A DNA stretch of 64,000 nucleotides. Source: a bacterium (GTDB taxonomy: Bacteria; Cyanobacteriota; Vampirovibrionia; Vampirovibrionales; Vampirovibrionaceae). Where the stretch lies: NCBI GenBank assembly GCA_030429585.1, contig JAUIEU010000001.1:801994-865993 (forward strand), written 5' to 3'. Shown here piece after piece: positions 1 through 64,000 of the stretch (positions are counted from its first letter, which is position 1; every line of letters begins with the position of its first letter). Both the position numbers and the translations under genes were made by a program. The notes below the pieces were generated by a model. The model had not been told where the DNA came from. It searched no databases and was given only the letters and a program-made list of their open reading frames with translations.

Positions 1-173
1 ATTTCAATAGGAACAAGGGTTTTACAAAGATAAAAAACGGATATTCCTATTATACAAAGACATAGCGACATTTAAAGCCAATATAGCAATGAATAGACAC
101 AATTTGAAACGTTTCAATCCTGAAACACCAAGACAGAGACGCCCCAAAGAGAACAGAGAACGAGGAAACCCCC

Positions 174-371
174 ATGTTATTGCGCCTGCGGATATCCGAA
201 TTGAGCCAACACCTCCGCGGTTGGACAATGAAAGAACTAAGCGAGCACCTGATGGTAGACCACCAAACCGTGATGTATTGGAACCAAGGCCGCAGTTACC
301 CCCGCCTACCCATGATGATAAAAGTATGCCACTTACTGGGTTGCAACCTAGATGAGCTGATTGATGATTGA
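174..371 (+). CDS. Small XRE-family helix-turn-helix regulator
   Basis: This is a 65-residue protein that is essentially one Cro/CI-type helix-turn-helix domain. The segment around residues 19-45 (WTMKELSEHLMVDHQTV, then W and P) matches the XRE pattern of helix 2, turn and recognition helix, and the C-terminus GCNLDELID is the usual end of such domains. An upstream GAGGA at 162-166 sits at good distance from the ATG. Proteins of this size normally bind operator DNA as dimers, so it is probably a transcription factor, but its target is unknown. It is convergent with the mpg gene. Confidence 0.7.
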   Translation: MLLRLRISELSQHLRGWTMKELSEHLMVDHQTVMYWNQGRSYPRLPMMIKVCHLLGCNLDELIDD

Positions 372-398
372 TCCAAGCAGGCCAACAGCGCAAACGCC

Positions 399-986
399 TT
401 ACTTTTTTAAGTAGCGTGTATCTATCCAGCGCCAGGGGTAATCTTTGGCGTGTTGTATACCAATGCGCGGCGTGGTGTTTATATGCTCTTCCTCGGTTGG
501 CCCCTGTACCGATGTTGCCAAGTACAGCCCAGCATCCTGCTTGGTTAACATAACGCCGTTATGCTGGGCGGTAGTAATGCCTACATCTCGGCATAAACGC
601 CCAGGGCCAATCAAATTAGTACCCACAAAGGGCCCGTCTGAGTTGGTATCCACCACACCCCTAAATAACACGGCCCCGGCGGTGCCTTTAGGCTCTGTAA
701 TCACATTCAAACAATGGTACATGCCATAAATCAAGTACACATAGCCGGTGCCCGGCGCGCCAAATAAGTTAAGCGCCCGCTTGGGAGCTGTTTTGGCCGT
801 ATACCCATTAGCATGGCAGGCAGGGTCGTTATTGGTGTAGGCCTCTACCTCTACAATGGTTAATGGCGTTAGCCCGTACTGTGGGTGATTAACCACCAAG
901 TACTGCCCCATTAATTCGCGGGCAACCGCTAAGGTATCTCGCTTAAAAAAGCTTACTGGTAGGGGTTTAGGCAGATGTTTTTTCAA
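399..986 (-). CDS. mpg: DNA-3-methyladenine glycosylase (AAG/MPG family)
   Basis: A 195-residue protein of the AAG/MPG family, which excises alkylated and deaminated purines in base-excision repair. The segment EVEAY near residues 46-50 carries the catalytic Glu (by alignment with human AAG Glu125) and the neighbouring Tyr. YVYLIYGMYHCLNV around residue 85-100 is the conserved core strand. Length is normal for bacterial members. The start overlaps the end of rlmN by 20 bases, so the two are probably translationally coupled at the end of the proC-rocD-purK-rlmN run. Confidence 0.93.
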   Translation of the reverse strand: MKKHLPKPLPVSFFKRDTLAVARELMGQYLVVNHPQYGLTPLTIVEVEAYTNNDPACHANGYTAKTAPKRALNLFGAPGTGYVYLIYGMYHCLNVITEPKGTAGAVLFRGVVDTNSDGPFVGTNLIGPGRLCRDVGITTAQHNGVMLTKQDAGLYLATSVQGPTEEEHINTTPRIGIQHAKDYPWRWIDTRYLKK

Positions 987-2076
987 TATACTGATTCGCT
1001 AGCTGCCCACACGCCGCCGCAATATCCGAGCCACGTTCGACACGAACGGTTACCTTTTTGCCGCTGGCCATCACCGTCTCCATAAAGCGCATAATCGTAT
1101 TATTGCTCGGGCGCTCAAACCCGTAGCTATCGCCAATAGGGTTATACGGAATAAGATTAATGTTTACCTTAACCCCGCGAAGTAACTCTGCCAGTTTTTC
1201 GGCGTGCCACTGGCTATCGTTAATGCCTTTTAGCATCACGTATTCTATAGTTACGCGGCGGCCCGTCGTGCCAATATAATCTTTAATGGAACGCATTAGC
1301 TCGGCTACGGGGTATTTTGTATTAATGGGCATAATTTTATTGCGTGTTTCGTCATCCGGCGCATGGAGCGAAACAGCTAATACCAGCTGCATACCCTCTT
1401 TCGCCAAGGCATCGATTTTGGGCACAATACCGCTAGTGGATAAAGTTATATGGCGAATGCCCACTTCGGCAGCCGTGTTTAGCAAACGGATGGCCGCAAT
1501 CACATTATCGTAATTTAACATAGGCTCGCCTTGGCCCATCATCACAATATTGCGGATATCTTTACCCGCATCGGCCTGCACCGCTAAATACTGATCCGTA
1601 ATATCTGCAACCGTTAGGTTTTGTTTAAACCCCAATTTACCGGTGGCGCAAAACTTACAATCTACCGCGCAACCTACTTGGCTACTGATACAAATGCTAT
1701 AGGTATCGCGGTCTTCAAAATACATCAACACGCTTTCGATGGTTTGGCCGGTGGGGGTTTTAAACAGATATTTTCGGGTGCCATCTGCGCTAACTTGGCG
1801 CTCTACCATGGTTAGGGGGCCTACCGTAAAATTATCGGCCAGTTTTTGGCGGAAAGGCTTGGCCAAATCCGTCATATCTTCAAATTTTCTGGCGGATTTT
1901 ACATACAACCACTGAAATAGCTGCTTGGCGCGGAAGGGCTTTTCGCCTAAATCTGCCATTAACGCCGTTAATTCTTCTAAGTTTTTACCGATTAACGCAG
2001 GCTTGGTAACCGTCTCTACCGCAGCTGGTACAGGGCTAGTGATAGGTGTTTCAGATGATGGGGGCGCGCAAGACAT
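967..2076 (-). CDS. rlmN: 23S rRNA A2503 / tRNA A37 C2-methyltransferase (radical SAM)
   Basis: A 369-residue radical-SAM enzyme that methylates C2 of A2503 in 23S rRNA, and A37 in some tRNAs. The CX3CX2C cluster for the 4Fe-4S centre is Cys136, Cys140 and Cys143 in GCAVDCKFC. The C-terminal RGSDIAAACGQL carries the Cys that forms the protein-RNA intermediate in RlmN. Compared with E. coli it has a Pro/Thr-rich N-terminal extension of about 25 residues. It overlaps mpg downstream and follows the MetAP-like gene after about 90 bases. Confidence 0.96.
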   Translation of the reverse strand: MSCAPPSSETPITSPVPAAVETVTKPALIGKNLEELTALMADLGEKPFRAKQLFQWLYVKSARKFEDMTDLAKPFRQKLADNFTVGPLTMVERQVSADGTRKYLFKTPTGQTIESVLMYFEDRDTYSICISSQVGCAVDCKFCATGKLGFKQNLTVADITDQYLAVQADAGKDIRNIVMMGQGEPMLNYDNVIAAIRLLNTAAEVGIRHITLSTSGIVPKIDALAKEGMQLVLAVSLHAPDDETRNKIMPINTKYPVAELMRSIKDYIGTTGRRVTIEYVMLKGINDSQWHAEKLAELLRGVKVNINLIPYNPIGDSYGFERPSNNTIMRFMETVMASGKKVTVRVERGSDIAAACGQLANQYIEKTSA

Positions 2077-2168
2077 TATTCATTCCAAACATTAATTAAG
2101 CAGAAGTAGCAAGATACCATAAGCATCACTACAGTTATAACGCCCCGCATGGCCACAAATTGCGGTTA

Positions 2169-2969
2169 CTACTGAGCAGCAGAGAGCACCTCTAACACGC
2201 CATCGTCGTTTACCCAGCAGGTATCTGCCCAATGGGTGGCAATGCCTGGGCTTGTTAGCACCATCGTCCAACTATCGTCGGCAATCTCGGTGGTGGCAGC
2301 GGCATCCGGGGTATCCATAATGGCGAACATGGGCATGGGTACTATCGCCATACCGTGTACTAGGTTTAGCGAATCTAAATAGGCCTGTTCCGCTTCTTCT
2401 GGAGTATTGGTTAAGGCCATATCTTGCTGATGCTGCTTACCAATGCCGTGGCCCCCCGTGTCATCAATAGGTACCACGCCAGCCTGCGCGGCAATGCTAT
2501 TAATCCGCACGCTTAATTCGCCAGCTACACTTGGTTTAAAATCGCCGGCCTGTAGCTCATCAAACAACTGCCGGCTGGCCTTAATAAGGTTAGCTTGCTG
2601 CGGGCTAGGATTGTTACCCACCACCACCGTGCGGGCTGCCTTGCCGTGGATGCCGCGAATATTGGTCGCAATGGCCACACTCACCATATCGCCAGTAGCA
2701 AACACATGGTCTGCTGTAGGCAGGCCATTAACCACATCGGCATTAATACTAACGCAACACGCATGGCCAAAGCGTTTACCGCCATCTTCAAAACTTTTAA
2801 AAGGAGCCGTCGATCGATTTTGTGCTAATAGCTGATTAGCCAGTTCTTCTAATTCTGCTGCATTGCCACCGGGTTGGATAGCTTGAATTAACGCATCGGT
2901 AATGGCACCTGCGGCTTGGGCGGCCTTACGCAGCAATTTAACATCTGCTGGGCGAGTAATGGGAGGCAT
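2169..2969 (-). CDS. Methionine-aminopeptidase-fold protein lacking the metal ligands
   Basis: A 266-residue protein with the M24 (pita-bread) fold of type I methionine aminopeptidase along its whole length: SINADVVNGLP, GDMVSVAI, GIHGK, GGHGIG and the C-terminal WVNDDG align with E. coli Map. Four of the five metal ligands are replaced: Asp97 by Ala99, Asp108 by Lys110, Glu204 by Val210 and Glu235 by Ala248. Only the His of GGHGIG (His174) remains, and the substrate-binding His79 is Asn81. I checked the codons for Ala99, Lys110 and Val210 on the minus strand. It should not be an active metallopeptidase. Non-catalytic M24 proteins such as eukaryotic Ebp1 act as binding proteins, so a ribosome or protein-binding role is possible but unproven. 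The gene starts 3 bases after the purK stop, so the two are co-transcribed. Confidence 0.85.
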   Translation of the reverse strand: MPPITRPADVKLLRKAAQAAGAITDALIQAIQPGGNAAELEELANQLLAQNRSTAPFKSFEDGGKRFGHACCVSINADVVNGLPTADHVFATGDMVSVAIATNIRGIHGKAARTVVVGNNPSPQQANLIKASRQLFDELQAGDFKPSVAGELSVRINSIAAQAGVVPIDDTGGHGIGKQHQQDMALTNTPEEAEQAYLDSLNLVHGMAIVPMPMFAIMDTPDAAATTEIADDSWTMVLTSPGIATHWADTCWVNDDGVLEVLSAAQ

Positions 2970-2971
2970 GG

Positions 2972-4186
2972 TTAAACAGATTCCTGTAAATGTGCCGACT
3001 TAGACAGCGCTCGTTGTAGGGCCTGCAAACTATCTATCCCTTGTTGGGCAGATTGCTTACCACTAACCCAATTAATATGCCCCATTTTTCGGCCTTTACG
3101 CGCCTCGGTCTTTCCGTACAAATGCAATGTAGCCTCTTTTAATAACTGTACCTTAGTCCAGTCCGGTTCGGCGGGGGTATCGCTACCGGGGGCAAACCAC
3201 ATATCGCCCATAATATTCATCATCACGCCCACGACATACGGTGGCACCACCTCTGCGTGAGGAAAGTCGTTTAGCAGCAGCGCCTGCATATGGCGGTCAA
3301 ATTGGCTATGGCCGTTTAAGTCTTGGGTAATATGGCCGCTGTTGTGGGGGCGCGGCGCAATTTCATTCACCACTAGCGGGGTAGCTTCGTCGCCAGTTAC
3401 AAACATTTCTATGCATACCAACCCCACTACCGCCAAACCTTGGGCAACCGTTTTACCCATCGCTAATGCTTGTTGCTTAATGTTTGGCGCCAAACCACTA
3501 GCCGGGTACACCGTGGTATGCAATACGGCATTGTCGTGGGTGTTTTCAAATGGGCCCAAGGTGGCCATATGGCCGTGTTTATTACGGGCCACAATAACGC
3601 TGCATTCGGCAGTAAAATTTAGTTTTTTTTCCAACACCCAACCGCTAGGGTTGGCATAGGTTTGTTGGCACTCGTCTAACATTGCCTCGGCTTGGGCAAG
3701 GGTTAAGGGCCCATCAATCGCCCACTGGCCTTTGCCATCGTAGCCCAGTTGGGCGGTTTTTAAGATGGCCGGCGTGCCTAATTTTTGTAAACCCTCTAGC
3801 AATGTTTGTGGATTTTTAACAACCGAAAAGGGCGTAACCGGCACGCCAAGCTTGGCAATGGTAGATTTTTCGATACCTCTATCTTGAGACACGCCCAACA
3901 CGCTAGGGCTAGGGTGAACGGGCACCAAGCGGGCAATGGTTTCTAGCGTGGGCACCGGGATATTTTCAAACTCTAGCGTCACCATATCCACCCGCTGGGC
4001 AAAACTGGCTAGCGCGGCGGCATCGGTAAACTTGGCCACCGTGGTTTGGTCGGCCACTTGGCTGGCCGGGCTATGTTGTTCTGGCGTGTACACGTGCACG
4101 TGCCAACCCAAGGTATGGGCAGCAGGCACTAGCATTTGCGCTAGTTGCCCGCCGCCTAAAATACCGAGTGTTTTTTTTGCCGTCAT
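2972..4186 (-). CDS. purK: N5-carboxyaminoimidazole ribonucleotide synthase
   Basis: A 404-residue ATP-grasp enzyme of de novo purine synthesis that carboxylates AIR using ATP and bicarbonate. The N-terminal LGILGGGQLAQML is the classic PurK opening, and the EIAPRPHNSGHIT segment holds the conserved ligand residues of the ATP-grasp site. Length is normal. PurE, its usual partner, is not in this window. It lies directly between rocD (gap about 16 bases) and the MetAP-like gene. Confidence 0.96.
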   Translation of the reverse strand: MTAKKTLGILGGGQLAQMLVPAAHTLGWHVHVYTPEQHSPASQVADQTTVAKFTDAAALASFAQRVDMVTLEFENIPVPTLETIARLVPVHPSPSVLGVSQDRGIEKSTIAKLGVPVTPFSVVKNPQTLLEGLQKLGTPAILKTAQLGYDGKGQWAIDGPLTLAQAEAMLDECQQTYANPSGWVLEKKLNFTAECSVIVARNKHGHMATLGPFENTHDNAVLHTTVYPASGLAPNIKQQALAMGKTVAQGLAVVGLVCIEMFVTGDEATPLVVNEIAPRPHNSGHITQDLNGHSQFDRHMQALLLNDFPHAEVVPPYVVGVMMNIMGDMWFAPGSDTPAEPDWTKVQLLKEATLHLYGKTEARKGRKMGHINWVSGKQSAQQGIDSLQALQRALSKSAHLQESV

Positions 4187-4202
4187 GGTACAAGGTACCT
4201 AG

Positions 4203-5417
4203 TTATTGACCCAGTACTTTGTGCAGTTTTTCCAGAGCCCATTCTAAATCGGCTTGGGTAACAACCAATGGTGGCGTTAGGCGAATAACCGTATCGTGGG
4301 TTTCTTTGCACAACAGGCCTTCTGCCTTTAGGGCTTCGCAGTAATGACGAACTTTTTCGTTCATCTCAATACCAATCATTAGCCCACGGCCACGAATTTC
4401 TACGATGTTAGGGTTTTTAATGGTTTTCAATTGTTCTACAAACCAGGGGCCCAACTTGGCAGAATTTTCAATTAAGCCTTCGTCGGTCAGAACCTCTAAG
4501 GCGGCTTTAGCCACAGCGCAACCCAGTGGGTTACCACCAAAGGTACTGCCGTGGGTGCCGGGGTTAAACACGCCTAACAATTCTTTGCTGGCCAGTACGG
4601 CACTAACGGGGTAGAACCCACCACTTAGGGCCTTACCAATAATAACCGCGTCTGGCTTAAGGGTATCGCCACAATCTAGCTGGTAAGCAAACAGGCTACC
4701 GGCACGGCCTAAGCCACACTGAATTTCATCCGCAATGCTTAGCACGTTGTGCTCTTTGCATAGCTCGATGGCTTGTTTTACGTAGCCAGCAGGTGGAATA
4801 TTAATGCCCGCTTCGCCTTGGATAGGTTCGAACATAAAGGCACAGGTGTTAGGGGTAATGGCCGCTTTTAGGGCCTCAATATCGCCCAATGGCACTACTT
4901 TAAAGCCAGGGGTGAAAGGGCCAAAGCCATCTTTGTAATCATCTTCGGTGCTAAAACCAACAATGGTGGTGGTACGCCCGTGGAAGTTATCCACACACAC
5001 AATAATTTCGGCTTGGTTAGCCGGAATATTTTTTACGGTGTAACCCCAACGACGGGCCATTTTAATGGCGCTTTCTACCGCTTCGGCACCACTGTTCATC
5101 GGCAGGGCCTGCTCGTAGCCTGTCATTTTATTTAAGGTTTCGTAGAACAGAGGTAGTTGATCGTTACGGAAAGCGCGCGAGGTTAAGGTAACCTTGTGGG
5201 CTTGATCTAGCATGGTTTTAAGAATTTTTGGGTGGCAGTGGCCTTGGTTAACAGCGCTATAGGCACTTAGGCAATCCATAAATTTATTGCCATCAACATC
5301 CCACACCCATGGGCCTTCGGCGCGTTCGATAATAATATCTAGCGGCTTGTAGTTGTTAGCGCCAAACTTTTTTTCAAGGTCAATAAGGTGGTCGGCAGTG
5401 GTCGCAGTGGGTGTCAT
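4203..5417 (-). CDS. rocD: Ornithine--oxo-acid aminotransferase
   Basis: A 404-residue class III PLP aminotransferase. Near-identical motifs to ornithine aminotransferases are visible: [21 protein letters not shown], the Asp of IADEIQ that binds the PLP ring nitrogen, and the PLP lysine in IIGKALSGG. It moves the delta-amino group of ornithine to 2-oxoglutarate, giving glutamate semialdehyde, which cyclises to pyrroline-5-carboxylate. The start chosen is the ATG at 5417, preceded by an AGGAG; the frame is open about 90 bases further upstream but without a comparable site. The adjacent proC reduces the product to proline. Confidence 0.93.
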
Positions 5418-5513
5418 GGGGGCTCCTAGGGTCGATAAGTCATACAAATACAACCCCATCATACCGTGGATACGACTCAATTTCGAGCGAAGGCCCATTG
5501 AGGACAATAAGCG

Positions 5514-6365
5514 TTAGCCTAATGTTTTGGCCACGTTGGTGGCTTCTTCCACGGCGCGGGCCAACACACTGCGGATTTTGCCGTCTTCCAAAGTGAGCAA
5601 CCCGGCAATGGTACACCCGGCAGGCGTGGTTACATCATCTCGCAAGGCTGCAGGGTGGCGGCCACTGGCTTTTACCATACTGGCAGCCCCTAATACGGTT
5701 TGGGTCACAATTTGCATGGCCAAATCCCGTGGCAGGCCCACACGTACACCTCCATCGGCCAAGGCTTCCATCATTAAATACATATAGGCCGGGCCACTGC
5801 CGCACAGGCCGGTTACCGCGTCAAAATGCTGTTCACCTAGCTGAATACACTCGCCCACGCTATCAAACAAGGCCTGGGCCAGGGCAACATGAGCGTCTGT
5901 CGTTTGGTGCCCTGGGCTAATCACCGTCATGCCGCGGCCTACCACCGCTGGGGTATTCGGCATGGCACGGATAATAGGGACACTGTCTGCCACATGCTGG
6001 GCCAGCGTGGCAATGGTTTTACCCGCGGCAATACTAATAATCAGGGTATCATCCGGCAGCCCCGCATCTGCTAGCTGTTTCACCACTTTTTCTGCCTGGG
6101 CAGGCTTAACACACAGCAACACAACGCTGGTTTGGCTAACCGGCGCCTGGGCAATATCCGTAACCACCGGCACAGGGAAGCTATCCGACACCAACATGCT
6201 AGTACGCGTGGTTTTACACGCCGCCCACACACTTTGCCGCGGAATCTCTAGCCGAGTGAGCAATGCGCTTAGCAAAGTTTGGCCCATAACACCGGCCCCA
6301 ACCACCCCGATGTGGGTGTCATTGGCATAGAGTTTCTGCAAAATAGGGTTGTTATCAGGATTCAT
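5514..6365 (-). CDS. proC: Pyrroline-5-carboxylate reductase
   Basis: A 283-residue NAD(P)H enzyme making proline from pyrroline-5-carboxylate. The N-terminal Rossmann motif IGVVGAGVMGQ, the AMPNTPAVVG segment and the C-terminal signature with TTPAGCTI are all present. It heads the minus-strand run that continues into rocD, so ornithine-to-proline conversion is encoded by adjacent genes. The 222 bases upstream are shared with the divergent rpmG. Confidence 0.96.
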   Translation of the reverse strand: MNPDNNPILQKLYANDTHIGVVGAGVMGQTLLSALLTRLEIPRQSVWAACKTTRTSMLVSDSFPVPVVTDIAQAPVSQTSVVLLCVKPAQAEKVVKQLADAGLPDDTLIISIAAGKTIATLAQHVADSVPIIRAMPNTPAVVGRGMTVISPGHQTTDAHVALAQALFDSVGECIQLGEQHFDAVTGLCGSGPAYMYLMMEALADGGVRVGLPRDLAMQIVTQTVLGAASMVKASGRHPAALRDDVTTPAGCTIAGLLTLEDGKIRSVLARAVEEATNVAKTLG

Positions 6366-6410
6366 GGCAAAGGGGCTTTATAACAAGGTGTATATAACAA
6401 GGGGGAGCGC

Positions 6411-6438
6411 TTGCAGGGCGGGGCGTTTGTGCTACAGT
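6411..6438 (+). promoter_or_regulatory. Possible sigma70-type promoter for rpmG
   Basis: TTGCAG at 6411-6416 and TACAGT at 6433-6438 are spaced by 16 bases in the proC-rpmG divergent gap. This would leave a leader of about 145 bases, which includes a small TATTGG/CCAATA hairpin near 6500. The assignment rests only on resemblance. Confidence 0.25.
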
Positions 6439-6587
6439 TATGTGCTACTAAAGCGGCCTATCTGCTACGGGTTTGCTCCTATTGTACCCAATCCTTGGGT
6501 ATTGGCATCCCCCAATAAGGGCGTATTGGTAACCACCAACCAGTTTTACTTGCATTTACCTTAACAAAATTATGGAGACCATAACCC

Positions 6588-6755
6588 ATGGCTAAAAAAG
6601 GCAAAGGCGGCCAGCACACCCGGCTAAAAAGCACGGAAAGCGGCCACGAATACCACACGAAGAAAAATAAGCAAAAGCACCCCAATCGCTTAGAGCTTAA
6701 AAAGTACGACCCACTACTAAAAAAGCACGTGCTTTATAAAGAAGAGAAAAAATAA
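6588..6755 (+). CDS. rpmG: 50S ribosomal protein L33
   Basis: A short gene of 55 codons encoding a very basic protein with the L33 pattern TRLKSTESGHEYHTKKNK, then NRLELKKYDP and a Lys-rich C-terminus. L33 sits near the E site of the large ribosomal subunit. The zinc-binding CXXC pairs of some L33 proteins are absent, so this is a Cys-minus form. A GGAG at 6574-6577 precedes the ATG. It stands alone between proC and rsmH, unusual in that L33 is often next to secE or rpsR. Confidence 0.92.
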   Translation: MAKKGKGGQHTRLKSTESGHEYHTKKNKQKHPNRLELKKYDPLLKKHVLYKEEKK

Positions 6756-6795
6756 GCCTCAGCGCGAGTTCCCCTCTTTTTATACTCAATTTTTT

Positions 6796-6821
6796 AACGG
6801 CAGCCTTTACAGGCTGTCGTT
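6796..6821 (+). terminator. Hairpin between convergent rpmG and rsmH
   Basis: An 11-bp inverted repeat (AACGGCAGCCT with AGGCTGTCGTT, one G-U pair) with a 4-base loop lies between the rpmG stop and the rsmH stop. A T-run precedes rather than follows it on the plus strand, so it is a weak, possibly bidirectional terminator. Confidence 0.4.
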
Positions 6822-6835
6822 ATTAGTGTGTGGCC

Positions 6836-7801
6836 TTAATTTCTAGGCCCCCACTCAAACACACGCAACTTGGCACTCCGCGAGCGTGGGTTTTGAGCGA
6901 TTTCCTCATCGGTGGCCACCACTGGTTTTTTGGTAAGGATACGGCCCCACCCTTCCTGTTGCCAATGCTTATAGGCCCGCTTTACCATGCGGTCTTCCAA
7001 GGAGTGGAAGCTAATAATAGCCACCCTGGCCCCTGGTGCCAGCACCGTAGGCAAGGTGGTTAGCAGGGCATTCAGTTGGCCCAACTCATCGTTCACCACA
7101 ATACGCAAGGCTTGGAACACCCGTGTTGCTGGGTGAATACGCCACTGTTGCTGGCGGTTAGCCCCCTTGGCCACAACGCCTTTTACCAAGTCTGCCAACT
7201 GGGTGGTGGTGGTAATAGGGGTTAGCGCTCGCTGGGCCACAATGGCACGGGCAATAGGGCGGGCTTTTCGTTCTTCGCCATAGTCAAAAAACCACTGGGC
7301 CAGGGTCGCCTCGTCGGCATCGGCCATTAACTCCGCAGCCGTACTCCCTGTCGATGGGTTCATGCGCATATCCAAGGGGGCTGCCTGCTTAAAGCTAAAG
7401 CCACGGGCCCCCTCATCCAATTGCATGCTAGATACCCCAATATCCGCCAATAAGCCACCGGTAATTTGCCCAGCAGGCAAGGCACCCACGTGGGTAGCAA
7501 CATCGCCAAAGGCGCCATGGCAAAAGGCGACAGTGGGCGGGTCTGCCATCGCATCACTCTGCTGGCCGAGCCACTGGGCCGTTTTCTCCAATATGCCCTT
7601 GTCTTGGTCTATCCCCAGCAAGGTACCCGTAGCCGATAGCTGCTGGGCCATGGCCCAGCTATGGCCACCGGCTCCTAAAGTCGCATCCACATAGGTTAAA
7701 TGGGCCCGGGGGCCTGTTATCGCTAACGCATCCAACACGGCAGGCAACAATACCGGCACATGGCCACGATTTAAGGCGGTTTCATCAGTAGGGGTAGTCA
7801 T
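6836..7801 (-). CDS. rsmH: 16S rRNA m4C1402 N4-methyltransferase
   Basis: A 321-residue (or 325 with an ATG 12 bases upstream) SAM-dependent methyltransferase that modifies C1402 of 16S rRNA. GHVPVLLPAVLDAL at the start, DATLGAGGHS (SAM-binding), LLADIGVSSMQLDEGARGFSF and the C-terminal ISFHSLEDRMVKR with NPRSRSAKLRV are the family hallmarks. It is usually in the division and cell-wall cluster with ftsL and ftsI, but neither is adjacent here. I prefer the ATG at 7801 because AGGGG lies just upstream. Confidence 0.96.
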   Translation of the reverse strand: MTTPTDETALNRGHVPVLLPAVLDALAITGPRAHLTYVDATLGAGGHSWAMAQQLSATGTLLGIDQDKGILEKTAQWLGQQSDAMADPPTVAFCHGAFGDVATHVGALPAGQITGGLLADIGVSSMQLDEGARGFSFKQAAPLDMRMNPSTGSTAAELMADADEATLAQWFFDYGEERKARPIARAIVAQRALTPITTTTQLADLVKGVVAKGANRQQQWRIHPATRVFQALRIVVNDELGQLNALLTTLPTVLAPGARVAIISFHSLEDRMVKRAYKHWQQEGWGRILTKKPVVATDEEIAQNPRSRSAKLRVFEWGPRN

Positions 7802-7841
7802 CGCCCCTAGCATACCGTAAAGCCAACCACGTGAGAGGCCC

Positions 7842-8663
7842 TTAATTGTTAGGGGGTGGTTTACCTGCTGTTGGCTTAGGTTTAGCGACAGGTTTACTAG
7901 GCACCCGTATGTTTTGGGTGGCCATGTGGAATTTACCCATATGGGTCAAAATATCGTGATGCGTATCCAACACCACCTTTTTTTCCTTAGGCGGTGCCTT
8001 GGGTTTAGCCTTTTTCCCTGCGGGTGCTGAGGTTTTGCCCGCCAGTCTATCCAGCACACTATACAAGCTGATAGTGTGCTCCATCTTCAAATCTTGGGCA
8101 GCCAGGCGGTAATCAAACCCCACCGGCAGCTGATACAAGGTTTCGATGGTGGTTTTATCTCTGGCGCTTAAGGCCGTGACCCCAAACTGATGAGGCACGT
8201 ACATAATATCGCCCTGGCCATCGCTATGGCCTAGCAACCCTAACGCATGGCCAATTTCGTGCAAAATGGTGTGCTGCACTTCGCCCACATCGTTATACTG
8301 GGCATGCAGTACCCCATCGCTAATACCAATGCTAATTTCCGCGCTATAAATAATGGATTTATCATTCACCAAGTATTCGCAATGGCCCAACGAGCTTCGA
8401 TCCACCCGGCGCCAACTGAGATCAATATTAGAATCGTGGACATTATTAACCAACTGGTAACGAAAGCGCCCACCTGTGGCACCTACCCAGGCATCCAAAG
8501 ACTGTAGTACCATTTGCCTATACCCGCCAGATTCGCGCTGTTTAGACTGTTCGTACCAGGTAAATGGCGCCACATACACTTTTAAAGGCATGGCAGCGTC
8601 AGGCCAGCGCACGGTGCGGCCCTCTTTAAGGCAAGGTTCTAGGTATGTCCAATGGCGAGGCAT
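7842..8663 (-). CDS. Matrixin-like zinc metalloprotease (M10)
   Basis: A 273-residue protein with the metzincin signature HEIGHALGLLGHSD at about residues 135-148 (three zinc-binding residues and the catalytic Glu) followed by the Met-turn IMY near 153-155. The C-terminal 70 residues are Lys/Pro-rich and probably disordered. Matrixins cleave extracellular proteins and are normally exported, yet the ATG at 8663 gives PRHWTYLEPCLKEGR with no signal peptide, and a TTG two codons upstream adds none. It may therefore act in the cytoplasm or be exported by another route. Zinc-protease identity is firm; the substrate is unknown. Confidence 0.85.
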   Translation of the reverse strand: MPRHWTYLEPCLKEGRTVRWPDAAMPLKVYVAPFTWYEQSKQRESGGYRQMVLQSLDAWVGATGGRFRYQLVNNVHDSNIDLSWRRVDRSSLGHCEYLVNDKSIIYSAEISIGISDGVLHAQYNDVGEVQHTILHEIGHALGLLGHSDGQGDIMYVPHQFGVTALSARDKTTIETLYQLPVGFDYRLAAQDLKMEHTISLYSVLDRLAGKTSAPAGKKAKPKAPPKEKKVVLDTHHDILTHMGKFHMATQNIRVPSKPVAKPKPTAGKPPPNN

Positions 8664-8736
8664 AAGCAAATAATAGGGCTTGGTGGGGGCTCAACCGTAA
8701 GCTTAGTATCGGCAAGCTGGCCGCAAAATTCAATGG

Positions 8737-8799
8737 TAGTGGCGACAGGTTAGCCGGTTTGTTGGCCTACACCAAACAGACTACAGGGCATCGCCACTA
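8737..8799 (+). other. Inverted repeat upstream of the sensor kinase gene
   Basis: TAGTGGCGA at 8737-8745 pairs perfectly with TCGCCACTA at 8791-8799, enclosing a 45-base loop with a smaller GTTTG/CAAAC pair. It could be a folded leader for the kinase mRNA or a termination hairpin. It resembles no riboswitch I know. Confidence 0.3.
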
Positions 8800-8891
8800 G
8801 TCATAAAGCACCAGAAAAACCGTAGCCAGTCCTCGCTAGCTATTTGCTGACCAGCAATGCTAGGGTGAATAAGGATAGGAAGTGTATAGCA

Positions 8892-10388
8892 ATGCCAAAC
8901 TTAGCCGCCGAGCAGGCGCACTATTTTTTTACCCACCTACTGGATACCAGCGGGTTTCCAGCGCGCTGGTTTTGCGGGCAATGGTCCGGCTTTACCGGCT
9001 GGCTTCATATTGGTTCTGATGTAGCTATATGGGCCGCCTACATGGTGGTGCCCAGTATTTTAATCGTACTGCTACTGCTTAAAAAATTACCCAAACCCTG
9101 GATTATTGGGCTTATTATTTTTTACCACCTGTTTTGCGGGTTTGGCCACCTGCTAGAGGCCGGCATTTTTTGGTGGCCCGCCTACCGCCTGGCTGGCGTG
9201 GTTAAACTACTAACGGCCGGTATTTCTTGGGTTACCCTGGCCGCCTTGCTGCCGTTGTTCCCTAAACTACTAAGCTTAAAAACCTACGACGATCTTCAGC
9301 TTGAAATTAACCAACGGCAGCAAGCTGAAGAAACCACACGCAAAACCTTGCTAAAAACTCAATCCATTTTAGATACAGCCGCCGATATTATTATGACCGC
9401 AGAAAACGACGGCACGATAGTCTCCAGCAACCTGGCCAGCAAACGAATTACAGGGTACACCCCCACCGAAATTTGCGGGCAATCCCTAGCCATGTTGCTG
9501 GCAGACGATGAAACCCTAACGCTAAGCGATATATTTACCCCCAGCACAAATACCATTAAGCGAGAGGTCACCCTAAAACGAAAAAACAACACCACCTTTC
9601 CGGCGGAAGTGGTTGTTAGGCATTTGGATTACGGCCAAGAGCAGGCATACACCTGTATTATTCGGGATACCAGCGAGCGCGAAGCCGCCAAGCAAGCCCT
9701 GCTTGCCCGAAATGTAGAACTCGAACAATTCGCATCCGTCGCATCACACGACCTTCAAGAGCCTCTGCGCAAGGTATCCGCTTATGCCAGCATTTTGCAG
9801 GATGATTATACCGACGCCCTTGATGATGAAGGACAACGGTACCTACAAAGCATGATGGGTGCCACCGAACGAATGAAGCGGCTCATCCACGACCTGCGAA
9901 ACTACTCTCGTGTTAGCAGCCGATCTAAGCCCTTTGAGCAAGTAGACCTAGACGCCGTTATGCAAGACGTACACTCTGATATGGAGTACCGACTAAACGA
10001 CGCCAACGGTACCGTTACATGGGAGCCCCTACCCACCATTAACGGCGACCCTGTCCAGCTACACCAGTTATTCCAAAACCTGGTAGGCAACGGGCTTAAG
10101 TACCACAAGCCCGGTGTACCGCCCCACGTGGCCCTAACCCTGGATAATACCCGCCCAGGCTTTATCGGCATTATGGTAACGGATAACGGCATTGGCTTTG
10201 AAGACAAACATACCAAACAAATTTTTACTATTTTTAAACGCCTACACACCCGAACAGAATACGAAGGCACGGGCGTTGGCCTAGCGATTTGCCACAAAAT
10301 TGTAGAGCAACACGGTGGCACCATTACCGCCAAAGGCACCCCCGGCCATGGCGCCACCTTTACCCTGCATTTACCCACCCAAACCTGA
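8892..10388 (+). CDS. Ethylene-receptor-like membrane histidine kinase
   Basis: A 498-residue sensor kinase. Residues 38-128 form three membrane helices that match the ethylene-binding domain of plant ETR1 and cyanobacterial SynEtr1: GSD with Asp43, Tyr50, then FCGFGHL with Cys82 and His86. These correspond to ETR1 Asp25, Tyr32, Cys65 and His69, where Cys65 and His69 hold the copper cofactor. ETR1 Ile62 is His79 here. A PAS domain (about 155-262) follows, then a HisKA domain with phospho-acceptor His286 in SHDLQEPLRK, and an HATPase domain with NLVGNGLKYH, DNGIGF and GTGVGLAI. The ATG at 8892 is preceded by AGGA; a TTG 48 bases upstream is possible. The response regulator gene follows after 55 bases. 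Confidence 0.88.
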   Translation: MPNLAAEQAHYFFTHLLDTSGFPARWFCGQWSGFTGWLHIGSDVAIWAAYMVVPSILIVLLLLKKLPKPWIIGLIIFYHLFCGFGHLLEAGIFWWPAYRLAGVVKLLTAGISWVTLAALLPLFPKLLSLKTYDDLQLEINQRQQAEETTRKTLLKTQSILDTAADIIMTAENDGTIVSSNLASKRITGYTPTEICGQSLAMLLADDETLTLSDIFTPSTNTIKREVTLKRKNNTTFPAEVVVRHLDYGQEQAYTCIIRDTSEREAAKQALLARNVELEQFASVASHDLQEPLRKVSAYASILQDDYTDALDDEGQRYLQSMMGATERMKRLIHDLRNYSRVSSRSKPFEQVDLDAVMQDVHSDMEYRLNDANGTVTWEPLPTINGDPVQLHQLFQNLVGNGLKYHKPGVPPHVALTLDNTRPGFIGIMVTDNGIGFEDKHTKQIFTIFKRLHTRTEYEGTGVGLAICHKIVEQHGGTITAKGTPGHGATFTLHLPTQT

Positions 10389-10443
10389 CCGATTGGTAAA
10401 CCATCCCTAATATTTGCTATACTTACCCTAACGGAGAGACCTT

Positions 10444-10995
10444 ATGAGCCCCGCCCCCGATTCTCTTGTTCCCCCAAAATATTTTGCCACCCCGCCTACA
10501 GAAACACCCCACCCCATCTCTATGAGCACCCCACCCGACTATTCCAACCTAACACCCGCTAACATTTTACTGGTAGATGACGACCCAGAAGATCGGATGC
10601 TGAGCCGCCTTGCCTTAAAAAAGCACCAGCTCATTAACCACGTCAACGAAGTGGCCAACGGGGAAGAGCTATTGCAATATCTAAGCCGCGAAGGCGAATT
10701 TAGCGACCCAACCCAGCACCCCATGCCCGATTTAATATTGCTAGATATTAATATGCCTAGAATGACAGGGTTAGAGGCCCTGGCTGAAATCCGAAAAAAG
10801 CCACACCTAAAAAGCCTACCGGTGGTTATTTTAACCACCAGCAATGCGGATAAAGATATTGTTGAAAGCTACGATCTAGGGGTTAATTCCTACATTACCA
10901 AGCCCGTTACCTTTAAAGGGTTTACCACCGCCCTGACCCAAATGAGCGATTACTGGTTTGCCCTGGTAAAGCGGCCTGCTGCCAATAAGCGCTAA
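10444..10995 (+). CDS. Rcp1-type single-domain response regulator
   Basis: A 183-residue protein with one receiver domain from about residue 39. The acidic cluster LLVDDDPED, the phospho-acceptor Asp101 in LILLDINMP, TTSN and the conserved Lys in ITKPV are present, and there is no output domain. The spacing and the LXXXGEF insertion resemble Rcp1-like regulators that pair with phytochrome-type kinases. A GGAGAG precedes the ATG. The first ~38 residues are Pro-rich. Its placement directly after the ethylene-receptor-like kinase makes it the likely phosphotransfer partner; the downstream target is unknown. Confidence 0.9.
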   Translation: MSPAPDSLVPPKYFATPPTETPHPISMSTPPDYSNLTPANILLVDDDPEDRMLSRLALKKHQLINHVNEVANGEELLQYLSREGEFSDPTQHPMPDLILLDINMPRMTGLEALAEIRKKPHLKSLPVVILTTSNADKDIVESYDLGVNSYITKPVTFKGFTTALTQMSDYWFALVKRPAANKR

Positions 10996-11016
10996 ATCGT
11001 ACGGCTGCCCTTACGG

Positions 11017-12234
11017 CTAATCCATTTTAATGCGCGTCGGGTGGAGCCTTCGGCTGGATTCGGCAATTTTATCTTGCAGCATGGATAAGGTGGCCTCTTC
11101 ACTGGGAGCGCGCTTCCGTTTGCCGCGGTCGCCTGCTGCTTCTACCGGCACCCCATGGATCCGTTCAATCACTTTGGTGGCCAAACGTTCTTGCTCCAGT
11201 TCTCGTTTTAAACGCTCGTTCTCGTTTTTTAGCTGGCCAATATAGTGATTCAGCTTATCAATTTCCGTGTGCTCGTCTTCTTTTTCTGTGGCCCGTTCTC
11301 GCAAAGCTTTGGCCAAGCCTTGCAGGGCACTTTCTACCGATTCGTTTTTAGCCGCCGCAAAGGTCATGCCCGCTTCTGGGGTAGCCCCAGCATGTTTACA
11401 GTGGCGCTTTCGCACTTTTATCTTTTTGGTAAAGCCCTTACTGTAAAAGAAGAACTCACCAGGCTGCAGCCCACGGATTTCTTTATAACTAATGCCTGCC
11501 TCATTCAAAAACGGACGGATGGCCTTATAATCCTGCTCGGCACTAATACCCCCAAACCAAAATCGGTTGCACTGGCTTAAAATATCCTTACTAATACTGG
11601 CCGGTCGTTGGGTAGCCCACAAACTATCAATGGCGCGTTTACGGCCCCGTTTGGCTAGCTTTTGGCTTTCTAGCAGCGGATCTTTTCGTTTATCTTTTTT
11701 GCCCGCCATACCCGCGGTTTTTTGGGGCGCGTAAATTTGGGCCTCTTCCACCACAATGCGTATTTTTCGGCGATATTTTTGCTCGGCGGTAAACAAGGCA
11801 TCGGCAATTAGGCCGTACAAATGCTGTTGCTCGTGGTCCACATACTCACTTAAATCAAACACAGCACTAATACCGGTTTTTAGCATGGCATCCACATACA
11901 GCTCAATGGCGTCTTCTTCCAGCGGCAAGTTGGCCTGCTCGCCCCCCACAATCATCATGGGGTAACGTTCCGCCAGGGTAAAATGCTCGCCTTCTGGGTC
12001 AATCACACACAGCAAGCTGTTGTTTTCGATGGTTTCTTCCATCAACACACCGGTTAAATAGCTTTTCCCCATCCCAGAGCTGGCCAAAATCGCGTCCCGT
12101 TCACCGGTGGCTTTGTAATCATCCAGCGGCACACTAAACATAGGCGCCACACGCAGCGCACGTGGTCCTTGGGCTGCCTTGGCAACAGCATTGCCTACGG
12201 TTTTGCTAACTGTCTTACGGATGGCATCAAACAT
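11017..12234 (-). CDS. HerA/DUF87-like ATPase with C-terminal coiled coil
   Basis: A 405-residue P-loop ATPase. Walker A is ASSGMGKSY near residues 51-59; Walker B is IRIVVEEAQIYAP. ATQRPASISKDIL is the sensor/arginine-finger region typical of HerA and VirB4-like ATPases. Residues about 290-345 are strongly charged and heptad-like, suggesting a coiled coil. HerA-family hexamers pump or translocate DNA and serve in repair with NurA, in plasmid transfer or in antiphage systems with Sir2 or DUF4297 partners. None of those partners is adjacent. The only neighbour is the divergent adenine methylase, so its role is open. Confidence 0.8.
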   Translation of the reverse strand: MFDAIRKTVSKTVGNAVAKAAQGPRALRVAPMFSVPLDDYKATGERDAILASSGMGKSYLTGVLMEETIENNSLLCVIDPEGEHFTLAERYPMMIVGGEQANLPLEEDAIELYVDAMLKTGISAVFDLSEYVDHEQQHLYGLIADALFTAEQKYRRKIRIVVEEAQIYAPQKTAGMAGKKDKRKDPLLESQKLAKRGRKRAIDSLWATQRPASISKDILSQCNRFWFGGISAEQDYKAIRPFLNEAGISYKEIRGLQPGEFFFYSKGFTKKIKVRKRHCKHAGATPEAGMTFAAAKNESVESALQGLAKALRERATEKEDEHTEIDKLNHYIGQLKNENERLKRELEQERLATKVIERIHGVPVEAAGDRGKRKRAPSEEATLSMLQDKIAESSRRLHPTRIKMD

Positions 12235-12536
12235 GGTAAAAAGCCCATACGGGTGCGCTAGCTCTCTACGAATTTACAGCTAACGGCGCTAACTCATTCT
12301 TGCCTAGCTTCTTACCCCTAAAGGGGCCTAACGGGGGATTCCCCACATTAGGAAACAGGGCTACACTATTTAGTGTTAATTAAGCCCTATTATACGGGTT
12401 TTCAAGGGTTTCGCCAACCGGCAGCACCCAACCCCCGGTAATAACGCTACCACCCCAGGAATAGAAGCAGGCATAACGCCCACCATAGCGTCCCTGTCTT
12501 CGGTTAGAGCACCATAACCCTATAAGGACACATTTT
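12235..12536. other. Divergent intergenic region between herA-like gene and D12 methylase
   Basis: About 300 bases with no convincing gene. It must hold the promoters of both flanking genes. A perfect palindrome is at 12363-12376 and a GGGGATTCCCC-like repeat lies near 12333-12343. I see no clear -35/-10 pair. Confidence 0.5.
12363..12376. promoter_or_regulatory. Palindrome ACACTA-TT-TAGTGT, possible operator
   Basis: A perfect 14-base palindrome lies in the middle of the divergent gap between the HerA-like ATPase and the adenine methylase, a position typical of a shared operator. No cognate repressor is evident nearby. Confidence 0.35.
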
Positions 12537-13448
12537 GTGGCCACTACCAATGTTTTGGCAATGGCACGCCCCCGGCGTGGCAAACAGCAATCACCCCAAA
12601 CCAGCACCCCATTAACCCCACCCCTAAAGTGGGCCGGCGGTAAGCGCTGGTTATTGCCTATTTTGCAACAATGCTGGAACCCTGACGAAAACCACCGACT
12701 GGTAGAGCCCTTTTGTGGCGGCGGCAGCGTGGCCCTAGGCCTAGAACCCAGCCAAGCCCTCCTTAATGATGTGAACCCCCACCTTATTAACTTTTACCAA
12801 CAAATACAGGCCGGGCTACGCATTAACACCCCCATGCTCAACGACCGAGAGGCCTACTTTGAAACCCGCGAGAAATTTAACGCCCTTATTGTAAAAGGCA
12901 ACGCCAACACGGCCAAAGCCGCCGGGTATTTTTATTACCTAAACCGTACTGGGTTTAACGGCCTGTGCCGATTTAACAAAAAAGGCCTGTATAACGTGCC
13001 TTTTGGCCGGTACAACACCATTAATTACCGAGAAGATTTTAGCCTGTACCAGCCCGCCTTGGATGACTGGACCTTTCGGTGCGGGGATTTTGAAGATTTA
13101 ACCCTTAAGCCCAACGACTGGATTTACGCCGACCCGCCCTATGACGTGGACTTTACCCAATACAGCGCCGGTGGCTTTACCTGGGATGACCAAGTACGCC
13201 TGGCCACCTGGCTTGCGGCGCAAAACGTGCCCATGCTCGTTAGCAACCAGGCCACCCCGCGGATATTAGAGCTATACAGCGATTTAGGCTTTGACGTGCT
13301 AACCTTGCCTGCCCCACGGCGCATTGCCTGCAACGGCAACCGGGCTAACGCCACGGAAATGTTGGCGATGAAAAACGTGCTGGTTGGCGTAAAACCCAAA
13401 ACCCTGCACCCACAAGCCACCATTATTCGTGCGGGTAAGCGGGCCTAA
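12537..13448 (+). CDS. D12-class N6-adenine DNA methyltransferase
   Basis: A 303-residue Dam-like enzyme. PLKWAGGKRWLLP near residues 29-41 is the SAM-binding motif I, EPFCGGGSVALGL follows, RTGFNGLCRFN is the D12-family middle motif, and the catalytic DPPY is in YADPPYDVDF. It methylates adenine N6, with GATC the commonest family target, though the site cannot be read from sequence alone. It starts with GTG, supported by AAGGA 8 bases upstream. No restriction endonuclease is adjacent, so it is an orphan or part of a system with the divergent HerA-like ATPase. Confidence 0.92.
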   Translation: MATTNVLAMARPRRGKQQSPQTSTPLTPPLKWAGGKRWLLPILQQCWNPDENHRLVEPFCGGGSVALGLEPSQALLNDVNPHLINFYQQIQAGLRINTPMLNDREAYFETREKFNALIVKGNANTAKAAGYFYYLNRTGFNGLCRFNKKGLYNVPFGRYNTINYREDFSLYQPALDDWTFRCGDFEDLTLKPNDWIYADPPYDVDFTQYSAGGFTWDDQVRLATWLAAQNVPMLVSNQATPRILELYSDLGFDVLTLPAPRRIACNGNRANATEMLAMKNVLVGVKPKTLHPQATIIRAGKRA

Positions 13449-13550
13449 TATAGCTTTAACTTGCACCGGTAGTTCGCTAGCGGTACACTTCTTACTCAAA
13501 TTTCCCCACAACATTCAGGCTGCTGTCTGAAAGTTCGAGAAAATGATTGT

Positions 13551-13627
13551 CGGGCCGTAGCGCAGCTTGGTAGCGCACCACATTGGGGTTGTGGGGGTCG
13601 CAGGTTCAAATCCTGTCGGTCCGACCA
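13551..13627 (+). tRNA. tRNA-Pro(GGG)
   Basis: This 77-base sequence folds as a cloverleaf. The acceptor stem CGGGCCG/CGGTCCG has one G-U pair, the D arm is GCGC-AGCTTGGTA-GCGC, the anticodon stem CCACA/TGTGG holds loop TTGGGGT with anticodon GGG, and the T arm is GCAGG-TTCAAAT-CCTGT. The 3' CCA is encoded. The C1-G72 pair and the overall sequence match bacterial tRNA-Pro. Confidence 0.95.
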
Positions 13628-13663
13628 GAGCCTCCCAGCCAACACCGCTGCGGAGGCTCTTTT
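13628..13663 (+). terminator. Rho-independent terminator of tRNA-Pro
   Basis: GAGCCTCC pairs with GGAGGCTC and is followed by TTTTAT. It begins on the base after the tRNA CCA end. Confidence 0.85.
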
Positions 13664-13746
13664 ATCACCTAAAAGGCAATAAATCCGCTGTACCAGCTTT
13701 AAATAGAGTAAAGATACCCCTTTTAAGCCCATATTTTTTTATAAGC

Positions 13747-14181
13747 ATGCAAATTAATCCCCCATATTTAGTTATTCTAGGCCCTCAGCGGCCTATTAAA
13801 AAAGAAATTGATGCCGTTACTACCGGACACCGAATTTTCCAACCCGAGCCAATAACGCAAAGTAATAATCCACCCACTACCGTTGTTGACTTAAGACCGA
13901 TTGAAAATGTCAGTCACGAAATATCTAACGCCCATAATCAGGGTGTTTTATACGCTTTAGAAAAATATTTGAACCAAACAGTTGAAGGGATTAGTACCAC
14001 TCTCGCGGGAGTTGAATTAAAGACATCCATTCCTCTCAAGGCAGAAGCAGCAGAAATTCCAAATGTAGTAGAGCAGGCTAGTTCACCACAAAAAGAAAAG
14101 CCCAAGCCAATCTCTTTGGTAGAAAAAACCAAACCAAATCCCCTTAGGGAAGAAAAAAGGAAACTAAGCTTAGAGGCCTAA
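13747..14181 (+). CDS. Hypothetical protein, Lys/Pro-rich C-terminus
   Basis: A 144-residue protein I do not recognise. The N-terminus is QINPPYLVILGPQRPIKKE, the middle (HEISNAHNQGVLYALEKYLNQ) is probably helical, and the last 40 residues are Lys/Pro/Glu-rich and likely disordered. No signal peptide or membrane helix is visible. Codon use is AT-richer than the neighbours (many AAA, GAA, ATT), as with the other small orphan proteins of this window. The ATG at 13747 is chosen because the open frame further upstream runs back into the tRNA gene. No good ribosome site is seen. Confidence 0.5.
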   Translation: MQINPPYLVILGPQRPIKKEIDAVTTGHRIFQPEPITQSNNPPTTVVDLRPIENVSHEISNAHNQGVLYALEKYLNQTVEGISTTLAGVELKTSIPLKAEAAEIPNVVEQASSPQKEKPKPISLVEKTKPNPLREEKRKLSLEA

Positions 14182-14244
14182 AATCTTGCGCCCCCGCTAA
14201 CAACCGCTAACAGGGGCACAACAACACATTATTGTGTTAGTAGC

Positions 14245-14370
14245 CTAACAGCAGGGCGCGTTACCTTGGCAACACATACTAGGGCAGCAGCCCGCCGCCA
14301 TTGCCGCTGGCACCAGCACCGTGGTTAGGGCAATAACAGCCACAAAAACAGTCGCTAATAATTTTTTCAT
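14245..14370 (-). CDS. Secreted Cys-Cys-rich micropeptide
   Basis: A 41-codon gene with a strong AGGAG 9 bases before its ATG. The product begins MKKLLATVFVAVIALTT and has a clear Sec signal peptide ending in PAAMA, leaving a mature peptide of about 16 residues (AGCCPSMCCQGNAPCC) with six cysteines in three adjacent pairs. Such a short, Cys-dense exported peptide could bind metal ions (copper, zinc) or fold through disulfides; no family is recognised. It is co-directional with, and 57 bases downstream of, another exported protein with Cys-Cys pairs, so the two are probably one operon. Confidence 0.75.
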   Translation of the reverse strand: MKKLLATVFVAVIALTTVLVPAAMAAGCCPSMCCQGNAPCC

Positions 14371-14427
14371 CGTAATAATCTCCTAATACTAAGGTGTCGT
14401 ACAGTAATAGTGGGTTAGGAGAAGGCT

Positions 14428-14820
14428 TTAATTGAGCAGGCGGGCCAATCGTAAATACCGATACCGATGGCTCGGTTGGTAACGCTGCTGATACACACGA
14501 GTATTTGCAGGGTTATTGTTAAAAGCAATAAGCGGCTGTGCTAACGTGCTAGGCGCCGGTAAGGCAGCAGATAGATGTTGTGTAGTCTTATCAGTGGCAT
14601 TAAGCGTGCTAGCAGGCAGCACGGCAGGCGACACACTACAACACGGCGCCAACACAGGCACATCGTCCGCAGGTTCTGGTTGAGCTGAATGACACGGCGT
14701 TGGCTGAGGAGCCGTTTGCGAGTCATTATCGCAACAGGCATGCGACACGCCAGCCAATGACCATACGGCCACCAGCACCGTTAAAACGGCAAACAAGGTA
14801 CGTGTTATAAAACGCTGCAT
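14428..14820 (-). CDS. Exported protein with Cys-Cys pairs
   Basis: A 130-residue protein with an N-terminal signal peptide (RFITRTLFAVLTVLVAVWSL, cleavage near VSHA). Directly after it come CCDND, later TPCHS and APCCSVSP, so the mature N-terminal half carries five cysteines, two pairs of them adjacent. The C-terminal region is basic and aromatic (QQRYQPSHRYRYLRLARLLN). The GTG 15 bases upstream is a less likely start. No family is recognised. Cys pairs together with the neighbouring Cys-Cys micropeptide suggest metal handling at the cell surface, but this is inference. Confidence 0.6.
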   Translation of the reverse strand: MQRFITRTLFAVLTVLVAVWSLAGVSHACCDNDSQTAPQPTPCHSAQPEPADDVPVLAPCCSVSPAVLPASTLNATDKTTQHLSAALPAPSTLAQPLIAFNNNPANTRVYQQRYQPSHRYRYLRLARLLN

Positions 14821-14921
14821 ATTTCTACTATACACTATGGGGTTACCAATACTAGTGATTACAGCGCAACACTAAAGTTCCCAATAATAACAATGGGATT
14901 ACATGGTAAACACAAGCTAAC

Positions 14922-16727
14922 TTACAGGCCTAAGTAGTCTGGGCCGCTGCCTTGTTCGGCAGGGCGTACCTTTAGGTTTTCTTGCGGGCACACCATTTGG
15001 CACGTACGGCACTGAATGCAATTTTCTAAACTCATGCCATGCACACGTACTTGCTCTTGGATATCAATACGGTGCACTTCCGCCGTGCAATCACTCACGC
15101 AAGGCGTTTCTTTGTTCAGCGCGTCGTATTTAGAGATACACGCCACGCAGGTCTCCGCATTAAACTCATCAATGTGGTTCACATCGTGGTGATACTTGGT
15201 GCCTGCATAAAATACGGCATCTTCACGGCTATACAAAATCGCCTTAAGGTCTTTCGGCGTATTTTCATCGGCTGCGCCACTGGGCAACGTATCCGTATAA
15301 TCCGGTACAATATGCTCGTGGTCTTTGGCATATTTAACTTTGCCAAAATCCATAATACCTAAAATTTTAGCACCGGCGGTAAAGGCCTCACCGCTTAGGG
15401 TAGCCTTGGTACCCATTTTGGTAACCGCACCCCACGGGTTGCCCTTATCCACGCCTTCCATGACTTCCGGCAGGTAATCTTTTAGCAGCTTAGGGTTACT
15501 CTGGAAGGCATCGCGGAAGTAGCGGCCCTGTTTTAGGCTATCGCCAACAGCGCTACCCATCACGCGTGTTTGATAGGGTTTAAGATTAGCAATGGTAAAG
15601 TCTTTACCGTTAGCCAACAGTTCGGTAATGATATCGGCAGCAATTTTGCCACATTCCATACTATTGCTTACACCATTTAGGTTGCTTACATCCAGCACGC
15701 CGAGCGCGTCTCCCATTAGCAGGGCACCATCAATACCAAACTGGGTAGGTAGGCTGTAGTAGCCGCCTTCTGGAAGCAAGGCCGCGCCGTACTTAAATAA
15801 GGTGGCATCTTTTAGCATGTTGGCAACAAACGGGTGCTTTTTATAAGCCTGCAACAATTGCTGCGGGTTAAGGTTAGGGTTGGGGCTATCCAAAGACGCA
15901 ATCAGGCCGATCGTCAGGCGATTGTTTTTCATGCCGTAGATAAAGCCGCCACCAAAGCTACCATCAGTAAGCGGATAGCCCATGGTGTGCCATACTTTGC
16001 CATCATAGCTTGCAAAGGTGGCTTTTTCCTCATCGGTAGCATCTTTACCAGGCTTGGGCAGCTGCCACACTTCTTTAACACCAACGCTCCAAATTTGTGG
16101 GTTAGGGCGCAAGCTGTATTTCTTCACCAAGTCTTCGCTTAAAAAGCCTTTATCGCCAAAGCACACCAACTTACCGAAAATTTGGTTGTCGGCCGCTTCT
16201 GGGTGCTCGTCTTTATTTTCTACTACAGATACGCCGGATACGCGGTCGCCATCATACAAAATTTCGTGGGCCGCAAAGCCGGGGAATAAATCCACGGTAA
16301 TATGCTCGCTCTCAGCAGCTTTTTTCTTCAGCTGATCAGCCATCCATGCCACAACCATGCTTAGCGTTAGCACCCAGTAGCCCTGTTTTTTAAGACCGGC
16401 TGGTAGCAGGGCGTTTGGCGCGTGCCAAATACTTTGTTCGCCCATCACGCTAAAGTGGCTTTCGTCACATACCGCTTCAATCGGGAATTTATCTTCTTCC
16501 CAATTAGGGAACAGTTCTTTAAGGATGCGGGGCTTAACCACAGCACCACTACAAATATGTCCGCCAAACTCGCGCGATTTTTCTAAAATGGCAATGGATA
16601 TAGGCTTGCTTGCATCCGTATGGCGAGCTAGCAGCCGGTGAGCTAACGCTAAGTTAGATGGGCTACCGCCCACCAGTACCAAATCGTACTGCATGCGTTC
16701 GGTGGATTGAGAAGTGGTATTCGCCAT
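14922..16727 (-). CDS. Electron-transfer flavoprotein:quinone oxidoreductase
   Basis: A 601-residue ETF-QO, which passes electrons from reduced ETF to membrane quinone. The FAD domain opens with LVLVGGSPSNLALAHRL, and the C-terminus carries the 4Fe-4S motif CIQCRTCQMVCPQ with the closing GSGPDYLGL. A further cluster, CVACISKYDALNKETPCVSDC, lies just before it. The dinucleotide motif is unusual: the GxGxxG of the family reads GGSPSN, changing two glycines, which I confirmed from the codons. It is last in etfB-etfA-ETF-QO, a complete route from acyl-CoA dehydrogenases or similar flavoproteins to the quinone pool. Confidence 0.92.
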   Translation of the reverse strand: MANTTSQSTERMQYDLVLVGGSPSNLALAHRLLARHTDASKPISIAILEKSREFGGHICSGAVVKPRILKELFPNWEEDKFPIEAVCDESHFSVMGEQSIWHAPNALLPAGLKKQGYWVLTLSMVVAWMADQLKKKAAESEHITVDLFPGFAAHEILYDGDRVSGVSVVENKDEHPEAADNQIFGKLVCFGDKGFLSEDLVKKYSLRPNPQIWSVGVKEVWQLPKPGKDATDEEKATFASYDGKVWHTMGYPLTDGSFGGGFIYGMKNNRLTIGLIASLDSPNPNLNPQQLLQAYKKHPFVANMLKDATLFKYGAALLPEGGYYSLPTQFGIDGALLMGDALGVLDVSNLNGVSNSMECGKIAADIITELLANGKDFTIANLKPYQTRVMGSAVGDSLKQGRYFRDAFQSNPKLLKDYLPEVMEGVDKGNPWGAVTKMGTKATLSGEAFTAGAKILGIMDFGKVKYAKDHEHIVPDYTDTLPSGAADENTPKDLKAILYSREDAVFYAGTKYHHDVNHIDEFNAETCVACISKYDALNKETPCVSDCTAEVHRIDIQEQVRVHGMSLENCIQCRTCQMVCPQENLKVRPAEQGSGPDYLGL

Positions 16728-16783
16728 GGGTTAAAGGCGTCCTTTTAATTTTATAAAATGAATAACAAGTAATAGAAAAAACG

Positions 16784-17908
16784 TTAGGCGGCTGTAATTT
16801 GGCGCTTAAGCTGAGCAATCATTTCAGGCACCACTTGGTACAAATCGCCTACAATGCCGTGGTCGGCAAAACCAAAAATAGGAGCATCGGGGTCTTTATT
16901 AATGGCAATAATCGTATCGGCCTTGCTCATACCCACCCGGTGCTGGATGGCGCCGCTAATGCCGCAGGCAATGTACAGTTTAGGACGAACAGTTTTACCG
17001 GTTTGGCCCACTTGGTGCACATACGGAATCCAGCCCGCATCTACCGCTTTACGCGAGGCACCAACAACCGCATTATCAAAACAGCTGGCCAATTCTTCCA
17101 TCAACTTAAAGCCTTCAGCGTCAGCTAGGCCATAACCACCGGCAATCACCACGTCTGCGGCCGTTAAATCTACATTTTTGTTGAGTTCAACAACAACGTC
17201 TCTAATGGTGAGGGCCGTATCTTCTGCCGTTAAGTTTACAGGGATAGCCTTCACTTCAAAGCTGCGGTTTGTATCTGGCTGAAGCGGCACAAATACACCG
17301 GGGCGGGCAGTGGCCATTTGTGGGTTTTTCCACGGGCCTAAAATACGAGCCTTCAAGCTTTCGCCAAAACTGGGGCGAACCGCATACAAGCAGCCTTCGT
17401 ATAGGCCTACTTTTTCTGGGTCGGCTTTGTTGGTGTGCTCGTAGGGGCCAATATCCATTTCAATCACATCGGCGGTTAAACCCGTTAAAAAATGTGCTGC
17501 CACGCGTGGGGCTAAGTCGCGGCCCGTGGTGGTCGATCCCATCAACACAATGTGGGGCGGGTGCTCTAGCGATTCCATTAGATCGCACATAACCCGCTTG
17601 TAGGGCATGGTGCGATACTGGGCTAGTTCAGCATGGTCGGCCACATACACAATATCGGCACCGTAATGGCCAAGCGTGTTAGGCACATCGCCTAAATTAT
17701 GGCCAATAACCACGCAGCTTAACGGGTTGCCTAATTTATCGGCAAGCTCGCGGCCCATGCTTAAAAGCTCTAGCCCTACCGGGGCCAGTTGACCGTCCGT
17801 CAATTCAGCCACAATCATTACTTGGCCGCCCACATTTGTTTCAAACAAGGGTAATTCTGGTTCTGCAGGTTGTTCGGCTGGTTTCTTTGTCGCTTCTGCG
17901 TCTGTCAT
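16784..17908 (-). CDS. etfA: Electron-transfer flavoprotein alpha subunit
   Basis: A 374-residue ETF alpha subunit. The C-terminal FAD domain is clear: VVIAGGYGL, VGASRKAVDAGWIP, QVGQTGKTVRPKLYIACGISGAIQH and TIIAINKDPDAPIF. The subunit carries FAD and docks with EtfB. The first ~25 residues are acidic and Pro-rich, an extension over typical EtfA. It lies between etfB and ETF-QO with gaps of about 55-65 bases, so one operon is likely. Confidence 0.95.
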   Translation of the reverse strand: MTDAEATKKPAEQPAEPELPLFETNVGGQVMIVAELTDGQLAPVGLELLSMGRELADKLGNPLSCVVIGHNLGDVPNTLGHYGADIVYVADHAELAQYRTMPYKRVMCDLMESLEHPPHIVLMGSTTTGRDLAPRVAAHFLTGLTADVIEMDIGPYEHTNKADPEKVGLYEGCLYAVRPSFGESLKARILGPWKNPQMATARPGVFVPLQPDTNRSFEVKAIPVNLTAEDTALTIRDVVVELNKNVDLTAADVVIAGGYGLADAEGFKLMEELASCFDNAVVGASRKAVDAGWIPYVHQVGQTGKTVRPKLYIACGISGAIQHRVGMSKADTIIAINKDPDAPIFGFADHGIVGDLYQVVPEMIAQLKRQITAA

Positions 17909-17973
17909 TATTGTTTACCTTAAAAAATAGTGTTTCAACGTTTATCTAGCGGGGCCGCCATGTTGCATGGCGT

Positions 17974-18843
17974 TTAAACAGGCACCGCCTCTTTTTTGTT
18001 TAAAAATTCGTCAACGGGGGTGGCGTCTAGCACGTCGGTTACCATATTGGCCACGCTTTGGCCTTGGCGAACCACGCAGCTACCGCCTACTTCGCCAATT
18101 TTCCATGTTTTACCAACAATGGTGGGCGAACCCTTTAGGCCAGCTAGCATAGGGTCTGCGTTTACCACGTCTAAATCAATCACGCTAATGTACTCGGCTT
18201 CTACCTCGGGGGTACGGGCCAAATACTGAACCTTTTTAGCCCCACGCAGCGATTTGTACGCCAGTGGGGTGTATGCGTTTGCCACGGTAACCAACGCAGG
18301 CAGCGGAGTTGCCACAACCGTATGGCCACCTTCTACAATACGACGAGCCACTAGCGTGGTGCCTTCTAAACTGAAGTCTTCGCAGTAGGTTACCTGCATC
18401 ACGCCTAGCCGCTCGGCAATTTCGGGGCCCACTTGGGCGGTATCGCCATCAGTGGTTTGCAGGCCAGCAAAAATTAAATCCGCAGGGTGGTTTTTCTCGG
18501 TGTTTAGGTACTCAATTACCTTGGTTAGCGCATAGCTGGTGGCCAAGGTATCGCTCGCCGCCAAACGACGATCCGACAGCAACACGCCGGCATCGGCACC
18601 GTGCTCGATGGCTTCCAGCAGAATTTCTTTAGCCGGGGGTGGCCCCATGCTAATAGCGGTTACGGTGCCGCCATATTCTTTTTTGGTATGCAATGCCGCT
18701 TGCAAGGCAAACTTATCAAAGGGGTTCATCATCCGCTTGGCGCGGGCACGGTCAATGGTGCCATCCGGGTTGACACCCGCTTTGCTGCCGGTATCCGGCA
18801 CCTGTTTAATCAGCACATAAATATTAAAGTTGGCATTCGTCAT
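17974..18843 (-). CDS. etfB: Electron-transfer flavoprotein beta subunit
   Basis: A 289-residue ETF beta subunit. The start IYVLIKQVPDTGSKAGVNPDGTIDR, the NPFDKFALQAAL segment and DLIFAGLQTTDGDTAQVGPEIAERLG (AMP-binding signature) are diagnostic. With EtfA it forms the soluble one-FAD, one-AMP electron carrier. It is the first gene of the operon; the 204-base gap upstream, shared with a divergent small gene, contains two inverted repeats. Confidence 0.95.
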   Translation of the reverse strand: MTNANFNIYVLIKQVPDTGSKAGVNPDGTIDRARAKRMMNPFDKFALQAALHTKKEYGGTVTAISMGPPPAKEILLEAIEHGADAGVLLSDRRLAASDTLATSYALTKVIEYLNTEKNHPADLIFAGLQTTDGDTAQVGPEIAERLGVMQVTYCEDFSLEGTTLVARRIVEGGHTVVATPLPALVTVANAYTPLAYKSLRGAKKVQYLARTPEVEAEYISVIDLDVVNADPMLAGLKGSPTIVGKTWKIGEVGGSCVVRQGQSVANMVTDVLDATPVDEFLNKKEAVPV

Positions 18844-18892
18844 TTAAATTAGCCATTTCGGTTCAAAATTCTACAATCCAAAATATGCATTA

Positions 18893-18908
18893 AGCCCTAG
18901 AGTACTAG
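18893..18908. promoter_or_regulatory. Inverted repeat CCCTAG-AGTA-CTAGGG upstream of etfB
   Basis: A perfect 6-bp inverted repeat lies about 50 bases upstream of the etfB start, near where a -35 region would be. It could be an operator for the etf operon; the regulator is unknown. Confidence 0.3.
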
Positions 18909-18974
18909 GGTATTGGCCCACATAGCGTACCCCCCACAATATGTGCTGGCAAGCACCTTTACATCATTTTTAGG

Positions 18975-18994
18975 CTGGCCAAGCAATTGGCCAG
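18975..18994. promoter_or_regulatory. Inverted repeat CTGGCCAA-GCAA-TTGGCCAG
   Basis: A perfect 8-bp inverted repeat with GCAA between the arms lies in the divergent gap between etfB and a small gene. As RNA it would be a GNRA-capped hairpin; as DNA it could be a dimer-binding site. Confidence 0.35.
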
Positions 18995-19047
18995 TATTAG
19001 GCGGTTTTTAGAGTAACCACTTTAAGTCTCAACGGCAAGAATTCCCC

Positions 19048-19587
19048 ATGCGTATTTCAGCCCATTCACCTCAATTTGGCTTCGCTATTTTCAGAAAATC
19101 GATGGGTATGATAACCATTCTAGACAAGGACCACACTAAAGTAGACCAAGGGGGAAACAATGCCACTATAGCAGAAGGGGTAGCAGGGCTAATGCCTGGT
19201 GGTTGCAGCTTTGTTGATGACCAACACCTTAGGAATATCGGCGCCTATGATTTTTACTCGCCTGACGGAAAACCGTTAAAAGAGGGAGAATCCTACAAGG
19301 ATGGTACCTTGCTTAGAACGCTCTACAGAAAAGCTAAAGAACATTCCGACTTGGTAGTGAACAACCCTGTTGAACCGCGAGTGTTTGAGATGTTTGAAAA
19401 CAAGCTAGGGGATGAGCTAAACCTAAGACAACAGAAAAAAGCACTACGCAAGTTTAAAAGGCAATCCCTTAAAAACCCTGAGGAAACAACATCTGAACTA
19501 TTAGCACTAGCCCAAAAAGCCTATAAAAGCACTGTTCAGGAAGAAAATCAGATTATCGATGAAGCTATTCAACGAAAGTCGTCTTAG
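19048..19587 (+). CDS. Hypothetical protein with N-terminal SPQFG motif
   Basis: A 179-residue protein I do not recognise. It opens RISAHSPQFGFAIFRKS, sharing the Ser-Pro-x-Phe-Gly pattern with several other small proteins in this window. The middle part (residues about 25-90) contains DKDHTKVDQGG and PDGKPLKEGESYKDGTLL and looks globular. The C-terminal 60 residues are charged and helical (LRQQKKALRKFKRQSLKN, then a Glu/Lys tail). No signal peptide or membrane segment is seen. Codon use is AT-richer than in housekeeping neighbours. It is divergent from etfB. Confidence 0.65.
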   Translation: MRISAHSPQFGFAIFRKSMGMITILDKDHTKVDQGGNNATIAEGVAGLMPGGCSFVDDQHLRNIGAYDFYSPDGKPLKEGESYKDGTLLRTLYRKAKEHSDLVVNNPVEPRVFEMFENKLGDELNLRQQKKALRKFKRQSLKNPEETTSELLALAQKAYKSTVQEENQIIDEAIQRKSS

Positions 19588-19747
19588 CGTCATACCCACT
19601 AACAACGCCTCTTATACAAACCAACCGTAAGCAGTTGTCCAAATGGGCGGTTTGCCGCACAATAGGGGGGTATAATTATCCTGACAGGGCCGCCTGCCCA
19701 CCCCAACACAATGGGTAAGGCCCGCCCGCATCGGAGAACGCCTTACT

Positions 19748-20728
19748 ATGAACGTGCTTGTGAGTGGTGCCAGTGGCTTAGTTGGTACCGAACTGTGTGA
19801 TTTTTTAGCCCGTAGCGGCCACGAGGTATTTAAACTCGTGCGCAAAAAAACCGCCGGCCCTAACGAAGTTCGCTGGAATATTAAAAAGAACTTGGTGGAT
19901 GTAGACGCCCTAGAAGCCGCGCAGATTGATGCTGTGATTCACCTGGCTGGCGAATCCATCGTAGGCTTGGGCTGGAGCGACGCCAAAAAAGACAAAATTG
20001 TGAAGAGCCGCACCCAAGGCACCCAGTTATTGGCCACCACACTGGCTAGGCTAGAGCATAAACCCCACACCTTTATTACTAGCAGCGCCGTTGGTTTTTA
20101 CGGCCACCGCGGCGATGAAACCTTAACCGAAATGAGCGAACCCGGTAGCGCCCTCCACCGAGAGCCCCGTGACCGCCCCTTCTTTTTAGTGGATGACCAA
20201 TGGGGCTCGCGCTTTTTATCCGATACCTGCCAAGCCTGGGAAGCAGCTGCCAAATCTGCCGCTAATGCCGGTATTCGTGTGGCCCACATGCGCACTGGCA
20301 TTGTGCTAAGCAAAAAAGGGGGCGCCCTAAAGGCCATGCTAGTGCCCTTCAAACTAGGGGTAGCTGGCCCACTAGGCAGCGGCAAGCAATACATGAGCTG
20401 GATTAGCCTACCTGACCTGGTAAGCGCCTACATGCACGTGCTAAACAACCCGGATATTAAAGGCCCTGTTAATGGCGTGGCGCCCAATCCTTCTACCAAC
20501 AAAGAATTTACCCGCACCCTAAGCAAAAAAGCCTTTATGGTGCCCTTCCTTGGGGATTTTGCCAACTTTTTACCTGCCCCAGGCTTTGCCCTAAAAGCAG
20601 GGCCCCTTGGCGAAATGGCTAACGGCCTGTTTTTAAGCAGCACACGGGTTAAACCCCTGGTGCTAGAAGAAACCGGCTACCGCTTTATCCACCCAGAGTT
20701 ACCAGAAGCCCTTGAGGCTGTGCTGTAA
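19748..20728 (+). CDS. TIGR01777-family NAD(P)-dependent epimerase-like protein
   Basis: A 326-residue short-chain-dehydrogenase-fold protein of the YfcH/TIGR01777 family. VLVSGASGLVGTELCDFLARSGHEV is the nucleotide-binding motif, VIHLAGESIVGLGWSDAKK follows, TSSAVGFYGHRGDE carries the family's Ser/Tyr region, and ISLPDLVSAYMHVL and GPVNGVAPNP are typical C-terminal motifs. The substrate of the family is not established; plant and cyanobacterial members affect cell division and chloroplast or envelope functions. It runs into cysE after 26 bases. Confidence 0.9.
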   Translation: MNVLVSGASGLVGTELCDFLARSGHEVFKLVRKKTAGPNEVRWNIKKNLVDVDALEAAQIDAVIHLAGESIVGLGWSDAKKDKIVKSRTQGTQLLATTLARLEHKPHTFITSSAVGFYGHRGDETLTEMSEPGSALHREPRDRPFFLVDDQWGSRFLSDTCQAWEAAAKSAANAGIRVAHMRTGIVLSKKGGALKAMLVPFKLGVAGPLGSGKQYMSWISLPDLVSAYMHVLNNPDIKGPVNGVAPNPSTNKEFTRTLSKKAFMVPFLGDFANFLPAPGFALKAGPLGEMANGLFLSSTRVKPLVLEETGYRFIHPELPEALEAVL

Positions 20729-20754
20729 CCCGCTGACCGATTGACCTCATTATT

Positions 20755-21432
20755 GTGTTTGGCCAGCTTCGAGACGATATTGCCACCATCCTGCAACGGG
20801 ATGCCGCCGCGCGCAACGCTATCGAGGTTATTCTCTGTTACCCCGGCTTCCATGCTTTAACCTTGCACCGCCTGGCACACGGGTTATGGCAAGCCGAGTG
20901 GTACTTACTGGCACGGATACTCTCTAACACCAACCGATTTTGGACAGGCATTGAAATCCACCCCGGCGCCACCATCGGTAAGCATTGTTTTATCGACCAC
21001 GGCATGGGCGTGGTGATTGGCGAAACAGCAGTGGTGGGGGATAACGTTACCCTTTTTCAGGGCGTTACCTTGGGGGGCACCGGTAAGGAAAAAGGCAAAA
21101 AGCGCCACCCCACCATCAAAAACCGCGTGGTGATTGGTAGCGGGGCTAAAATTTTAGGCAACATAACCATTGGCCACGATAGCGTGATTGGTGCCAGCAG
21201 CGTGGTGCTAGCCAACATCCCAGAAAATGCCACCGTAGTCGGTATCCCTGGCCGAGTAGTAACCCATAACGGCCAACGCCTGGATACCCTAAACCATGAC
21301 GAGCCCAATGATGCCGCCCTACAATACCAATTAGAGGTTATGCAACAGCAACTTGCCGATCTTCAAAGCTGTGTAGAAGCCCCTGCCCCGTTATTTAAAA
21401 GCAATAATGCGGATGATTTAGCTAACCCGTAA
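20755..21432 (+). CDS. cysE: Serine O-acetyltransferase
   Basis: A 225-residue enzyme that acetylates serine with acetyl-CoA, the first step of cysteine synthesis. The N-terminal helical part ([28 protein letters not shown]) precedes a left-handed beta-helix with hexapeptide repeats: [41 protein letters not shown] and [13 protein letters not shown]. The catalytic His and Asp in FIDHG are present. It starts with GTG. This is the shorter, EpsC-like form common in Gram-positives and cyanobacteria. Confidence 0.94.
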
Positions 21433-21630
21433 CAAGCAGCATTAAGCTTAAACGGCTAAGGTTGGGTTGCTTTTGGCTTTTTGGGCTTTATACCGTTTAA
21501 CGCACCAGCGAACAAAGAAAAATAAAAGCATAAGGGGGTGTCTATCCTGAAAGGGTGGTGCTCTTTGGGGGAAGCATAAATCAATAGTTTAAGCCGTATC
21601 GGCACAACATAAGTTTAATAAAGTGTTAGC

Positions 21631-23007
21631 TTACCGCATGGGTGCCGCAGAAGGCAAGATGCCAAAGGCCGCCGGCAACATGGGGGCCACGCGGTGGCGC
21701 CATAAAAAATCGGGGCTATTGGCAGGCAACCATTCGTTGCGGTACCAATGGAGCACACAATCGGCAACCGCTACCGGGTTATGACGAACGGCTTCCAAGG
21801 CTTGCTCGTTAATCAGGTGGCCTTCCACCATGGTCATACCCATGGCAGCGCAGCGTTCGTCGTCCCGTTCTACTTGGTGGCAACCGGCCTGCTGGTAGCG
21901 GGACAACAAGTGGGACGGAATTTCGTCATTCACCAGCACCGTGTTAATCACATCCAGGGTGCCGCCATGGGTTTGAATAGCGGCTACATGGTCTGCCACC
22001 GTCATGTTATCCGTCTCGCCACATTGCGACATCATGCTGGCCACATATACTTTGGGCACCAAACGGCGGGCCACCGCTTCCGCAATTTCGTTAATCAACA
22101 AATTGGGGATAATACTGGTGTACAGGCTACCTGGGCCCATCAAAATAATATCAGCTTGCTCAATGGCATCAATGGCATCTGGCAACGCCGCCGCATCCTG
22201 CGGCATAGAAGTCATTCGGTGAATGTTGCCTTTAGCATTGGGGATGTTGGATTCGCCGTGGACCAACTCGCCTGTATCCATTTGTGCCGATAGCGACACC
22301 ATGGCCAAGGTGGAAGGTAGCACCCGCCCTGAAATGTTAAGTACATCCGATGAGGCGCGAATGGCAGACAACATATCGCCCGTTACCTGAGACATGGCCG
22401 TGATAAACAGGTTGCCAAAACTATGGCCTTCCAGCCCGTCACCCGTGGCAAACCGGTATTGGAAAAGCTCTGTGATTAACTGTTCTTCATCGGCTAAGGC
22501 GGCAATACAGTTGCGCAAATCCCCAGGCGGAATAACGCCATGCTCTTTCCGCAAACGGCCACTACTGCCTCCATCATCCCCCACCGTAACAATGGCGGTG
22601 ATGTTGTTTGTGTATTTTTTTAAGCCCCGCAGCAGGGTGCTTAGCCCGGTACCACCACCAATTGCCACAATTCGTGGCCCCTGGGAGAGTTTGTTTTTTC
22701 GGTACAAGGCGTTCAGTAAGGAGGGTTCCTTAGCGCCAGTGGCCACCATAACCGTTCTGCTAGAACGCTGAAACCCCGTGTATACCAGCACAGCACCCAG
22801 CAATAACGCCACCGTACCGCTAATATTAGCCGGTACAATTAGGGCAATCTGCTTGGTTAAATTCACCAAGCCACTAATCGGTTGAAGACCAAATAACAGG
22901 GCCACACCTGTAATGGTAAGCAATGCCCCCACCAACACCACTAGCAACCACCGCTTAATAGAAAGACCGGGGAGGAGCCATTGCATTTTGTTAAATAAAG
23001 GGGACAT
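21631..23007 (-). CDS. Membrane-anchored YvcK/CofD-like gluconeogenesis factor
   Basis: A 458-residue protein. Residues about 18-80 contain two membrane helices; the rest is a YvcK/CofD-like domain starting RIVAIGGGTGLSTLLRGLK and followed by ITAIVTVGDDGGSSGRLR, PPGDLRNCIAAL and MGPGSLYTSIIPNLL. YvcK proteins bind UDP-GlcNAc-type sugars and are needed for growth on gluconeogenic carbon sources and for wall synthesis in Bacillus. The membrane anchor is a variation. It follows the rapZ-like gene, the conserved yvcJ-yvcK order, but no whiA follows. Confidence 0.88.
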   Translation of the reverse strand: MSPLFNKMQWLLPGLSIKRWLLVVLVGALLTITGVALLFGLQPISGLVNLTKQIALIVPANISGTVALLLGAVLVYTGFQRSSRTVMVATGAKEPSLLNALYRKNKLSQGPRIVAIGGGTGLSTLLRGLKKYTNNITAIVTVGDDGGSSGRLRKEHGVIPPGDLRNCIAALADEEQLITELFQYRFATGDGLEGHSFGNLFITAMSQVTGDMLSAIRASSDVLNISGRVLPSTLAMVSLSAQMDTGELVHGESNIPNAKGNIHRMTSMPQDAAALPDAIDAIEQADIILMGPGSLYTSIIPNLLINEIAEAVARRLVPKVYVASMMSQCGETDNMTVADHVAAIQTHGGTLDVINTVLVNDEIPSHLLSRYQQAGCHQVERDDERCAAMGMTMVEGHLINEQALEAVRHNPVAVADCVLHWYRNEWLPANSPDFLWRHRVAPMLPAAFGILPSAAPMR

Positions 23008-23066
23008 GGTGAAAAAACATTAACCTAGTAAAGGGATTGCGGTACTTTTATTATGATCCACAGTGA

Positions 23067-23945
23067 TCATTTGTGCCAGTGGGGTTCCTCTCGATGATGG
23101 AGAGATAGCGTTACATTGGGAAACATAGGGGTAGTGGGCTGTTGGCAATGTTGGGCCAGGGCGCTATGCAGTTGGTTAGCCACCGCTACCGAGCGGTGCT
23201 GGCCACCAGTACACCCAATAGCCATATACAATTGGCGCTTACCTTGGGCATAATAGGCAGGCAGCATGGTGGTTACCATACCGGTAAGGTGTTCCATAAA
23301 GGGCGCAAACACGGCCTGATTGTTTAAAAACCGCGTCACAGCTAAATCATGCCCTGTTTGGCTGCGTAGTTCTGGGTCGTAGTAGGGGTTGGGCAAAAAG
23401 CGCACATCCATCACCCAATCTGGGGTGCGGCGTTCATTATCGTGATGGCCAGTGGGCACCCCGTACCGAAAACCAAAGGTTTCGATGGTCAGGGTTAAGG
23501 GCGTTTGGGGGACAGGCTGGCCTAATAGCAGCGCCAATTTAACCGCCACTTCATCCGGGTGCAGGGTGGCCATGTTTACGCTGTAAAACCGGGTAGAGAA
23601 TTGGGGCTTTAGCTCCGCATGGACGGTTTCTAAATCCACAGCATCCGTATACGGCGGGCGAGACAACACCAACACCGCCGCGTCCGTTTCTTTACAGGCA
23701 TTTAGCCAGGCAGCGTAATCGGGCAATTGCCAGTCTGCCAGGGTACACACCCCCACTTGTTGCTCCTTGCCGGTTAGCATCACGCCATCCACGCCCGTTA
23801 ATAAGGTAACGTGGTAACCCCACTCCACCAATAACCGCAACACATCACTACGGTCCGTCGATTCATCGGCAATCAGCCACACCGTATTGAGTGGGGCCGT
23901 TGCTTGGGCCTGGGGGGCCGGCGTTATGGAAGAGTTACTTGGCAT
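23067..23945 (-). CDS. RapZ-like protein with degenerate N-terminal nucleotide-binding domain
   Basis: A 292-residue protein. The C-terminal half carries the RapZ/YvcJ hallmarks: ETFGFRYGVP, DVRFLPNPYYDPELRSQTGHD, and IGCTGGQHRSVAVA. This domain binds sRNA in E. coli RapZ and relates to cell-wall precursor control. The N-terminal half should begin with a Walker A loop (GxSGAGKS) but here reads NTVWLIADESTDRSDVLRLL with no P-loop, so nucleotide binding or hydrolysis is probably lost. It sits in the conserved order before the yvcK-like gene and 9 bases after the pxpA-like gene. Confidence 0.85.
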   Translation of the reverse strand: MPSNSSITPAPQAQATAPLNTVWLIADESTDRSDVLRLLVEWGYHVTLLTGVDGVMLTGKEQQVGVCTLADWQLPDYAAWLNACKETDAAVLVLSRPPYTDAVDLETVHAELKPQFSTRFYSVNMATLHPDEVAVKLALLLGQPVPQTPLTLTIETFGFRYGVPTGHHDNERRTPDWVMDVRFLPNPYYDPELRSQTGHDLAVTRFLNNQAVFAPFMEHLTGMVTTMLPAYYAQGKRQLYMAIGCTGGQHRSVAVANQLHSALAQHCQQPTTPMFPNVTLSLHHREEPHWHK

Positions 23946-23954
23946 TAGGTGCTA

Positions 23955-24839
23955 TTACAACCACCCAGAGTTAGCCGACAACACCAAAGACAAGGGCAGT
24001 GGGCGGGTAATCCGCTCTGTTAGGGCGGCAACCACCGCTTCTGCTTCTGTGTGCTGGGCACTAATATGGCAGCTTTTCGCTTCTGGGGTTAACGTAGCCC
24101 CTGTTTGGCTGGTTAAGGTGCCTTGCTTTACTAATTGGTGGATTTGCTCGCTGGCCGCCTTGGCAGGGAGATCTTTAGCGGTTTCTTTATAAAAAGGCTT
24201 GCCGCCATTGGTATAGCGCTTGCCCACATGCACTTCTGGGGCCACCCGTACGCCGGTTTTGGCCTGCAAGTGCTGCAAGGCATCGCCAAAGGGCCCAATT
24301 AATACTAGCCAAGGGTTATAGGCCACAATGGCCTCGCCAAGTTGGGTTAAGCGCTCCCAGTCTGGGCTATCGGCTTTGGCAAAAAAGGCATCGTACAAGG
24401 CGCCATGGGGCCGCACGTGTTGCACTTCTGCCCGGTGGATATGGGATAAGGCGGTTAGTGCCCCTAGCTGCACCCACACCCAGGCCTTAAACTCATCGGC
24501 ACTCAGTTCTGGCATCGGCTGCCAACCACCATTGGCGGGGTCTGGGTAGCCTACCAAGGCCCCTAGGCCCATACCGCGCTCGCTGGCAAAGGCCACCGCA
24601 TTGGCCATCCCTTGGGGGTGGCCCGCATGGACACCACACGGCACGTTAATACTGCTGGCTTGCGGTGCCAACATTAACGTCATCTCTGTGGCGGTAATAC
24701 CATCAGCCTCCCATTCCCAATCCACATTAACATCTAAGTAGGTGGTTAGGTCTTCCACCTTTAAATCGCGGGCACGGCTATTTACCGGCTTGGTAAAGGA
24801 CGGAGGAGATTCGTGAGAATGCTGAAAGGCAGAAGGCAT
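23955..24839 (-). CDS. Divergent LamB/YcsF (PxpA-like) protein
   Basis: A 294-residue member of the LamB/YcsF family, whose best-known member PxpA is the 5-oxoprolinase subunit that opens the lactam ring together with PxpBC. Visible motifs are NVPCGVHAGHPQGMANAV, GALVGYPDPANGGW and VRPHGALYD. The leading family motif DLNxDxGE is altered to DVNVDWEWE, and the Lys of KPHGALY is Arg. PxpB and PxpC are absent nearby. It may act on another lactam or sugar. Its position in front of the rapZ-yvcK pair is the only contextual clue. Confidence 0.75.
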   Translation of the reverse strand: MPSAFQHSHESPPSFTKPVNSRARDLKVEDLTTYLDVNVDWEWEADGITATEMTLMLAPQASSINVPCGVHAGHPQGMANAVAFASERGMGLGALVGYPDPANGGWQPMPELSADEFKAWVWVQLGALTALSHIHRAEVQHVRPHGALYDAFFAKADSPDWERLTQLGEAIVAYNPWLVLIGPFGDALQHLQAKTGVRVAPEVHVGKRYTNGGKPFYKETAKDLPAKAASEQIHQLVKQGTLTSQTGATLTPEAKSCHISAQHTEAEAVVAALTERITRPLPLSLVLSANSGWL

Positions 24840-25105
24840 TGAGGGGTAATCCCATTACAGTGGTTACAAGGCGCCTATATAGTATACGCGCTAACCGTTA
24901 AGCATACTGTAACAATAGCTAAATCCAAAGCCAAAACCCTAATTCCTTTGGATGGATAAGGGATATTCCCTTAAGAATGTTTTTAGATTTGTAATATTTT
25001 CTAACGGCGCGATCAATTCATCCCATTAATTTGTTTTTATTTTAATATAGAGGATTTAGAGTAACCATATATATATTTAGAGACCAAAGAAGAGGAGAGT
25101 AATAC

Positions 25106-25597
25106 ATGACTTCTATGCCCGTGTATGGATATCAGCAACAATACCAGCGTCCGCAATATCAGCGTCCGCAACAACATAACTACAATGTGCAGTACCCACC
25201 CCAACAGAATTACAACAAAAATACGTACAGCAACCAGACGCATAATTACAACGATTATGTAACAGCATACCAAAACCGCTACCAACAACACGATGTGAAT
25301 CTATACCGTGATTACAACGTTATTGTAAAAGACCACGTGAATGTAACCCCCCGTTACTACCAAAACGTGAACTACACCTATGGCGGCATGACCTATAGCC
25401 GCGACCCAATGCAAAAGCATTACAGCACCAGCGGCCACGTACCTGGCCCGCCAAAAATTGGCTTTAATGTAAACTACGGCCAGCAAAGCTATGGCAACAG
25501 CTACAGCAACCACCAAAGCTACGGCAACTATGGGCAACAAAGCTATGGCAACAGCTACAGCAACCATAACCAAGGTTATGGCGGCGCATACGGCTAA
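25106..25597 (+). CDS. Tyr/Gln/Asn-rich low-complexity protein
   Basis: A 163-residue protein with strong AGGAGAG upstream of its ATG. Residues 8-55 are almost only Tyr, Gln, Asn, Pro and Arg; residues 56-105 are more ordered (NLYRDYNVIVKDHVNVTPRYYQNVNYTYGG), recalling CotD-like spore-coat segments; the C-terminus repeats YGQQSYGNSYSNH twice (25474-25513 and 25529-25567) and ends Gly-rich. There is no signal peptide. The composition is like prion-like or adhesive proteins and could form assemblies or a coat. No family is established. A strong terminator follows directly, so it is transcribed alone. Confidence 0.72.
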   Translation: MTSMPVYGYQQQYQRPQYQRPQQHNYNVQYPPQQNYNKNTYSNQTHNYNDYVTAYQNRYQQHDVNLYRDYNVIVKDHVNVTPRYYQNVNYTYGGMTYSRDPMQKHYSTSGHVPGPPKIGFNVNYGQQSYGNSYSNHQSYGNYGQQSYGNSYSNHNQGYGGAYG

Positions 25598-25613
25598 GCC
25601 TTAACAACATAAA

Positions 25614-25672
25614 CCTGATGAATTTAGCGCTGGTTAGGCGATACCCCTAACCAGCCGCATCAGGCCTTTTTT
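25614..25672 (+). terminator. Strong rho-independent terminator after the YQN-rich gene
   Basis: CTGGTTAGG pairs with CCTAACCAG, an outer CCTGATG pairs with CATCAGG, and TTTTTT follows. Confidence 0.88.
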
Positions 25673-25709
25673 GTGGCCATTGTTAGCAAGCAACTATTGC
25701 TTAAACCAG

Positions 25710-27344
25710 CTAACCCGCCGCTACAACTAAACCCGATTTTGGCTGAACATCCAGCAAGGCTATAGGGGCTTTATCGGCATACTGTTTAAAGTTGCCAACA
25801 AACAAATCGGCTAATCGCGCGGCGGTTTTGTCATAAGCGTTTTTATCGGCCCACTGTTCGCGTGGGTTTAACAACTCATCCGGTACACTAGGGCACGTTT
25901 GCGGATACCGCAAACCAAACACGCTATCAGTATCGTAGGCCACATCGGTTAAATTGCCTTCAAGGGCAGCATTAATCATGGCGCGGGTGTACTTAAGTTT
26001 TATACGATTACCCGTACCATAAGCACCGCCAATCCAGCCGGTATTTACCAGCCAGGCTTTAGCATTATGTTTGGCCATTTTATCGCGCAACAATTCAGCG
26101 TACTTCATAGGGTGCCACACCATAAAGGCTTCGCCAAAGCAGGCACTAAAAGTGGCTTGGGGCTCATCGACGCCCATTTCCGTACCTGCCACCTTGGCCG
26201 TATACCCACTAATAAAGTGGTACATGGCTTGCTCGGGGCTTAGTTGGCTAATGGGCGGTAGCACGCCATAGGCATCGCAGGTTAAAAAGATGATATTTTC
26301 TGGGTGACCGGCCACGCACGGCTTTTTAGTATTGGGGATAAATTCAATGGGGTAGCTTACCCGCGTGTTTTCCGTAATAGACGTATCGTCATAATCCACA
26401 ATGTGGGTTTCGGGGTCGTACACCACATTTTCCAGCACGCTACCAAAGCGGATGGCATCATAAATTTCTGGCTCTTGCTCGCGCGATAAATTAATGGTTT
26501 TAGCGTAGCAGCCACCTTCAATATTAAACACGCCATTATCGTTCCAACCATGCTCATCATCGCCAATCAGGGCGCGATTAGGGTCGGCACTTAAGGTGGT
26601 TTTACCCGTACCCGACAAGCCAAAGAAAATCGCCGTATCACCCTTTTGGCCTACATTGGCGCTGCAATGCATGCTCATCATTTCTTTTTTTGGCAGTTGG
26701 TAATTTAGTACGGTAAACACGCCTTTTTTCATTTCGCCGGCATATTCTGTACCCAATATGGTGGTTTGACGCGTTTTAAAATTGAAGCTTACACAAGCAG
26801 TACTATCCACACCTTCAATGGTCGGATCTGCGGGGCATTGGCCGGCGTTATAAATAACCCAATCTGGCTTACCATAGGTTTCTAATTCTTTATCGGTGGG
26901 CCGAATCAGCATATTTGTCATAAACAGCGCATGGTAAGGGCGGGCACATACAATGCGTACTTTAATCCGCTCATCGGTATCCCAGCCTGCGTAGCCATCC
27001 ACCACAAACAGGTAGTTTTGGCCGTTTAAAAAGCCGGTGGCCATATCCAAATTTCGCTGAAAGGCCGCCTCACTCATGGGGATATTAATATCGCCCCAGT
27101 TAATATCCGCTTGGGTAGTTTCTTCGTGGACGATGCGCTTATCTTTAGGGCTACGGCCGGTTTTTTCGCCGCTGTAGGCAATTAAGGCGCCGTTGCTCGC
27201 AATCACACATTCCGAGCCACTGTAATGTTCGTGCTTCATCGCCATTTCGTACAAAAACGCCGGGCTAGGGTTATGGTACAGGGTATTATTGAAAATCCGG
27301 TCGCATTCCATTTGCTTGGTAAATAGCTTCGGCTTCGGCTTCAT
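25710..27344 (-). CDS. pckA: ATP-dependent phosphoenolpyruvate carboxykinase
   Basis: A 544-residue enzyme converting oxaloacetate and ATP to PEP, CO2 and ADP, the first committed step of gluconeogenesis. The kinase P-loop FFGLSGTGKTTLSADPNR, the metal-binding IGDDEHGW, the substrate region SGEKTGRSPKDKR and MSMHCSANVGQKGD are all present. AGGAGA precedes the ATG. It is a single gene with its own likely promoter. Together with the YvcK-like gene it suggests growth on non-sugar carbon. Confidence 0.97.
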   Translation of the reverse strand: MKPKPKLFTKQMECDRIFNNTLYHNPSPAFLYEMAMKHEHYSGSECVIASNGALIAYSGEKTGRSPKDKRIVHEETTQADINWGDINIPMSEAAFQRNLDMATGFLNGQNYLFVVDGYAGWDTDERIKVRIVCARPYHALFMTNMLIRPTDKELETYGKPDWVIYNAGQCPADPTIEGVDSTACVSFNFKTRQTTILGTEYAGEMKKGVFTVLNYQLPKKEMMSMHCSANVGQKGDTAIFFGLSGTGKTTLSADPNRALIGDDEHGWNDNGVFNIEGGCYAKTINLSREQEPEIYDAIRFGSVLENVVYDPETHIVDYDDTSITENTRVSYPIEFIPNTKKPCVAGHPENIIFLTCDAYGVLPPISQLSPEQAMYHFISGYTAKVAGTEMGVDEPQATFSACFGEAFMVWHPMKYAELLRDKMAKHNAKAWLVNTGWIGGAYGTGNRIKLKYTRAMINAALEGNLTDVAYDTDSVFGLRYPQTCPSVPDELLNPREQWADKNAYDKTAARLADLFVGNFKQYADKAPIALLDVQPKSGLVVAAG

Positions 27345-27384
27345 GGCTCATCATCTCCTGCAAAAAAGGGGTGTATAGTGCCCT

Positions 27385-27413
27385 ATTATGACAGAAGCAA
27401 ACCCAATCCCCAA
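27385..27413 (-). promoter_or_regulatory. Possible promoter of pckA
   Basis: Read on the minus strand, TTGGGG (27408-27413) and CATAAT (27385-27390) are separated by 17 bases, about 40 bases before the pckA ATG. Confidence 0.35.
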
Positions 27414-27488
27414 ACGGCAAAACACCTACCCCGCCTTTGTTTTAAAAATATTTTATTGGTGTATGGCACACACCAACACGCATTATGG

Positions 27489-27800
27489 CTACCGGCGATC
27501 GCAAGACGCATGCTTTTCTTCGTAATTGATAACGTCTTTAGCATGAACCGTGACTTTTGCGTTGCGGGTTAAATTTTTTAGTTGGGTAAAGCGGCCGCAT
27601 ATATCCACATGGTCGCCCACCTGCCAGCTACCCACCTTATACCGGTCAAAGGTTTCCACGAGCCACACGCTATCGTCATCCAACACAATGGATTCGCCAC
27701 AATGATGGATAGCTGTAATCCAGCGGTCTTCGCACGCCCATACCACCGAAAACTGACTTAGGATTACCAAGAAAACCAGTATTAATGCGCGCCAAAGCAT
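27489..27800 (-). CDS. Small secreted protein with four cysteines
   Basis: A 103-residue protein with a clear signal peptide (LWRALILVFLVILSQFSVVWA, cleavage before CEDRW). The mature part has four cysteines (CEDRW, HHCGES, DICGRF, ASCDRR), compatible with two disulfides, and beta-strand-like segments (IVLDDDSVWLVE, SWQVGDHVDICG) that look like an OB- or SH3-like barrel. No family is recognised. It lies between murT and pckA on the same strand with its own gaps on both sides. Confidence 0.65.
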   Translation of the reverse strand: MLWRALILVFLVILSQFSVVWACEDRWITAIHHCGESIVLDDDSVWLVETFDRYKVGSWQVGDHVDICGRFTQLKNLTRNAKVTVHAKDVINYEEKHASCDRR

Positions 27801-27877
27801 AACAAAATTCCTTGTTTAATAACTAACCCATCTCACCCTTATTATACTGCTAACCTCCGTGCCTGAACGAGAGGTAG

Positions 27878-29275
27878 CTACTTAGCCCACACCTGCTGCA
27901 AACGCAGCAACGCAGTATAACTCGGCAACACGTATAGTGTGCCATCTGGTGGCATGGATACCAACGCACTGGTAAGGCCGCCTTCCACGTCTTCTACCAC
28001 GGCAATACTATCTGCCCCTACCCCTGCATATTTTAACCGTACGGCCAAATCAGCAGCCCGTTTACCAGTGCAGGTAAAGGCAGGGATATCGACTAACCAC
28101 TCAAAGGCAGCATCCCAAATCCAGCTTACATCGCGCCCGTCAGCATCGTTATCGTTTAACCCTAGCAGCACATGGGCAGTAGGGTCGGCAGCCACGGTAC
28201 GAAAAACTTCCGTGGCGCCCACCGGATTTTTAATTAAAAACACCTTTACCGTTTTGCCTTGCACGGTTAAGGTTTCGCTGCGGCCAAACACACCGGCATA
28301 ATTATCCATAGCTGCTAGGGCCGTTTGCAAAGGCACGCCCCAATCGAGCGCCACAGCCAATGCGGCCAGTGCATTGCAGCCATTAAATTTACCAGCCAAC
28401 GGAATGGTAATATTACTTGGCTGAACCAAAGAAGGGTGCGACAAGCGCCCTAATGTTCTGTCCGGTTCAGAATTCGTCACATACAACTGGGCCACCGGTA
28501 CGGTTTGCCCGTTAAGTTTTAGCGGCCTAATGGGGCGTTCCCACGCTGGTTGTTCAAACCGGCAAGGTACTGTTTGTAATAACGTCGGCAATGGTTTTTC
28601 TGGCGCAGGGATATCATCTGGGTGAATATCGGCCTGCCCGTTATCACCCATGGCTAGGCCCATAAAGCGGCTTTTCGGTTGTTGGGCGGCCAGTGTGGTC
28701 ATCATCCCACGGATCGTATCATCCTGAATGTTGCAATAACGGGCGCCCTCTGGGTCGCACTCGGCAACACCTTCGGCAATAAATTGTGCGGTGGTATCTA
28801 GTTCGCCGTAGCGGTCTAGTTGGTCTCTAAACAAATTAGTAACCACCACATCGCGAATGGGGAGCTCTTTAGCCACGTGGCGCAGGCTGGCTTCATCTAC
28901 TTCTAGCACCATGGCATCTATATTTTTTAGTTTACCCATTTTACCAGTGGCCATTACCAAAGCGCTGGCAATGCCGTTGCGCATATTAGCCCCCAACGTG
29001 TTATGCACAACGGTTAGCCCATGGGCTTCTAACATGGCCGCTAACAAACCCGCCGTTGTGGTTTTGCCATTGGTACCCGTAATGGCAATAACGTTTTTAG
29101 GGCACTGGTCGGCAAACCATTCGCTTAGCAAGGTAGGCCGAATAGCCAAGGCCACCCGCCCCGGCACCGTACTACCACTACCTAACTTAAACCATTTTAT
29201 TAACCGCGCCGCCAATTTTGCCATAGCAATAGCATAGCGAAACGGAAAAAATATCATCATTATTAGGGTGGTCAC
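27878..29275 (-). CDS. murT: MurT-like Mur ligase (lipid II amidation, ligase subunit)
   Basis: A 465-residue Mur-ligase-family protein with a membrane-proximal N-terminus. The P-loop is AITGTNGKTTTAGLLAAML, followed by LEVDEASL, VVVTNLFRDQLDRYGE, PLAGKFNGCNALAALAVAL and the C-terminal LKYAGV region of MurT. MurT with the glutaminase GatD amidates D-Glu of lipid II in Gram-positives, and the pair occurs elsewhere too. No gatD is adjacent. The Cys4 zinc ribbon of Staphylococcus and Streptococcus MurT is not visible in the central insertion. The gene follows dapL closely, so both serve peptidoglycan. Confidence 0.85.
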   Translation of the reverse strand: MTTLIMMIFFPFRYAIAMAKLAARLIKWFKLGSGSTVPGRVALAIRPTLLSEWFADQCPKNVIAITGTNGKTTTAGLLAAMLEAHGLTVVHNTLGANMRNGIASALVMATGKMGKLKNIDAMVLEVDEASLRHVAKELPIRDVVVTNLFRDQLDRYGELDTTAQFIAEGVAECDPEGARYCNIQDDTIRGMMTTLAAQQPKSRFMGLAMGDNGQADIHPDDIPAPEKPLPTLLQTVPCRFEQPAWERPIRPLKLNGQTVPVAQLYVTNSEPDRTLGRLSHPSLVQPSNITIPLAGKFNGCNALAALAVALDWGVPLQTALAAMDNYAGVFGRSETLTVQGKTVKVFLIKNPVGATEVFRTVAADPTAHVLLGLNDNDADGRDVSWIWDAAFEWLVDIPAFTCTGKRAADLAVRLKYAGVGADSIAVVEDVEGGLTSALVSMPPDGTLYVLPSYTALLRLQQVWAK

Positions 29276-29300
29276 GGTGTGTCTCTAGCCGCCAAAAAAT

Positions 29301-30506
29301 CTAAGCGGTTGCACAGGCCGCCCCGTTACTGGCCATATCAAAGGTGATGCCGTTATCTTTAATGCGCTGCAACGCTTCTGTTAGGCGTGCTTCTGGCTGA
29401 GTTAGCGCCACACGGAAAAAGCCTTCGCCTTCTGGCCCGTAGCCATTGCCGGGGGGCACCACAATCCCACATTTTTCGAGCAACAAGGTGGCAAAGTCTT
29501 CGCTCGTCATGCCCGTGGGTACGGGTGCCCATAGGTAGAAAGTGGCGGGGCCAGCTTCTATGGGCCAACCGAGTTGTTTAAGGCCGTCTACAAACAAGGT
29601 GCGGCGTGCGCCATAAATACGGTTTAAGTCTTTAGTCAGCTCTTTGTACTGCGCTAAACCTAATTCGCCAGCGGTTTGAATAGCGGTAAAGGCGCCACTA
29701 TCCGTATTATTTTTAATGCTACCCAAGGCCTTAATAGCTTTGGCATTACCCACGGCAAAGCCTAAGCGCCAACCTGTCATGTTAAACATTTTGCTAAAGC
29801 TAAACATTTCTATGCACACATCTTTAGCGCCCGGCACTTGCAGAAAACTGGGGGCCTTGTAGCCATCAAAGGTCATTTCGCTGTAGGCATTATCGTGGCA
29901 CAACACAATGTCATACTTGCGACAAAAATCCACAGCCTCTTGCATAAATTCATCGGTAACAATGGCGCCCGTTGGGTTATTGGGGTAATTCAAAAATAGA
30001 ATTTTCGCTTTTTTGGCATCGTCTGCATTAATAGCATTTAAATCGGGCAGAAAATTATCGGCAGCCTTCATCGGCACGGTTACAGGGGTGCCGCCCATAA
30101 TAATGGTGTAGTTACGGTACACGGGGTACGCCGGCGAAGGGCACAACACCACATCCCCCGGCTGAATGTAGGCAAGGATTAAATGCGCAATGCCTTCTTT
30201 CGCGCCAATTAGGGCCATGGTTTCATCGTTAGGGTCTACAGCCACATTAAAGCGCTCTTGCATCCAATCCACAGCGGCCTTACGGAAACTAACACTGCCT
30301 TGGTAGGCCGGGTACTGGTGGGTGGCTTGGTCTTGGATGGCTTTGGCCATTTCATCCACAATGGGTTGCGGAGTAGGAAGATCCGGATCGCCTACGCCCA
30401 AGCTAATAATATCCACGCCTTTGGCACGGGCCGCGGCAATTTTTTTATCTAGTTCGGCAAATAGGTAAGGGGGTAAATCGGCTAAGGTGGCGGTAGGGTT
30501 AGGCAT
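29301..30506 (-). CDS. dapL: LL-diaminopimelate aminotransferase
   Basis: A 401-residue class I/II PLP aminotransferase converting tetrahydrodipicolinate directly to LL-diaminopimelate, the route used by plants, Cyanobacteria, Chlamydia and some others. ISLGVGDPDLPTPQPIV, HQYPAYQGSVSFRKAA, NYPNNPTGA and the PLP lysine in FSFSKMFNMTGWRLGFAVG are clear. It supplies meso-DAP (after epimerisation) to peptidoglycan and lysine. MurT follows 25 bases downstream. Confidence 0.93.
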   Translation of the reverse strand: MPNPTATLADLPPYLFAELDKKIAAARAKGVDIISLGVGDPDLPTPQPIVDEMAKAIQDQATHQYPAYQGSVSFRKAAVDWMQERFNVAVDPNDETMALIGAKEGIAHLILAYIQPGDVVLCPSPAYPVYRNYTIIMGGTPVTVPMKAADNFLPDLNAINADDAKKAKILFLNYPNNPTGAIVTDEFMQEAVDFCRKYDIVLCHDNAYSEMTFDGYKAPSFLQVPGAKDVCIEMFSFSKMFNMTGWRLGFAVGNAKAIKALGSIKNNTDSGAFTAIQTAGELGLAQYKELTKDLNRIYGARRTLFVDGLKQLGWPIEAGPATFYLWAPVPTGMTSEDFATLLLEKCGIVVPPGNGYGPEGEGFFRVALTQPEARLTEALQRIKDNGITFDMASNGAACATA

Positions 30507-30638
30507 AATAGTTTGGCATCCTTAAAAAACACAGTACGTTTAGATTGGTTGTAGAAAACCAGTAATCCATGCATGATGGAGAAAAATTGAAGCATTTAAT
30601 GCAAAAAAGAATCATAGACCCTTGGTTCCCACTTTTCA

Positions 30639-31592
30639 ATGGAGCAATCGTCCATGCCAGCCCCCAGTACCCAAATGGTCATCGATAGCCTTGCCCTAAC
30701 CCTAACCTATACCACCGTGCCGTATGCCAACCACTCACTATTGGCAGAACTGGTGTGGACCTTACCCGGCATCCAAACTGTAGAAACCCGCCTGGATGCT
30801 AGCCCCACCAGCACCGTGGGCAACGAACCTGCCATTGGCCTAACCCTATTTTTTGAGCCACAGCACCAAGGTTCCATTGAAAAAAACCTACTGGCTCTAC
30901 TAACCGATCACACCCTAACCGGGGTTACCGTTGGCGAAGTGCGCCCCATTACCCACGATGACTGGGCGAATGCGTGGAAACAATTTTGGCAGCCCACCCG
31001 CATTGGTCAGCGCTTTGTGGTTACCCCCAGCTGGGAGCAGCCAGAGGCTGTCTTAAAACAAGATTTAGTCATTACCCTAGACCCCGGCCAAGCCTTTGGT
31101 ACCGGCACCCATGCCACCACCACTTTAATGCTAGAACAACTAGAGCAGCTGGCCAGCGAGCAAGATTTTAGCCAGATAAATCTACTAGATGTCGGCTGCG
31201 GCAGCGGTATTTTAACCATAGCCGCCGCCAAGCTAGGCTGCCAAGATATCGCCGGGTTAGATATTGATACGGAGTCTATGGAAGCCGCCGATAAAAACGC
31301 CGCGGCTAACGGGGTAGGCCATTGCATAACAGCCACCACCACCCCACTGGCCGAACGCTGCCTGACCCCGATGGATGGCATATTAATGAACATCCACTGG
31401 CCGGTGCTGGCGCCCCTCATCCCCGAATGCGCCCTTCGGCTTAAGCCCGGCGGCTGGCTGCTTATTAGCGGGTTAATTCAGAAATCCGTGGCCCCGTGTA
31501 CACAGTGCTTGGAAGCCAACGGCTTTACCGTAGAAAGCCAACATCAACACGAAGACTGGTACTGTTTAAAGGCAATATACAGCCCTATTTAA
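30639..31592 (+). CDS. prmA: Ribosomal protein L11 methyltransferase
   Basis: A 317-residue SAM-dependent enzyme that methylates L11. Motif I is LDVGCGSGILTIAAAKLG, preceded by DPGQAFGTGTHATTTLML, which is specific to PrmA. The N-terminal 100 residues are the L11-recognition domain and are poorly conserved. An ATG five codons downstream is an alternative start. It is divergent from dapL and opens a plus-strand run towards rsmE and cca. Confidence 0.93.
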   Translation: MEQSSMPAPSTQMVIDSLALTLTYTTVPYANHSLLAELVWTLPGIQTVETRLDASPTSTVGNEPAIGLTLFFEPQHQGSIEKNLLALLTDHTLTGVTVGEVRPITHDDWANAWKQFWQPTRIGQRFVVTPSWEQPEAVLKQDLVITLDPGQAFGTGTHATTTLMLEQLEQLASEQDFSQINLLDVGCGSGILTIAAAKLGCQDIAGLDIDTESMEAADKNAAANGVGHCITATTTPLAERCLTPMDGILMNIHWPVLAPLIPECALRLKPGGWLLISGLIQKSVAPCTQCLEANGFTVESQHQHEDWYCLKAIYSPI

Positions 31593-31643
31593 ACTTAGTT
31601 AAACTAATTGTTTAGGTAATAAAAAAATTGAGCGAGATATACC

Positions 31644-31979
31644 ATGAAGCTTATCCTGTCATCCTACCCACGCTTTGGTAACGTGTGGGAAATATCTACA
31701 AAAAATACAGGGGGCAAGCCTAGTGTAAAGGTAGATAATGGTAATAAATTCTATTTTTATGACCCACAATCTGGTACCCATCAGTTTTTCAATCAAGATC
31801 AGGCTTGCTCTAACGGCGGCACACCCAAAAACCTTACAACGGGTTTGTTTGCTGATGCTGCACGAAGTCTTTATAAAAAACTCCCATTAAATGAGTTTTT
31901 AACTATTTTACGAGACCAAAAAGAACGGAAACGCCTACACCAGGAAGCAAGGAGTATTAAAAAAGAAACTTGTAAATGA
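31644..31979 (+). CDS. Hypothetical protein with N-terminal YPRFG motif, coupled to rsmE
   Basis: A 111-residue protein I do not recognise. It opens KLILSSYPRFGNVWEI, similar to the Pro-x-Phe-Gly pattern of other small proteins here. A central part (VDNGNKFYFYDPQSGTHQFF) looks like a small beta domain, and the C-terminal 35 residues are charged and helical (RDQKERKRLHQEARSIKKE). Its stop overlaps the rsmE start by 4 bases (ATGA), so it is translated from the same message. AT-richer codon use sets it apart from prmA and rsmE. Confidence 0.65.
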   Translation: MKLILSSYPRFGNVWEISTKNTGGKPSVKVDNGNKFYFYDPQSGTHQFFNQDQACSNGGTPKNLTTGLFADAARSLYKKLPLNEFLTILRDQKERKRLHQEARSIKKETCK

Positions 31980-32728
31980 CGCGCCTGATACTTGATCAAC
32001 CCATCGAACCCGAACTTAGCATTACCTGCCGAGATGCCTGCCACCGGGTGGTTAAGGTGTTGCGCAAGCACGTGGGCGATACGTTGACGGTGATTCACCC
32101 AGCGACTGAAAGTGCCTACGCCACTACTATTTTGGCCTGCAGCCCCAAGCAGTTGGTATTACAGGTAGGCAAAAAGCTCGCGGATGCGCCCAGCCCCCTG
32201 CCGCATATTACCTTGGCCGCTGCCCTTATTAAGGGTCAGCGTTGGGATTGGCTACTGCAAAAAGCCACCGAGCTTGGCGTGCGCGCAATACAACCCCTAA
32301 GTACCGAGCATACCGTGGTTAAGTGGGATAATAACGACACCCACAAGCTAGCCCGCTGGGCAGATATTACCAAGGCCGCCGTGGCCCAATGCGATGGCCG
32401 CTTTTTACCTGCCATCCACACGCCCAAGCCTATAGCCGAATTTTACACTGGTGATTTACCCCAGCAACTAGCCCAACCCAACCACCACGGCTTTGTACTA
32501 ATGGAGCAAGGCCCCAACCGTCAGCCCTTTAATGCGGTGCTTACTCCGCTGGTGGGCACGGCAAGCCACATCACCCTTGTTATTGGCCCAGAAGGCGGCC
32601 TAAGCCAAGCAGAAGCCGATGGCCTGATTGCCGCAGGGTGCACCAATGTGCTGCTGGGCACGCGGGTACTACGGGCAGAAACCGCTGCCATAGCTGCCCT
32701 TAGTGCTGTGGCGTATGCGTTTGATTGA
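31976..32728 (+). CDS. rsmE: 16S rRNA m3U1498 methyltransferase
   Basis: A 250-residue SPOUT-fold methyltransferase that modifies U1498 of 16S rRNA. The N-terminal PUA-like part has HRVVKVLRKHVGD; the core has LIKGQRWDWLLQKATELGVRAIQPL; the knot is formed by LVIGPEGGLSQAEAD and LLGTRVLRAETAAIAAL. PrmA and RsmE are neighbours in many genomes; here the small YPRFG protein lies between them and overlaps the RsmE start. Confidence 0.95.
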   Translation: MTRLILDQPIEPELSITCRDACHRVVKVLRKHVGDTLTVIHPATESAYATTILACSPKQLVLQVGKKLADAPSPLPHITLAAALIKGQRWDWLLQKATELGVRAIQPLSTEHTVVKWDNNDTHKLARWADITKAAVAQCDGRFLPAIHTPKPIAEFYTGDLPQQLAQPNHHGFVLMEQGPNRQPFNAVLTPLVGTASHITLVIGPEGGLSQAEADGLIAAGCTNVLLGTRVLRAETAAIAALSAVAYAFD

Positions 32729-32763
32729 TAGGCACTGGCCCACCGTTATGGCAAAATAGGGCG

Positions 32764-34209
32764 ATGGACTGCCCCCAACCCTTAGCCAACGCCTTAAAGC
32801 AAGATACTCGCCTGCCCCAGCTACGCCAATTGCTGGATGATGATGCCTGCCAACATATTTATATCGTAGGCGGTGCGGTGCGAGATGCCATTACCACGGG
32901 GCAGCTGCCCGCCGATTTAGATATGGTGACCACCGCGGGCAACGCCATGGCCTTAGCCCAAACCCTAGCAAAGCAACTAAACAGCACGCTAGTACCCCTA
33001 CACGAAGAACTGGGCATGGTACGCGTGGTGTGGCATAGCCATGTTAAGGACGAGCCGCCCACGTATATTGATCTTTCTGATGCGGTTGGCAATAGTATTA
33101 GCGAGGATTTAGTCCGACGCGACCTAAGCATAAACGCCATGGCCGTTAGCTTAAATGGCGAGCAATTCTTTGACCCTTATGATGGGCTCTCGGATTTAAC
33201 CACTGGGGTTATCCGAGGGATTAGTAAAACTAATTTTGTAGAGGACCCTCTACGCCTACTACGTGTGTTTCGGTTTGCTGCTACAACGGATGCCACCAAC
33301 ATCCACCCAGACACGTTGGCTTGGGTGGCAGAACTAAACCACACCCTATGGAACGTGGCCGCCGAGCGCATCCAAACCGAGTGGTTAAAGCTGCTTTCTG
33401 CCTCTAATACCTACCCTTGGTTATGCGCCATGGGCCAATGTGGCCTACTAGAAGCCCTTATCCCCGAGCTAACCGCCACCAAGGCCATTCCACCCAACAG
33501 CCACCATCACCTGGATTTATGGCACCACACGCTAGAACTAGTAAAGCAGCTGGAAGCAACGGTACTCCCAAGCACCGCGCCAGAATGGCAGCAACATCTT
33601 ACCCAACCCTTTGCACCCGGCATTACTAAAAAAGGCGTGCTTACCTTTGGCTGCCTAATGCACGATATTGGCAAGCCCGCCACCCACGAGATACTGGAGA
33701 CGGGCCGTCATGCCTTCCACGGGCATGACAAAGTGGGCGATGAGATGACGATAGCCATTTGTAAGCGGCTAAAAACCGGCAACACCATTGCCAAACAGGT
33801 AGCCTTTTTGGTGCGCTGGCATCTATACCCCTGCGCTTTTACCCCACAAAGTGCGCAAAAAAGCCTACTGCGATTTTATCGCCGCATGGGCGATTTAACC
33901 CCCGATGTATTACTGCTGGCCATGGCCGATAGATTAAGCACCCGCGGGCCGGATATTACGGATGCCATGGTAAGCGAGCAACTAGACCAATTTAACTGGC
34001 TGCTAACCCAGTACCCTGCCATGAGAGAAAAAGAGCAGGTGCCCCCGCTATTAAGCGGCACGGATATTATGCAGCTACTAAACCTGCCTCAAGGCCGCCA
34101 CATTGGCGACTGCCTAAAGCAGGTGCGCGAAAAGCAGCTACTGGGCGAATTAACCACCGCCGACGATGCTAAACAGTGGTTACAGCAGCACGTTAGCCCA
34201 ACTGTGTAA
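32764..34209 (+). CDS. cca: CCA tRNA nucleotidyltransferase / poly(A) polymerase family
   Basis: A 481-residue class II nucleotidyltransferase with an HD domain. IVGGAVRDAI and the catalytic ADLDMVT, then RRDLSINAMAV, DPYDGLSDL and EDPLRLLRVFRFA form the head and neck. An HD domain follows (LMHDIGKPATHE with HFHGHDKVG-type metal residues). It adds or repairs the CCA end of tRNAs, or acts as an A-adding enzyme; sequence alone does not separate these. The ATG at 32764 is chosen; an upstream TTG overlaps the rsmE stop. Confidence 0.88.
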   Translation: MDCPQPLANALKQDTRLPQLRQLLDDDACQHIYIVGGAVRDAITTGQLPADLDMVTTAGNAMALAQTLAKQLNSTLVPLHEELGMVRVVWHSHVKDEPPTYIDLSDAVGNSISEDLVRRDLSINAMAVSLNGEQFFDPYDGLSDLTTGVIRGISKTNFVEDPLRLLRVFRFAATTDATNIHPDTLAWVAELNHTLWNVAAERIQTEWLKLLSASNTYPWLCAMGQCGLLEALIPELTATKAIPPNSHHHLDLWHHTLELVKQLEATVLPSTAPEWQQHLTQPFAPGITKKGVLTFGCLMHDIGKPATHEILETGRHAFHGHDKVGDEMTIAICKRLKTGNTIAKQVAFLVRWHLYPCAFTPQSAQKSLLRFYRRMGDLTPDVLLLAMADRLSTRGPDITDAMVSEQLDQFNWLLTQYPAMREKEQVPPLLSGTDIMQLLNLPQGRHIGDCLKQVREKQLLGELTTADDAKQWLQQHVSPTV

Positions 34210-34431
34210 CAAACCATCTCACCTCTGAATAAATGATTGTAAAGCCGGTAAGGTTGTAGCGCGTTAAAACCAGCTTTATACTGAACCTTTAGGGGTCTCC
34301 CTACCCTTAGGCAACGCCCATTAACCCCCGTTAACGTGGCCGATAAATTATAAAAAACAATGTACACACCTAACCATTAGGGCGGCAGGCACCATAATAT
34401 TAAACACCTTTATTAGCGAGTTGTATTAGGC

Positions 34432-35577
34432 ATGGCATATCAACATCATCCAACCACCGTAACAAAGCACCTATCGCGGCGGGCATCCCGTGGCATGAGT
34501 TTAATCCTCACCGTCTTGATTGTCATGGTCGGGCTCATGGTATCTGCTGTGGCCGTGGATATTAGTATGGCCTACGCTGGGCATGCCCACCTGCAAAGCG
34601 CGGCTGACGCCGCTGCCCTTGCCGCCGCCCAAGAGTTAAGCCACAGCGATGGCGCGAGCGGTAGCCAGGTTCAGGCAGATTCTCGTGTTCAGGCAGCCAG
34701 TTTGGTTAGCGAATACAACAGCGGCAACAACCCCGTGGCCATTGATAACAATTCTGATGTTATTTTTGGCTACATTGACCCCGATGGGGGCGTGTACGAC
34801 GAAAACAACTTTACCACCGCCAGCAACGACCCTAGCTACGCCTATACCGGCGGTTATAACGCTGTTCGTGTAATAGTGCGCCGTACCGCTGGCAGCACCG
34901 CCGGGGCCTTCCCTACCCTAATGGCCAACCTGTTTGGTGTGGATAGCATGAATGTGCAAGCCGAAGCCGTGGCCATGATGGACAACAGCATGAATGTGGT
35001 TACCGGTGGGTTGCGCCCACTGTATGGCTGCCTAGCCCAATATAATGCCGCCGTTGCCACCGGTAATTTAGAGAACCAAACCGCTCGCCTATACGGCGAC
35101 CACCACTCGTTAAACGGGTCGCAAGTAGCGGGCTGTGCCGACCACCCTAGCGGTAACTGGGGCTTTGCCGATTTTAGAGACGATACCAGTGGCGCCCCCG
35201 GCAACAGCACCCTAGGCGGCTGGTTTGCTGATGGTTACACCGATAACGCAGTAGAAGTAGGCGAGAGCTACAGCACCCAACCGGGTAACTCTATTGCCAG
35301 CAGCAATGTTAAAAACGCCCTGCAAGCCTTAATTGATAACCAAACCGTGATTAGCATCCCACTCATTAATAGCATTAGCGGCAGTGGGTCTAATACCAGT
35401 AGCGAAGTGCAAGCCTTTACCGGCTTTGTGATTACCAATATGAAAACCAACGGTAAGCAATCCAGCCGGTATATTGAAGGCTACTTTACCAGTGCAGAGT
35501 GCTCTATGACATGTAACGGTGGCGGCGGCGGCAGCAGCCAGGGCGGCGGGCTATTTAAACTGCGCCTGCTTAACTAA
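34432..35577 (+). CDS. TadG-like Flp pilus assembly protein
   Basis: A 381-residue protein with a single N-terminal membrane helix (SLILTVLIVMVGLMVSAVAVDI) directly followed by AGHAHLQSAADAAALAAAQEL, the hallmark of the TadG/TadE-like N-terminal domain (Pfam TadG-like). The rest is a Ser/Asn/Gly-rich extracytoplasmic region ending in a Gly stretch (CNGGGGGSSQGGG). It lacks a recognisable von Willebrand A domain. TadG-like proteins are minor components of the Flp pilus machinery. It is the first gene of the pilus group and is closed by its own terminator. Confidence 0.82.
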   Translation: MAYQHHPTTVTKHLSRRASRGMSLILTVLIVMVGLMVSAVAVDISMAYAGHAHLQSAADAAALAAAQELSHSDGASGSQVQADSRVQAASLVSEYNSGNNPVAIDNNSDVIFGYIDPDGGVYDENNFTTASNDPSYAYTGGYNAVRVIVRRTAGSTAGAFPTLMANLFGVDSMNVQAEAVAMMDNSMNVVTGGLRPLYGCLAQYNAAVATGNLENQTARLYGDHHSLNGSQVAGCADHPSGNWGFADFRDDTSGAPGNSTLGGWFADGYTDNAVEVGESYSTQPGNSIASSNVKNALQALIDNQTVISIPLINSISGSGSNTSSEVQAFTGFVITNMKTNGKQSSRYIEGYFTSAECSMTCNGGGGGSSQGGGLFKLRLLN

Positions 35578-35638
35578 CACCTAAGCCAACCCCCACTATT
35601 AATGTAGCCCCTAATCATTACCCCTTATTACTACCCAT

Positions 35639-35690
35639 ACACCGTGCTAAGCGCTCGCCCTAACCCTGGGCCAAAGCAGCACGGTGTTTT
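35639..35690 (+). terminator. Terminator after tadG-like gene
   Basis: CACCGTGCT pairs with AGCACGGTG over a long loop and TTTT follows. The large loop makes it weaker than the others. Confidence 0.6.
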
Positions 35691-35757
35691 GGTGTATAAG
35701 CGCTGGGGTACCGTCTTCCTTAGCAAACTATACTACCGTATACGCTAGTATTATTTA

Positions 35758-35763
35758 TATAAT
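35758..35763 (+). promoter_or_regulatory. Likely -10 element (TATAAT) for the flp pilin
   Basis: A perfect TATAAT lies in a very AT-rich stretch 155 bases before the pilin ATG. No good -35 is seen at the proper distance, so activation by a regulator may be needed. Confidence 0.35.
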
Positions 35764-35918
35764 GTGTATATATGTTACAACCCTCCGTTTGAAGGGTGTA
35801 GAGAATTATGCGAAAGCCGATACTAATAGTGTGCTCTATCTTCAATTAAAAAAAAGATGCAGCGCCAAACTTTTAAAATGTACTGTAACTGTTCGTAAAC
35901 CAAATAGGGGAATCTTAA

Positions 35919-36077
35919 ATGAAAAACGCAAAAAAAGGTCAAGGTATTGTTGAGTATGCTGGTGCTATTTTGGTAGCCACCGCTATTGTTGCCGCTTTAG
36001 TTGCTGCAGCTCCTGCAACATTAACCACCTTCTTTAACGATGTAATTACTAGCGTTGGCACCACCTTGGGTGTGTAA
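35919..36077 (+). CDS. flp: Flp/Fap type IVb pilin
   Basis: A 52-residue prepilin. KKGQGIVEYAGAILVATAIV shows the type IVb prepilin site G-X4-E-Y: cleavage after Gly7 gives mature QGIVEYA with Glu at position 5, then a hydrophobic helix and a short C-terminus (TTFFNDVITSVGTTLGV). AGGGGA sits 7 bases before the ATG. It has its own AT-rich promoter region and a strong terminator, as expected for a highly expressed major pilin. The prepilin peptidase is not in this window. Confidence 0.92.
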   Translation: MKNAKKGQGIVEYAGAILVATAIVAALVAAAPATLTTFFNDVITSVGTTLGV

Positions 36078-36106
36078 GCCTAGCGCTTAGCTAAACCAAG
36101 TATTGG

Positions 36107-36140
36107 CCGGGCCAGCCTAATCATAGGTTGGCCCGGTTTT
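36107..36140 (+). terminator. Strong terminator after the major flp pilin
   Basis: A 13-bp stem (CCGGGCCAGCCTA with TAGGTTGGCCCGG, one G-U pair) with a 4-base loop, then TTTT. It would keep pilin mRNA in excess over the downstream assembly genes. Confidence 0.88.
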
Positions 36141-36196
36141 ACTTTCACCCCCATACCCTAACTAACTGCCCCACTAAATATGCCAAGGGCCCCATC

Positions 36197-36397
36197 ATGC
36201 CTAACTTTTTTAGCACTCATTCCACAACCTCTTGCAAGGCTGCGCGCCAACCGCGTGGGCAAGGCATTGTGGAATATGCGGGCGCCATATTGGTGGCCAC
36301 CACCGTTATTGTGGCCAGTATTTTAGCCGTACCGCCTAGCTATAACACTATGTTTACCGCCGTACTAGAAAACGTTAGCGACACCATTATGCCTTAG
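36197..36397 (+). CDS. Second Flp-type pilin or pseudopilin
   Basis: A 66-residue paralogue of the first pilin. RGQGIVEYAGAILVATTVIVAS repeats the same prepilin cleavage motif and helix, but the leader before the cleavage Gly is longer (about 20 residues, basic) and the C-terminus differs (PPSYNTMFTAVLENVSDTIMP). The ATG at 36197 is chosen, with AAGGG upstream. It could be a minor pilin or an alternative major pilin. Confidence 0.85.
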   Translation: MPNFFSTHSTTSCKAARQPRGQGIVEYAGAILVATTVIVASILAVPPSYNTMFTAVLENVSDTIMP

Positions 36398-36495
36398 TAA
36401 AAGGTGTTAGCTCGCTAAATTGCGCCATTGTGCGCTAAACTGTTTATACTTATTTTAGTAACGTGCAATCACACGTGTTCTCGGGGGAACCCACC

Positions 36496-36963
36496 ATGGG
36501 CCGATGTAACCACCACCCTGGCCAACGGCCAGCACACCGCAGGCTTGCCAAGGCAGGCCAAGCCATCGTGGAATCCGTTTTTGCCATTATTATTACCACC
36601 GTGCTGTTTGGCATGATTTGCGCTATCTGCGTTTATCTCTTCTTCCAAGCCAATGTGTTTATGGCGGCCCGCCACGGTGCCCGCATTGCCGCCACCGGTG
36701 CGGATAACGCCACCATTGTGAGCGAAACCCAGGCCTTTTTTAACGGGGTTACCAATCAAACATTACCGGGTGGCAATATCACGGTTACAGGCCCAACAGG
36801 GGCTACCGTTGGCCAACGCAACATGTCTGTTGCCGTAACCTACACCATTAACACCCCCGTACCTGTGGGTGCTTTTTTAGACTCTTACGGGGCCACAGGC
36901 GCTGCCGATGCCTTAGATAGTTTTGATACTGCCGCCACCGCCACCATGAGGCTTGAGGAATAA
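36496..36963 (+). CDS. TadE-like pseudopilin
   Basis: A 155-residue protein with GQAIVESVFAIIITTVLFGMI: a prepilin-peptidase site (Gly then four residues then Glu) and a membrane helix, followed by ANVFMAARHGARIAATG, typical of the TadE-like domain. The C-terminal 90 residues form a periplasmic domain. TadE/TadF are processed by the same peptidase as Flp and are needed for pilus assembly. The start at 36496 is preceded by GGGGGA. Confidence 0.82.
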   Translation: MGRCNHHPGQRPAHRRLAKAGQAIVESVFAIIITTVLFGMICAICVYLFFQANVFMAARHGARIAATGADNATIVSETQAFFNGVTNQTLPGGNITVTGPTGATVGQRNMSVAVTYTINTPVPVGAFLDSYGATGAADALDSFDTAATATMRLEE

Positions 36964-37114
36964 GCCCTAACCGGGGTAATCTGTTATATTATTAGTTGAT
37001 TGTATTATGCTAGATTCGTTATCATTCATTGAATCTGCCAACCATCATACGAGTTGAGCCAGTCCTCTGTTTTGCCAATAGCAGAGATGATGCCCTTCAG
37101 GAGGCCCATCCCCC

Positions 37115-38086
37115 ATGGCACGTCCCCCCATTCCATCCAATTTTATTTATATTGGCCTAGCCTTGGTGCTGGCCGTTATTACCAGTATTTTGGTAGGGCA
37201 ACTGGCCAAAAAGCCAGAGGTTGAGAACGTTAAAATGGCAGAAATTGAAACCGTGCCCATCCTGGTGGCCACCCAACAGATTTTACCTGGCCAGCGCATC
37301 AGCCCCCAAGATGTTAAAACCATCGACTGGCCTGCAGAGAATGCCCCAGACCCTAAATTTTCTTTTACCAACCGAGAAGACGTGCTAAACCGTGTAGTGC
37401 GCGAAAGCATTTACCCCAGCGAACCTATTTTGGCCCTAAAACTGGCTGGCGAAACCTCTCGCGGTGGGCTGCCTGTGGTTATCCCAGAAGGCAAACGTGC
37501 CGTTACCGTTAGCGTGACAGAAGTAAAGGGCGTGGCAGGTTTTGTTAAGCCCGGCAGTTGGGTGGATGTTATCTCCACCATGGAAATCCCCAACTCAGGT
37601 GGCGATAGCGGCGGTGATAACATCACCACTACTAAAACTGTGCTACAAAATGTGCAGGTACTGGCCATTGCCCAGGAGATGACCCCCAAACCCGTCAAAA
37701 TAGATGAATCCCTAACGGTTGACGAAGACGATGATGTTGATAACGACAACCTGGATGAAGAAGATATTAAAAAACTAATTACGGAAAATAATATTGACGA
37801 TTTAGAAGGCCCTGCCAAAATCGTTAAATCCGTAACCTTGGCCTTATCTCCTGGGCAAACCCAAACCGCCATTTTAGCGGATGAAGTGGGCAACCTTCGC
37901 CTGGTACTGCGCGCAGAGCTGGATGAAAGTACCAGCCCCGTAGCCAGCATTACCCATAACCAACTGGCCGGCGGCTATGCCCCAGCCCCCCAAGCCGTAG
38001 CCACCCCACAAGGTAGTGGTAGCAACCGCGGTGGCACCCCCGTAGAGTTTTACGACGGAAACGACCGCCAAGTGGTTCGGTTTTAG
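37115..38086 (+). CDS. cpaB: Flp pilus assembly protein CpaB/RcpC
   Basis: A 323-residue protein with an N-terminal membrane helix (FIYIGLALVLAVITSILVG), an SAF domain (ILVATQQILPGQRISPQDV at about 50-70) and a CpaB/RcpC domain (GKRAVTVSVTEVKGVAGFVKPGSWVDVI). An acidic insertion (DEDDDVDNDNLDEEDIKK, about residues 203-220) separates the last part (VTLALSPGQTQTAILADEVG). CpaB contacts the secretin in the periplasm. The start has AGGAGG upstream. It precedes the secretin gene, as in known tad loci. Confidence 0.9.
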   Translation: MARPPIPSNFIYIGLALVLAVITSILVGQLAKKPEVENVKMAEIETVPILVATQQILPGQRISPQDVKTIDWPAENAPDPKFSFTNREDVLNRVVRESIYPSEPILALKLAGETSRGGLPVVIPEGKRAVTVSVTEVKGVAGFVKPGSWVDVISTMEIPNSGGDSGGDNITTTKTVLQNVQVLAIAQEMTPKPVKIDESLTVDEDDDVDNDNLDEEDIKKLITENNIDDLEGPAKIVKSVTLALSPGQTQTAILADEVGNLRLVLRAELDESTSPVASITHNQLAGGYAPAPQAVATPQGSGSNRGGTPVEFYDGNDRQVVRF

Positions 38087-38125
38087 CAGATGACAATACT
38101 CAACAATTACCGTACTATAGTTGTT

Positions 38126-38141
38126 TGTGAATCATGTCACA
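38126..38141. promoter_or_regulatory. Perfect CRP-type palindrome TGTGA-N6-TCACA upstream of the pilus secretin
   Basis: TGTGA at 38126-38130 and TCACA at 38137-38141 are separated by ATCATG. This is the exact consensus of cAMP receptor proteins, including cyanobacterial SYCRP1, which affects type IV pili and motility in Synechocystis. It is centred about 90 bases before the cpaC ATG, a position suited to activation. No crp gene is in the window. Confidence 0.5.
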
Positions 38142-38224
38142 GGTCATCTCACAGTAGGTTCTGTTAGAGCAGTATTAATGGCCGTGCCCTACGGCTCATC
38201 AACACGGTATAGGATATACACCTC

Positions 38225-40621
38225 ATGCGGATTGGCACCGATTTTGGAATTTCCCGGCTAACCTCCTTGGTAGCCTCGTTTAAAGTGTGGCGCACCTTAA
38301 ACCAGCACAAAGCCGGTTTGGCCATCGCCCTTATTTGCGGCCTAGTGGTCGGTTCTGCCTTTACCCAGCCAGAATCTGAGGAGTCGCCTTATTCTGTAAC
38401 CCCTGTGGCGGCCCTGTTTCAATCCGCCGGGTGGAGCCTACCGAACAGCTCAAGCCGCATTGCCAGCATTACCCCCGCCAATATTGCCCCAGAACCTAGC
38501 AACGACACCTTAATAACCACTATTATGGGCAACGATAACGCCGCCATTACCATGGCAGCTGTAGAAACCACCGACGCCCTGGCCAGCGAGCATCGCCAAG
38601 CCGTGGTGGATATGGACGACCCTGCCCTATCGGCCACAACCGCCAGCGATGACTTTGTACCCGCCACCCATGAGCTAATTAATACCCTTCGCCCCAAGTA
38701 CCTGGCCCAAGCCACCGCCCCTGATTTTATTAGCGCCCTACAAGCAGGCAGCTTTAACGATGATTACGCCAATAACTGGGTACCTGCCGATGCCTTAGCC
38801 GCCCCTGCGGTAGCCAGTAGTTCTATTTTGCGCTCCGTGGTATCCACCTCGGTGGCACGGGTAGATGTAACCCAGGGCCGCGCCGTTATTTTAAACCTAA
38901 ACGAACCCATTGCCCGCCTAACCATTAGTAATAGCGCTGTGGCCAAGGCCAAGCTTATTTCCCCTAGCGAAATCCAGGTAATTGGCCAAACCCTTGGGGT
39001 GGCGAACCTTATTTTGTGGCCTTCCTTTAGTGGCGAGCAACAAGTCATTGATATTAATGTCCACCGGGATTTAGGCCTACTGCGCAGCCAGCTAAAATCC
39101 GTAGATACCAACCTAAATGTTATCCCCAGTGGGGATGATGGTGGCGTGGCCCTAACCGGCAACGTGGCCAACAGCGAAACCGCCCAATACGCTGTTGAAC
39201 TGGCCAACGCCTTTTTTAATAGTAGCCAAAGTAAAGCGAAAAGTGCCCCCAGTAGTGGTGGCGCTAGTGGCGGTAGCTCGCCATCACCGTCTGCCAGTAG
39301 TGGTGGGGGCAGCAAAGGCATTACCATTGTTAATTTAATTACCGTTAATGGTAAACCCACCAGCAAGTTATCCTTAGTGCGGCAAAAGCTTAAAGCCATC
39401 CACCCCAAAATTCAGTTGGATGTGGTAAAAAGCTCTACCGGCACCTCTAAAGCGGTGCTAACGGGCCATGTCCCTTCCGCAGAAATTGTGTCGCAGGCCA
39501 TTAACGCCGCCGCCGTGGTATACGGCCAACCTGGCATTAAGGTGGTTACTGGCCCTGGTGGCAACCAGGTAACCAGCAAAGCCAGCGATGCCTTCCACAA
39601 CGAAGGGAACTTTTCCTCCAATATTGCCAACAACGTGTTACAAGGTACCCTCATTACCGATACCAGCGGCAACGTGGTTAGCCTAATGACGGTCGCCGAA
39701 CGGCCTCAAATTCGATGCACCATTAAGTTTTTAGAAATTAACCGTAACGACTTAAACCAACTAGGCGCTACCGCCTTGCTTGGCGGCACTGATGCTTCTA
39801 TTGCCAGCTTTAGTGGCGCGCAAGGCAACCCCGTGCGCACCTTTAGCAACCCTGGTGGCACCCGGTCGCTAAGTACAGGGACCAATAGCTCCCTAAGCCA
39901 AGTAACCAACACGGTTAATGAAGTGCTGGGGAACGGCACCACTCAAATCTTTACCTTGGGCCGAGATGCTCGCCTTGCCCTAACCGCCTTGGTGGAAAAA
40001 CGGCAGGTACGCTCGCTAGCAGAACCTACCCTAACCATGCTAAGCGGCGAAAAAGGCAGCTTCCTGGCCGGTGGCGAAGTACCGGTACCGGTATCTGCCA
40101 CCAATGGGCAAATTGCCGTGGAATTTAAAGATTTTGGTATCCGCCTAAACCTAGTGCCTACTGTATTAAAGGATGACCAAATTAACCTGCAAATTGCCCC
40201 AGAAGTGAGCGCGGTGGATACCACCATATTCGTAAACGCCGGGGCCATCAACATCCCAGGGTTCCGTACACGCCGTATGCAAACCACCTTAGAGGTAATG
40301 AACGGCGAGCAAATTGTACTGGCTGGTTTGTTTAACAACGAAGATATCCGCGTGGCCAGCCGCTTCCCTGTGTTAGGGCAAATCCCCATCTTGGGCGCGC
40401 TATTCCGCAGCAAAAACCGCGATAGCGATAAAACCGAGATGATCGTCATTCTACGGCCAGAGATTGTAAAACGCACCACCGCCGACCCTGTTATTGACGA
40501 CCCCACCACCGCCGAGCAACGGGCACGGTTAGTGGAAGACTTGCAAGATGCCAAAGACGAAAAAGATGAACTCATTGGCAAGCACATTATTCAACTGGCC
40601 CCCGTCCCCGGCCGCGAGTAA
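38225..40621 (+). CDS. cpaC: Flp pilus secretin CpaC/RcpA
   Basis: A 798-residue outer-membrane secretin. An unusual N-terminal ~200 residues begins with a membrane or signal segment (KAGLAIALICGLVVGSAF). Then comes the pilus-secretin N domain (GRAVILNLNEPIARLTISNSAVAKA), two BON-like segments around 290-335 and 385-430 separated by a Ser/Gly-rich linker (PSSGGASGGSSPSPSASSGG), and the secretin core (VAERPQIRCTIKFLEINR to EMIVILRPEIVK). Secretins form the channel through which the Flp pilus leaves the cell. It ends with a strong terminator, so the tad motor genes are not continued here. Confidence 0.92.
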   Translation: MRIGTDFGISRLTSLVASFKVWRTLNQHKAGLAIALICGLVVGSAFTQPESEESPYSVTPVAALFQSAGWSLPNSSSRIASITPANIAPEPSNDTLITTIMGNDNAAITMAAVETTDALASEHRQAVVDMDDPALSATTASDDFVPATHELINTLRPKYLAQATAPDFISALQAGSFNDDYANNWVPADALAAPAVASSSILRSVVSTSVARVDVTQGRAVILNLNEPIARLTISNSAVAKAKLISPSEIQVIGQTLGVANLILWPSFSGEQQVIDINVHRDLGLLRSQLKSVDTNLNVIPSGDDGGVALTGNVANSETAQYAVELANAFFNSSQSKAKSAPSSGGASGGSSPSPSASSGGGSKGITIVNLITVNGKPTSKLSLVRQKLKAIHPKIQLDVVKSSTGTSKAVLTGHVPSAEIVSQAINAAAVVYGQPGIKVVTGPGGNQVTSKASDAFHNEGNFSSNIANNVLQGTLITDTSGNVVSLMTVAERPQIRCTIKFLEINRNDLNQLGATALLGGTDASIASFSGAQGNPVRTFSNPGGTRSLSTGTNSSLSQVTNTVNEVLGNGTTQIFTLGRDARLALTALVEKRQVRSLAEPTLTMLSGEKGSFLAGGEVPVPVSATNGQIAVEFKDFGIRLNLVPTVLKDDQINLQIAPEVSAVDTTIFVNAGAINIPGFRTRRMQTTLEVMNGEQIVLAGLFNNEDIRVASRFPVLGQIPILGALFRSKNRDSDKTEMIVILRPEIVKRTTADPVIDDPTTAEQRARLVEDLQDAKDEKDELIGKHIIQLAPVPGRE

Positions 40622-40639
40622 GCGCAATCTACTTTAATA

Positions 40640-40680
40640 AAAGGGCCTTAAACACAAATGTTTAAGGCCCTTTATTCTTT
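40640..40680 (+). terminator. Strong terminator after cpaC
   Basis: A 15-bp perfect stem (AAAGGGCCTTAAACA with its complement) with a 4-base loop, followed by a T-rich stretch. Confidence 0.92.
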
Positions 40681-41116
40681 GCTATGGATTGATGATGCTA
40701 GTTTGTAACAGGTTGTATCGTAACAAGTGTTGCCTGGCAGGCTGTCTAAGGGATATCTATTACCCGCCACTAACGGCTCCAAAATCGCTGTTTTTATTTC
40801 CAAATTATATAGATAAATAGCGATGGCGTTACAAACACAACACGCCCCAAAATCTATAGATTGTTTTTATAATTAAGCTGTTCTATAGTAATAATACGGA
40901 CTTGAACAACAGCCGCCACCCACTCACCCAAGTTGGGTAAGGCAGCCACCCCTTCAAGCCCAGGACGGAATAAGAAATCGCCGCCGGAATCGGTCATTTC
41001 TGTAAGAAGCAATGTGTGTGTAACCAAAATTGTTCTAGCCTAATGGCCGCCCCACCACCTAGTGCAGGGCCCAACCATCGGCCAACGAACACCAACAAGG
41101 TAAGGAAGCAGCCGGT
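40681..41116. other. Intergenic region with possible promoter and structured leader
   Basis: About 435 bases without a recognisable gene. TTGTTT (40861-40866) and TATAGT (40884-40889) form a candidate promoter with a 17-base spacer. Just after the expected start, CTTGAA (40901-40906) can pair with TTCAAG (40953-40958) around an inner ACCC/GGGT hairpin (40926-40938). This would be the leader of the gene at 41117 or a small RNA. I cannot match it to a known RNA family. Confidence 0.35.
40861..40889 (+). promoter_or_regulatory. Candidate sigma70-type promoter TTGTTT-N17-TATAGT
   Basis: Both hexamers are close to consensus with the ideal 17-base spacer in an AT-rich stretch. Transcription would start near 40896, about 220 bases before the next gene. 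Confidence 0.4.
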
Positions 41117-41533
41117 ATGAACCGAGCCGTTAGACAACGACGCAAAGAACAGCGCCAAGCCATGATGGCTAGTGCCCGTGCTGAGCGCAACGGCCACCTG
41201 TTTACCCCCAACCTTGTCGACCAAATTCTGGATGTGTTATCCCTAGCCAACGAGGTGATTGAATCCTACGTTCGGCCAGAAGAAACCCGCGAAGAACAAA
41301 TGAACACCAACTGGTTGCGCGGCGCCCTATGGCTACTAAAGCTATTGGCCGGCCAAACCAGCCAAACCCCCAGCGAGCCCGTGGCCAATACCATCCATGC
41401 CAAAAAAATGGGCAAGCGCCCCCCTGGCGGTGTAAACATTTGGCGCGATGATTTTGAATTTGTAGAACCCGGCAAACCAACCAAGGCCAAACAGGCCAAA
41501 GCCTACAACTTTTCTGCCAGTGTATACAAATAA
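41117..41533 (+). CDS. Hypothetical basic protein
   Basis: A 138-residue protein I do not recognise. The N-terminus is very basic (NRAVRQRRKEQRQAMMASARAERNGH), the middle is helical (QILDVLSLANEVIESYV, WLRGALWLLKLLAGQ), and the C-terminus has KMGKRPPGGVNIWRDDFEFVEPGKPTKAK. No signal peptide. AAGGAAG lies before the ATG. A terminator follows about 200 bases downstream, so it is a single-gene unit. It may bind nucleic acid, judging by charge only. Confidence 0.6.
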   Translation: MNRAVRQRRKEQRQAMMASARAERNGHLFTPNLVDQILDVLSLANEVIESYVRPEETREEQMNTNWLRGALWLLKLLAGQTSQTPSEPVANTIHAKKMGKRPPGGVNIWRDDFEFVEPGKPTKAKQAKAYNFSASVYK

Positions 41534-41551
41534 CGTATAAGATTTTTAGTG

Positions 41552-41684
41552 TGTGGAAAAAATATAAAATGTGTGTGGAAACAATGTGGAATATAGGGAT
41601 GATCTTACTGATTAACGCTATAGGATAAGAAGTACTGTACCAATCGCTAGTGGGCGATAGGGGCAGAGAAATGTGTGTGGAACT
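41552..41684 (+). repeat. Cluster of four DnaA-box-like motifs (TGTGGAAnn)
   Basis: TGTGGAAAA (41552-41560), TGTGGAAAC (41574-41582), TGTGGAATA (41585-41593) and TGTGGAACT (41676-41684) lie in the same orientation within 133 bases. The first is the exact complement of the cyanobacterial DnaA box TTTTCCACA. AT-rich tracts lie between and after them. It may be a replication origin element or a DnaA-titration site. No dnaA or dnaN is nearby. Confidence 0.35.
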
Positions 41685-41731
41685 TTAAAATTTCTCTCTC
41701 TCGAATATAACTCTCTCTCTTTTCGATGACC

Positions 41732-41766
41732 GCCAGCTTGCCCCGTGTAAGCTGGCTTTTTCTTTT
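41732..41766 (+). terminator. Terminator downstream of the gene at 41117
   Basis: GCCAGCTT pairs with AAGCTGGC over a 9-base loop, followed by TTTTTCTTTT. Confidence 0.85.
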
Positions 41767-41865
41767 GCCGCTGCTGGGGAGGCGCGTAGCATGACTATCT
41801 AAAAACCCGCCATAACAAATAACCACTATTTGCCGTAGCCCTTCTATCTTCTCTATACTGGGGGC

Positions 41866-42372
41866 ATGTCTAATACCACATCATCTTTAACCCAAATGGT
41901 CACCGGGTTTTTAACCGGCAACCCAACGCCCATTCCGCAAAATGGCGAGCAAACTGGCCAGTTTTACCAACGCAGCGGCGGGTGCAACCAATGCGGCAAA
42001 TGTTGCACCAATATCTACTTGGTGTACAACAAAACCACGGTACAAACCTTAGAACAATTTGAACGCCTAAAACAATTTGAGCCTGAGTATCAATACTTTA
42101 CCCCCTTGAATGAAACCGAGCACGGGGTGCGTTTTCGGTGCCGACATTTGCAAGCCAACAACGCCTGCGCCATTTACCAGGAACGCCCAGATTTTTGTAA
42201 GCAATACCCCAGCGAAGCCGGTATTATGCTAGGCGCAGAACTAGCCGAAGGCTGTGGCTACGCCTTTGAGGCCATTAAAAAATTTAAGGCCGTGATGGCA
42301 GAAACCAACGAAACGGGGCTAAGCAAAGAATACACCATTGACCAACGCCCCCTGGACGACCCTGCCGAATGA
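41866..42372 (+). CDS. YkgJ-family cysteine-cluster protein
   Basis: A 168-residue protein with the Fe-S/zinc-type cysteine cluster of the YkgJ family (CxxCxxCC...C...C): CNQCGKCCTN near residue 44-53, FRCRHLQANNACAIYQERPDFCKQYP later. The family is thought to coordinate a metal centre; precise function is not known. Its stop overlaps the start of the uracil-DNA glycosylase gene by 4 bases (ATGA), so the two proteins are made together, and the cluster protein may assist the Fe-S glycosylase. That link is inference. Confidence 0.85.
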   Translation: MSNTTSSLTQMVTGFLTGNPTPIPQNGEQTGQFYQRSGGCNQCGKCCTNIYLVYNKTTVQTLEQFERLKQFEPEYQYFTPLNETEHGVRFRCRHLQANNACAIYQERPDFCKQYPSEAGIMLGAELAEGCGYAFEAIKKFKAVMAETNETGLSKEYTIDQRPLDDPAE

Positions 42373-43100
42373 GTAAGCCCCTTGCCAAACAACTGGCCGA
42401 TCTGCAAGATTACACCACCCAGTGTACCCGTTGCCCACGACTTGTCGACTGGCGCCAAGACGTAGCCCGCACCAAGCGGAAGCAATTTATGGATGACGAC
42501 TATTGGGGCAAACCCGTGCCTGCCTGGGGCGACCCAAGCGCGGAACTGGTTATTATTGGCCTGGCCCCTGCCGCTCATGGGGCAAACCGCACCGGCCGCA
42601 TGTTTACCGGCGACCGCAGTGGCGATTGGTTATACCGCGCCTTGCATAAAGCAGGCTTTGCCAACCAACCCACCAGCACGGGTAAGGATGACGGGCTGGT
42701 ATTGCAGAATTGTTGGATAAGCGCTGCCGCCCGCTGTGCCCCACCACTCAACAAACTTACCGCCGATGAGTTGGCCAACTGCCGCAGTTATTTGGCGGAA
42801 GAAATACCCCTGCTGCCCAAGGCCAAAGTTATTTTATGCCTGGGTGGGGTAGCCTTAACCGCTTTATGGAACACCCTAAAGCACCACGACACCCTTCGGG
42901 CCCATGTACTGGGTGCTGATGTTGCATTGCCCAAAAAACCCGCCTTTGGCCACGGCATCCTAACGCCTTTATCTCAACAATTTACGCTTGCGCTAAGTTA
43001 CCACCCCAGCCAGCAAAACACCTTTACCAAACGCCTCACCGAACCCATGTTTGACAAGCTATTTACCGATATTAATGCCCACCTTCGCCAGCGCGTGTAG
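42369..43100 (+). CDS. udgB: Family 5 uracil-DNA glycosylase (UDGb)
   Basis: A 243-residue Fe-S uracil-DNA glycosylase. Motif 1 is IIGLAPAAHGANRTGRMFTGDRSGDWLY, characteristic of family 5 rather than family 4. The C-terminal motif is SYHPSQQNTFTKRLT. Cysteines in CTRCPRL, ARCAPP and NCRSY fit the 4Fe-4S ligands. It removes uracil and other deaminated bases from DNA. UDGb is commonest in thermophiles, Actinobacteria and some Cyanobacteria-related groups. Its end overlaps the convergent rlmB gene by 29 bases. Confidence 0.93.
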   Translation: MSKPLAKQLADLQDYTTQCTRCPRLVDWRQDVARTKRKQFMDDDYWGKPVPAWGDPSAELVIIGLAPAAHGANRTGRMFTGDRSGDWLYRALHKAGFANQPTSTGKDDGLVLQNCWISAAARCAPPLNKLTADELANCRSYLAEEIPLLPKAKVILCLGGVALTALWNTLKHHDTLRAHVLGADVALPKKPAFGHGILTPLSQQFTLALSYHPSQQNTFTKRLTEPMFDKLFTDINAHLRQRV

Positions 43101-44148
43101 GTGAGCATTGGCTTAATTGGTGTTGGGCGGCATAGGCCACAACCGCAGTGGCTACCGCCACATTTAGGCTGCTAACCGCCCCCCGCATGGGGATGCTCAC
43201 CAAGCCATCGCAGGCCTTGGTAACCACTTGGCCCAAGCCTTTGTCTTCGCTGCCCATTACCAAAACCGTGGGGGCATTAAAGGCAAACTGGGTGTAGTCG
43301 CCCTCAGCCGCATCGCTGGTGCCAATGGCCCAACCACCGGCTTTTTTAAGTTCGGTTAGCCCATTTACTAAGTTCGGCACCGTCACCACATCCACGGTGG
43401 CTTCTGCGCCGCTTGCGGTTTTGCCTACCGCTGGGCTCCACTGGGCACTATGGCGGCTGGTGGTAAGTACCGCCATGGCCCCCACCCCATCGGCTACCCG
43501 CAAAATAGCGCCAAAATTTCGTGCGTCCGTCACCTTATCCAAGGCAATCACCAAGGGCTTTTCGCCCTGCTCAATGGCCGCTTTGTAGCGCTTAGCCAAC
43601 TCGTAGATACTAGGCTGTGCCTTAGGCGATACTTCTGCAAAAACCCCCTGATGAGACAGTTGAGCTAAATCAATATGAGCGCCACCTTCATCATCACCAT
43701 CGCCCCACCAACGCTGCAAGCGTTGTTCAAAGGCAATGCGGGGCAGTTTATACACACGAATCCGGTGCTCGCGGCATTGATCCATCACTTTGTTTAACCG
43801 GCGCGCCGACCCTGGGGTATCTTCTACCACCAAAGCACGTACTCGCGCTGGCGACGCTTCTAGCAGGGTGGCCACGCTATTTCGGCCCATCACCACCGAC
43901 CCATTAGGCTTCAGTGCACCACCGTCTAACGGCTTTCGGCGTGGGGCAGGCCGTTCGGCAACACGTTCTGGCTTGGGGCCCGTGGCATAAGGTTTGGCGG
44001 TTTTTCGGCCACCGGGCTTGTTACCGTGGCGGCTAGTGGGTTTGCCACCCGGCTTGCCTGGCGGGCGCGCAGGCGGTTTGCCAAAGGCGGTATTGCCATT
44101 GGGGCGGGCGGATTTAGAGCGGGAGGACGATCGAGGTGGTTTAGACAT
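43072..44148 (-). CDS. rlmB: TrmH/RlmB-family RNA 2'-O-methyltransferase
   Basis: A 358-residue SPOUT methyltransferase. A basic, Pro/Gly-rich N-terminal extension of about 95 residues precedes the substrate-binding domain (GRNSVATLLEASPARVRALVVED) and the knot domain with VIALDKVTDARNFGAILRVADGVG, VLVMGSEDKGL and VSIPMRGAVSSLNVAVATAV. It methylates G2251 of 23S rRNA or a related site. The ATG at 44148 is used; a TTG at 44175 directly after the upstream gene is less likely. It overlaps udgB at its 3' end. Confidence 0.92.
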   Translation of the reverse strand: MSKPPRSSSRSKSARPNGNTAFGKPPARPPGKPGGKPTSRHGNKPGGRKTAKPYATGPKPERVAERPAPRRKPLDGGALKPNGSVVMGRNSVATLLEASPARVRALVVEDTPGSARRLNKVMDQCREHRIRVYKLPRIAFEQRLQRWWGDGDDEGGAHIDLAQLSHQGVFAEVSPKAQPSIYELAKRYKAAIEQGEKPLVIALDKVTDARNFGAILRVADGVGAMAVLTTSRHSAQWSPAVGKTASGAEATVDVVTVPNLVNGLTELKKAGGWAIGTSDAAEGDYTQFAFNAPTVLVMGSEDKGLGQVVTKACDGLVSIPMRGAVSSLNVAVATAVVAYAAQHQLSQCSPTRAGEGGH

Positions 44149-44175
44149 ACTTACTATGAAACCACAGCCTGCCAA

Positions 44176-45186
44176 TTATTGCGACGACACTAACGAACCA
44201 TTACTGGCCACCGGGTAATGTGAGTTGTATTGCAAGGATAAACGCGACACCTGCCGACTATGAATATCCACTGCCCACAAGCCTAAAAACAGGCGTTTAT
44301 CCGGCAGGTAACCCCACACTTCATTCAGTATTTGGGTGCTACTCCCGGGCGCCCAACCAATAGGGTCGATTAGCCAGTTTATTTCGTCCAGGGTAGGGGT
44401 GATGGCTTGTTGCTGCCAGTAATACCGCACCGCCCGAGAGAGCTCTGGGTAGTACACCGGCTGCTGAGTAACCGCGTTAAGGGTAACCGGCTCGCTATAG
44501 GTAATGCCCTGGTATAGTTGGCCACGGGTGTGTTTTACCAACAAGGTTTGGCTATCTTGTGCCCAATCCACGGGGATAATCATATCAAACCCTTGGCGCT
44601 GGCTGCGCGTGGGCGTGGCAGACATGACCACCCGAGCATTAGGGTTGGCCGGGCTAAGGGTGGGGTGGGGCTGAGGGTGTTTAGGGGCGGTTTTACACCA
44701 CACCCAAAAACGGCACGTGGTGCGGGCTTTTTTATCCGCCTTGGCTAGGCGTTTGGCCGCAATTTCCTGCTGAATTTGGGCAACGTAATAGTCCTCTGGT
44801 AGTTGGTGGGTGGTAGCCAAGCTGGGTGGGGCCACTAACGGTGCCATATACAGTCGGGCCAATACTTGGGCTGTCGGGGGTAAATACACCGCCTCGGTAA
44901 AAGCCATGGCCCTACGATTGGGCGAGAGCACCGTATGGCTAAAGGTCTGCTGGCGCTCTTCAATTTGCCATAGGTTAATGGTGGCATTGCGGGCATCCAC
45001 GCCGGTTAAACCATTGGCAGGGGTGTGGGCCGCCTGATTGATAGGCGCCTGGGTGGCATAACTGGGCAACTGGTTGGCACTGCGCGCCTGCACGTGGCTA
45101 GGCCATAGCATTGGCCATACGCCTAGCCCTACAGCCGCTACCCAACGTAACAGCCGTACGGTACATAATCGGTGGAAATATCGCAT
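44176..45186 (-). CDS. Secreted protein of unknown function
   Basis: A 336-residue protein with a signal peptide (RLLRWVAAVGLGVWPMLWP, cleavage near VQA). The mature part contains a basic, Pro-rich stretch in the middle (KTAPKHPQPHPTLSPANP) and a C-terminal region with repeated Trp/Tyr motifs (VDWAQDSQTLLVKHTRGQLYQGI, WGYLPDKRLFLGLWAVDIHSRQVSRLSLQYN) that resembles beta-propeller blades of the TolB/DPP type, though too short for a full propeller. No catalytic motif is seen. Its stop lies just before rlmB on the same strand. Confidence 0.65.
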   Translation of the reverse strand: MRYFHRLCTVRLLRWVAAVGLGVWPMLWPSHVQARSANQLPSYATQAPINQAAHTPANGLTGVDARNATINLWQIEERQQTFSHTVLSPNRRAMAFTEAVYLPPTAQVLARLYMAPLVAPPSLATTHQLPEDYYVAQIQQEIAAKRLAKADKKARTTCRFWVWCKTAPKHPQPHPTLSPANPNARVVMSATPTRSQRQGFDMIIPVDWAQDSQTLLVKHTRGQLYQGITYSEPVTLNAVTQQPVYYPELSRAVRYYWQQQAITPTLDEINWLIDPIGWAPGSSTQILNEVWGYLPDKRLFLGLWAVDIHSRQVSRLSLQYNSHYPVASNGSLVSSQ

Positions 45187-45289
45187 ACCTTGTATTGTAC
45201 GCAAGGTGGCACCAGAGGAATAGAGGAAAGCCCAACTTTAGGCAAAAAGCATTCACATTAAACAGGATAACACCCGTATTGGTATCCCT

Positions 45290-45309
45290 TACCCGCAGCG
45301 GGATTTGAA
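45290..45309 (-). other. tRNA 3'-end-like fragment beside phage genes
   Basis: On the minus strand this reads like the T-loop, T-stem 3' arm and acceptor strand of a tRNA (TTCAAAT, CCCGC, TGCGGGTA), but the 5' half of the T stem is not present. Such partial tRNA ends are left when elements integrate into tRNA genes. The adjacent phage tail genes make this worth noting, but chance similarity is possible. Confidence 0.25.
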
Positions 45310-45330
45310 TATTATCAGTGGGTCGCTTAC

Positions 45331-45687
45331 TTAGGCTGCCAGCAGATCCTGAATCGCATCAAAGGCCGTGGTTTCATCTGGGGTTTGGGCGCTTAGCTGA
45401 TTATTGGCTATATAAGCCGCCATGGCCGCATCGTTACTAGTAAGCGATAGCATTAGGGTGTTAATGGCCACATAGTGGTTCGCGCGGCTTTCCATGGGTA
45501 GGCCTTCTACAATCGCGGTTACTTGGGCTTGCACCGTTAGCGGCTCGTACGTTGGCGAACCTTGGGGCGCCTTACCAGGCACCCATTCAAAGCCATCGGC
45601 AGGCACCGGGTGGTTAGCAGCAATAAAGCCGCCATTAGCATAGTGGATTTGGGTGGTTGGGTCGTATAAATGGACGCAATGGGTCAT
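45331..45687 (-). CDS. Phage tail-fibre-assembly-like protein
   Basis: A 118-residue protein. HCVHLYDPTTQIHYANGGFIAANHPVPADGFEWVPGKAPQGSPTYEPL resembles the N-terminal part of phage tail assembly or fibre-assembly chaperones, with the remainder helical (SLTSNDAAMAAYIANNQLSAQ). A perfect GGAGG in the end of the upstream tail gene, 12 bases away, supports this start. It is the last gene of a two-gene unit. No other phage genes follow, so this is a remnant or a domesticated unit. Confidence 0.55.
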   Translation of the reverse strand: MTHCVHLYDPTTQIHYANGGFIAANHPVPADGFEWVPGKAPQGSPTYEPLTVQAQVTAIVEGLPMESRANHYVAINTLMLSLTSNDAAMAAYIANNQLSAQTPDETTAFDAIQDLLAA

Positions 45688-45691
45688 AGGT

Positions 45692-47080
45692 TTATTGAAC
45701 CTCCGTAACATAGTAACCGTTTACATTAATATTAAAATCTGCCGTAGAGGTAGACGCTTGATACTCCACCACTTGGCTGCCATCGGTAGGCATGGCTAGT
45801 AATTGCTGGGCTGTATTGCCGTTGGTATTAGTTTTTAAAATCATCCCGTTATGGCTGCCCCCATTAGGCCGCACATAATGGTTACCGCTGGCCGTATGCA
45901 CCACTGCCGCATGCAGGCTAGCCATGGTGCTAATTGGCGGCACATAAGCGCTGCAATCCACATCGGTAAAGGTAGTGGCACTAGTGGTTACGTACAACAC
46001 ATTGGTAGCGCTACTGCCAGCCAAATCGTGGGTAACATCGTACTGAATAAGGGCCCCCGCTTTTAGTTGGTTACCTACCACCACAAAAGGAATCAAATCC
46101 CCACCATCATCGTTGCGTACAGCAATGGGCAGTTGGCGTTTGGCATCGTAACCGCTGGGCAGGGTAATACTACCGGCGCTGGCCTCGTTTACGGTGCTAA
46201 ACAACCCGGCCGGGTTATTAGCACCTGTGGTGTCATCAATTAGGTACACAAAATACCAGGTATCATTGGCTTCTGTGCCGGTATCTAGGCCGTTAACCCC
46301 AGCCGACCCCAAATTTAGGGTGATATCGCTGGTGACCTCCATCAGGTGGGTATTGGTACTATCCAAACAACGGATACCATCCGGCAACACGATTGCACTG
46401 GCAGACGAATAGCGCGGCGCCGGGCCAGACAGTAGATTTTCTAAAAACTGGGTCGTCAGCATGCTCCACGTTTGGTTATTAATACGAGCTTTGAGTTGTT
46501 GCTGGGCCGCATTAAACCATAGCTGGCCGTTATTTTGGGTGGGAGGATCGGCCAATAAGTGATGCGTACCGGTGCCCGCCGTGGTGATATCAATGGCGTT
46601 AGCACCGGTGGCAGCATCTGTACTGCTACTATGCAGGGTAAGCTCTGTGCTGCTGCTGGCATACACATAGTAGGTGGTGCTGGCCGCAATAGGGCTGGGC
46701 AGGGTGTCATCGGTAGTAAATTGCACGGCATCTGCATGGCTTAAGCCGTGGGCAATATTGGTAGAAATAGTATTGGTTGCCGTATCCACGCCATTAAGCT
46801 TAATTACCGCGCCTAGCGTAATGCTTCCCTGTTTAAGGGTGACGCTTTCGGCAGCAATACCCTGGCCCGCGGTTTTTTCTTCCATGGCATCTAGCTTGGG
46901 GGCACTGGCAAAGGTTTTGGTGCCTTGCAGGGTAATATTGCCGGTTTCAACATCGCTAATGCGTATATCTTGGTTATTGGATTCGTTGACGAGCTGGTTG
47001 TATTCGGCATCTAAATCGGTAGCATTAATAACGTTGCCATTGGCAATTTGGATGGCTTTAAGGCGGGCAATTTGTCCCAT
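45692..47080 (-). CDS. Phage-type tail fibre / structural protein
   Basis: A 462-residue protein. The N-terminus GNVINATDLDAEYNQLVNESNNQDIRI is the type seen at the start of many phage tail and fibre proteins. The region with GLSHADAVQFTTDDTLPSPIAASTTYYVYASSSTELTLHSSS is a common repeat of phage structural proteins. The C-terminal half is beta-rich and may be a receptor-binding or trimerising region. AAGGAACC precedes the ATG. The lack of capsid, terminase and integrase genes around it points to a remnant or a contractile-tail-like accessory. Confidence 0.75.
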   Translation of the reverse strand: MGQIARLKAIQIANGNVINATDLDAEYNQLVNESNNQDIRISDVETGNITLQGTKTFASAPKLDAMEEKTAGQGIAAESVTLKQGSITLGAVIKLNGVDTATNTISTNIAHGLSHADAVQFTTDDTLPSPIAASTTYYVYASSSTELTLHSSSTDAATGANAIDITTAGTGTHHLLADPPTQNNGQLWFNAAQQQLKARINNQTWSMLTTQFLENLLSGPAPRYSSASAIVLPDGIRCLDSTNTHLMEVTSDITLNLGSAGVNGLDTGTEANDTWYFVYLIDDTTGANNPAGLFSTVNEASAGSITLPSGYDAKRQLPIAVRNDDGGDLIPFVVVGNQLKAGALIQYDVTHDLAGSSATNVLYVTTSATTFTDVDCSAYVPPISTMASLHAAVVHTASGNHYVRPNGGSHNGMILKTNTNGNTAQQLLAMPTDGSQVVEYQASTSTADFNINVNGYYVTEVQ

Positions 47081-47195
47081 GGGTGGTGGTTCCTTGTAGG
47101 GCTAAGGGGTTGAATAAATGCAGGCGCTAAGTCTCTATCTGCCCCTAGTGTAGCCACCCACGCCCCACCCCCATAGCAAAAGATATTTATGATGC

Positions 47196-47231
47196 AAAAA
47201 AACCGCCTACCGAATCATTCTCGGTAAGCGG
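47196..47231 (-). terminator. Terminator of the globin gene
   Basis: On the minus strand CCGCTTACCGA pairs with TCGGTAGGCGG (one G-U pair) over a 7-base loop and is followed by seven T. Confidence 0.88.
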
Positions 47232-47271
47232 AAAAATAGTTCTTAAAAACGTTCGTAAACGTATCTACAAT

Positions 47272-47781
47272 TTAGGCATCCATTAACCACGGCTGCGGAT
47301 TACTGGCCTTAAAGCCATCAGGCTGGTAGCCATGCTCGGCCAACTCGTCGGCATATTTTTCTGGCGCTTCCGCCGCCTCAATCATCACGTTGGCCACCAC
47401 ACCAATGGCCTCTTGCCAGTTAGCGCTCATGTCTTCGGTAAACTCGCCTTCTGCGCTTAAGTGCTCGCCCAACACCGCCACCAGGTTTTCGCCAACGGCG
47501 GGGTAGTGGCCGGTTTCTGTTTTGTATTTTAAGTGACGTATCCCCATAGCGTGCAAGTAAGGCACCAGCATGTCTAGCTTGGTCACACCACTCACAATCA
47601 CGCCTACCGAAGCAATCAGTTTTTTGTGCTGCTCTTCTGGTGGGGTATTAAACAAGGGCTTTACCGCCGGATATTTTTCAAACAAACGCTCGTAAAACCG
47701 CAAACCAAAGGCAGTCGCGCCACCATTTTCTACCGTTACACGTCTAAAATTCTCTTTTAACAAATCTGGGTTAATTGCCAT
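47272..47781 (-). CDS. Single-domain globin
   Basis: A 169-residue protein with a classical 3-over-3 globin fold related to Vitreoscilla haemoglobin and the globin part of flavohaemoglobins. FYERLFEKYPAVKPLFN is the A-C region, and the proximal His is in GIRHLKYKTETGHYPAVGENLVAVL, matching KHxSLxIxxxxYPxVGxxLL of flavohaemoglobins. No reductase domain follows. Bacterial single-domain globins bind O2 or NO and may supply terminal oxidases or detoxify NO. It has its own terminator and is divergent from proS. Confidence 0.9.
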   Translation of the reverse strand: MAINPDLLKENFRRVTVENGGATAFGLRFYERLFEKYPAVKPLFNTPPEEQHKKLIASVGVIVSGVTKLDMLVPYLHAMGIRHLKYKTETGHYPAVGENLVAVLGEHLSAEGEFTEDMSANWQEAIGVVANVMIEAAEAPEKYADELAEHGYQPDGFKASNPQPWLMDA

Positions 47782-47980
47782 TGCTCTATCGCCTTATATC
47801 CACACACTATAATTTTCTATTTGAAAACATAGTAAACAATAACCACAAGGGTTTCCACTATCCGTCCGGTAGGTAAACAAGCAGAACCTACGAGGGTGGC
47901 ACACAATAGAAATATGGGTTTTAGGGCGCATTTTGGCTACAATAAGGGTGTTTTTGTAAGCCTATAAGCCCCTAACCGCC

Positions 47981-49756
47981 ATGCCACATCTCTCCAAGCT
48001 CCTTATCCAAACCCTACGCGAAACCCCTAAGGAGGCCGAAGTCGTTAGCCACCAGCTACTGGTGCGGGGTGGGTATATTCGGCAAATTGCCAGCGGCATT
48101 TATAATTTGCTGCCCCTAATGTGGCGCGTGGTAGGCAAGGTCAACAACATTGTGCGCGAAGAAATGGACGCGGTAGGCTGCCAAGAGCTATTAATGCCCA
48201 TTTTACAGCCGGCTGACTTATGGCAAAAAAGTGGCCGTTGGGATGTATACGGCGGCGAGCTAATGCGATTAAAAGACCGCCACGACCGTGATTGTGTACT
48301 GGCCCCAACGCATGAAGAAGTGATTACCGATATTGCCGACCGCGAGCTAGCCAGCTATAAAAGCCTCCCGGCTAATCTGTATCAAATTCAGCTGAAATAC
48401 CGCGATGAGCGCCGCCCCCGCTTTGGCTTGCTCCGCGGGCGCGAATTTATGATGAAAGACGCCTACAGCTTCCACAGCAGCCAAGCCTGCCTAGACCGCG
48501 AATACGACGTGATGGCCGATGTGTACACCCGTATTTTTGACCGCTGCGGGCTGGGGACCAAAATGGTACGCAGCGATAGCGGCGCCATTGGCGGCAGCGT
48601 TAGCCACGAGTTTATGGTGCTGACTAATATTGCGGAAGGCGAACAAGAAAGCGGCGAAAACGTGGTGTTTTACTGCGACGACAGCAACTATTCTGCCAAT
48701 GCCGACCGGGCTGAAAGTATTTTGCCCCCGGCTAAAACCGAAGGCGACGCAGGCGAAAGCGAGATTATTGATACCCCCAACGCCACCAGCATTATTGGGT
48801 TAGAAAAAGCCCACGGTTTTGAACCCAGCCTGATTGTTAAAACACTGGTGTTTATTACGGAAAATAACCAGCCCATTATGGCCCTACTGCGTGGCGATAC
48901 CGATGTAGAGCCCATTAAGCTACAAAACGCTGCCCAACAGACTGGCCTAGTGGCTAACGATATCCGCATGGCGGAAGCCGACGAAATTTGGGACTTACTT
49001 AAAACCAAAAAAGGCTTTGTGGGCCCCATCGATTTACCAGAGAGCTTTACCGTCATTGCGGATAAATCTGTGATGGAGCTAAAAAACTTTTATGTGGCCA
49101 TTAACCAGCCCGGTAAGCACCGCATACGCGCCAACTGGGGCACGGACATCCCTACCCCGCAGCATGTGGCCGATATTCGTTTGGCCCGCGCTGGCGACCT
49201 ATGCCCTATTAGCGAACCTGGCAGCGGCCACACCCTAAAGCAAACCCGCGGCATCGAAGTCGGTAATATCTTTCAGCTGGGCGATAAATACAGCAAGGAT
49301 ATGGATGCAACTTACACGGCGGAAGACGGCACCGAGCAGCACTTTATTATGGGCTGTTATGGCATTGGCACTACCCGCACCGCCGCCGCCGCTGTAGAAC
49401 GCTACCACGATAAATGGGGCATTATTTGGCCCATGGCTATTGCACCGTACCATGCGGTGGTTATCCCCGCTAACCCTAGCGATGACGCCCAGTGGGCGCT
49501 GGCCAAGGATATTTACGAGCAACTGCAAGCCAAAGGGCTAGAAGTGGTGCTTGATGACCGCGACGAGCGCGCCGGTGTTAAGTTTAAAGATGCCGATTTG
49601 GTGGGCTACCCCATCCGTATTATTGCCGGTAAAAAAGCGGCAGAAGGTCAGCTAGAGTGCAAAATGCGCGACGAAGCCAAGGCCACCGACCGCACCGTAG
49701 CCGATACCCTTACCTGGGCCATGGATCAATTTAAACACTGGACACCCGTTGTATAG
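47981..49756 (+). CDS. proS: Prolyl-tRNA synthetase (bacterial type)
   Basis: A 591-residue class II synthetase. Motif 1 is GIYNLLPLMWRVVGKVNNIVREEMD, motif 2 is LKYRDERRPRFGLLRGREFMMKDAYSF, the YbaK-like editing insertion spans about residues 225-400, and motif 3 is MGCYGIGTTRTAAAAVE. It charges tRNA-Pro; a tRNA-Pro gene lies 34 kb upstream. Length is normal for the bacterial form with the editing domain. No T-box or other leader is convincing. Confidence 0.97.
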   Translation: MPHLSKLLIQTLRETPKEAEVVSHQLLVRGGYIRQIASGIYNLLPLMWRVVGKVNNIVREEMDAVGCQELLMPILQPADLWQKSGRWDVYGGELMRLKDRHDRDCVLAPTHEEVITDIADRELASYKSLPANLYQIQLKYRDERRPRFGLLRGREFMMKDAYSFHSSQACLDREYDVMADVYTRIFDRCGLGTKMVRSDSGAIGGSVSHEFMVLTNIAEGEQESGENVVFYCDDSNYSANADRAESILPPAKTEGDAGESEIIDTPNATSIIGLEKAHGFEPSLIVKTLVFITENNQPIMALLRGDTDVEPIKLQNAAQQTGLVANDIRMAEADEIWDLLKTKKGFVGPIDLPESFTVIADKSVMELKNFYVAINQPGKHRIRANWGTDIPTPQHVADIRLARAGDLCPISEPGSGHTLKQTRGIEVGNIFQLGDKYSKDMDATYTAEDGTEQHFIMGCYGIGTTRTAAAAVERYHDKWGIIWPMAIAPYHAVVIPANPSDDAQWALAKDIYEQLQAKGLEVVLDDRDERAGVKFKDADLVGYPIRIIAGKKAAEGQLECKMRDEAKATDRTVADTLTWAMDQFKHWTPVV

Positions 49757-49794
49757 AAAACGCCCCTAGACAATAACCCTGTGAGATCACTCTT

Positions 49795-50061
49795 ATGTAC
49801 ACAACAACTGCCTTTCAAGCCATTAGGCCCGCCCAACCATTACCTCTTTCACCAAAATTTGGAATAAACCAAAAAGTTCTCAATAGTGGCAAAAAGACCA
49901 AGGAAATCATAGCTCTTGCCAAAGGTTACCGTCAACGTCAATTTATACGCGCCCACCTTATTGAAGATCTAGGGTATGGAGCAATTGCAAAAAGGTATTA
50001 TGTTAGTTTTTCAACCGTCAGAAAAGCTATTACACGCATTGCCAACAGATTACCTAAATAG
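49795..50061 (+). CDS. Small helix-turn-helix protein with N-terminal SPKFG motif
   Basis: An 88-residue protein. After PAQPLPLSPKFGINQK, which carries the Ser-Pro-x-Phe-Gly pattern, residues about 42-85 (RQRQFIRAHLIEDLGYGAIAKRYYVSFSTVRKAITRIANRLPK) read as a helix-turn-helix with sigma-region-4 or Homeodomain-like spacing. It therefore probably binds DNA. Codon use is AT-richer than in proS. It lies 38 bases after proS and before the next small HTH-like gene, forming a pair. Confidence 0.65.
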   Translation: MYTTTAFQAIRPAQPLPLSPKFGINQKVLNSGKKTKEIIALAKGYRQRQFIRAHLIEDLGYGAIAKRYYVSFSTVRKAITRIANRLPK

Positions 50062-50148
50062 CCATGCCCTAATCCCCCTTTAACACCGCATTGCTACAGA
50101 TTTGGAGCAGTACTTAGAGCTACCACCACAGAGGACTCCTGCTAGATT

Positions 50149-50509
50149 ATGCCACTCGTATCACTGCCACCACAAATCCATCCGATCTCCCCAACGTTTT
50201 CAGCAAAAAAAAAAGCATTTACCTATTGTTCTTGATTACCTTGCAGGACTTAAGGCTACCTATAACAACGACCCCGAAGGGCTAGCAGAAGCGCTTAAGG
50301 GCTTATACCAACCACCCGGAGTTAAAACACCAAATGCTAACCAGAAAATCGTATTAGAGTATTTATTAAATAATGACGTAACAGGTTTAAGATTTAAGGA
50401 CATAGGTAAACAAATTGGCTGGAAGGGGCCTGACGTTTCAGCCCAGGTTTCTAACCTAAGTTCAAAGGTTGCTAACGCAATAAGAAGAAATAAAAAAAAC
50501 AATACATAG
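50149..50509 (+). pseudogene. Small winged-helix-like protein with SPTF motif, frame interrupted at an A10 tract
   Basis: The ATG at 50149 (GAGGA 13 bases upstream) opens PLVSLPPQIHPISPTFSAKKK, with the same motif as its neighbours, then stops at 50234-50236 in this frame. The frame after the A10 tract (50205-50214) continues HLPIVLDYLAGLKATYNNDPEG to the stop at 50507-50509. One A fewer would give a single ~119-residue protein whose C-terminal region (VLEYLLNNDVTGLRFKDIGKQIGWKGPDVSAQVSNLSSKVANAI) looks like a winged helix. It may be a frameshifted gene, a slippage-expressed gene, or a sequencing error in the homopolymer. Confidence 0.55.
50205..50214 (+). other. A10 homopolymer at the frame break
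   Basis: Ten consecutive A residues lie exactly where the two halves of the gene change frame. Runs of 9-10 A are known sites of RNA polymerase slippage and of sequencing error. Confidence 0.7.
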
Positions 50510-50525
50510 CACCATAGGGCTGTGT

Positions 50526-50554
50526 GGTATAAATCGCCACATCTGGCGTATAAT
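50526..50554 (+). promoter_or_regulatory. Promoter region of recN with inverted repeat
   Basis: A perfect -10 TATAAT at 50549-50554 lies 45 bases before the recN ATG. Directly upstream, CGCCA (50535-50539) and TGGCG (50544-50548) form an inverted repeat inside the promoter spacer, where a repressor could bind. The -35 is poor. recN is SOS-controlled in many bacteria, but this repeat does not match the known LexA boxes. Confidence 0.45.
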
Positions 50555-50598
50555 GGTGGGTAGCCAGTCTCTCTACCCCCAACCTTTTGGTTTCTTAC

Positions 50599-52287
50599 AT
50601 GCTGTCGTCGGTATCGGTACACAATATAGCTATTCTGGATGAAGTCTCCGTTGAGTTTCAGCCAGAATTAACCGTGATTACGGGCGAAACCGGCAGCGGC
50701 AAAAGCATCCTGATTGAATCCATTGCGCTGGCCTTTGGGCAAAAAATATCACCAAAAACCATCCTTCGCCACGGCACGGAACGTGGGTTTGTAGAACTGC
50801 AATTTACCCATGTACCCACGCTACCGGCTAAATTAGTAGAAGCCCTTGGGTTAGACAGCCAGCCGGATGAATTGGTCATTCGGCGAGAATTTAGCCCCAC
50901 CACCAGCCGCTACCGGGTAGAAGGCACCCCCGTTACCGCCGATGTGGCCAGCCAGTTACGGCCCTATTTGGTAGATTTACACGGCCAGCACGACCTTACC
51001 AGCCTGTTTGAGCCAGAACATCACCGAAAACTACTGGACAGTTTAGGCGATAATGATTTTCAATCCACACTAGCCGAGCACAAAACTATCTACGGCCAGT
51101 GGCGCCTACTGCAACGACAAATTGAGGCCATCCATACCCAACGGGCCGAATTTGAAAAGCAGCAAGAATTTTTTAAATTCCAGTACAACGAGCTAAAAGC
51201 CGCCAACCTTGGCGATGCGGAAGAAGACCACACCTTACGCGACCAACTCGCCCGCATGAAGAACGCCGAGCATGTTATTACGGCGTGCGATAACACGCAA
51301 CAAGCCCTGCTTTATGGCACAGATAGCAGCGGCAGCATGGTAGATGCACTCGAAAATTTAGGCGGCCAATACCGAAAATTATCCGCCAGCGGCGAAGCTG
51401 ATTTTGATGCCTACCACCAACGCCTAAGTAATTTAACCGCCGAACTGCGCACCCTTGCCGATGATGTTGCCAAAACCCAGCACGCCGTTAGCCTAAGCCC
51501 TGCCGAATTAGATACCGCAGTAGAACGGCTGGATACGTTAGAAAAAATTCGCCGAAAATTCGGCCCCACCCTGCACCATGCCATTGCAGAACGCGACCGC
51601 CTTGCTGGCTTGCTGGGCGATGCCGAAGACAGCGATGACGAACTGGCCTTGCTAGAGCAACAAGCCGGCAAGCTGGCCAGGCAGCTAGATGGTTTAAGCG
51701 CAACGCTATCGGCCACTCGCCAAACACTGGCCAAGCAGCTTGCAGATGACATGACCCCCCAACTAAAAGAGCTGGCCCTGCCCGCCGCCCGTTTTGACGT
51801 GATGGTGGCCCCAACAACCCACCGGCACGAGCATGGCAGCGATGCGGTAGAGTTTGGTTTTAGCGCTAACCCCGGCGAACCTATCCGACCCTTACAAGCG
51901 GTGGCCAGCGGCGGCGAATTAAGCCGTGTGCTGCTGGGGCTAAAAGTATTGGCTGCCCGCCACGCCCACGTGGGCACCCTAGTATTTGATGAAATTGATA
52001 CTGGCATTAGCGGCCCCACCGCCAAAGCCGTGGCCAACAAGCTAAAAGCGCTGGCCGCCCATGGTTTACAAGTACTGTGCATTACCCACCAGCCATTAGT
52101 AGCGGCTGCTGGCCAGCACCATTTGCATGTAGAAAAACAACTACATGACAACCATGTAACCGTTATTGTGCATACCTACCACGGTAATGACGACGCCCGC
52201 CGCGCCATACTAGCCACCCTAACCACCGGCGAAGCCACCACCGATGACGCTGACCAACTGGCCCGTCAGCTGCTGGCCCAAGCGTAA
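50599..52287 (+). CDS. recN: DNA repair protein RecN
   Basis: A 562-residue SMC-like ATPase for double-strand-break repair. Walker A is ITGETGSGKSILIESIALA, the ABC signature is ASGGELSRVLLGLK and Walker B is LVFDEIDTGISGPTAK. The middle region (about 155-365) is a coiled coil. RecN gathers broken ends before RecA-dependent repair. The ATG at 50599 is preferred over a TTG four codons upstream, by alignment to the RecN N-terminus LSSVSVHNIAILDEV. Confidence 0.95.
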   Translation: MLSSVSVHNIAILDEVSVEFQPELTVITGETGSGKSILIESIALAFGQKISPKTILRHGTERGFVELQFTHVPTLPAKLVEALGLDSQPDELVIRREFSPTTSRYRVEGTPVTADVASQLRPYLVDLHGQHDLTSLFEPEHHRKLLDSLGDNDFQSTLAEHKTIYGQWRLLQRQIEAIHTQRAEFEKQQEFFKFQYNELKAANLGDAEEDHTLRDQLARMKNAEHVITACDNTQQALLYGTDSSGSMVDALENLGGQYRKLSASGEADFDAYHQRLSNLTAELRTLADDVAKTQHAVSLSPAELDTAVERLDTLEKIRRKFGPTLHHAIAERDRLAGLLGDAEDSDDELALLEQQAGKLARQLDGLSATLSATRQTLAKQLADDMTPQLKELALPAARFDVMVAPTTHRHEHGSDAVEFGFSANPGEPIRPLQAVASGGELSRVLLGLKVLAARHAHVGTLVFDEIDTGISGPTAKAVANKLKALAAHGLQVLCITHQPLVAAAGQHHLHVEKQLHDNHVTVIVHTYHGNDDARRAILATLTTGEATTDDADQLARQLLAQA

Positions 52288-52372
52288 GGTTAAGAAATTG
52301 CATATCGTCACTAGCGGCTGAGGCTGGTGCGAGGTGAAGGTGAAAATACCCATACATAAAATTGCCCTTCAC

Positions 52373-52412
52373 AAAAAAAATCGCGGTAGGAAGAGGGGGA
52401 AGGTCTACCGCG
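52373..52412 (-). terminator. Terminator of the Gly/Met/Pro-rich gene
   Basis: On the minus strand CGCGGTAG pairs with CTACCGCG over a 15-base loop, followed by A and eight T. Confidence 0.82.
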
Positions 52413-52578
52413 AGGATTGGAAAAGGGGCACACCATGGGTGCGTCCCTTCTGTGTGTGTAGGAGGGGGATCTAGGGGAATGGAAAATTGGTATGGTGTGG
52501 TCGGTAATGTGTCATTGGGTGTGGTGTAGTCGTTTCGTGTTAATTCATGGGTCAATCGTTATAGTGGCAAAAGCTTGG

Positions 52579-53817
52579 CTAGTAGGTATTCATGCCTGTG
52601 TAAGGTGTCCCGGCACTATAAGCCATAGAGGTATAATCCGTTGGGGCGCCGCCGCCACCCGGCATGCCCATGTTTAAACTGTGGTAGGCATCCATGGGGC
52701 TGGGTATGCCGCCCATGGCACCCATGCCGCTAAGGCCAGCGCTTGGGTTAGTGGCCGCCATTGGGTTTGCTCCTAACGAGGCCATGGTCGGATCCATGCC
52801 GTAGCCCACTTGCCCGTATGGGTTGCTGCCTTGGCTTTGCATCGCCATTAATTGTTGTTGTTGGGCGAGTTGGGCTTGGTTACCACCGCCGCCAAATAGT
52901 TTTTTACCGAGTGAAAACGCGGTAAGGCCTAGGGCCAACGCACCAGTTATCCAGCCCAATGGGCCAGCGAAACCAAGGCCGGTTAGCACACTGCGCAAGG
53001 AAAACTTAGTGATAATTTTACCCGCCGCATTGGCTACCGCCGGTGCCGCATTGCGCACCGGTTGGCCCATGGATTTAAGCCAGCCTAGTGCTTTGCCCCA
53101 TTTAGAAGTAGCGCTACCAGACAGGTTAATGCCACCTGTCCATAATTTATTTAAAAAGCTGCCGGGCTTGGCTTTTAAGCCCCATTTATTCTTCACCGTG
53201 TTACTGATTTTAGTACCCCAGTCCCACATCTTTTTATCATAATTATTGACCAGTTTGGTTAAACCAAACATGGGTTTTTTCCAGCCTGTTAGGCCCTTAG
53301 CACCAACTCCATTAGATAAGCGCGCCATTAACGACCCACCCGCTGAGTTCTTGCCAATAAACGCCGCTGGGAATAACAATAACCCGGGCATAAAAATCCA
53401 CATCTGCAAGTCGTAAAACTTCTTAAAAAACTTGCCAAATAGCGTAGTGGGCTCTTTTTTATGGTTGGCGGCATGGCCCGCCATACCCATGGCACTACCA
53501 CCTAATGCTTGAGGTGCCCCTACCGGGTTGCCGTAGGCATCCATGCCACCATGCACCCCAGCGCGACCACTGCTAGCCAGCCCGTGTAAAAACATTTCTG
53601 GGTTCGGGGGTGGCATCATCGGGATGTTAGACGCAAAGTGTGTGCCACCATACAAATCACCACCAGCGGACATAGCAGGCCCAGAAACGGCCGGCTGGCC
53701 AAACCCTGGGCCCATACTTGCCCCCAGGCTAGCACTTGGATTCACGCCCATGCCGTGCCCAACCCCATACGGGTTACCGGCAAATTGATTCAGCATACTG
53801 GTAGCATCGGCTGCCAT
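52579..53817 (-). CDS. Large Gly/Met/Pro-rich protein with hydrophobic centre
   Basis: A 412-residue protein I do not recognise. Residues 1-120 and 310-412 are low-complexity and rich in Gly, Met, Pro, Asn and Tyr (for example GMGVNPSASLGASMGPGFG and GMGAMGGIPSPMDAYHSLNMG). The centre contains MWIFMPGLLLFPAAFIG, a Lys/Trp-rich amphipathic part (KKMWDWGTKISNTVKNKWGLK), and SVLTGLGFAGPLGWITGALALGLTAF, so it is probably membrane-associated with one to three helices. No signal peptide. It has its own terminator. It could be a structural or surface protein. Confidence 0.65.
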   Translation of the reverse strand: MAADATSMLNQFAGNPYGVGHGMGVNPSASLGASMGPGFGQPAVSGPAMSAGGDLYGGTHFASNIPMMPPPNPEMFLHGLASSGRAGVHGGMDAYGNPVGAPQALGGSAMGMAGHAANHKKEPTTLFGKFFKKFYDLQMWIFMPGLLLFPAAFIGKNSAGGSLMARLSNGVGAKGLTGWKKPMFGLTKLVNNYDKKMWDWGTKISNTVKNKWGLKAKPGSFLNKLWTGGINLSGSATSKWGKALGWLKSMGQPVRNAAPAVANAAGKIITKFSLRSVLTGLGFAGPLGWITGALALGLTAFSLGKKLFGGGGNQAQLAQQQQLMAMQSQGSNPYGQVGYGMDPTMASLGANPMAATNPSAGLSGMGAMGGIPSPMDAYHSLNMGMPGGGGAPTDYTSMAYSAGTPYTGMNTY

Positions 53818-54245
53818 GTGGCGAACGTGTCCTAAATCTCTCTATATTCCGTAATACCTAATTTACTTAAGTACATTGGAAACAGTTGGTGACTCTCTTC
53901 TTAGGGTAAGGGCATATACCTTACCTATTCTCTCCAAACCATAGTAACCATTCGGTTTTGGCCTATAGCACTATTAGCTTGTGTGGATAAAACCCATTTA
54001 CTAGCGTTTTGTGACAGTTACCCCCAAAAAAGCAGTTTAATTCGTTACATTGTGCCGATTTCCAACCGACTACAGTATATAGCCATTGGTATACTAAAAC
54101 AGCATACTATGTTACGGAAATAACAATTAATGTAACAGATTTATTCAGAATCCCGTCCCAACCTCCGACACTGTAATCATCAGAAGGTCGTGTTAAAGCA
54201 ATCAACATTTACTTTTAAAACAAGCTTATTGGGAGTGTCTTACTC
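53818..54245. other. Divergent intergenic region with one DnaA-box match
   Basis: About 430 AT-rich bases between the Gly/Met/Pro-rich gene and the TPR-protease. No gene is seen. A perfect E. coli-type DnaA box (TGTGGATAA) is at 53982-53990. Several AT-rich hexamers could be -10 elements, but no pair is convincing. Confidence 0.4.
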
Positions 54246-55085
54246 ATGGGTCGTGTGTTTTGTCATGCTAATTTTTTAAACAAACGGGTGGCCAGCCTAC
54301 TTAGTATCGCTGTAGCCGTTACCTTAACCGCCGGCATGTTTATTGTAGGGGCAGATGCCAGCAACGGTTACCCACAGGGGTTTGAAAGCACCTATCGCCA
54401 AGGGGTGTTGGCGTATCGTAATGGGGATTACAGCAAGGCGCTAAACAACCTGCAAGAAGCCGAAGACCTAAGCCCAGGCCATGTAAACACCCAATACTAC
54501 TTAGCCATTGTGCTAGACAAACTGGCCCGCGGCCAAGAAGCCGCCAAGTACTATGCCTTGGTAAGCGAATTTGGCACCGAAAACCGCATTACCGGCTATG
54601 CCCGCCAGCGCTTACGCGATTTAAAAGTAGCCATGAATTTACCGGATAACCACACCGTCGTGGCCCAAAATGTAAACACACTGGGTGCCAACGAATCCAC
54701 CATGGCGGTGGCCATACCATTAATGGGCCAGCAAAACGCCCTAATGGTAAACGCCAGCATTAACAACGAGGTAAGCGGTACCTTTATTGTGGATACCGGC
54801 GCCACCTACACCAGCATTAGCAGCGAAATGGCTCGCCAGTTAAAAGGCCAGCTACGCACCATTGGCCACGTGCGGATTACCACCGCCAACGGCCAAATTG
54901 AAGTACCCAAGGTACTGATTAAAGAAGTAAACATTAACGGCCTGGTGGCCCGCAATGTAGAAGCCACCATTATTGACCTACACAAAGGCGGCAAGTTTGA
55001 TGGCCTACTGGGCTTAAGCTTCATTCGTAACTTTCAGCTAACCATTGACCCTAAGGCCAACCGTCTCGTTTTCCGTACCGTTTAA
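54246..55085 (+). CDS. Secreted TPR and retropepsin-like aspartic protease
   Basis: A 279-residue protein. A membrane or signal segment lies at about 18-35 (LLSIAVAVTLTAGMFIVG, followed by ADAS). Residues 45-125 form two to three tetratricopeptide repeats (YRQGVLAYRNGDYSKALNNLQEAEDLSP, NTQYYLAIVLDKLARGQEAAKYY). Residues 155-279 are a retropepsin-like domain with the active-site FIVDTGATYTSIS and the C-terminal FDGLLGLSFIRNF. Such single-lobe aspartic proteases act as dimers. The exported position suggests envelope processing; the substrate is unknown. Confidence 0.85.
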   Translation: MGRVFCHANFLNKRVASLLSIAVAVTLTAGMFIVGADASNGYPQGFESTYRQGVLAYRNGDYSKALNNLQEAEDLSPGHVNTQYYLAIVLDKLARGQEAAKYYALVSEFGTENRITGYARQRLRDLKVAMNLPDNHTVVAQNVNTLGANESTMAVAIPLMGQQNALMVNASINNEVSGTFIVDTGATYTSISSEMARQLKGQLRTIGHVRITTANGQIEVPKVLIKEVNINGLVARNVEATIIDLHKGGKFDGLLGLSFIRNFQLTIDPKANRLVFRTV

Positions 55086-55456
55086 ACATTACTGTAAGTG
55101 GGTAAATCAAGTTCAATTATTCAACCTTTAATTATTTAAATTAACGCAACTTAGTTCAACTTATCTCAATTATTAAACATTATCGTCAATTATTTAAACG
55201 TAAGTGGGTTAAATTATCTAACAATTTGGTGTTCTTTTGGGAATCAATGCCTCGACTGTGTTCTACAGCCGGGGCATTGATGGGTTTTATGCACTGGTGT
55301 ATTGGGTTGTTCGTTTATAGAAAGGAGGGAGAGGGAAAGAAAGCTATCAAAAAGTAAAACGATACCCGGTGGTGGTTCACCTCACTGGGTATAGTCATTG
55401 TATCGGCAATAGCAACAACGCCCTATATTGGCCAAAGGATTACCTTTTTTCTAAGC
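55086..55456. other. AT-rich intergenic region with short direct repeats
   Basis: About 370 bases with no gene. TCAATTATT occurs three times (55113-55121, 55166-55174, 55186-55194), GTAAGTGGG twice (55094-55102, 55200-55208), and AATTATTTAAA twice (55130-55140, 55188-55198). A strong terminator follows at 55243-55287. The last 160 bases show nothing clear. Confidence 0.5.
55243..55287 (+). terminator. Terminator after the TPR-protease gene
   Basis: ATCAATGCC pairs with GGCATTGAT, the stem continues inwards (CTGT/ACAG), and GGGTTTT follows. Confidence 0.8.
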
Positions 55457-55678
55457 TTATTGGTTAGTATTTGGCTTTGTTCGGCGCGGCCTTAAGCGAG
55501 TAGCATTTACTAATTTTAGTTGATCTTCTATTGATAAATCTTGAAATTTTCGACCGTCTAAATACTGTTGACGCCCTTTCGCCTTATCTAATAAGCTTGG
55601 CTTATTTTCTGAATCGGAGGAAGAGATAGTAGAAGTACCTTTGAACAAAGGGGATACATTTGTCATTACTAACATCAT
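55457..55678 (-). CDS. Small hypothetical protein with N-terminal SPLFKG motif
   Basis: A 73-residue protein: TNVSPLFKGTSTISSSDSENKPS near the start is related to the Ser-Pro-x-Phe-Gly pattern of other small proteins here. The rest is charged (LLDKAKGRQQYLDGRKFQDLSIEDQLKLVNATRLRPRRTK). No signal peptide or membrane helix. The ATG at 55678 has GGGAA upstream; ATGs at 55675 and 55666 are alternatives. It lies after argS, convergent with the preceding intergenic region. No family is recognised. Confidence 0.5.
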   Translation of the reverse strand: MMLVMTNVSPLFKGTSTISSSDSENKPSLLDKAKGRQQYLDGRKFQDLSIEDQLKLVNATRLRPRRTKPNTNQ

Positions 55679-55749
55679 TATATTCCCACTATTAATTAGA
55701 AAAATTCAAGTTACTCATTTAAAAAGCAAAACCATTATAATTATTGCCT

Positions 55750-57675
55750 TTACATGCTATTGGGAGCACTTACGCCAAGCAGGGCCAAGCCCTGGGCCAG
55801 GGTGCGCTGCACCGCTAATACCAACGCCAATCGGGCATGGGTACGGGCCGTATCCTCGCCTAAAATGCGGCACGCATTATACACCTTATGGAACTGGGCC
55901 GCCACCTCTTGCACATAACGGGCCACCCCATGGGGCGAGCGGGTTTGGGCCGCATAAATAACGGTGGGTTCTAATCTATCCAGCAGCACCAATAGCTCGG
56001 CAATTTCCGCATTGGCGGTGTCGTCGTCGTCCGCAAACAGGGGCGCCAACAGTGCCTCCGTTGGGTTTGCTGTTAAGGCCGCCAAGGCGTCTTCGGTAAT
56101 CCAAGGCGGGGTAGGTGTATCGCTGGTTTGGGGCGGGTGTAAGGCATTGCGCACAATACTGGCACAGCGGGCATGGGCATACTGCACATAAAACACCGGG
56201 TTATCATTATTGGCACTTTTGGCCAAATCCACATCAAAATCCAGGGCTGTATCCGCACTTTGCTTTACCATCCAAAACCGAACGGCATCCGCACCTACGT
56301 CATCCACCACATCAGCCAGGGTTAGCATTTTTCGGCGTTTACCCATACGCTCACGTTCGCCATCAATCACCAAATTCACCAATTGGCCCAACACAATTTC
56401 AAACTTAGGGTCTGCGTTGTCGGTTAAGTGGCCCAAGGCCACCATCGCCGCCCGCAGGCGAGCTATGTAACCGTGGTGGTCTGCCCCCCAAATATTAACA
56501 ATGCGGTTGTATTGGGGTTGGCCGTTATCATCTTGGCGTAGGTATTTTTGGTCGTGGTAAGCAATATCCGCAGCCAAATAGGTTTTTTGACCACCGGATT
56601 TAACCAACACCCGGTCTTTTTCATCGCCCAAGGCTTCGGATTTTAACCATAGGGCGCCATCTTGCTCGTAGGCAAAGCCGGTGGTTTTAAGCCGCTGCAA
56701 CATGACCTCCACCGCACCGCGGTCGTACAGCATCTCTTTTTCGCTAAACCAGGCTTCAAAGTTCACATCCAAGCTGGCGAGCAATTGTTGCTGCTCTACC
56801 ATTAAGGTTTGGTGGGCGAAAGGCTGTACATGCTGCGTTATCCACGCCAGATGGCTGGCCTGCAAACCATACGTATTGTCTTCCGCCAGCGGGCCTGTGT
56901 TGGGGAGTTGTTGCCAAATCCCCAGCAGGGCTTGTACATCCGCATCACTGGCCTGGGCTAAATACCCACGAGCAAGGTCCGTGACATAAGCGCCTGGGTA
57001 CGGGTACTCCATCGCCAAGGGCACATCCGGCAGCTTGCCAGCCTCAATTAGCGGTTCTCGCGTCCGCAACCATAAAGAAATCGCGATCTTCTGCATTTGG
57101 CTGCCGGCGTCATTCACATAAAACTCTGGCGTAACCGTTGCCCCACAATGGCGCAAAATCCGCACCAAACTATCGCCCAAGGCGGCCCAGCGGCCGTGGC
57201 CAATGTGCAACGGCCCCGTTGGGTTGGCAGACACATATTCCAGCAGCATGGCCTCGTGGGCCATGGCCGTGTTTTTACCCAAGTCCGGGGTGCTTAGCAT
57301 CTGTTGCAGGGCGCGTGTAAACACAATGGGCTTCAGCGTCACGTTTACAAAGCCCGCCACCGTCGCCACAGAGAATAACGCTTCCATCCCAACCGTGCTA
57401 CGCAAGGCATCCGCCAATGCCTCAGCAATCAGGGGCGGGGCTTTTTTAAGCTGGCGTGCCCACGGCGATACATTTAAAGCATAATGCCCGTGGGCCTTAT
57501 CGCGGGGGCGTTCTATGCGGGTCGCCGCCAATAGTTCGTCAATAGCGCTGCCGGTAAAAAAATCACTGGCGGCAAGTGCGGTGTGTACGGTTGCCTTAAG
57601 CCACCCTTCCAAGGTGGGGTGAGATTGGGGTTTAGTTGCCACGGCCACAGGGTTACTTTCTACAATAAATATCAT
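55750..57675 (-). CDS. argS: Arginyl-tRNA synthetase
   Basis: A 641-residue class I synthetase. The HIGH motif is EYVSANPTGPLHIGHGRWAALGD, the second catalytic loop is GERERMGKRRKMLTLADV (KMSK equivalent), and the C-terminal DALR domain holds the anticodon-binding helices (VQYAHARCASIVR, VARYVQEVAAQFHKVYNACRI, ALVLAVQRTLAQGLALLGVSAP). The N-terminal Arg-tRNA D-loop domain is present. Length is slightly above the usual 560-590. Confidence 0.95.
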   Translation of the reverse strand: MIFIVESNPVAVATKPQSHPTLEGWLKATVHTALAASDFFTGSAIDELLAATRIERPRDKAHGHYALNVSPWARQLKKAPPLIAEALADALRSTVGMEALFSVATVAGFVNVTLKPIVFTRALQQMLSTPDLGKNTAMAHEAMLLEYVSANPTGPLHIGHGRWAALGDSLVRILRHCGATVTPEFYVNDAGSQMQKIAISLWLRTREPLIEAGKLPDVPLAMEYPYPGAYVTDLARGYLAQASDADVQALLGIWQQLPNTGPLAEDNTYGLQASHLAWITQHVQPFAHQTLMVEQQQLLASLDVNFEAWFSEKEMLYDRGAVEVMLQRLKTTGFAYEQDGALWLKSEALGDEKDRVLVKSGGQKTYLAADIAYHDQKYLRQDDNGQPQYNRIVNIWGADHHGYIARLRAAMVALGHLTDNADPKFEIVLGQLVNLVIDGERERMGKRRKMLTLADVVDDVGADAVRFWMVKQSADTALDFDVDLAKSANNDNPVFYVQYAHARCASIVRNALHPPQTSDTPTPPWITEDALAALTANPTEALLAPLFADDDDTANAEIAELLVLLDRLEPTVIYAAQTRSPHGVARYVQEVAAQFHKVYNACRILGEDTARTHARLALVLAVQRTLAQGLALLGVSAPNSM

Positions 57676-57698
57676 CGTTACTCTAATAGAATCCTAAC

Positions 57699-57731
57699 AA
57701 AAACAGCCGCTAGGCGGGTAACCTGCGGCTG
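57699..57731 (-). terminator. Terminator of blaI
   Basis: On the minus strand CAGCCGC pairs with GCGGCTG, extended by AGG/CCT, followed by TTTTT. Confidence 0.82.
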
Positions 57732-57756
57732 CTTTTAAAAGGTTAAAAGGGTAAAG

Positions 57757-58191
57757 CTAAACGGTGGTAGCCGCCGTTAGCCCCTGAATTTCTCGCATTT
57801 GGTTTAGCGAACGAGTACGTTCAAACATGGATTCTGCGGTAATTTCTGCCACGTTGCTGCCCGGGCTTAAGCGCTGCAAGCAGGTGGTTAGCTTGGTTAC
57901 ATCACCCTGAAAGTACTGGTGCAACACTTTGGAGAGTGCCACCATGCCCGCCTCATCTCGTTTTAAGATGGTGGCATACAGGTACTTTTTGCCATCCTTA
58001 CGGCGGCTGGCCATGCGCTTATCCACCAGTCTATCCAACACGGTTTTAACAGTGGTATAGGCCCATGTTTTTTTAGATGAGTTGATGCGCACCTGCACAT
58101 CACCCACAAATACTTTTTCAGCCCCTACATGCTCTAAATCCCATAGAGCATTGAGGATGATGTTTTCTAAATCGCCTTGTTTTAGATCCAT
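57757..58191 (-). CDS. blaI: BlaI/MecI-family transcriptional regulator
   Basis: A 144-residue winged-helix repressor. LKQGDLENIILNALWDLEHVGAEKVFVGDVQVRINSSKKTWAYTTVKTVLDRLVDKRMASRRKDGKKYLY is the DNA-binding domain of the BlaI/MecI/CopY family, followed by a dimerisation region. In staphylococci BlaI represses beta-lactamase and is cleaved through BlaR1; related regulators control copper transport or ATP synthesis genes. No BlaR1-type peptidase or beta-lactamase is adjacent. The ATG at 58191, with GGAGA upstream, is preferred. Confidence 0.88.
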   Translation of the reverse strand: MDLKQGDLENIILNALWDLEHVGAEKVFVGDVQVRINSSKKTWAYTTVKTVLDRLVDKRMASRRKDGKKYLYATILKRDEAGMVALSKVLHQYFQGDVTKLTTCLQRLSPGSNVAEITAESMFERTRSLNQMREIQGLTAATTV

Positions 58192-58626
58192 TAGAATGGC
58201 TTCTCCAGAAAAAAATAAAACCAACGGTACAGAAAACTGCAGGGCTGTTAAGACACCCTGACGCTCCGCATATAATACTTGGTGCACAATGGGTTGATTT
58301 AGTTACGGGGTAACGAGTCTTCCACTAAAAACAAACCTTGTACGAGCACAATGCCCAGCGGTACCTTCTGATGAGAACAACACCGGGGTAACATTGACTT
58401 GTTGCCATTAGCGAAAACGCTTTAGCACCAAGAGAATGTAATGTGCTTAGACTTAGAAGTATAGGGAAAACTACCGGTACAAATCAATGGGATTTAACAA
58501 TTCTTGCTGTAACATTTTATCAAGCTATTCCGGCTTTTCCGCTTGACAGACGAAAAACGAGAGGTCAAGCCCAGGCCTCTAAGAATCTTTTCCACTTGGA
58601 ACGAAGGCCCTGACACACAGGGTTTG
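58192..58626. other. Intergenic region upstream of blaI
   Basis: About 435 bases without a convincing gene, between the CoA-transferase operon end and blaI. It should hold the blaI promoter. An imperfect dyad TACAG-AAAA-CTGCA (58228-58241), 36 bases before the blaI ATG, could be an autoregulatory site. CCCTG/CAGGG near 58610 is a small hairpin. Nothing else is clear. Confidence 0.4.
58228..58241. promoter_or_regulatory. Imperfect dyad near the blaI start, possible operator
   Basis: TACAG and CTGCA are near-perfect inverted halves around AAAA. BlaI-family sites contain TACA/TGTA halves, which this only partly matches. Confidence 0.2.
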
Positions 58627-59310
58627 CTAGACTGCAGCAGCACAAACACCTTGCCCAAAGGTCATCTCTGGTACGGTGTTTGGCACAACCAATGTGGCCT
58701 GGGTTTTCTCGCGGATCTCATCCACACTGACGCCAGGGGCACGCTCTAGTAGGTGGAAGCCATCTTCACGGCGCTCTAGCACTGCTAAATCCGTCACCAC
58801 TTTGGTCACACAATTAACGCCCGTTAAGGGTAAAGTGCACTCTTTTAATATTTTAGAGTCGCCTTTTTTATTGGCATGCTGCATGGCCACAATAATATTA
58901 CGCGCACTGGCCACCAAATCCATAGCACCGCCCATCCCCTTAACCAGCTTGCCCGGTATCATCCAACTGGCTATATTACCCGCTTCGTCTACTTCAAAGG
59001 CGCCTAACACGGTTAAATCCACATGCCCACCACGAATCATGGCAAAGCTTTCGGCGCTGCTAAAAAAGTTAGCGCCCGGCACTGTGGTTACGGTTTGCTT
59101 GCCAGCGTTAATCAAGTCAGGGTCAATGGTATCTTCGGTAGGGAATTCGCCCATGCCCCAAATGCCGTTTTCGCTTTGTAGCATTACTTCTATGCCCTTA
59201 GGGATGTAATTAGCCACCAGCGTGGGGATACCAATACCCAAATTAACGCTAGCCCCATCCGTCATTTCTTGCGCAATACGCTGGGCAATTTGGTCACGAG
59301 TTAAGGCCAT
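58627..59310 (-). CDS. scoB: 3-oxoacid CoA-transferase subunit B
   Basis: A 227-residue beta subunit of a family I CoA-transferase. The catalytic Glu lies in [10 protein letters not shown] near residue 47, preceded by [16 protein letters not shown]. The C-terminal [11 protein letters not shown] is typical of the subunit. The enzyme moves CoA between succinyl-CoA (or acetyl-CoA) and acetoacetate or other acids, in acid uptake or ketone-body use. Its partner scoA is upstream, separated by a membrane-protein gene. Confidence 0.92.
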
Positions 59311-59345
59311 CAGGGTGGCTCCTTCTAAAAATTAATGGATAACAG

Positions 59346-59912
59346 CTAAACCGTTTTGGGCTGGTTTTTTAGGTAGGAGCAAACCACAAATTTACCCACA
59401 ACTAATGCAGCGATAGCAAAGCCAATAATTAAGTCCAGCGCGGTAGGCCATAAAAACTCTAGCGGGAAATACCACCAGTTCCACTGCGGCACCAATTCAG
59501 CAATGGCCAACATGGCGCCAATGGCCAGTCCGTAACCCGCTACTGCTTTAGGGCTACCTGGTTTAAGGCCTAGCAACAAGATGGTTAGCAAGCCCGCCAT
59601 CACCACATCCATTGCAAATTCAATCATCATATATTGGGCCATATTGCGTTGCATGGCGCCTTTTGCATTAAACGACATAAACACAAATGGTAGACGCGAC
59701 GCCAGTTCGGGGTGATCTTCTGAGCAGGGGGCAATATACACGCCAGACCCTTCTGTCGCCATCGATTGAATTGCCGTAACCGACGCTTCTGGATTGGGTA
59801 GTTTATGGAACGATTGCATGTGGAACGGCAGCGCCATCCACGAAATCATCATCACCACAAACAGGGTAATGCCGCCCAGCAAGGCGCCTTTAACAACCGT
59901 TTTTGCACACAT
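59346..59912 (-). CDS. Hypothetical four-helix membrane protein
   Basis: A 188-residue membrane protein with helices at about 7-27, 95-115, 122-142 and 150-180. The loop between the first two holds PNPEASVTAIQSMATEGSGVYIAP with a Cys/Glu/Asp segment. FHMQSFHKLPNP after the first helix is distinctive. I recognise no family with certainty. It sits between the two CoA-transferase subunits with gaps of about 25-35 bases, so it is co-transcribed and may serve acid transport or anchoring. Confidence 0.7.
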   Translation of the reverse strand: MCAKTVVKGALLGGITLFVVMMISWMALPFHMQSFHKLPNPEASVTAIQSMATEGSGVYIAPCSEDHPELASRLPFVFMSFNAKGAMQRNMAQYMMIEFAMDVVMAGLLTILLLGLKPGSPKAVAGYGLAIGAMLAIAELVPQWNWWYFPLEFLWPTALDLIIGFAIAALVVGKFVVCSYLKNQPKTV

Positions 59913-59936
59913 AAGTATTCTCCTAATTCGTTAAAG

Positions 59937-60665
59937 TTAAACAGCAGCGGCCGTTTTTAAGGTGCGTTGCTCAATACGTTTTTCAAAATTGCCTACAATC
60001 ACACGGTCTACATAAATACCCGTGGTGTGGATTTGGTCTGGGTCTAGCTCGCCGGGCTGCACAATTTCTTCTACTTCGGCCACCGTAATGCGGCCAGCCG
60101 TCGCCATCATGGGGTTAAAATTAGCAGCGGTTTTTTTAAAGATGAGATTGCCGTAGGTATCCGCTTTCCACGCTTTTACTAGGGCAAAATCGGCGGTTAG
60201 GCTTTCTTCTAACACATAGTGCTTTTTAGTGCCGTGGATATCGGTATACTCACGGGTTTCTTTTCCTTCTGCAACTTGGGTACCGTAGCCGGTTGGGGTG
60301 TAAAACGCCGGAATGCCCGCCCCACCCGCACGGATTTTTTCTGCCAAGGTACCTTGTGGGGTTAAAATCACGTCTAGCTCGCCGCTTAAAAACTGACGTT
60401 CAAACTCATCATTTTCGCCAACATAGCTGGCAATCATGGTTTTCATTTGCCGATTTTTCAGCAAAATCCCTAGGCCAAAGTCATCCACGCCGGCGTTATT
60501 ACTAATGCAGGTTAGGTTTTTAACCCCCATTTTAGCCACTTGGGCAATTAGCCCTTCGGCTATGCCGCATAAGCCAAACCCGCCAGACATCACCGTCATG
60601 CCATCCGTCAGGCCTGCCAGCGCATCATCGTAACTGCTTACTACTTTGTTTAAACCCTTACCCAT
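59937..60665 (-). CDS. scoA: 3-oxoacid CoA-transferase subunit A
   Basis: A 242-residue alpha subunit. [20 protein letters not shown] is the subunit's CoA-binding glycine motif, followed by [47 protein letters not shown] and [39 protein letters not shown]. The ATG at 60665 has GGGAAG upstream; an ATG 27 bases earlier lacks one. It heads the operon scoA - membrane protein - scoB. Confidence 0.93.
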
Positions 60666-60719
60666 AGCTGTCTTCCCAATACACAGACTCATATTTAGCC
60701 ATTATAGCCAAAACAAAAG

Positions 60720-61058
60720 TTATTTTTTTTGCCGTTTACCAAGCTTGTATAAACCTTGAACACATACCAACCCCAAGCCCAGAACAAAGGATAATTTTTG
60801 TAAATTTGGCTCCGAGGCACAATCAATAAAATTAATTAACCCTTTTTTCGTGCCACACGTCGTGGCAATACGACTAACATCCGAGATACAAGCGCCCATA
60901 GCAAGATAAATACCTGGATACTCAACAAGCTCTTTTGCCTGGTTCAATACTAACTTTCGACTCTCCTTTTTATTTTTTCTTTTTGAGGCCTTCTTTTTTT
61001 TATTTTTTCCAGAAAACAGGATGTCTTTTTGATAGTTATTAAGATAATTAACGCTCAT
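60720..61058 (-). CDS. Small basic membrane protein with N-terminal ILFSG motif
   Basis: A 112-residue protein. SVNYLNNYQKDILFSGKNKKKKASKRKNKKESRK starts with a Phe-x-Gly element similar to other small proteins here and continues into a very Lys-rich stretch. A hydrophobic region (VEYPGIYLAMGACISDVSRI) and a likely membrane helix near the C-terminus (KLSFVLGLGLVCVQGLYKLG) follow. The GTG 15 bases upstream is an alternative start. No family is recognised. It lies between the CoA-transferase operon and the O-methyltransferase. Confidence 0.5.
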   Translation of the reverse strand: MSVNYLNNYQKDILFSGKNKKKKASKRKNKKESRKLVLNQAKELVEYPGIYLAMGACISDVSRIATTCGTKKGLINFIDCASEPNLQKLSFVLGLGLVCVQGLYKLGKRQKK

Positions 61059-61112
61059 TACTCTATATAGCACTCAAATTATTACTTATTACCACTTAAA
61101 AACACATCAACA

Positions 61113-61781
61113 CTATTTTTTGCGGGCCAAGGTTAACCCATCCCCTACGGCTAGCATCACGGCATCCATACGGTCGTCCGTAGCAATGCGGTCGTTAACG
61201 GCACGGATAGAGATGGTTTGTTTATCGGCATTAGCCGGGTCGGCCACATGGCCATCCCACAGCACATTATCCACCAGCACCACACCGTTTGGCTTAAGCA
61301 AGTCTACCGCTTTTTCGTAATAATTCAGGTAGTTCGCTTTGTCGGCATCAATAAACACAAGGTCTACCGTGCCTGCCCAGCCCTCATCTAGCTTGGCATC
61401 CATCGTTTGTAATGCCGGGGCCAGCACTAGGTTAATGCTACCTGCCACGCCTGCTTTTTCCCAATATTCTCGGGCGAGGGCTGTATTGGGTTCGCTGACA
61501 TCGCAGCACAGCATTTCCGCCTCTTTCGGCATGGCTAGTGCCATGGCCAAACTGCTGTAGCCGGTAAAAGTGCCCACTTCTACAATGCGTTTGGCGCCCA
61601 TTAACTGCACCAGCATTGCCATAAACTGGCCTTGTTCTGGGCAAATTTGCATAACGGCTGCCGTACCCATGGTGGCGTTTGTTTGCTCCCTAAGCGCTGC
61701 AAGCAGTGGATGCTCAGAGCTACTTTTAGCCAGCATGTACGCATAGCTACGCTCGTCCACAAAAGTCATTACATTAGACAT
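61113..61781 (-). CDS. SAM-dependent O-methyltransferase (family 3)
   Basis: A 222-residue methyltransferase of the caffeoyl-CoA/catechol O-methyltransferase type. Motif I is RIVEVGTFTGYSSLAMALAMP, then LCCDVSEPNTALAREYWEKAGV, and the metal-binding VDLVFIDADKANYLNYYEKAVDLLKPNGVVLVDNVLWDG. Substrate unknown; cyanobacterial relatives methylate catechols or phenylpropanoids. The ATG at 61781 overlaps the end of carB by 8 bases, so translation is coupled. An upstream TTG is less likely. Confidence 0.9.
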   Translation of the reverse strand: MSNVMTFVDERSYAYMLAKSSSEHPLLAALREQTNATMGTAAVMQICPEQGQFMAMLVQLMGAKRIVEVGTFTGYSSLAMALAMPKEAEMLCCDVSEPNTALAREYWEKAGVAGSINLVLAPALQTMDAKLDEGWAGTVDLVFIDADKANYLNYYEKAVDLLKPNGVVLVDNVLWDGHVADPANADKQTISIRAVNDRIATDDRMDAVMLAVGDGLTLARKK

Positions 61782-64000
61782 GGCACACCTCTTTAGCAAC
61801 GGCTTTGTTGGCCATACTCTGCAAGCTGGTTAACGAAAATTCACCATCTTGCAGTCTTTCCATGGCTTGAATCAAGGCTTTTGCGCCCGGCATTGTAGTC
61901 ATCATAGGCACGTTGCGCAGCACCGCCGCCTTGCGGATGTAGCTATCATCGGTCAGGGCCGCTTCGCCCATGGGGGTGTTAATAACCAGTGCAATTTTAT
62001 CTTGCTGAATCAGGCTCTCGATAGACTCGCCACCTTCGTGTTTTTTGGCAATGGTGGCCACTTTAATGCCTTGCTGGCTTAAATATTTAGCCGTACCGCC
62101 AGTGGCAATTAGCCCGTAACCCATGGTAATTAGGTCTTTGGCCACGGTCACCGCTTCAGGTTTATCACTATTATTAACGCTAATAAACACATCACCGCTG
62201 GTAGGCATTTTCATGCCTGCACCTTGCAGGGCCTTGGCAAAGGCTAGGGCAAAATCCGTATCCATGCCCATTACTTCGCCCGTGCTGCGCATTTCTGGCC
62301 CTAGTACCGGATCGGCGCCTTTAAACTTAATAAAGGGAAACACCGGTGCTTTAACGGCAACATGGGGTTGCGGTTTTACCTTGGGCACAATGCTCGCCAG
62401 TGGTTCGCCCAGCATTACCTGCACAGCAAGGTGCACCAAGTTAATGCCAGTGGCCTTGCACACAAAGGGCACGGTGCGGCTGGCGCGCGGGTTCACTTCC
62501 AACACATATAAGGTGTCATCTTGCACGGCAAACTGAATATTTAGCAGGCCCTTTACTTGCAGCGCTTTAGCCAATGCTGCTGTAGCGGTTTCTATTTGGG
62601 CCAGCATGGCAGGGGCAACGGTTTGGGTGGGCAACACGCACACACTATCGCCACTGTGCACACCGGCATGCTCCACGTGTTCCATAATGCCGCCAATAAA
62701 CGTGCTTTTGCTATCGCTTACCGCATCCACGTCTAGCTCTAGCGCGCTATCTAAAAAGCGTTCAATCAGTACGGGTTTATCCGGCGCCAAGTCCACGGCA
62801 TCCACCACATACTGCTTTAAGCTATCGTCGCTGTATACAATTTTCATGGCACGGCCACCCAGCACATAACTAGGGCGCACAATAACCGGGTACCCAATAC
62901 GATTAGCCACCGTCAGGGCCTCAGCTTCGTTGGTGGCAAAGCCGCTTTCTGGTGCATTCAAGTTCAAGTCCACCAAAATCTGGCTAAACCGATCGCGATC
63001 TTCTGCGGCATCAATGCTATCTGGCGTGGTGCCTAAAAATGGGGTATTACCATGCTTTAATGCTTGAGAAAGGGCTAACGGGGTTTGGCCGCCCAGTTGG
63101 GCAATCATGCCAAGCGGTTGTTCTTGCACCAAAATATTGGTCACATCCTCTGGGGTCATGGGGTCGAAGTACAGTCGGTGGCTTAAGTCATAATCGGTAG
63201 AAACCGTCTCTGGATTACTGTTTACCATAATGGGCGCATAACCCAGTTTTTCTAACGACAATGCCGCATGAACGCAGCAATAATCAAACTCAATGCCTTG
63301 GCCAATACGGTTGGGGCCGCCGCCTAGAATAACCACCTTTTGCCGATTATCCGTATCGCCATCGGCTTCATTTTCAACGCCATCATACGTGCTGTAAAAA
63401 TACGGTGTTTCCGCTTTAAATTCGCCGGCACAAGTATCCACCGCCTTGTAAACAGGGTTTAGCCCATGGGTATTAGCAACCGTTTCTGCCGTGGTATTTA
63501 AAAAATCCGCTAGCTGGGCGTTACTAAAACCTTTAATTTTGGCCTCTCGCCACACGGTTTTTTCAACCGCACTAGCATCGCTAAATTCTCTAAACGCACG
63601 TTCTGTGGCTACTAAATCTTGCAGTTGGTGCAAAAACCACGGGTCTAAGTCGGTTAAATCGCCCACCGTATCCAGTGGTAGTTGTTGCCATAGGGCTTGG
63701 TAAATCCACCGCAGGCGGTGTTCTTTAGGCGATTGTAATTTTTCTGAAAGTTCGTCTTTGGTCAGCGGCGCGGCAGGATGAGGAAAACTAAAGCCAGTTA
63801 AGCCTACTTCTAACCCGCGCAGGGCTTTTTGGAAGGATTCTTGAAAGGTGGTGCCAATGGCCATTACTTCGCCCACGCTTTTCATCTGCGGGCTTAGGGT
63901 GTCGTCTGCGCCGGGGAATTTTTCAAAGGCAAAGCGAGGAATCTTCGTCACCACATAATCTAAGCTGGGTTCAAAACACGCCGGGGTTACCTTGGTAATA
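61774..64000 (-). CDS. carB: Carbamoyl-phosphate synthase large subunit (partial, 5' end outside window)
   Basis: The reading frame is open to the window edge, so the first ~300 residues are missing and about 741 residues are seen, from ITKVTPACFEPSLDYVVTKIPRFAFEKF (end of the first ATP-grasp half). The oligomerisation domain, the second ATP-grasp half (VVILGGGPNRIGQGIEFDYCCVHAALSL, VRPSYVLGGRAMKIVY, LEVNPRASRTVPFVCKATG) and the MGS-like regulatory domain (LIATGGTAKYLSQQGIKVATIAK) are present. It makes carbamoyl phosphate for arginine and pyrimidines. The O-methyltransferase overlaps its stop. Confidence 0.97.
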   Translation of the reverse strand, partial: ITKVTPACFEPSLDYVVTKIPRFAFEKFPGADDTLSPQMKSVGEVMAIGTTFQESFQKALRGLEVGLTGFSFPHPAAPLTKDELSEKLQSPKEHRLRWIYQALWQQLPLDTVGDLTDLDPWFLHQLQDLVATERAFREFSDASAVEKTVWREAKIKGFSNAQLADFLNTTAETVANTHGLNPVYKAVDTCAGEFKAETPYFYSTYDGVENEADGDTDNRQKVVILGGGPNRIGQGIEFDYCCVHAALSLEKLGYAPIMVNSNPETVSTDYDLSHRLYFDPMTPEDVTNILVQEQPLGMIAQLGGQTPLALSQALKHGNTPFLGTTPDSIDAAEDRDRFSQILVDLNLNAPESGFATNEAEALTVANRIGYPVIVRPSYVLGGRAMKIVYSDDSLKQYVVDAVDLAPDKPVLIERFLDSALELDVDAVSDSKSTFIGGIMEHVEHAGVHSGDSVCVLPTQTVAPAMLAQIETATAALAKALQVKGLLNIQFAVQDDTLYVLEVNPRASRTVPFVCKATGINLVHLAVQVMLGEPLASIVPKVKPQPHVAVKAPVFPFIKFKGADPVLGPEMRSTGEVMGMDTDFALAFAKALQGAGMKMPTSGDVFISVNNSDKPEAVTVAKDLITMGYGLIATGGTAKYLSQQGIKVATIAKKHEGGESIESLIQQDKIALVINTPMGEAALTDDSYIRKAAVLRNVPMMTTMPGAKALIQAMERLQDGEFSLTSLQSMANKAVAKEVCHV

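Follow-up and report, generated by a model that had tools for sequence, protein, structure and literature searches.

What does the sensor kinase of the locus at positions 8892–10995 of this window (the whole 64,000-nucleotide stretch of DNA analyzed here) respond to, and how closely does it resemble a receptor for ethylene? The first-pass annotation had described an ethylene-receptor-like histidine kinase with its response regulator, possibly in a Vampirovibrio-like host that, if associated with algae, might find or judge them by ethylene. The host indeed belongs to the same family as a Vampirovibrio sp. genome (G008), and the locus almost certainly encodes a two-component pair.

Sensor kinase and response regulator

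The kinase open reading frame is intact, running on the forward strand from an ATG at 8892 to a stop at 10388, and encodes a 498-amino acid protein composed of an ethylene-binding domain (EBD) followed by PAS, HisKA, and HATPase domains. The membrane domain (amino acids 36–129; 8997–9278) matches Pfam ETR1_N (PF25487) with 80.9 bits (E 8.2e-23), far above the curated 27-bit cutoff. It was modeled by AlphaFold2 with high confidence (pLDDT 96.7) as three long helices (amino acids 33–63, 69–91, and 98–128), and the proposed match to the three-helix EBD is thus borne out by both profile search and structure prediction. Just N-terminal to the domain is an RWFCGQW motif (amino acids 25–31; 8964–8984), which contains the conserved Cys28 and has the RWxCG form typical of clade-B EBDs (see below).

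In MAFFT alignments with ETR1 and homologues, Asp43 (codon 9018–9020), Tyr50 (9039–9041), Cys82, and His86 fall exactly on ETR1 D25, Y32, C65, and H69, and the register asserted in the annotation therefore holds. Beyond these four, Lys105 (9204–9206) falls on K91, the partner of D25, and S112 on S98. Cys82 and His86 are part of a pocket motif on helix 2, H79-x2-C82-x3-H86 (9126–9149). The register is independent of the ETR1 letters used in these alignments, because Pfam and AzoEtr1 give the same one. The ETR1_N match and the register are far beyond what chance would give.

The PAS domain (amino acids 166–262; 9387–9677; PAS_9, 49.5 bits) is followed by a HisKA domain (amino acids 277–342; 9720–9917) with phosphoacceptor His286 and a HATPase_c domain (amino acids 385–497; 10044–10382) with N, G1, and G2 boxes, which completes the catalytic set. 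In a sequence search of the PDB, the kinase core came out close to bacteriophytochrome kinases. The regulator gene (10444–10995, forward strand) starts 55 nucleotides downstream of the kinase gene and encodes a 183-amino acid protein in which the receiver (Response_reg, 87 bits) is the sole domain. Proteins of solved structure related to it include Rcp1 (1i3c, E 9.7e-26), RcpA, and RcpB, and the phosphoacceptor Asp101, the acid pair, and the Thr and Lys residues of a receiver are all present. As a lone receiver with Rcp1-like sequence and an intact acid pocket, the protein has the features of an Rcp1-type single-domain regulator. Pfam domains and PDB relatives are in agreement with the linkage between the EBD, the PAS, HisKA, and HATPase domains, and an Rcp1-type regulator that had been annotated.

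Three neighboring genes are all on the reverse strand. A small matrixin-like metalloprotease (7842–8669; Peptidase_M10, 30 bits) is encoded divergently beside the kinase gene, and a HerA/DUF87-type ATPase with a coiled-coil-like tail (11017–12234) is convergent with the regulator gene. Farther away, a short secreted-looking Cys/His-rich protein (14428–14835; CCDND, CH, and CC motifs) could bind metal.

Relationship to known ethylene-type receptors

Bacterial EBD kinases are already known and widespread, and the window kinase is a new member of this group, with the pair constituting an addition from the Vampirovibrio family to the bacterial ethylene-type receptors. As in bacterial ethylene receptors, an N-terminal three-helix EBD with the Cys/His pair is joined to a kinase, and a regulator adjoins. 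The AzoEtr1/AzoRR-etr1 pair of Azospirillum brasilense is a functional ethylene receptor system, composed of a 525-amino acid kinase and a 135-amino acid regulator without an output domain (PMC11819568). The architecture is like that of the window, with EBD, PAS, and kinase in ~500 amino acids followed by a stand-alone receiver lacking an output domain, and in an alignment with the recovered AzoEtr1 sequence the D, Y, P, C, H, and K positions agree. However, AzoEtr1 has seven of seven residues essential for ethylene binding as compared to five of seven in the window kinase, and it belongs to clade A with a PHGxC N-terminus, whereas the window kinase belongs to clade B with RWFCG. Of these two kinases, ethylene binding has been shown for AzoEtr1 only.

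SynEtr1 of Synechocystis (slr1212) is likewise a bacterial EBD sensor kinase that acts on a response regulator (PMC11819568, PMC6682694). SynEtr1 also senses UV-A and its regulator drives transcription, whereas the window kinase has no Pfam photosensor domain and its regulator no output domain. A light sensor of the SynEtr1 kind was dropped as a candidate on account of the missing photosensor domain. Plant ETR1 resembles the window kinase in its three-helix EBD, where the Asp, Tyr, Pro, Cys, His, and Lys residues line up. It differs in carrying Ile62 and Ile35 where the window kinase has His and Val, in containing a GAF domain and a receiver within the same protein, and in signaling for the most part independently of its kinase activity. 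The Cph1–Rcp1 and bacteriophytochrome–Rcp pairs are close by sequence in kinase core and receiver (PDB), but their sensor is a phytochrome rather than an EBD. Three-gene cassettes in Bacteroidota (L029:7980–10385 and L041:7935–10029) have the clade-B N-terminus, a similar kinase, and an Rcp1-type regulator; unlike in the window, the EBD is a separate protein, such that EBD, kinase, and regulator are encoded by three genes.

The EBD tree has two clades. Clade A contains AzoEtr1 along with cyanobacterial and proteobacterial members, and clade B contains the window kinase along with members from Bacteroidota, Planctomycetota, and Vampirovibrionales. The RWxCG N-terminus marks clade B, occurring in 44 of its 47 EBDs as compared to 0 of 59 others. 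The EBD occurs sporadically, in 2 of 10 host-family genomes and 11 of 58 relatives, and the kinase of G008 is placed apart from the window kinase in the tree. This combination suggests that the window EBD kinase was likely acquired by horizontal transfer.

The binding pocket and its possible ligands

Seven residues of ETR1 are essential for ethylene binding, with I35, P36, I62, C65, and H69 among them (PMC6586836). The set tallied here was D25, Y32, I35, P36, I62, C65, and H69. The window EBD retains five of these, short of the seven of a bacterial ethylene receptor, with I35 replaced by Val and I62 by His79. Tyr32 was reportedly counted among the essential residues by Wang in 2006. Two further changes with respect to ETR1 are F58 to Ile and F61 to Tyr. 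The His in place of Ile62, which had been pointed out in the annotation, is present at this position in just 1 of 107 gathered EBDs, that of the window, and creates an HxxCxxxH face. F58I is likewise found in the window EBD alone, and F61Y is unusual. Over the same 107 EBDs, Cys65 is conserved in 104, His69 in 107, and Tyr32 in 101. Positions 25 and 91 covary, being D–K or D–R in most EBDs and swapped to N–D in 24 of the 59 clade-A members. This joint change fits the published D25–K91 contact (PMC11819568), and the window EBD has the D–K pair. The window domain scores below the EBDs of its relatives (85 versus 112–128 bits).

Residues 62, 65, and 69 share one face of an ideal helix, and H79 could thus be a third copper ligand. 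Neither sequence nor fold search of the PDB returned a solved EBD structure, and template geometry is consequently lacking. The host uses copper, as evident from a heme-copper oxidase in its genome. No HMA domain or P1B ATPase was recognized in this genome (94.9% complete); these were seen in 13–14 of 14 control genomes. We consider it probable that the window EBD binds copper. That ethylene is the natural ligand of the kinase is a more tentative proposal, toward which we do not lean; this claim appears weaker than the family assignment, given the five of seven residues, the unique His79, the clade-B membership, and the lack of a recognized copper P-type ATPase. To our knowledge, clade B includes no tested ethylene binder. 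The natural Ile62-to-His change provides a test of what the EBD pocket can bind.

The best explanation for the locus as a whole, and on balance a probable one, is a two-component system in which an EBD-gated kinase acts on an Rcp1-type regulator. Starting from the domains, register, catalytic residues, and gene order observed, we infer the copper, the ligand, and the direction of signaling as follows. The kinase dimer would carry the three-helix EBD in the membrane, where Cu(I) would most likely be bound by C82 and H86, possibly joined by H79. The signal would be either the loading of copper itself or the binding of ethylene or some other small π-acceptor to the copper. Such a signal may alter helix packing through the D43–K105 contact and set the level of His286 autophosphorylation, with the phosphate then passing to Asp101 of the regulator. 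As the regulator has no output domain, it would act by protein contact.

In a different reading, the same pocket would sense copper or redox state and not ethylene: H79, C82, and H86 would form a tight three-ligand Cu(I) site with no opening for an olefin, and occupancy of the site would be the signal. A His in place of Ile62 (1 of 107 EBDs) and the predicted common face of positions 62, 65, and 69 are consistent with such a site, as is a host that uses copper in its heme-copper oxidase but whose copper supply may vary for want of a recognized copper ATPase. Retention of D25, Y32, P36, C65, H69, and K91, all as in ethylene receptors, makes this reading rather unlikely in our estimation. It is also conceivable that the pocket has decayed and that the EBD is a mere membrane anchor for a kinase answering mainly to its PAS domain. 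While four unusual substitutions located in the pocket or close to it (I35V, F58I, F61Y, and I62H) and the long branch of the window EBD in the tree point in this direction, every candidate metal ligand and the D–K pair are retained and the AlphaFold model is confident, and we regard decay as improbable.

Ethylene-binding domains in phage lysis modules

The window kinase is not the sole EBD protein of its host, and the larger result, the occurrence of EBDs in phages, lies outside the window. A complete 38-kb prophage is integrated at tRNA-Ala in the host genome (G000:C1:746241–784676; L003, L004, and L005), with an integrase beside the tRNA and a second copy of the tRNA 3' end (23 + 15 bp, from G000:C1:784628) at the opposite boundary. 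The prophage has terminase, portal, coat, tail, fiber, and replication genes and a CI-like repressor; gene names were read from open reading frames, except for the holin, EBD, receiver, DUF1353, and integrase. A holin gene (PF16083, 34.6 bits) is followed in order by genes for a 133-amino acid EBD (G000:C1:771115–771516, equivalent to L004:9116–9517), a 115-amino acid receiver (L004:9510–9857), and a YkuD-like protein just below the Pfam cutoff. Successive genes overlap by 1 to 10 nucleotides, which suggests that they are read together, probably as one operon. There is no kinase gene in this cassette.

The prophage EBD matches ETR1_N with 86.3 bits, above the 27-bit cutoff, and its AlphaFold2 model has a pLDDT of 94.8. 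By alignment it holds all seven essential residues along with K91, and is more canonical than the window EBD. The two EBDs are 33–39% identical, which excludes their being recent copies of each other, and their placement as sisters is compatible with the AU test (p-AU 0.36) without being favored by it. No comparable stand-alone EBD was found in the other genomes among 382 of the class, aside from one short match at a contig end.

The pairing of an EBD with a receiver in the absence of a kinase raises the possibility of a decoy, which would mix with the host EBD kinase, take its phosphate, and silence the host pathway. The host EBD kinase is 40 kb from the prophage EBD, D53, K99, and the acid pair are conserved in the prophage receiver, and the Bacteroidota cassettes indicate that an EBD can function as a separate subunit. 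A decoy nevertheless seems distinctly unlikely, as prophage and host EBDs are only 33–39% identical, the host genome has 13 other HisKA kinases, and other phage EBDs in lysis modules have no adjoining receiver.

Scans of IMG/VR and phage genomes yielded 11 further distinct phage EBD loci, for a total of 12 with the prophage, and all that were Pfam-tested are over the ETR1_N cutoff. A tblastn search of 50,697 phage genomes with the window and prophage EBDs gave no matches, nor did a scan of viral sequences with the prophage EBD as the single query protein. Broader alignments, and then the L132 EBD as query, did retrieve phage relatives, and the first negatives thus reflected sensitivity. Ten of the 12 loci are within 2 kb of a cell-wall-lytic or lysis gene. 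The exceptions are L131, a 109-kb contig with the EBD beside a PAS protein, and L022, a viral contig in which genes for an EBD kinase and an Rcp1-type regulator (6252–7836) lie among capsid genes. Among the ten, the EBD lies beside a muramidase (PF11860) in L132, before Phage_lysozyme2 (PF18013) in L134, by a GH108 endolysin in L138 and L140–L143 (by Pfam in L138 and L141 and evident from sequence in the remaining loci), and by GH19 in L139. In place and operon structure, phage EBD genes resemble the genes of lysis cassettes (holin, endolysin, and spanin).

The cultured Maribacter phages Molly and Colly make a link between phage EBDs and lysis directly testable. Their 289-amino acid protein Molly1_65 (L135:5890–6759 in Molly_1 and L136:3890–4759 in Colly_1) is encoded 3 bp before an Amidase_3 gene, is annotated as hypothetical, and consists of an EBD fused to ~160 amino acids of unknown sequence. 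A foldseek match of equal length, A0A8E4UZR7, is probably the same protein. In the paper describing Molly, the amidase is called a potential endolysin and nearby membrane proteins are mentioned, and the word ethylene is absent (PMC8776804). A literature search combining 'ethylene receptor' with phage words returned no description of a lysis protein with an ethylene-receptor domain.

The Cys65/His69 pair is present in 11 of the 12 phage EBDs (the Cys is missing in L131), Ile62 in 12 of 12, and Tyr32 in all except L022. Pro36 is replaced by Gly, Ser, or Ala in most, and D25–K91 drifts as a pair in several. This pattern suggests retention of the metal pair alongside a loosened output contact. On the EBD tree the phage label changes at least four times, which favors phage capture of the EBD more than once; a single clade of all lysis-module EBDs nevertheless falls short of formal rejection by the AU test (p 0.072), and one origin retains some probability.

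We propose, from sequence evidence, that phage EBDs may be copper-binding, possibly gas-sensing, regulators of lysis timing. The fuller form of this proposal, to which we would give somewhat less than an even chance, is that tailed phages captured ethylene-receptor sensor domains, probably repeatedly, and that these serve in the lysis module as membrane proteins that bind copper and adjust lysis time to a small-molecule or metal signal, with the window kinase as their cell-borne counterpart in one such host. If true, EBDs in lysis modules would join a hormone-receptor fold to the lysis decision, and we rank this above the window pair in importance. Class I holins also have three-helix topology, and phage EBDs might simply be ordinary holins or antiholins, lysis proteins whose fold happens to be that of the EBD and which bind no metal. 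Location in lysis modules and the lack of the Cys in L131 are compatible with this simpler view. We consider it unlikely, however, because the prophage has a separate holin gene (PF16083), and because Cys65, His69, Ile62, Ile35, and Tyr32 are kept throughout the L132–L143 family and Molly, beyond the needs of the fold.

The stand-alone EBDs of the IMG/VR loci (L132, L134, and L138–L143) form a family with a conserved N-terminus, GAERYSQHxxCLTNDP. Directly upstream in most of these loci is a gene, overlapping that of the EBD, for a 155–182-amino acid protein with one transmembrane segment and a conserved Cys, and an integrase is located downstream in several. L022 has an extra small receiver-like open reading frame (9003–9365).

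Follow-up and report, generated by a model that had tools for sequence, protein, structure and literature searches.

Why do two adjacent genes for predicted exported proteins, both with vicinal cysteine (CC) pairs, lie together in a bacterial chromosome, and what does the second of them, a 41-residue micropeptide gene, do there? The question is raised by one locus in the 64,000-nucleotide stretch of DNA analysed here (called the window), which belongs to G000, a genome of 2.21 Mb in a single contig. The initial annotation had offered a metal-binding system, a disulfide-rich toxin or a peptide hormone. Our own reading, which we regard as reasonably probable, is that the pair forms a self-regulated metal-defence unit, in which a nascent-chain metal sensor of the CutF/SilD kind would control an exported Cys micropeptide.

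The two genes and their conservation

Both genes are minus-strand ORFs, as had been annotated from the sequence. The large gene (14428..14820, minus strand; ATG at 14820, stop at 14428) appears in the ORF list, has homologues in 9 genomes and encodes an apparently exported Cys-pair protein of 130 aa, the proposed nascent-chain metal sensor or leader ORF. Its mature part begins near HACC, with CC at residues 29-30 and 60-61; the last CC is 69 residues from the C-terminus, and the protein ends in RYLRLARLLN directly before the stop. The large proteins have a basic start, a hydrophobic stretch and an AxA-like site ahead of the CC, as read off the alignment without a signal-peptide predictor. The Shine-Dalgarno of the large ORF is weak, and the strong AGGAG is that of the small gene (14245..14370, minus strand), 9 nt 5' of its ATG. 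This gene encodes a 41-aa Sec-type precursor with a lysine start, a hydrophobic stretch and an AMA-A site, in which the signal part MKKLLATVFVAVIALTTVLVPAAMA is followed by the predicted mature part AGCCPSMCCQGNAPCC of about 16 residues. The six cysteines in three CC pairs that had been noted for the mature part are all present. A strong hairpin with a 16-bp stem lies 3' of the small gene (14185..14220, minus strand; -37.9 kcal/mol for the 90-nt segment), and in the homologous units, as far as their contigs extend, the small gene is likewise followed by a comparable hairpin. From its predicted fold, the hairpin in the window is the probable transcription terminator of the unit. Beyond it, a plus-strand ORF (13747-14181) rich in charged residues converges with the pair and has no Pfam or NCBIfam match, and a solitary gene for a D12-class adenine methyltransferase (12537-13448) stands just before tRNA-Pro (13551-13627).

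Neither protein has a match in Pfam or NCBIfam, and the small peptide also has none among PDB sequences, which agrees with the earlier remark that it is unlike known metallothioneins or lantibiotics. A DUF2486 match to the large protein was rejected as it was far under the cut-off. The exact codon pattern CCxxxCCxxxxxCC-stop occurs a single time in the 2.2 Mb genome, and its listed occurrences elsewhere in the class have the look of GCT/CTG repeats or of other chance matches. The first search with the small peptide gave relatives in another genus of the family, where a large relative is located just upstream. With profiles of both genes and the loci read, the two-gene unit was recovered from 9 of the 18 genomes of the order, in two families (f1: G000, G001, G004, G006, G007 and G008; f2: G012, G014 and G016, the small gene of G016 running off its contig). 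The search of related genomes for a small CC peptide beside the large gene, which the initial annotation had recommended, thus returned the pair.

Across the nine genomes the large-protein homologues, 112-145 aa long and thus under 150 aa, were found by profile search with E values from 1e-27 to 3e-42. The order is large then small in all of the pair-bearing genomes, with a gap of 44-139 nt. At least four different neighbourhoods were seen: ETF-QO in the window, an ilvE-like aminotransferase with Era in G004-G008, an SNF2-type helicase with a prepilin peptidase in G001, and others in G014 and G016. Since the surroundings change and the gene order is constant, the pair stays together as a unit. 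No variation was seen in the six cysteines of the small peptide or in the first CC of the large protein. Between G004 and G007, dN is 0.06 and dS is 0.41 for the small gene (dN/dS about 0.15), and the corresponding values for the large gene are 0.06 and 0.51 (about 0.12); both genes are under purifying selection. Therefore, with homologues side by side elsewhere, invariant cysteines and low dN/dS, the pair is not a product of chance.

Samples of 289 genomes from the class and 339 from the phylum contained no convincing large-family relative outside the order, and tblastn of plasmids with both genes gave nothing credible. A DNA pattern scan of named genomes for CCPxxCCxxxxxCC produced at least 118 stretches, and of the 80 examined a single one encodes a plausible small exported protein. 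This protein, of 90 aa and from Pirellulales (L114 3205-3477), has a CCQP repeat (CCPTSCCQPVAPCCQPVAPC) and a different tail, and was judged probably convergent. Separate families of CC proteins were also observed. In G033, a three-CC exported peptide of another family ending NACCGQGLPCCESVSACCN (L220 9162-9308) is followed by a Cys-rich ORF ending RVYLLNRSLLI (L220 9327-9734), so that the order is reversed compared with the window; this partner ends in YLLNRSLLI, yet profile comparison gave no homology with the large family. Family f4 (L240 1501-1737 and L243 1402-1635) has an exported protein of 77-78 aa that begins GEGCCSKKQKAEATEDCCKDKAKAEAKG, contains two CC pairs and has a tail rich in Lys and Ala.

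Pairing between the large ORF and the small-gene ribosome-binding site

In all nine genomes, the end of the large ORF, either its last codons or the nucleotides just past its stop, forms an RNA helix with the Shine-Dalgarno region of the small gene. In G004, for example, the last large codons GTA CTC CTG AAC TAA are complementary to the small-gene Shine-Dalgarno region TTCAGGAGT. The arms covary: their sequences differ between genomes and the pairing is retained. CTCCTG/CAGGAG is kept in G008 and G014, and the compensatory arm pair CTCCTGAA/TTCAGGAG (large-end arm first, Shine-Dalgarno arm second) occurs among the genomes. The arms are CTGAATTAA/TTAATTCAG in G006, TTTGTTGCTTA/TAAGCAACAAA in G001, TTATTGAAC/GTTCAATAA in G016, and CTTTCTATT/AATAGAAAG in G012, about 30 nt ahead of its stop; in these four genomes the helix covers the Shine-Dalgarno only partly or ends just before it. 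In the window, the anti-Shine-Dalgarno TCTCCTAA (14415..14422, minus strand) starts 5 nt past the stop codon of the large ORF and pairs with TTAGGAGA (14379..14386, minus strand), the small-gene Shine-Dalgarno. This is the weakest helix of the set by duplex energy, with 8 bp, and 74 of the 338 other ORF windows score equally well; in the partition function, the Shine-Dalgarno of the window pairs with the anti-Shine-Dalgarno region at a probability of 1.0.

The folding energies of the whole regions are modestly below those of shuffled sequences (z between about -0.8 and -2.9, and in one case slightly above zero), and so we relied on directed tests of the helix. The summed duplex energy of the cognate arms was matched by 6 of the 40,320 inter-genome re-pairings, and the terminal window out-pairs all other windows of the ORF in six of the nine genomes. 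The helix energies are also lower than those of 26 ordinary neighbouring gene pairs (p=9e-5), some of which also reach -15 kcal/mol; as the helix windows were picked after the first folds had been seen, the p-values are indicative, and the re-pairing and positional controls are less affected. Given this pairing of its end with the small-gene ribosome-binding site, we see in the large gene more probably a regulatory leader (a sensor) than an equal partner. A metal-binding system, as proposed earlier, is retained as the leading option; the RNA switch had been missed.

Cysteine spacing, metal links and the proposed mechanism

Seven genomes have a second CC pair, and in all seven the last CC is located 65-69 residues from the C-terminus, even though these proteins vary in length from 112 to 130 aa and in the distance between their CC pairs, and have about 20-30% identity to the window protein. 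The C-terminus R-Y/H-L-x-L-x-x-L-L-N is kept in most members, with longer, changed tails in G001 and G012, and the distance from the last CC to the RYLxL motif is about 55-59 aa. In the window, other codons encode this motif and the helix arm lies elsewhere, which indicates that it is conserved as protein and not just as RNA. The motif is free of proline and corresponds to none of the known arrest sequences. Assuming that about 30 residues are held in the ribosome and the rest in SecYEG, an argument published for CutF, the last Cys pair would just be arriving at the periplasmic side as the ribosome comes to the stop codon.

The main rival to a sensor is plain translational coupling, in which ribosomes finishing the large ORF open the helix and the two products are made in a fixed ratio without sensing, both proteins being envelope metal buffers or thiol proteins. 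A helix at the stop codon would by itself suffice for this, and the large protein is conserved as a protein, as its dN/dS of 0.12 between G004 and G007 indicates. Nevertheless, we consider this explanation unlikely, since it leaves unexplained the 65-69 residue spacing at such low identity, the conservation of the extreme C-terminus, and the like layout found ahead of metal-efflux operons in G005 and in silD.

G005 is a sister genome without the micropeptide unit, and it has two different Cys leader ORFs (one at each of L263 14692-15108 and L264 25-444). The first, with the ending YPDQSKLYLQNRTLLL, heads genes for YtkA-like, CusB-like and RND efflux proteins; farther on, the same strand carries a P-ATPase of the Cu type that passes the TIGR01511 cut-off. 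This first ORF aligns at its C-terminus with the large-family profile (hhalign E 5.5e-6). Its last Cys falls 65 residues short of the end, and its last codons pair with the Shine-Dalgarno of the gene that follows. The second, unrelated ORF ends TIVLLI and heads an OEP / CusB / CusA-CzcA / P-type ATPase operon. Here the last Cys stands 69 residues before the end, and CCTCCGAC, directly behind the stop, pairs with the Shine-Dalgarno GTCGGAGG of the following gene. In silD of pMOL30, an outside control, the CQAHC cluster ends 62 aa from the end, and a strong helix joins the stop and Shine-Dalgarno regions across a 72-nt gap; czcI, a further reference, did not show the stop/Shine-Dalgarno helix. 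No metal genes lie beside the pair in the pair-bearing genomes. TIGR01511, the model of copper P-type ATPases, is matched nowhere in the whole genome of G000, in which COX1 is present; each of the 17 remaining genomes of the order contains one match or more, 10 being over the cut-off. Without a detectable Cu P1B-ATPase in G000, copper is not specifically implicated.

The same unit could also answer to a signal other than metal, with the Cys pairs sensing periplasmic redox or secretion status through disulfide formation on the nascent chain and the micropeptide acting as a thiol buffer. Vicinal cysteines are redox-active, and secretion sensors of the arrest type are known (SecM, VemP and MifM; PMC9973294). 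As sister leader ORFs of like layout head heavy-metal efflux operons, we give this version a low probability, below that of plain coupling.

The gene pair, the helix with its covariation, the spacing and the C-terminal motif are results of computation. The remainder of the metal-defence model, from stalling and its metal signal to the way the response runs and the binding of metal by the mature peptide, we infer as follows. The first ORF would yield an exported leader protein that is threaded through SecYEG during translation, and its Cys pairs would reach the periplasmic side at about the time the ribosome nears the stop, 65-69 residues being about the length of tunnel plus translocon. The ribosome could then be held or slowed at the end of the large ORF, most likely through a bound soft metal, e.g. 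Cu(I). A ribosome so held would cover or melt the helix, the strong AGGAG would be exposed and the micropeptide translated. After export and cleavage to about 16 residues, the peptide may bind metal via its three CC pairs, and an exported soft-metal scavenger is its most likely role.

The initial annotation had allowed a disulfide-rich toxin or a peptide hormone. Such a toxin, or a bacteriocin or signalling peptide, served by an accessory exported protein, would accommodate a small exported peptide with six cysteines and no database family, and is nonetheless very improbable, since from one neighbourhood to the next the pair has no constant companion among immunity, modification, processing or receptor genes, inspection of the neighbours revealed no modification, transport or immunity genes of RiPPs, lantibiotics or bacteriocins, and the mature peptide consists almost entirely of Cys, Gly, Pro and Ala in several genomes.

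Comparison with known systems

To our knowledge, the known bacterial metallothioneins are cytoplasmic and larger than an exported peptide of about 16 residues. The micropeptide resembles them in being Cys-rich, very small and, judging from its sequence, a probable metal binder; it differs in that it is exported, has about 16 residues with only CC pairs and matches no family.

We also put forward, as a tentative possibility, that the large family is a novel class of nascent-chain metal sensor. Its members would stall through a proline-free C-terminal motif (RYLxLxxLLN, with relatives such as YLQNRTLLL), the arrest segment and the anti-Shine-Dalgarno would occupy overlapping or adjacent nucleotides, and the dedicated output would be one exported metal-binding peptide of about 16 residues. 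In the literature searched, we did not find a single exported micropeptide described as the output of such switches. The sensing of extracytoplasmic metals by a half-made protein, as for CutF, is a recent finding and was catalogued with a C-terminal PP filter; an RNA switch and a strict length ruler without a PP motif suggest that the known catalogue may miss whole classes. The ruler, a last Cys about 62-69 residues from the end in the large family, the two efflux-operon leaders and SilD, provides a simple way of finding more of them, and it can also serve in tests of how metal bound in the translocon holds a ribosome.

CruR of the DUF2946 family is likewise an exported Cys leader ORF with a conserved spacing between its Cys motif and its C-terminal motif, and it differs by its RAPP arrest motif, Rho-dependent termination and longer intergenic region (PMC9426467). 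Among the large proteins scanned against Pfam, none matched DUF2946, and the CXXC and RAPP motifs are absent. SilD (pMOL30, Cupriavidus metallidurans), whose family is listed among the CutF-like proteins (PMC9973294), shares with the large protein a cysteine cluster (CQAHC, 62-66 aa from the end) and a helix between stop and Shine-Dalgarno regions. On the other hand, it heads an RND efflux operon, has a different sequence and carries a PPP stretch near its end.

The closest comparison is with CutF and CutO. The exported Cys leader of Rhodobacter capsulatus, CutF, has to undergo both translation and export in cis, and the copper response opens a stem-loop over the cutO Shine-Dalgarno (PMC9973294). 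Both systems have a short Cys protein directly upstream (exported in CutF, apparently exported here), a stem-loop that shields the Shine-Dalgarno of the next gene (found here by computation, with partial cover in four genomes), a conserved C-terminus at a fixed distance from the metal motif, and a short intergenic gap (mostly under 100 nt for CutF-like proteins; 44-139 nt here). That distance is 45 aa in CutF, whereas about 55-59 aa separate the last CC from RYLxL here; CutF has a proline motif and CxxxC, in contrast to vicinal CC and no such proline motif here. The output of the former is a Tat multicopper oxidase, that of the latter a 41-aa Sec-type micropeptide, and the hosts are Pseudomonadota for the former and, judging by the set of relatives, probably Vampirovibrionia for the latter. 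The CutF-like catalogue was filtered by a PP motif in the last 15 residues (PMC9973294), and none of the nine large proteins has PP there, which places them outside that class. By the published filter the large protein is not CutF-like, yet it appears to work like one, and we regard it as a variant of the CutF type rather than a member.
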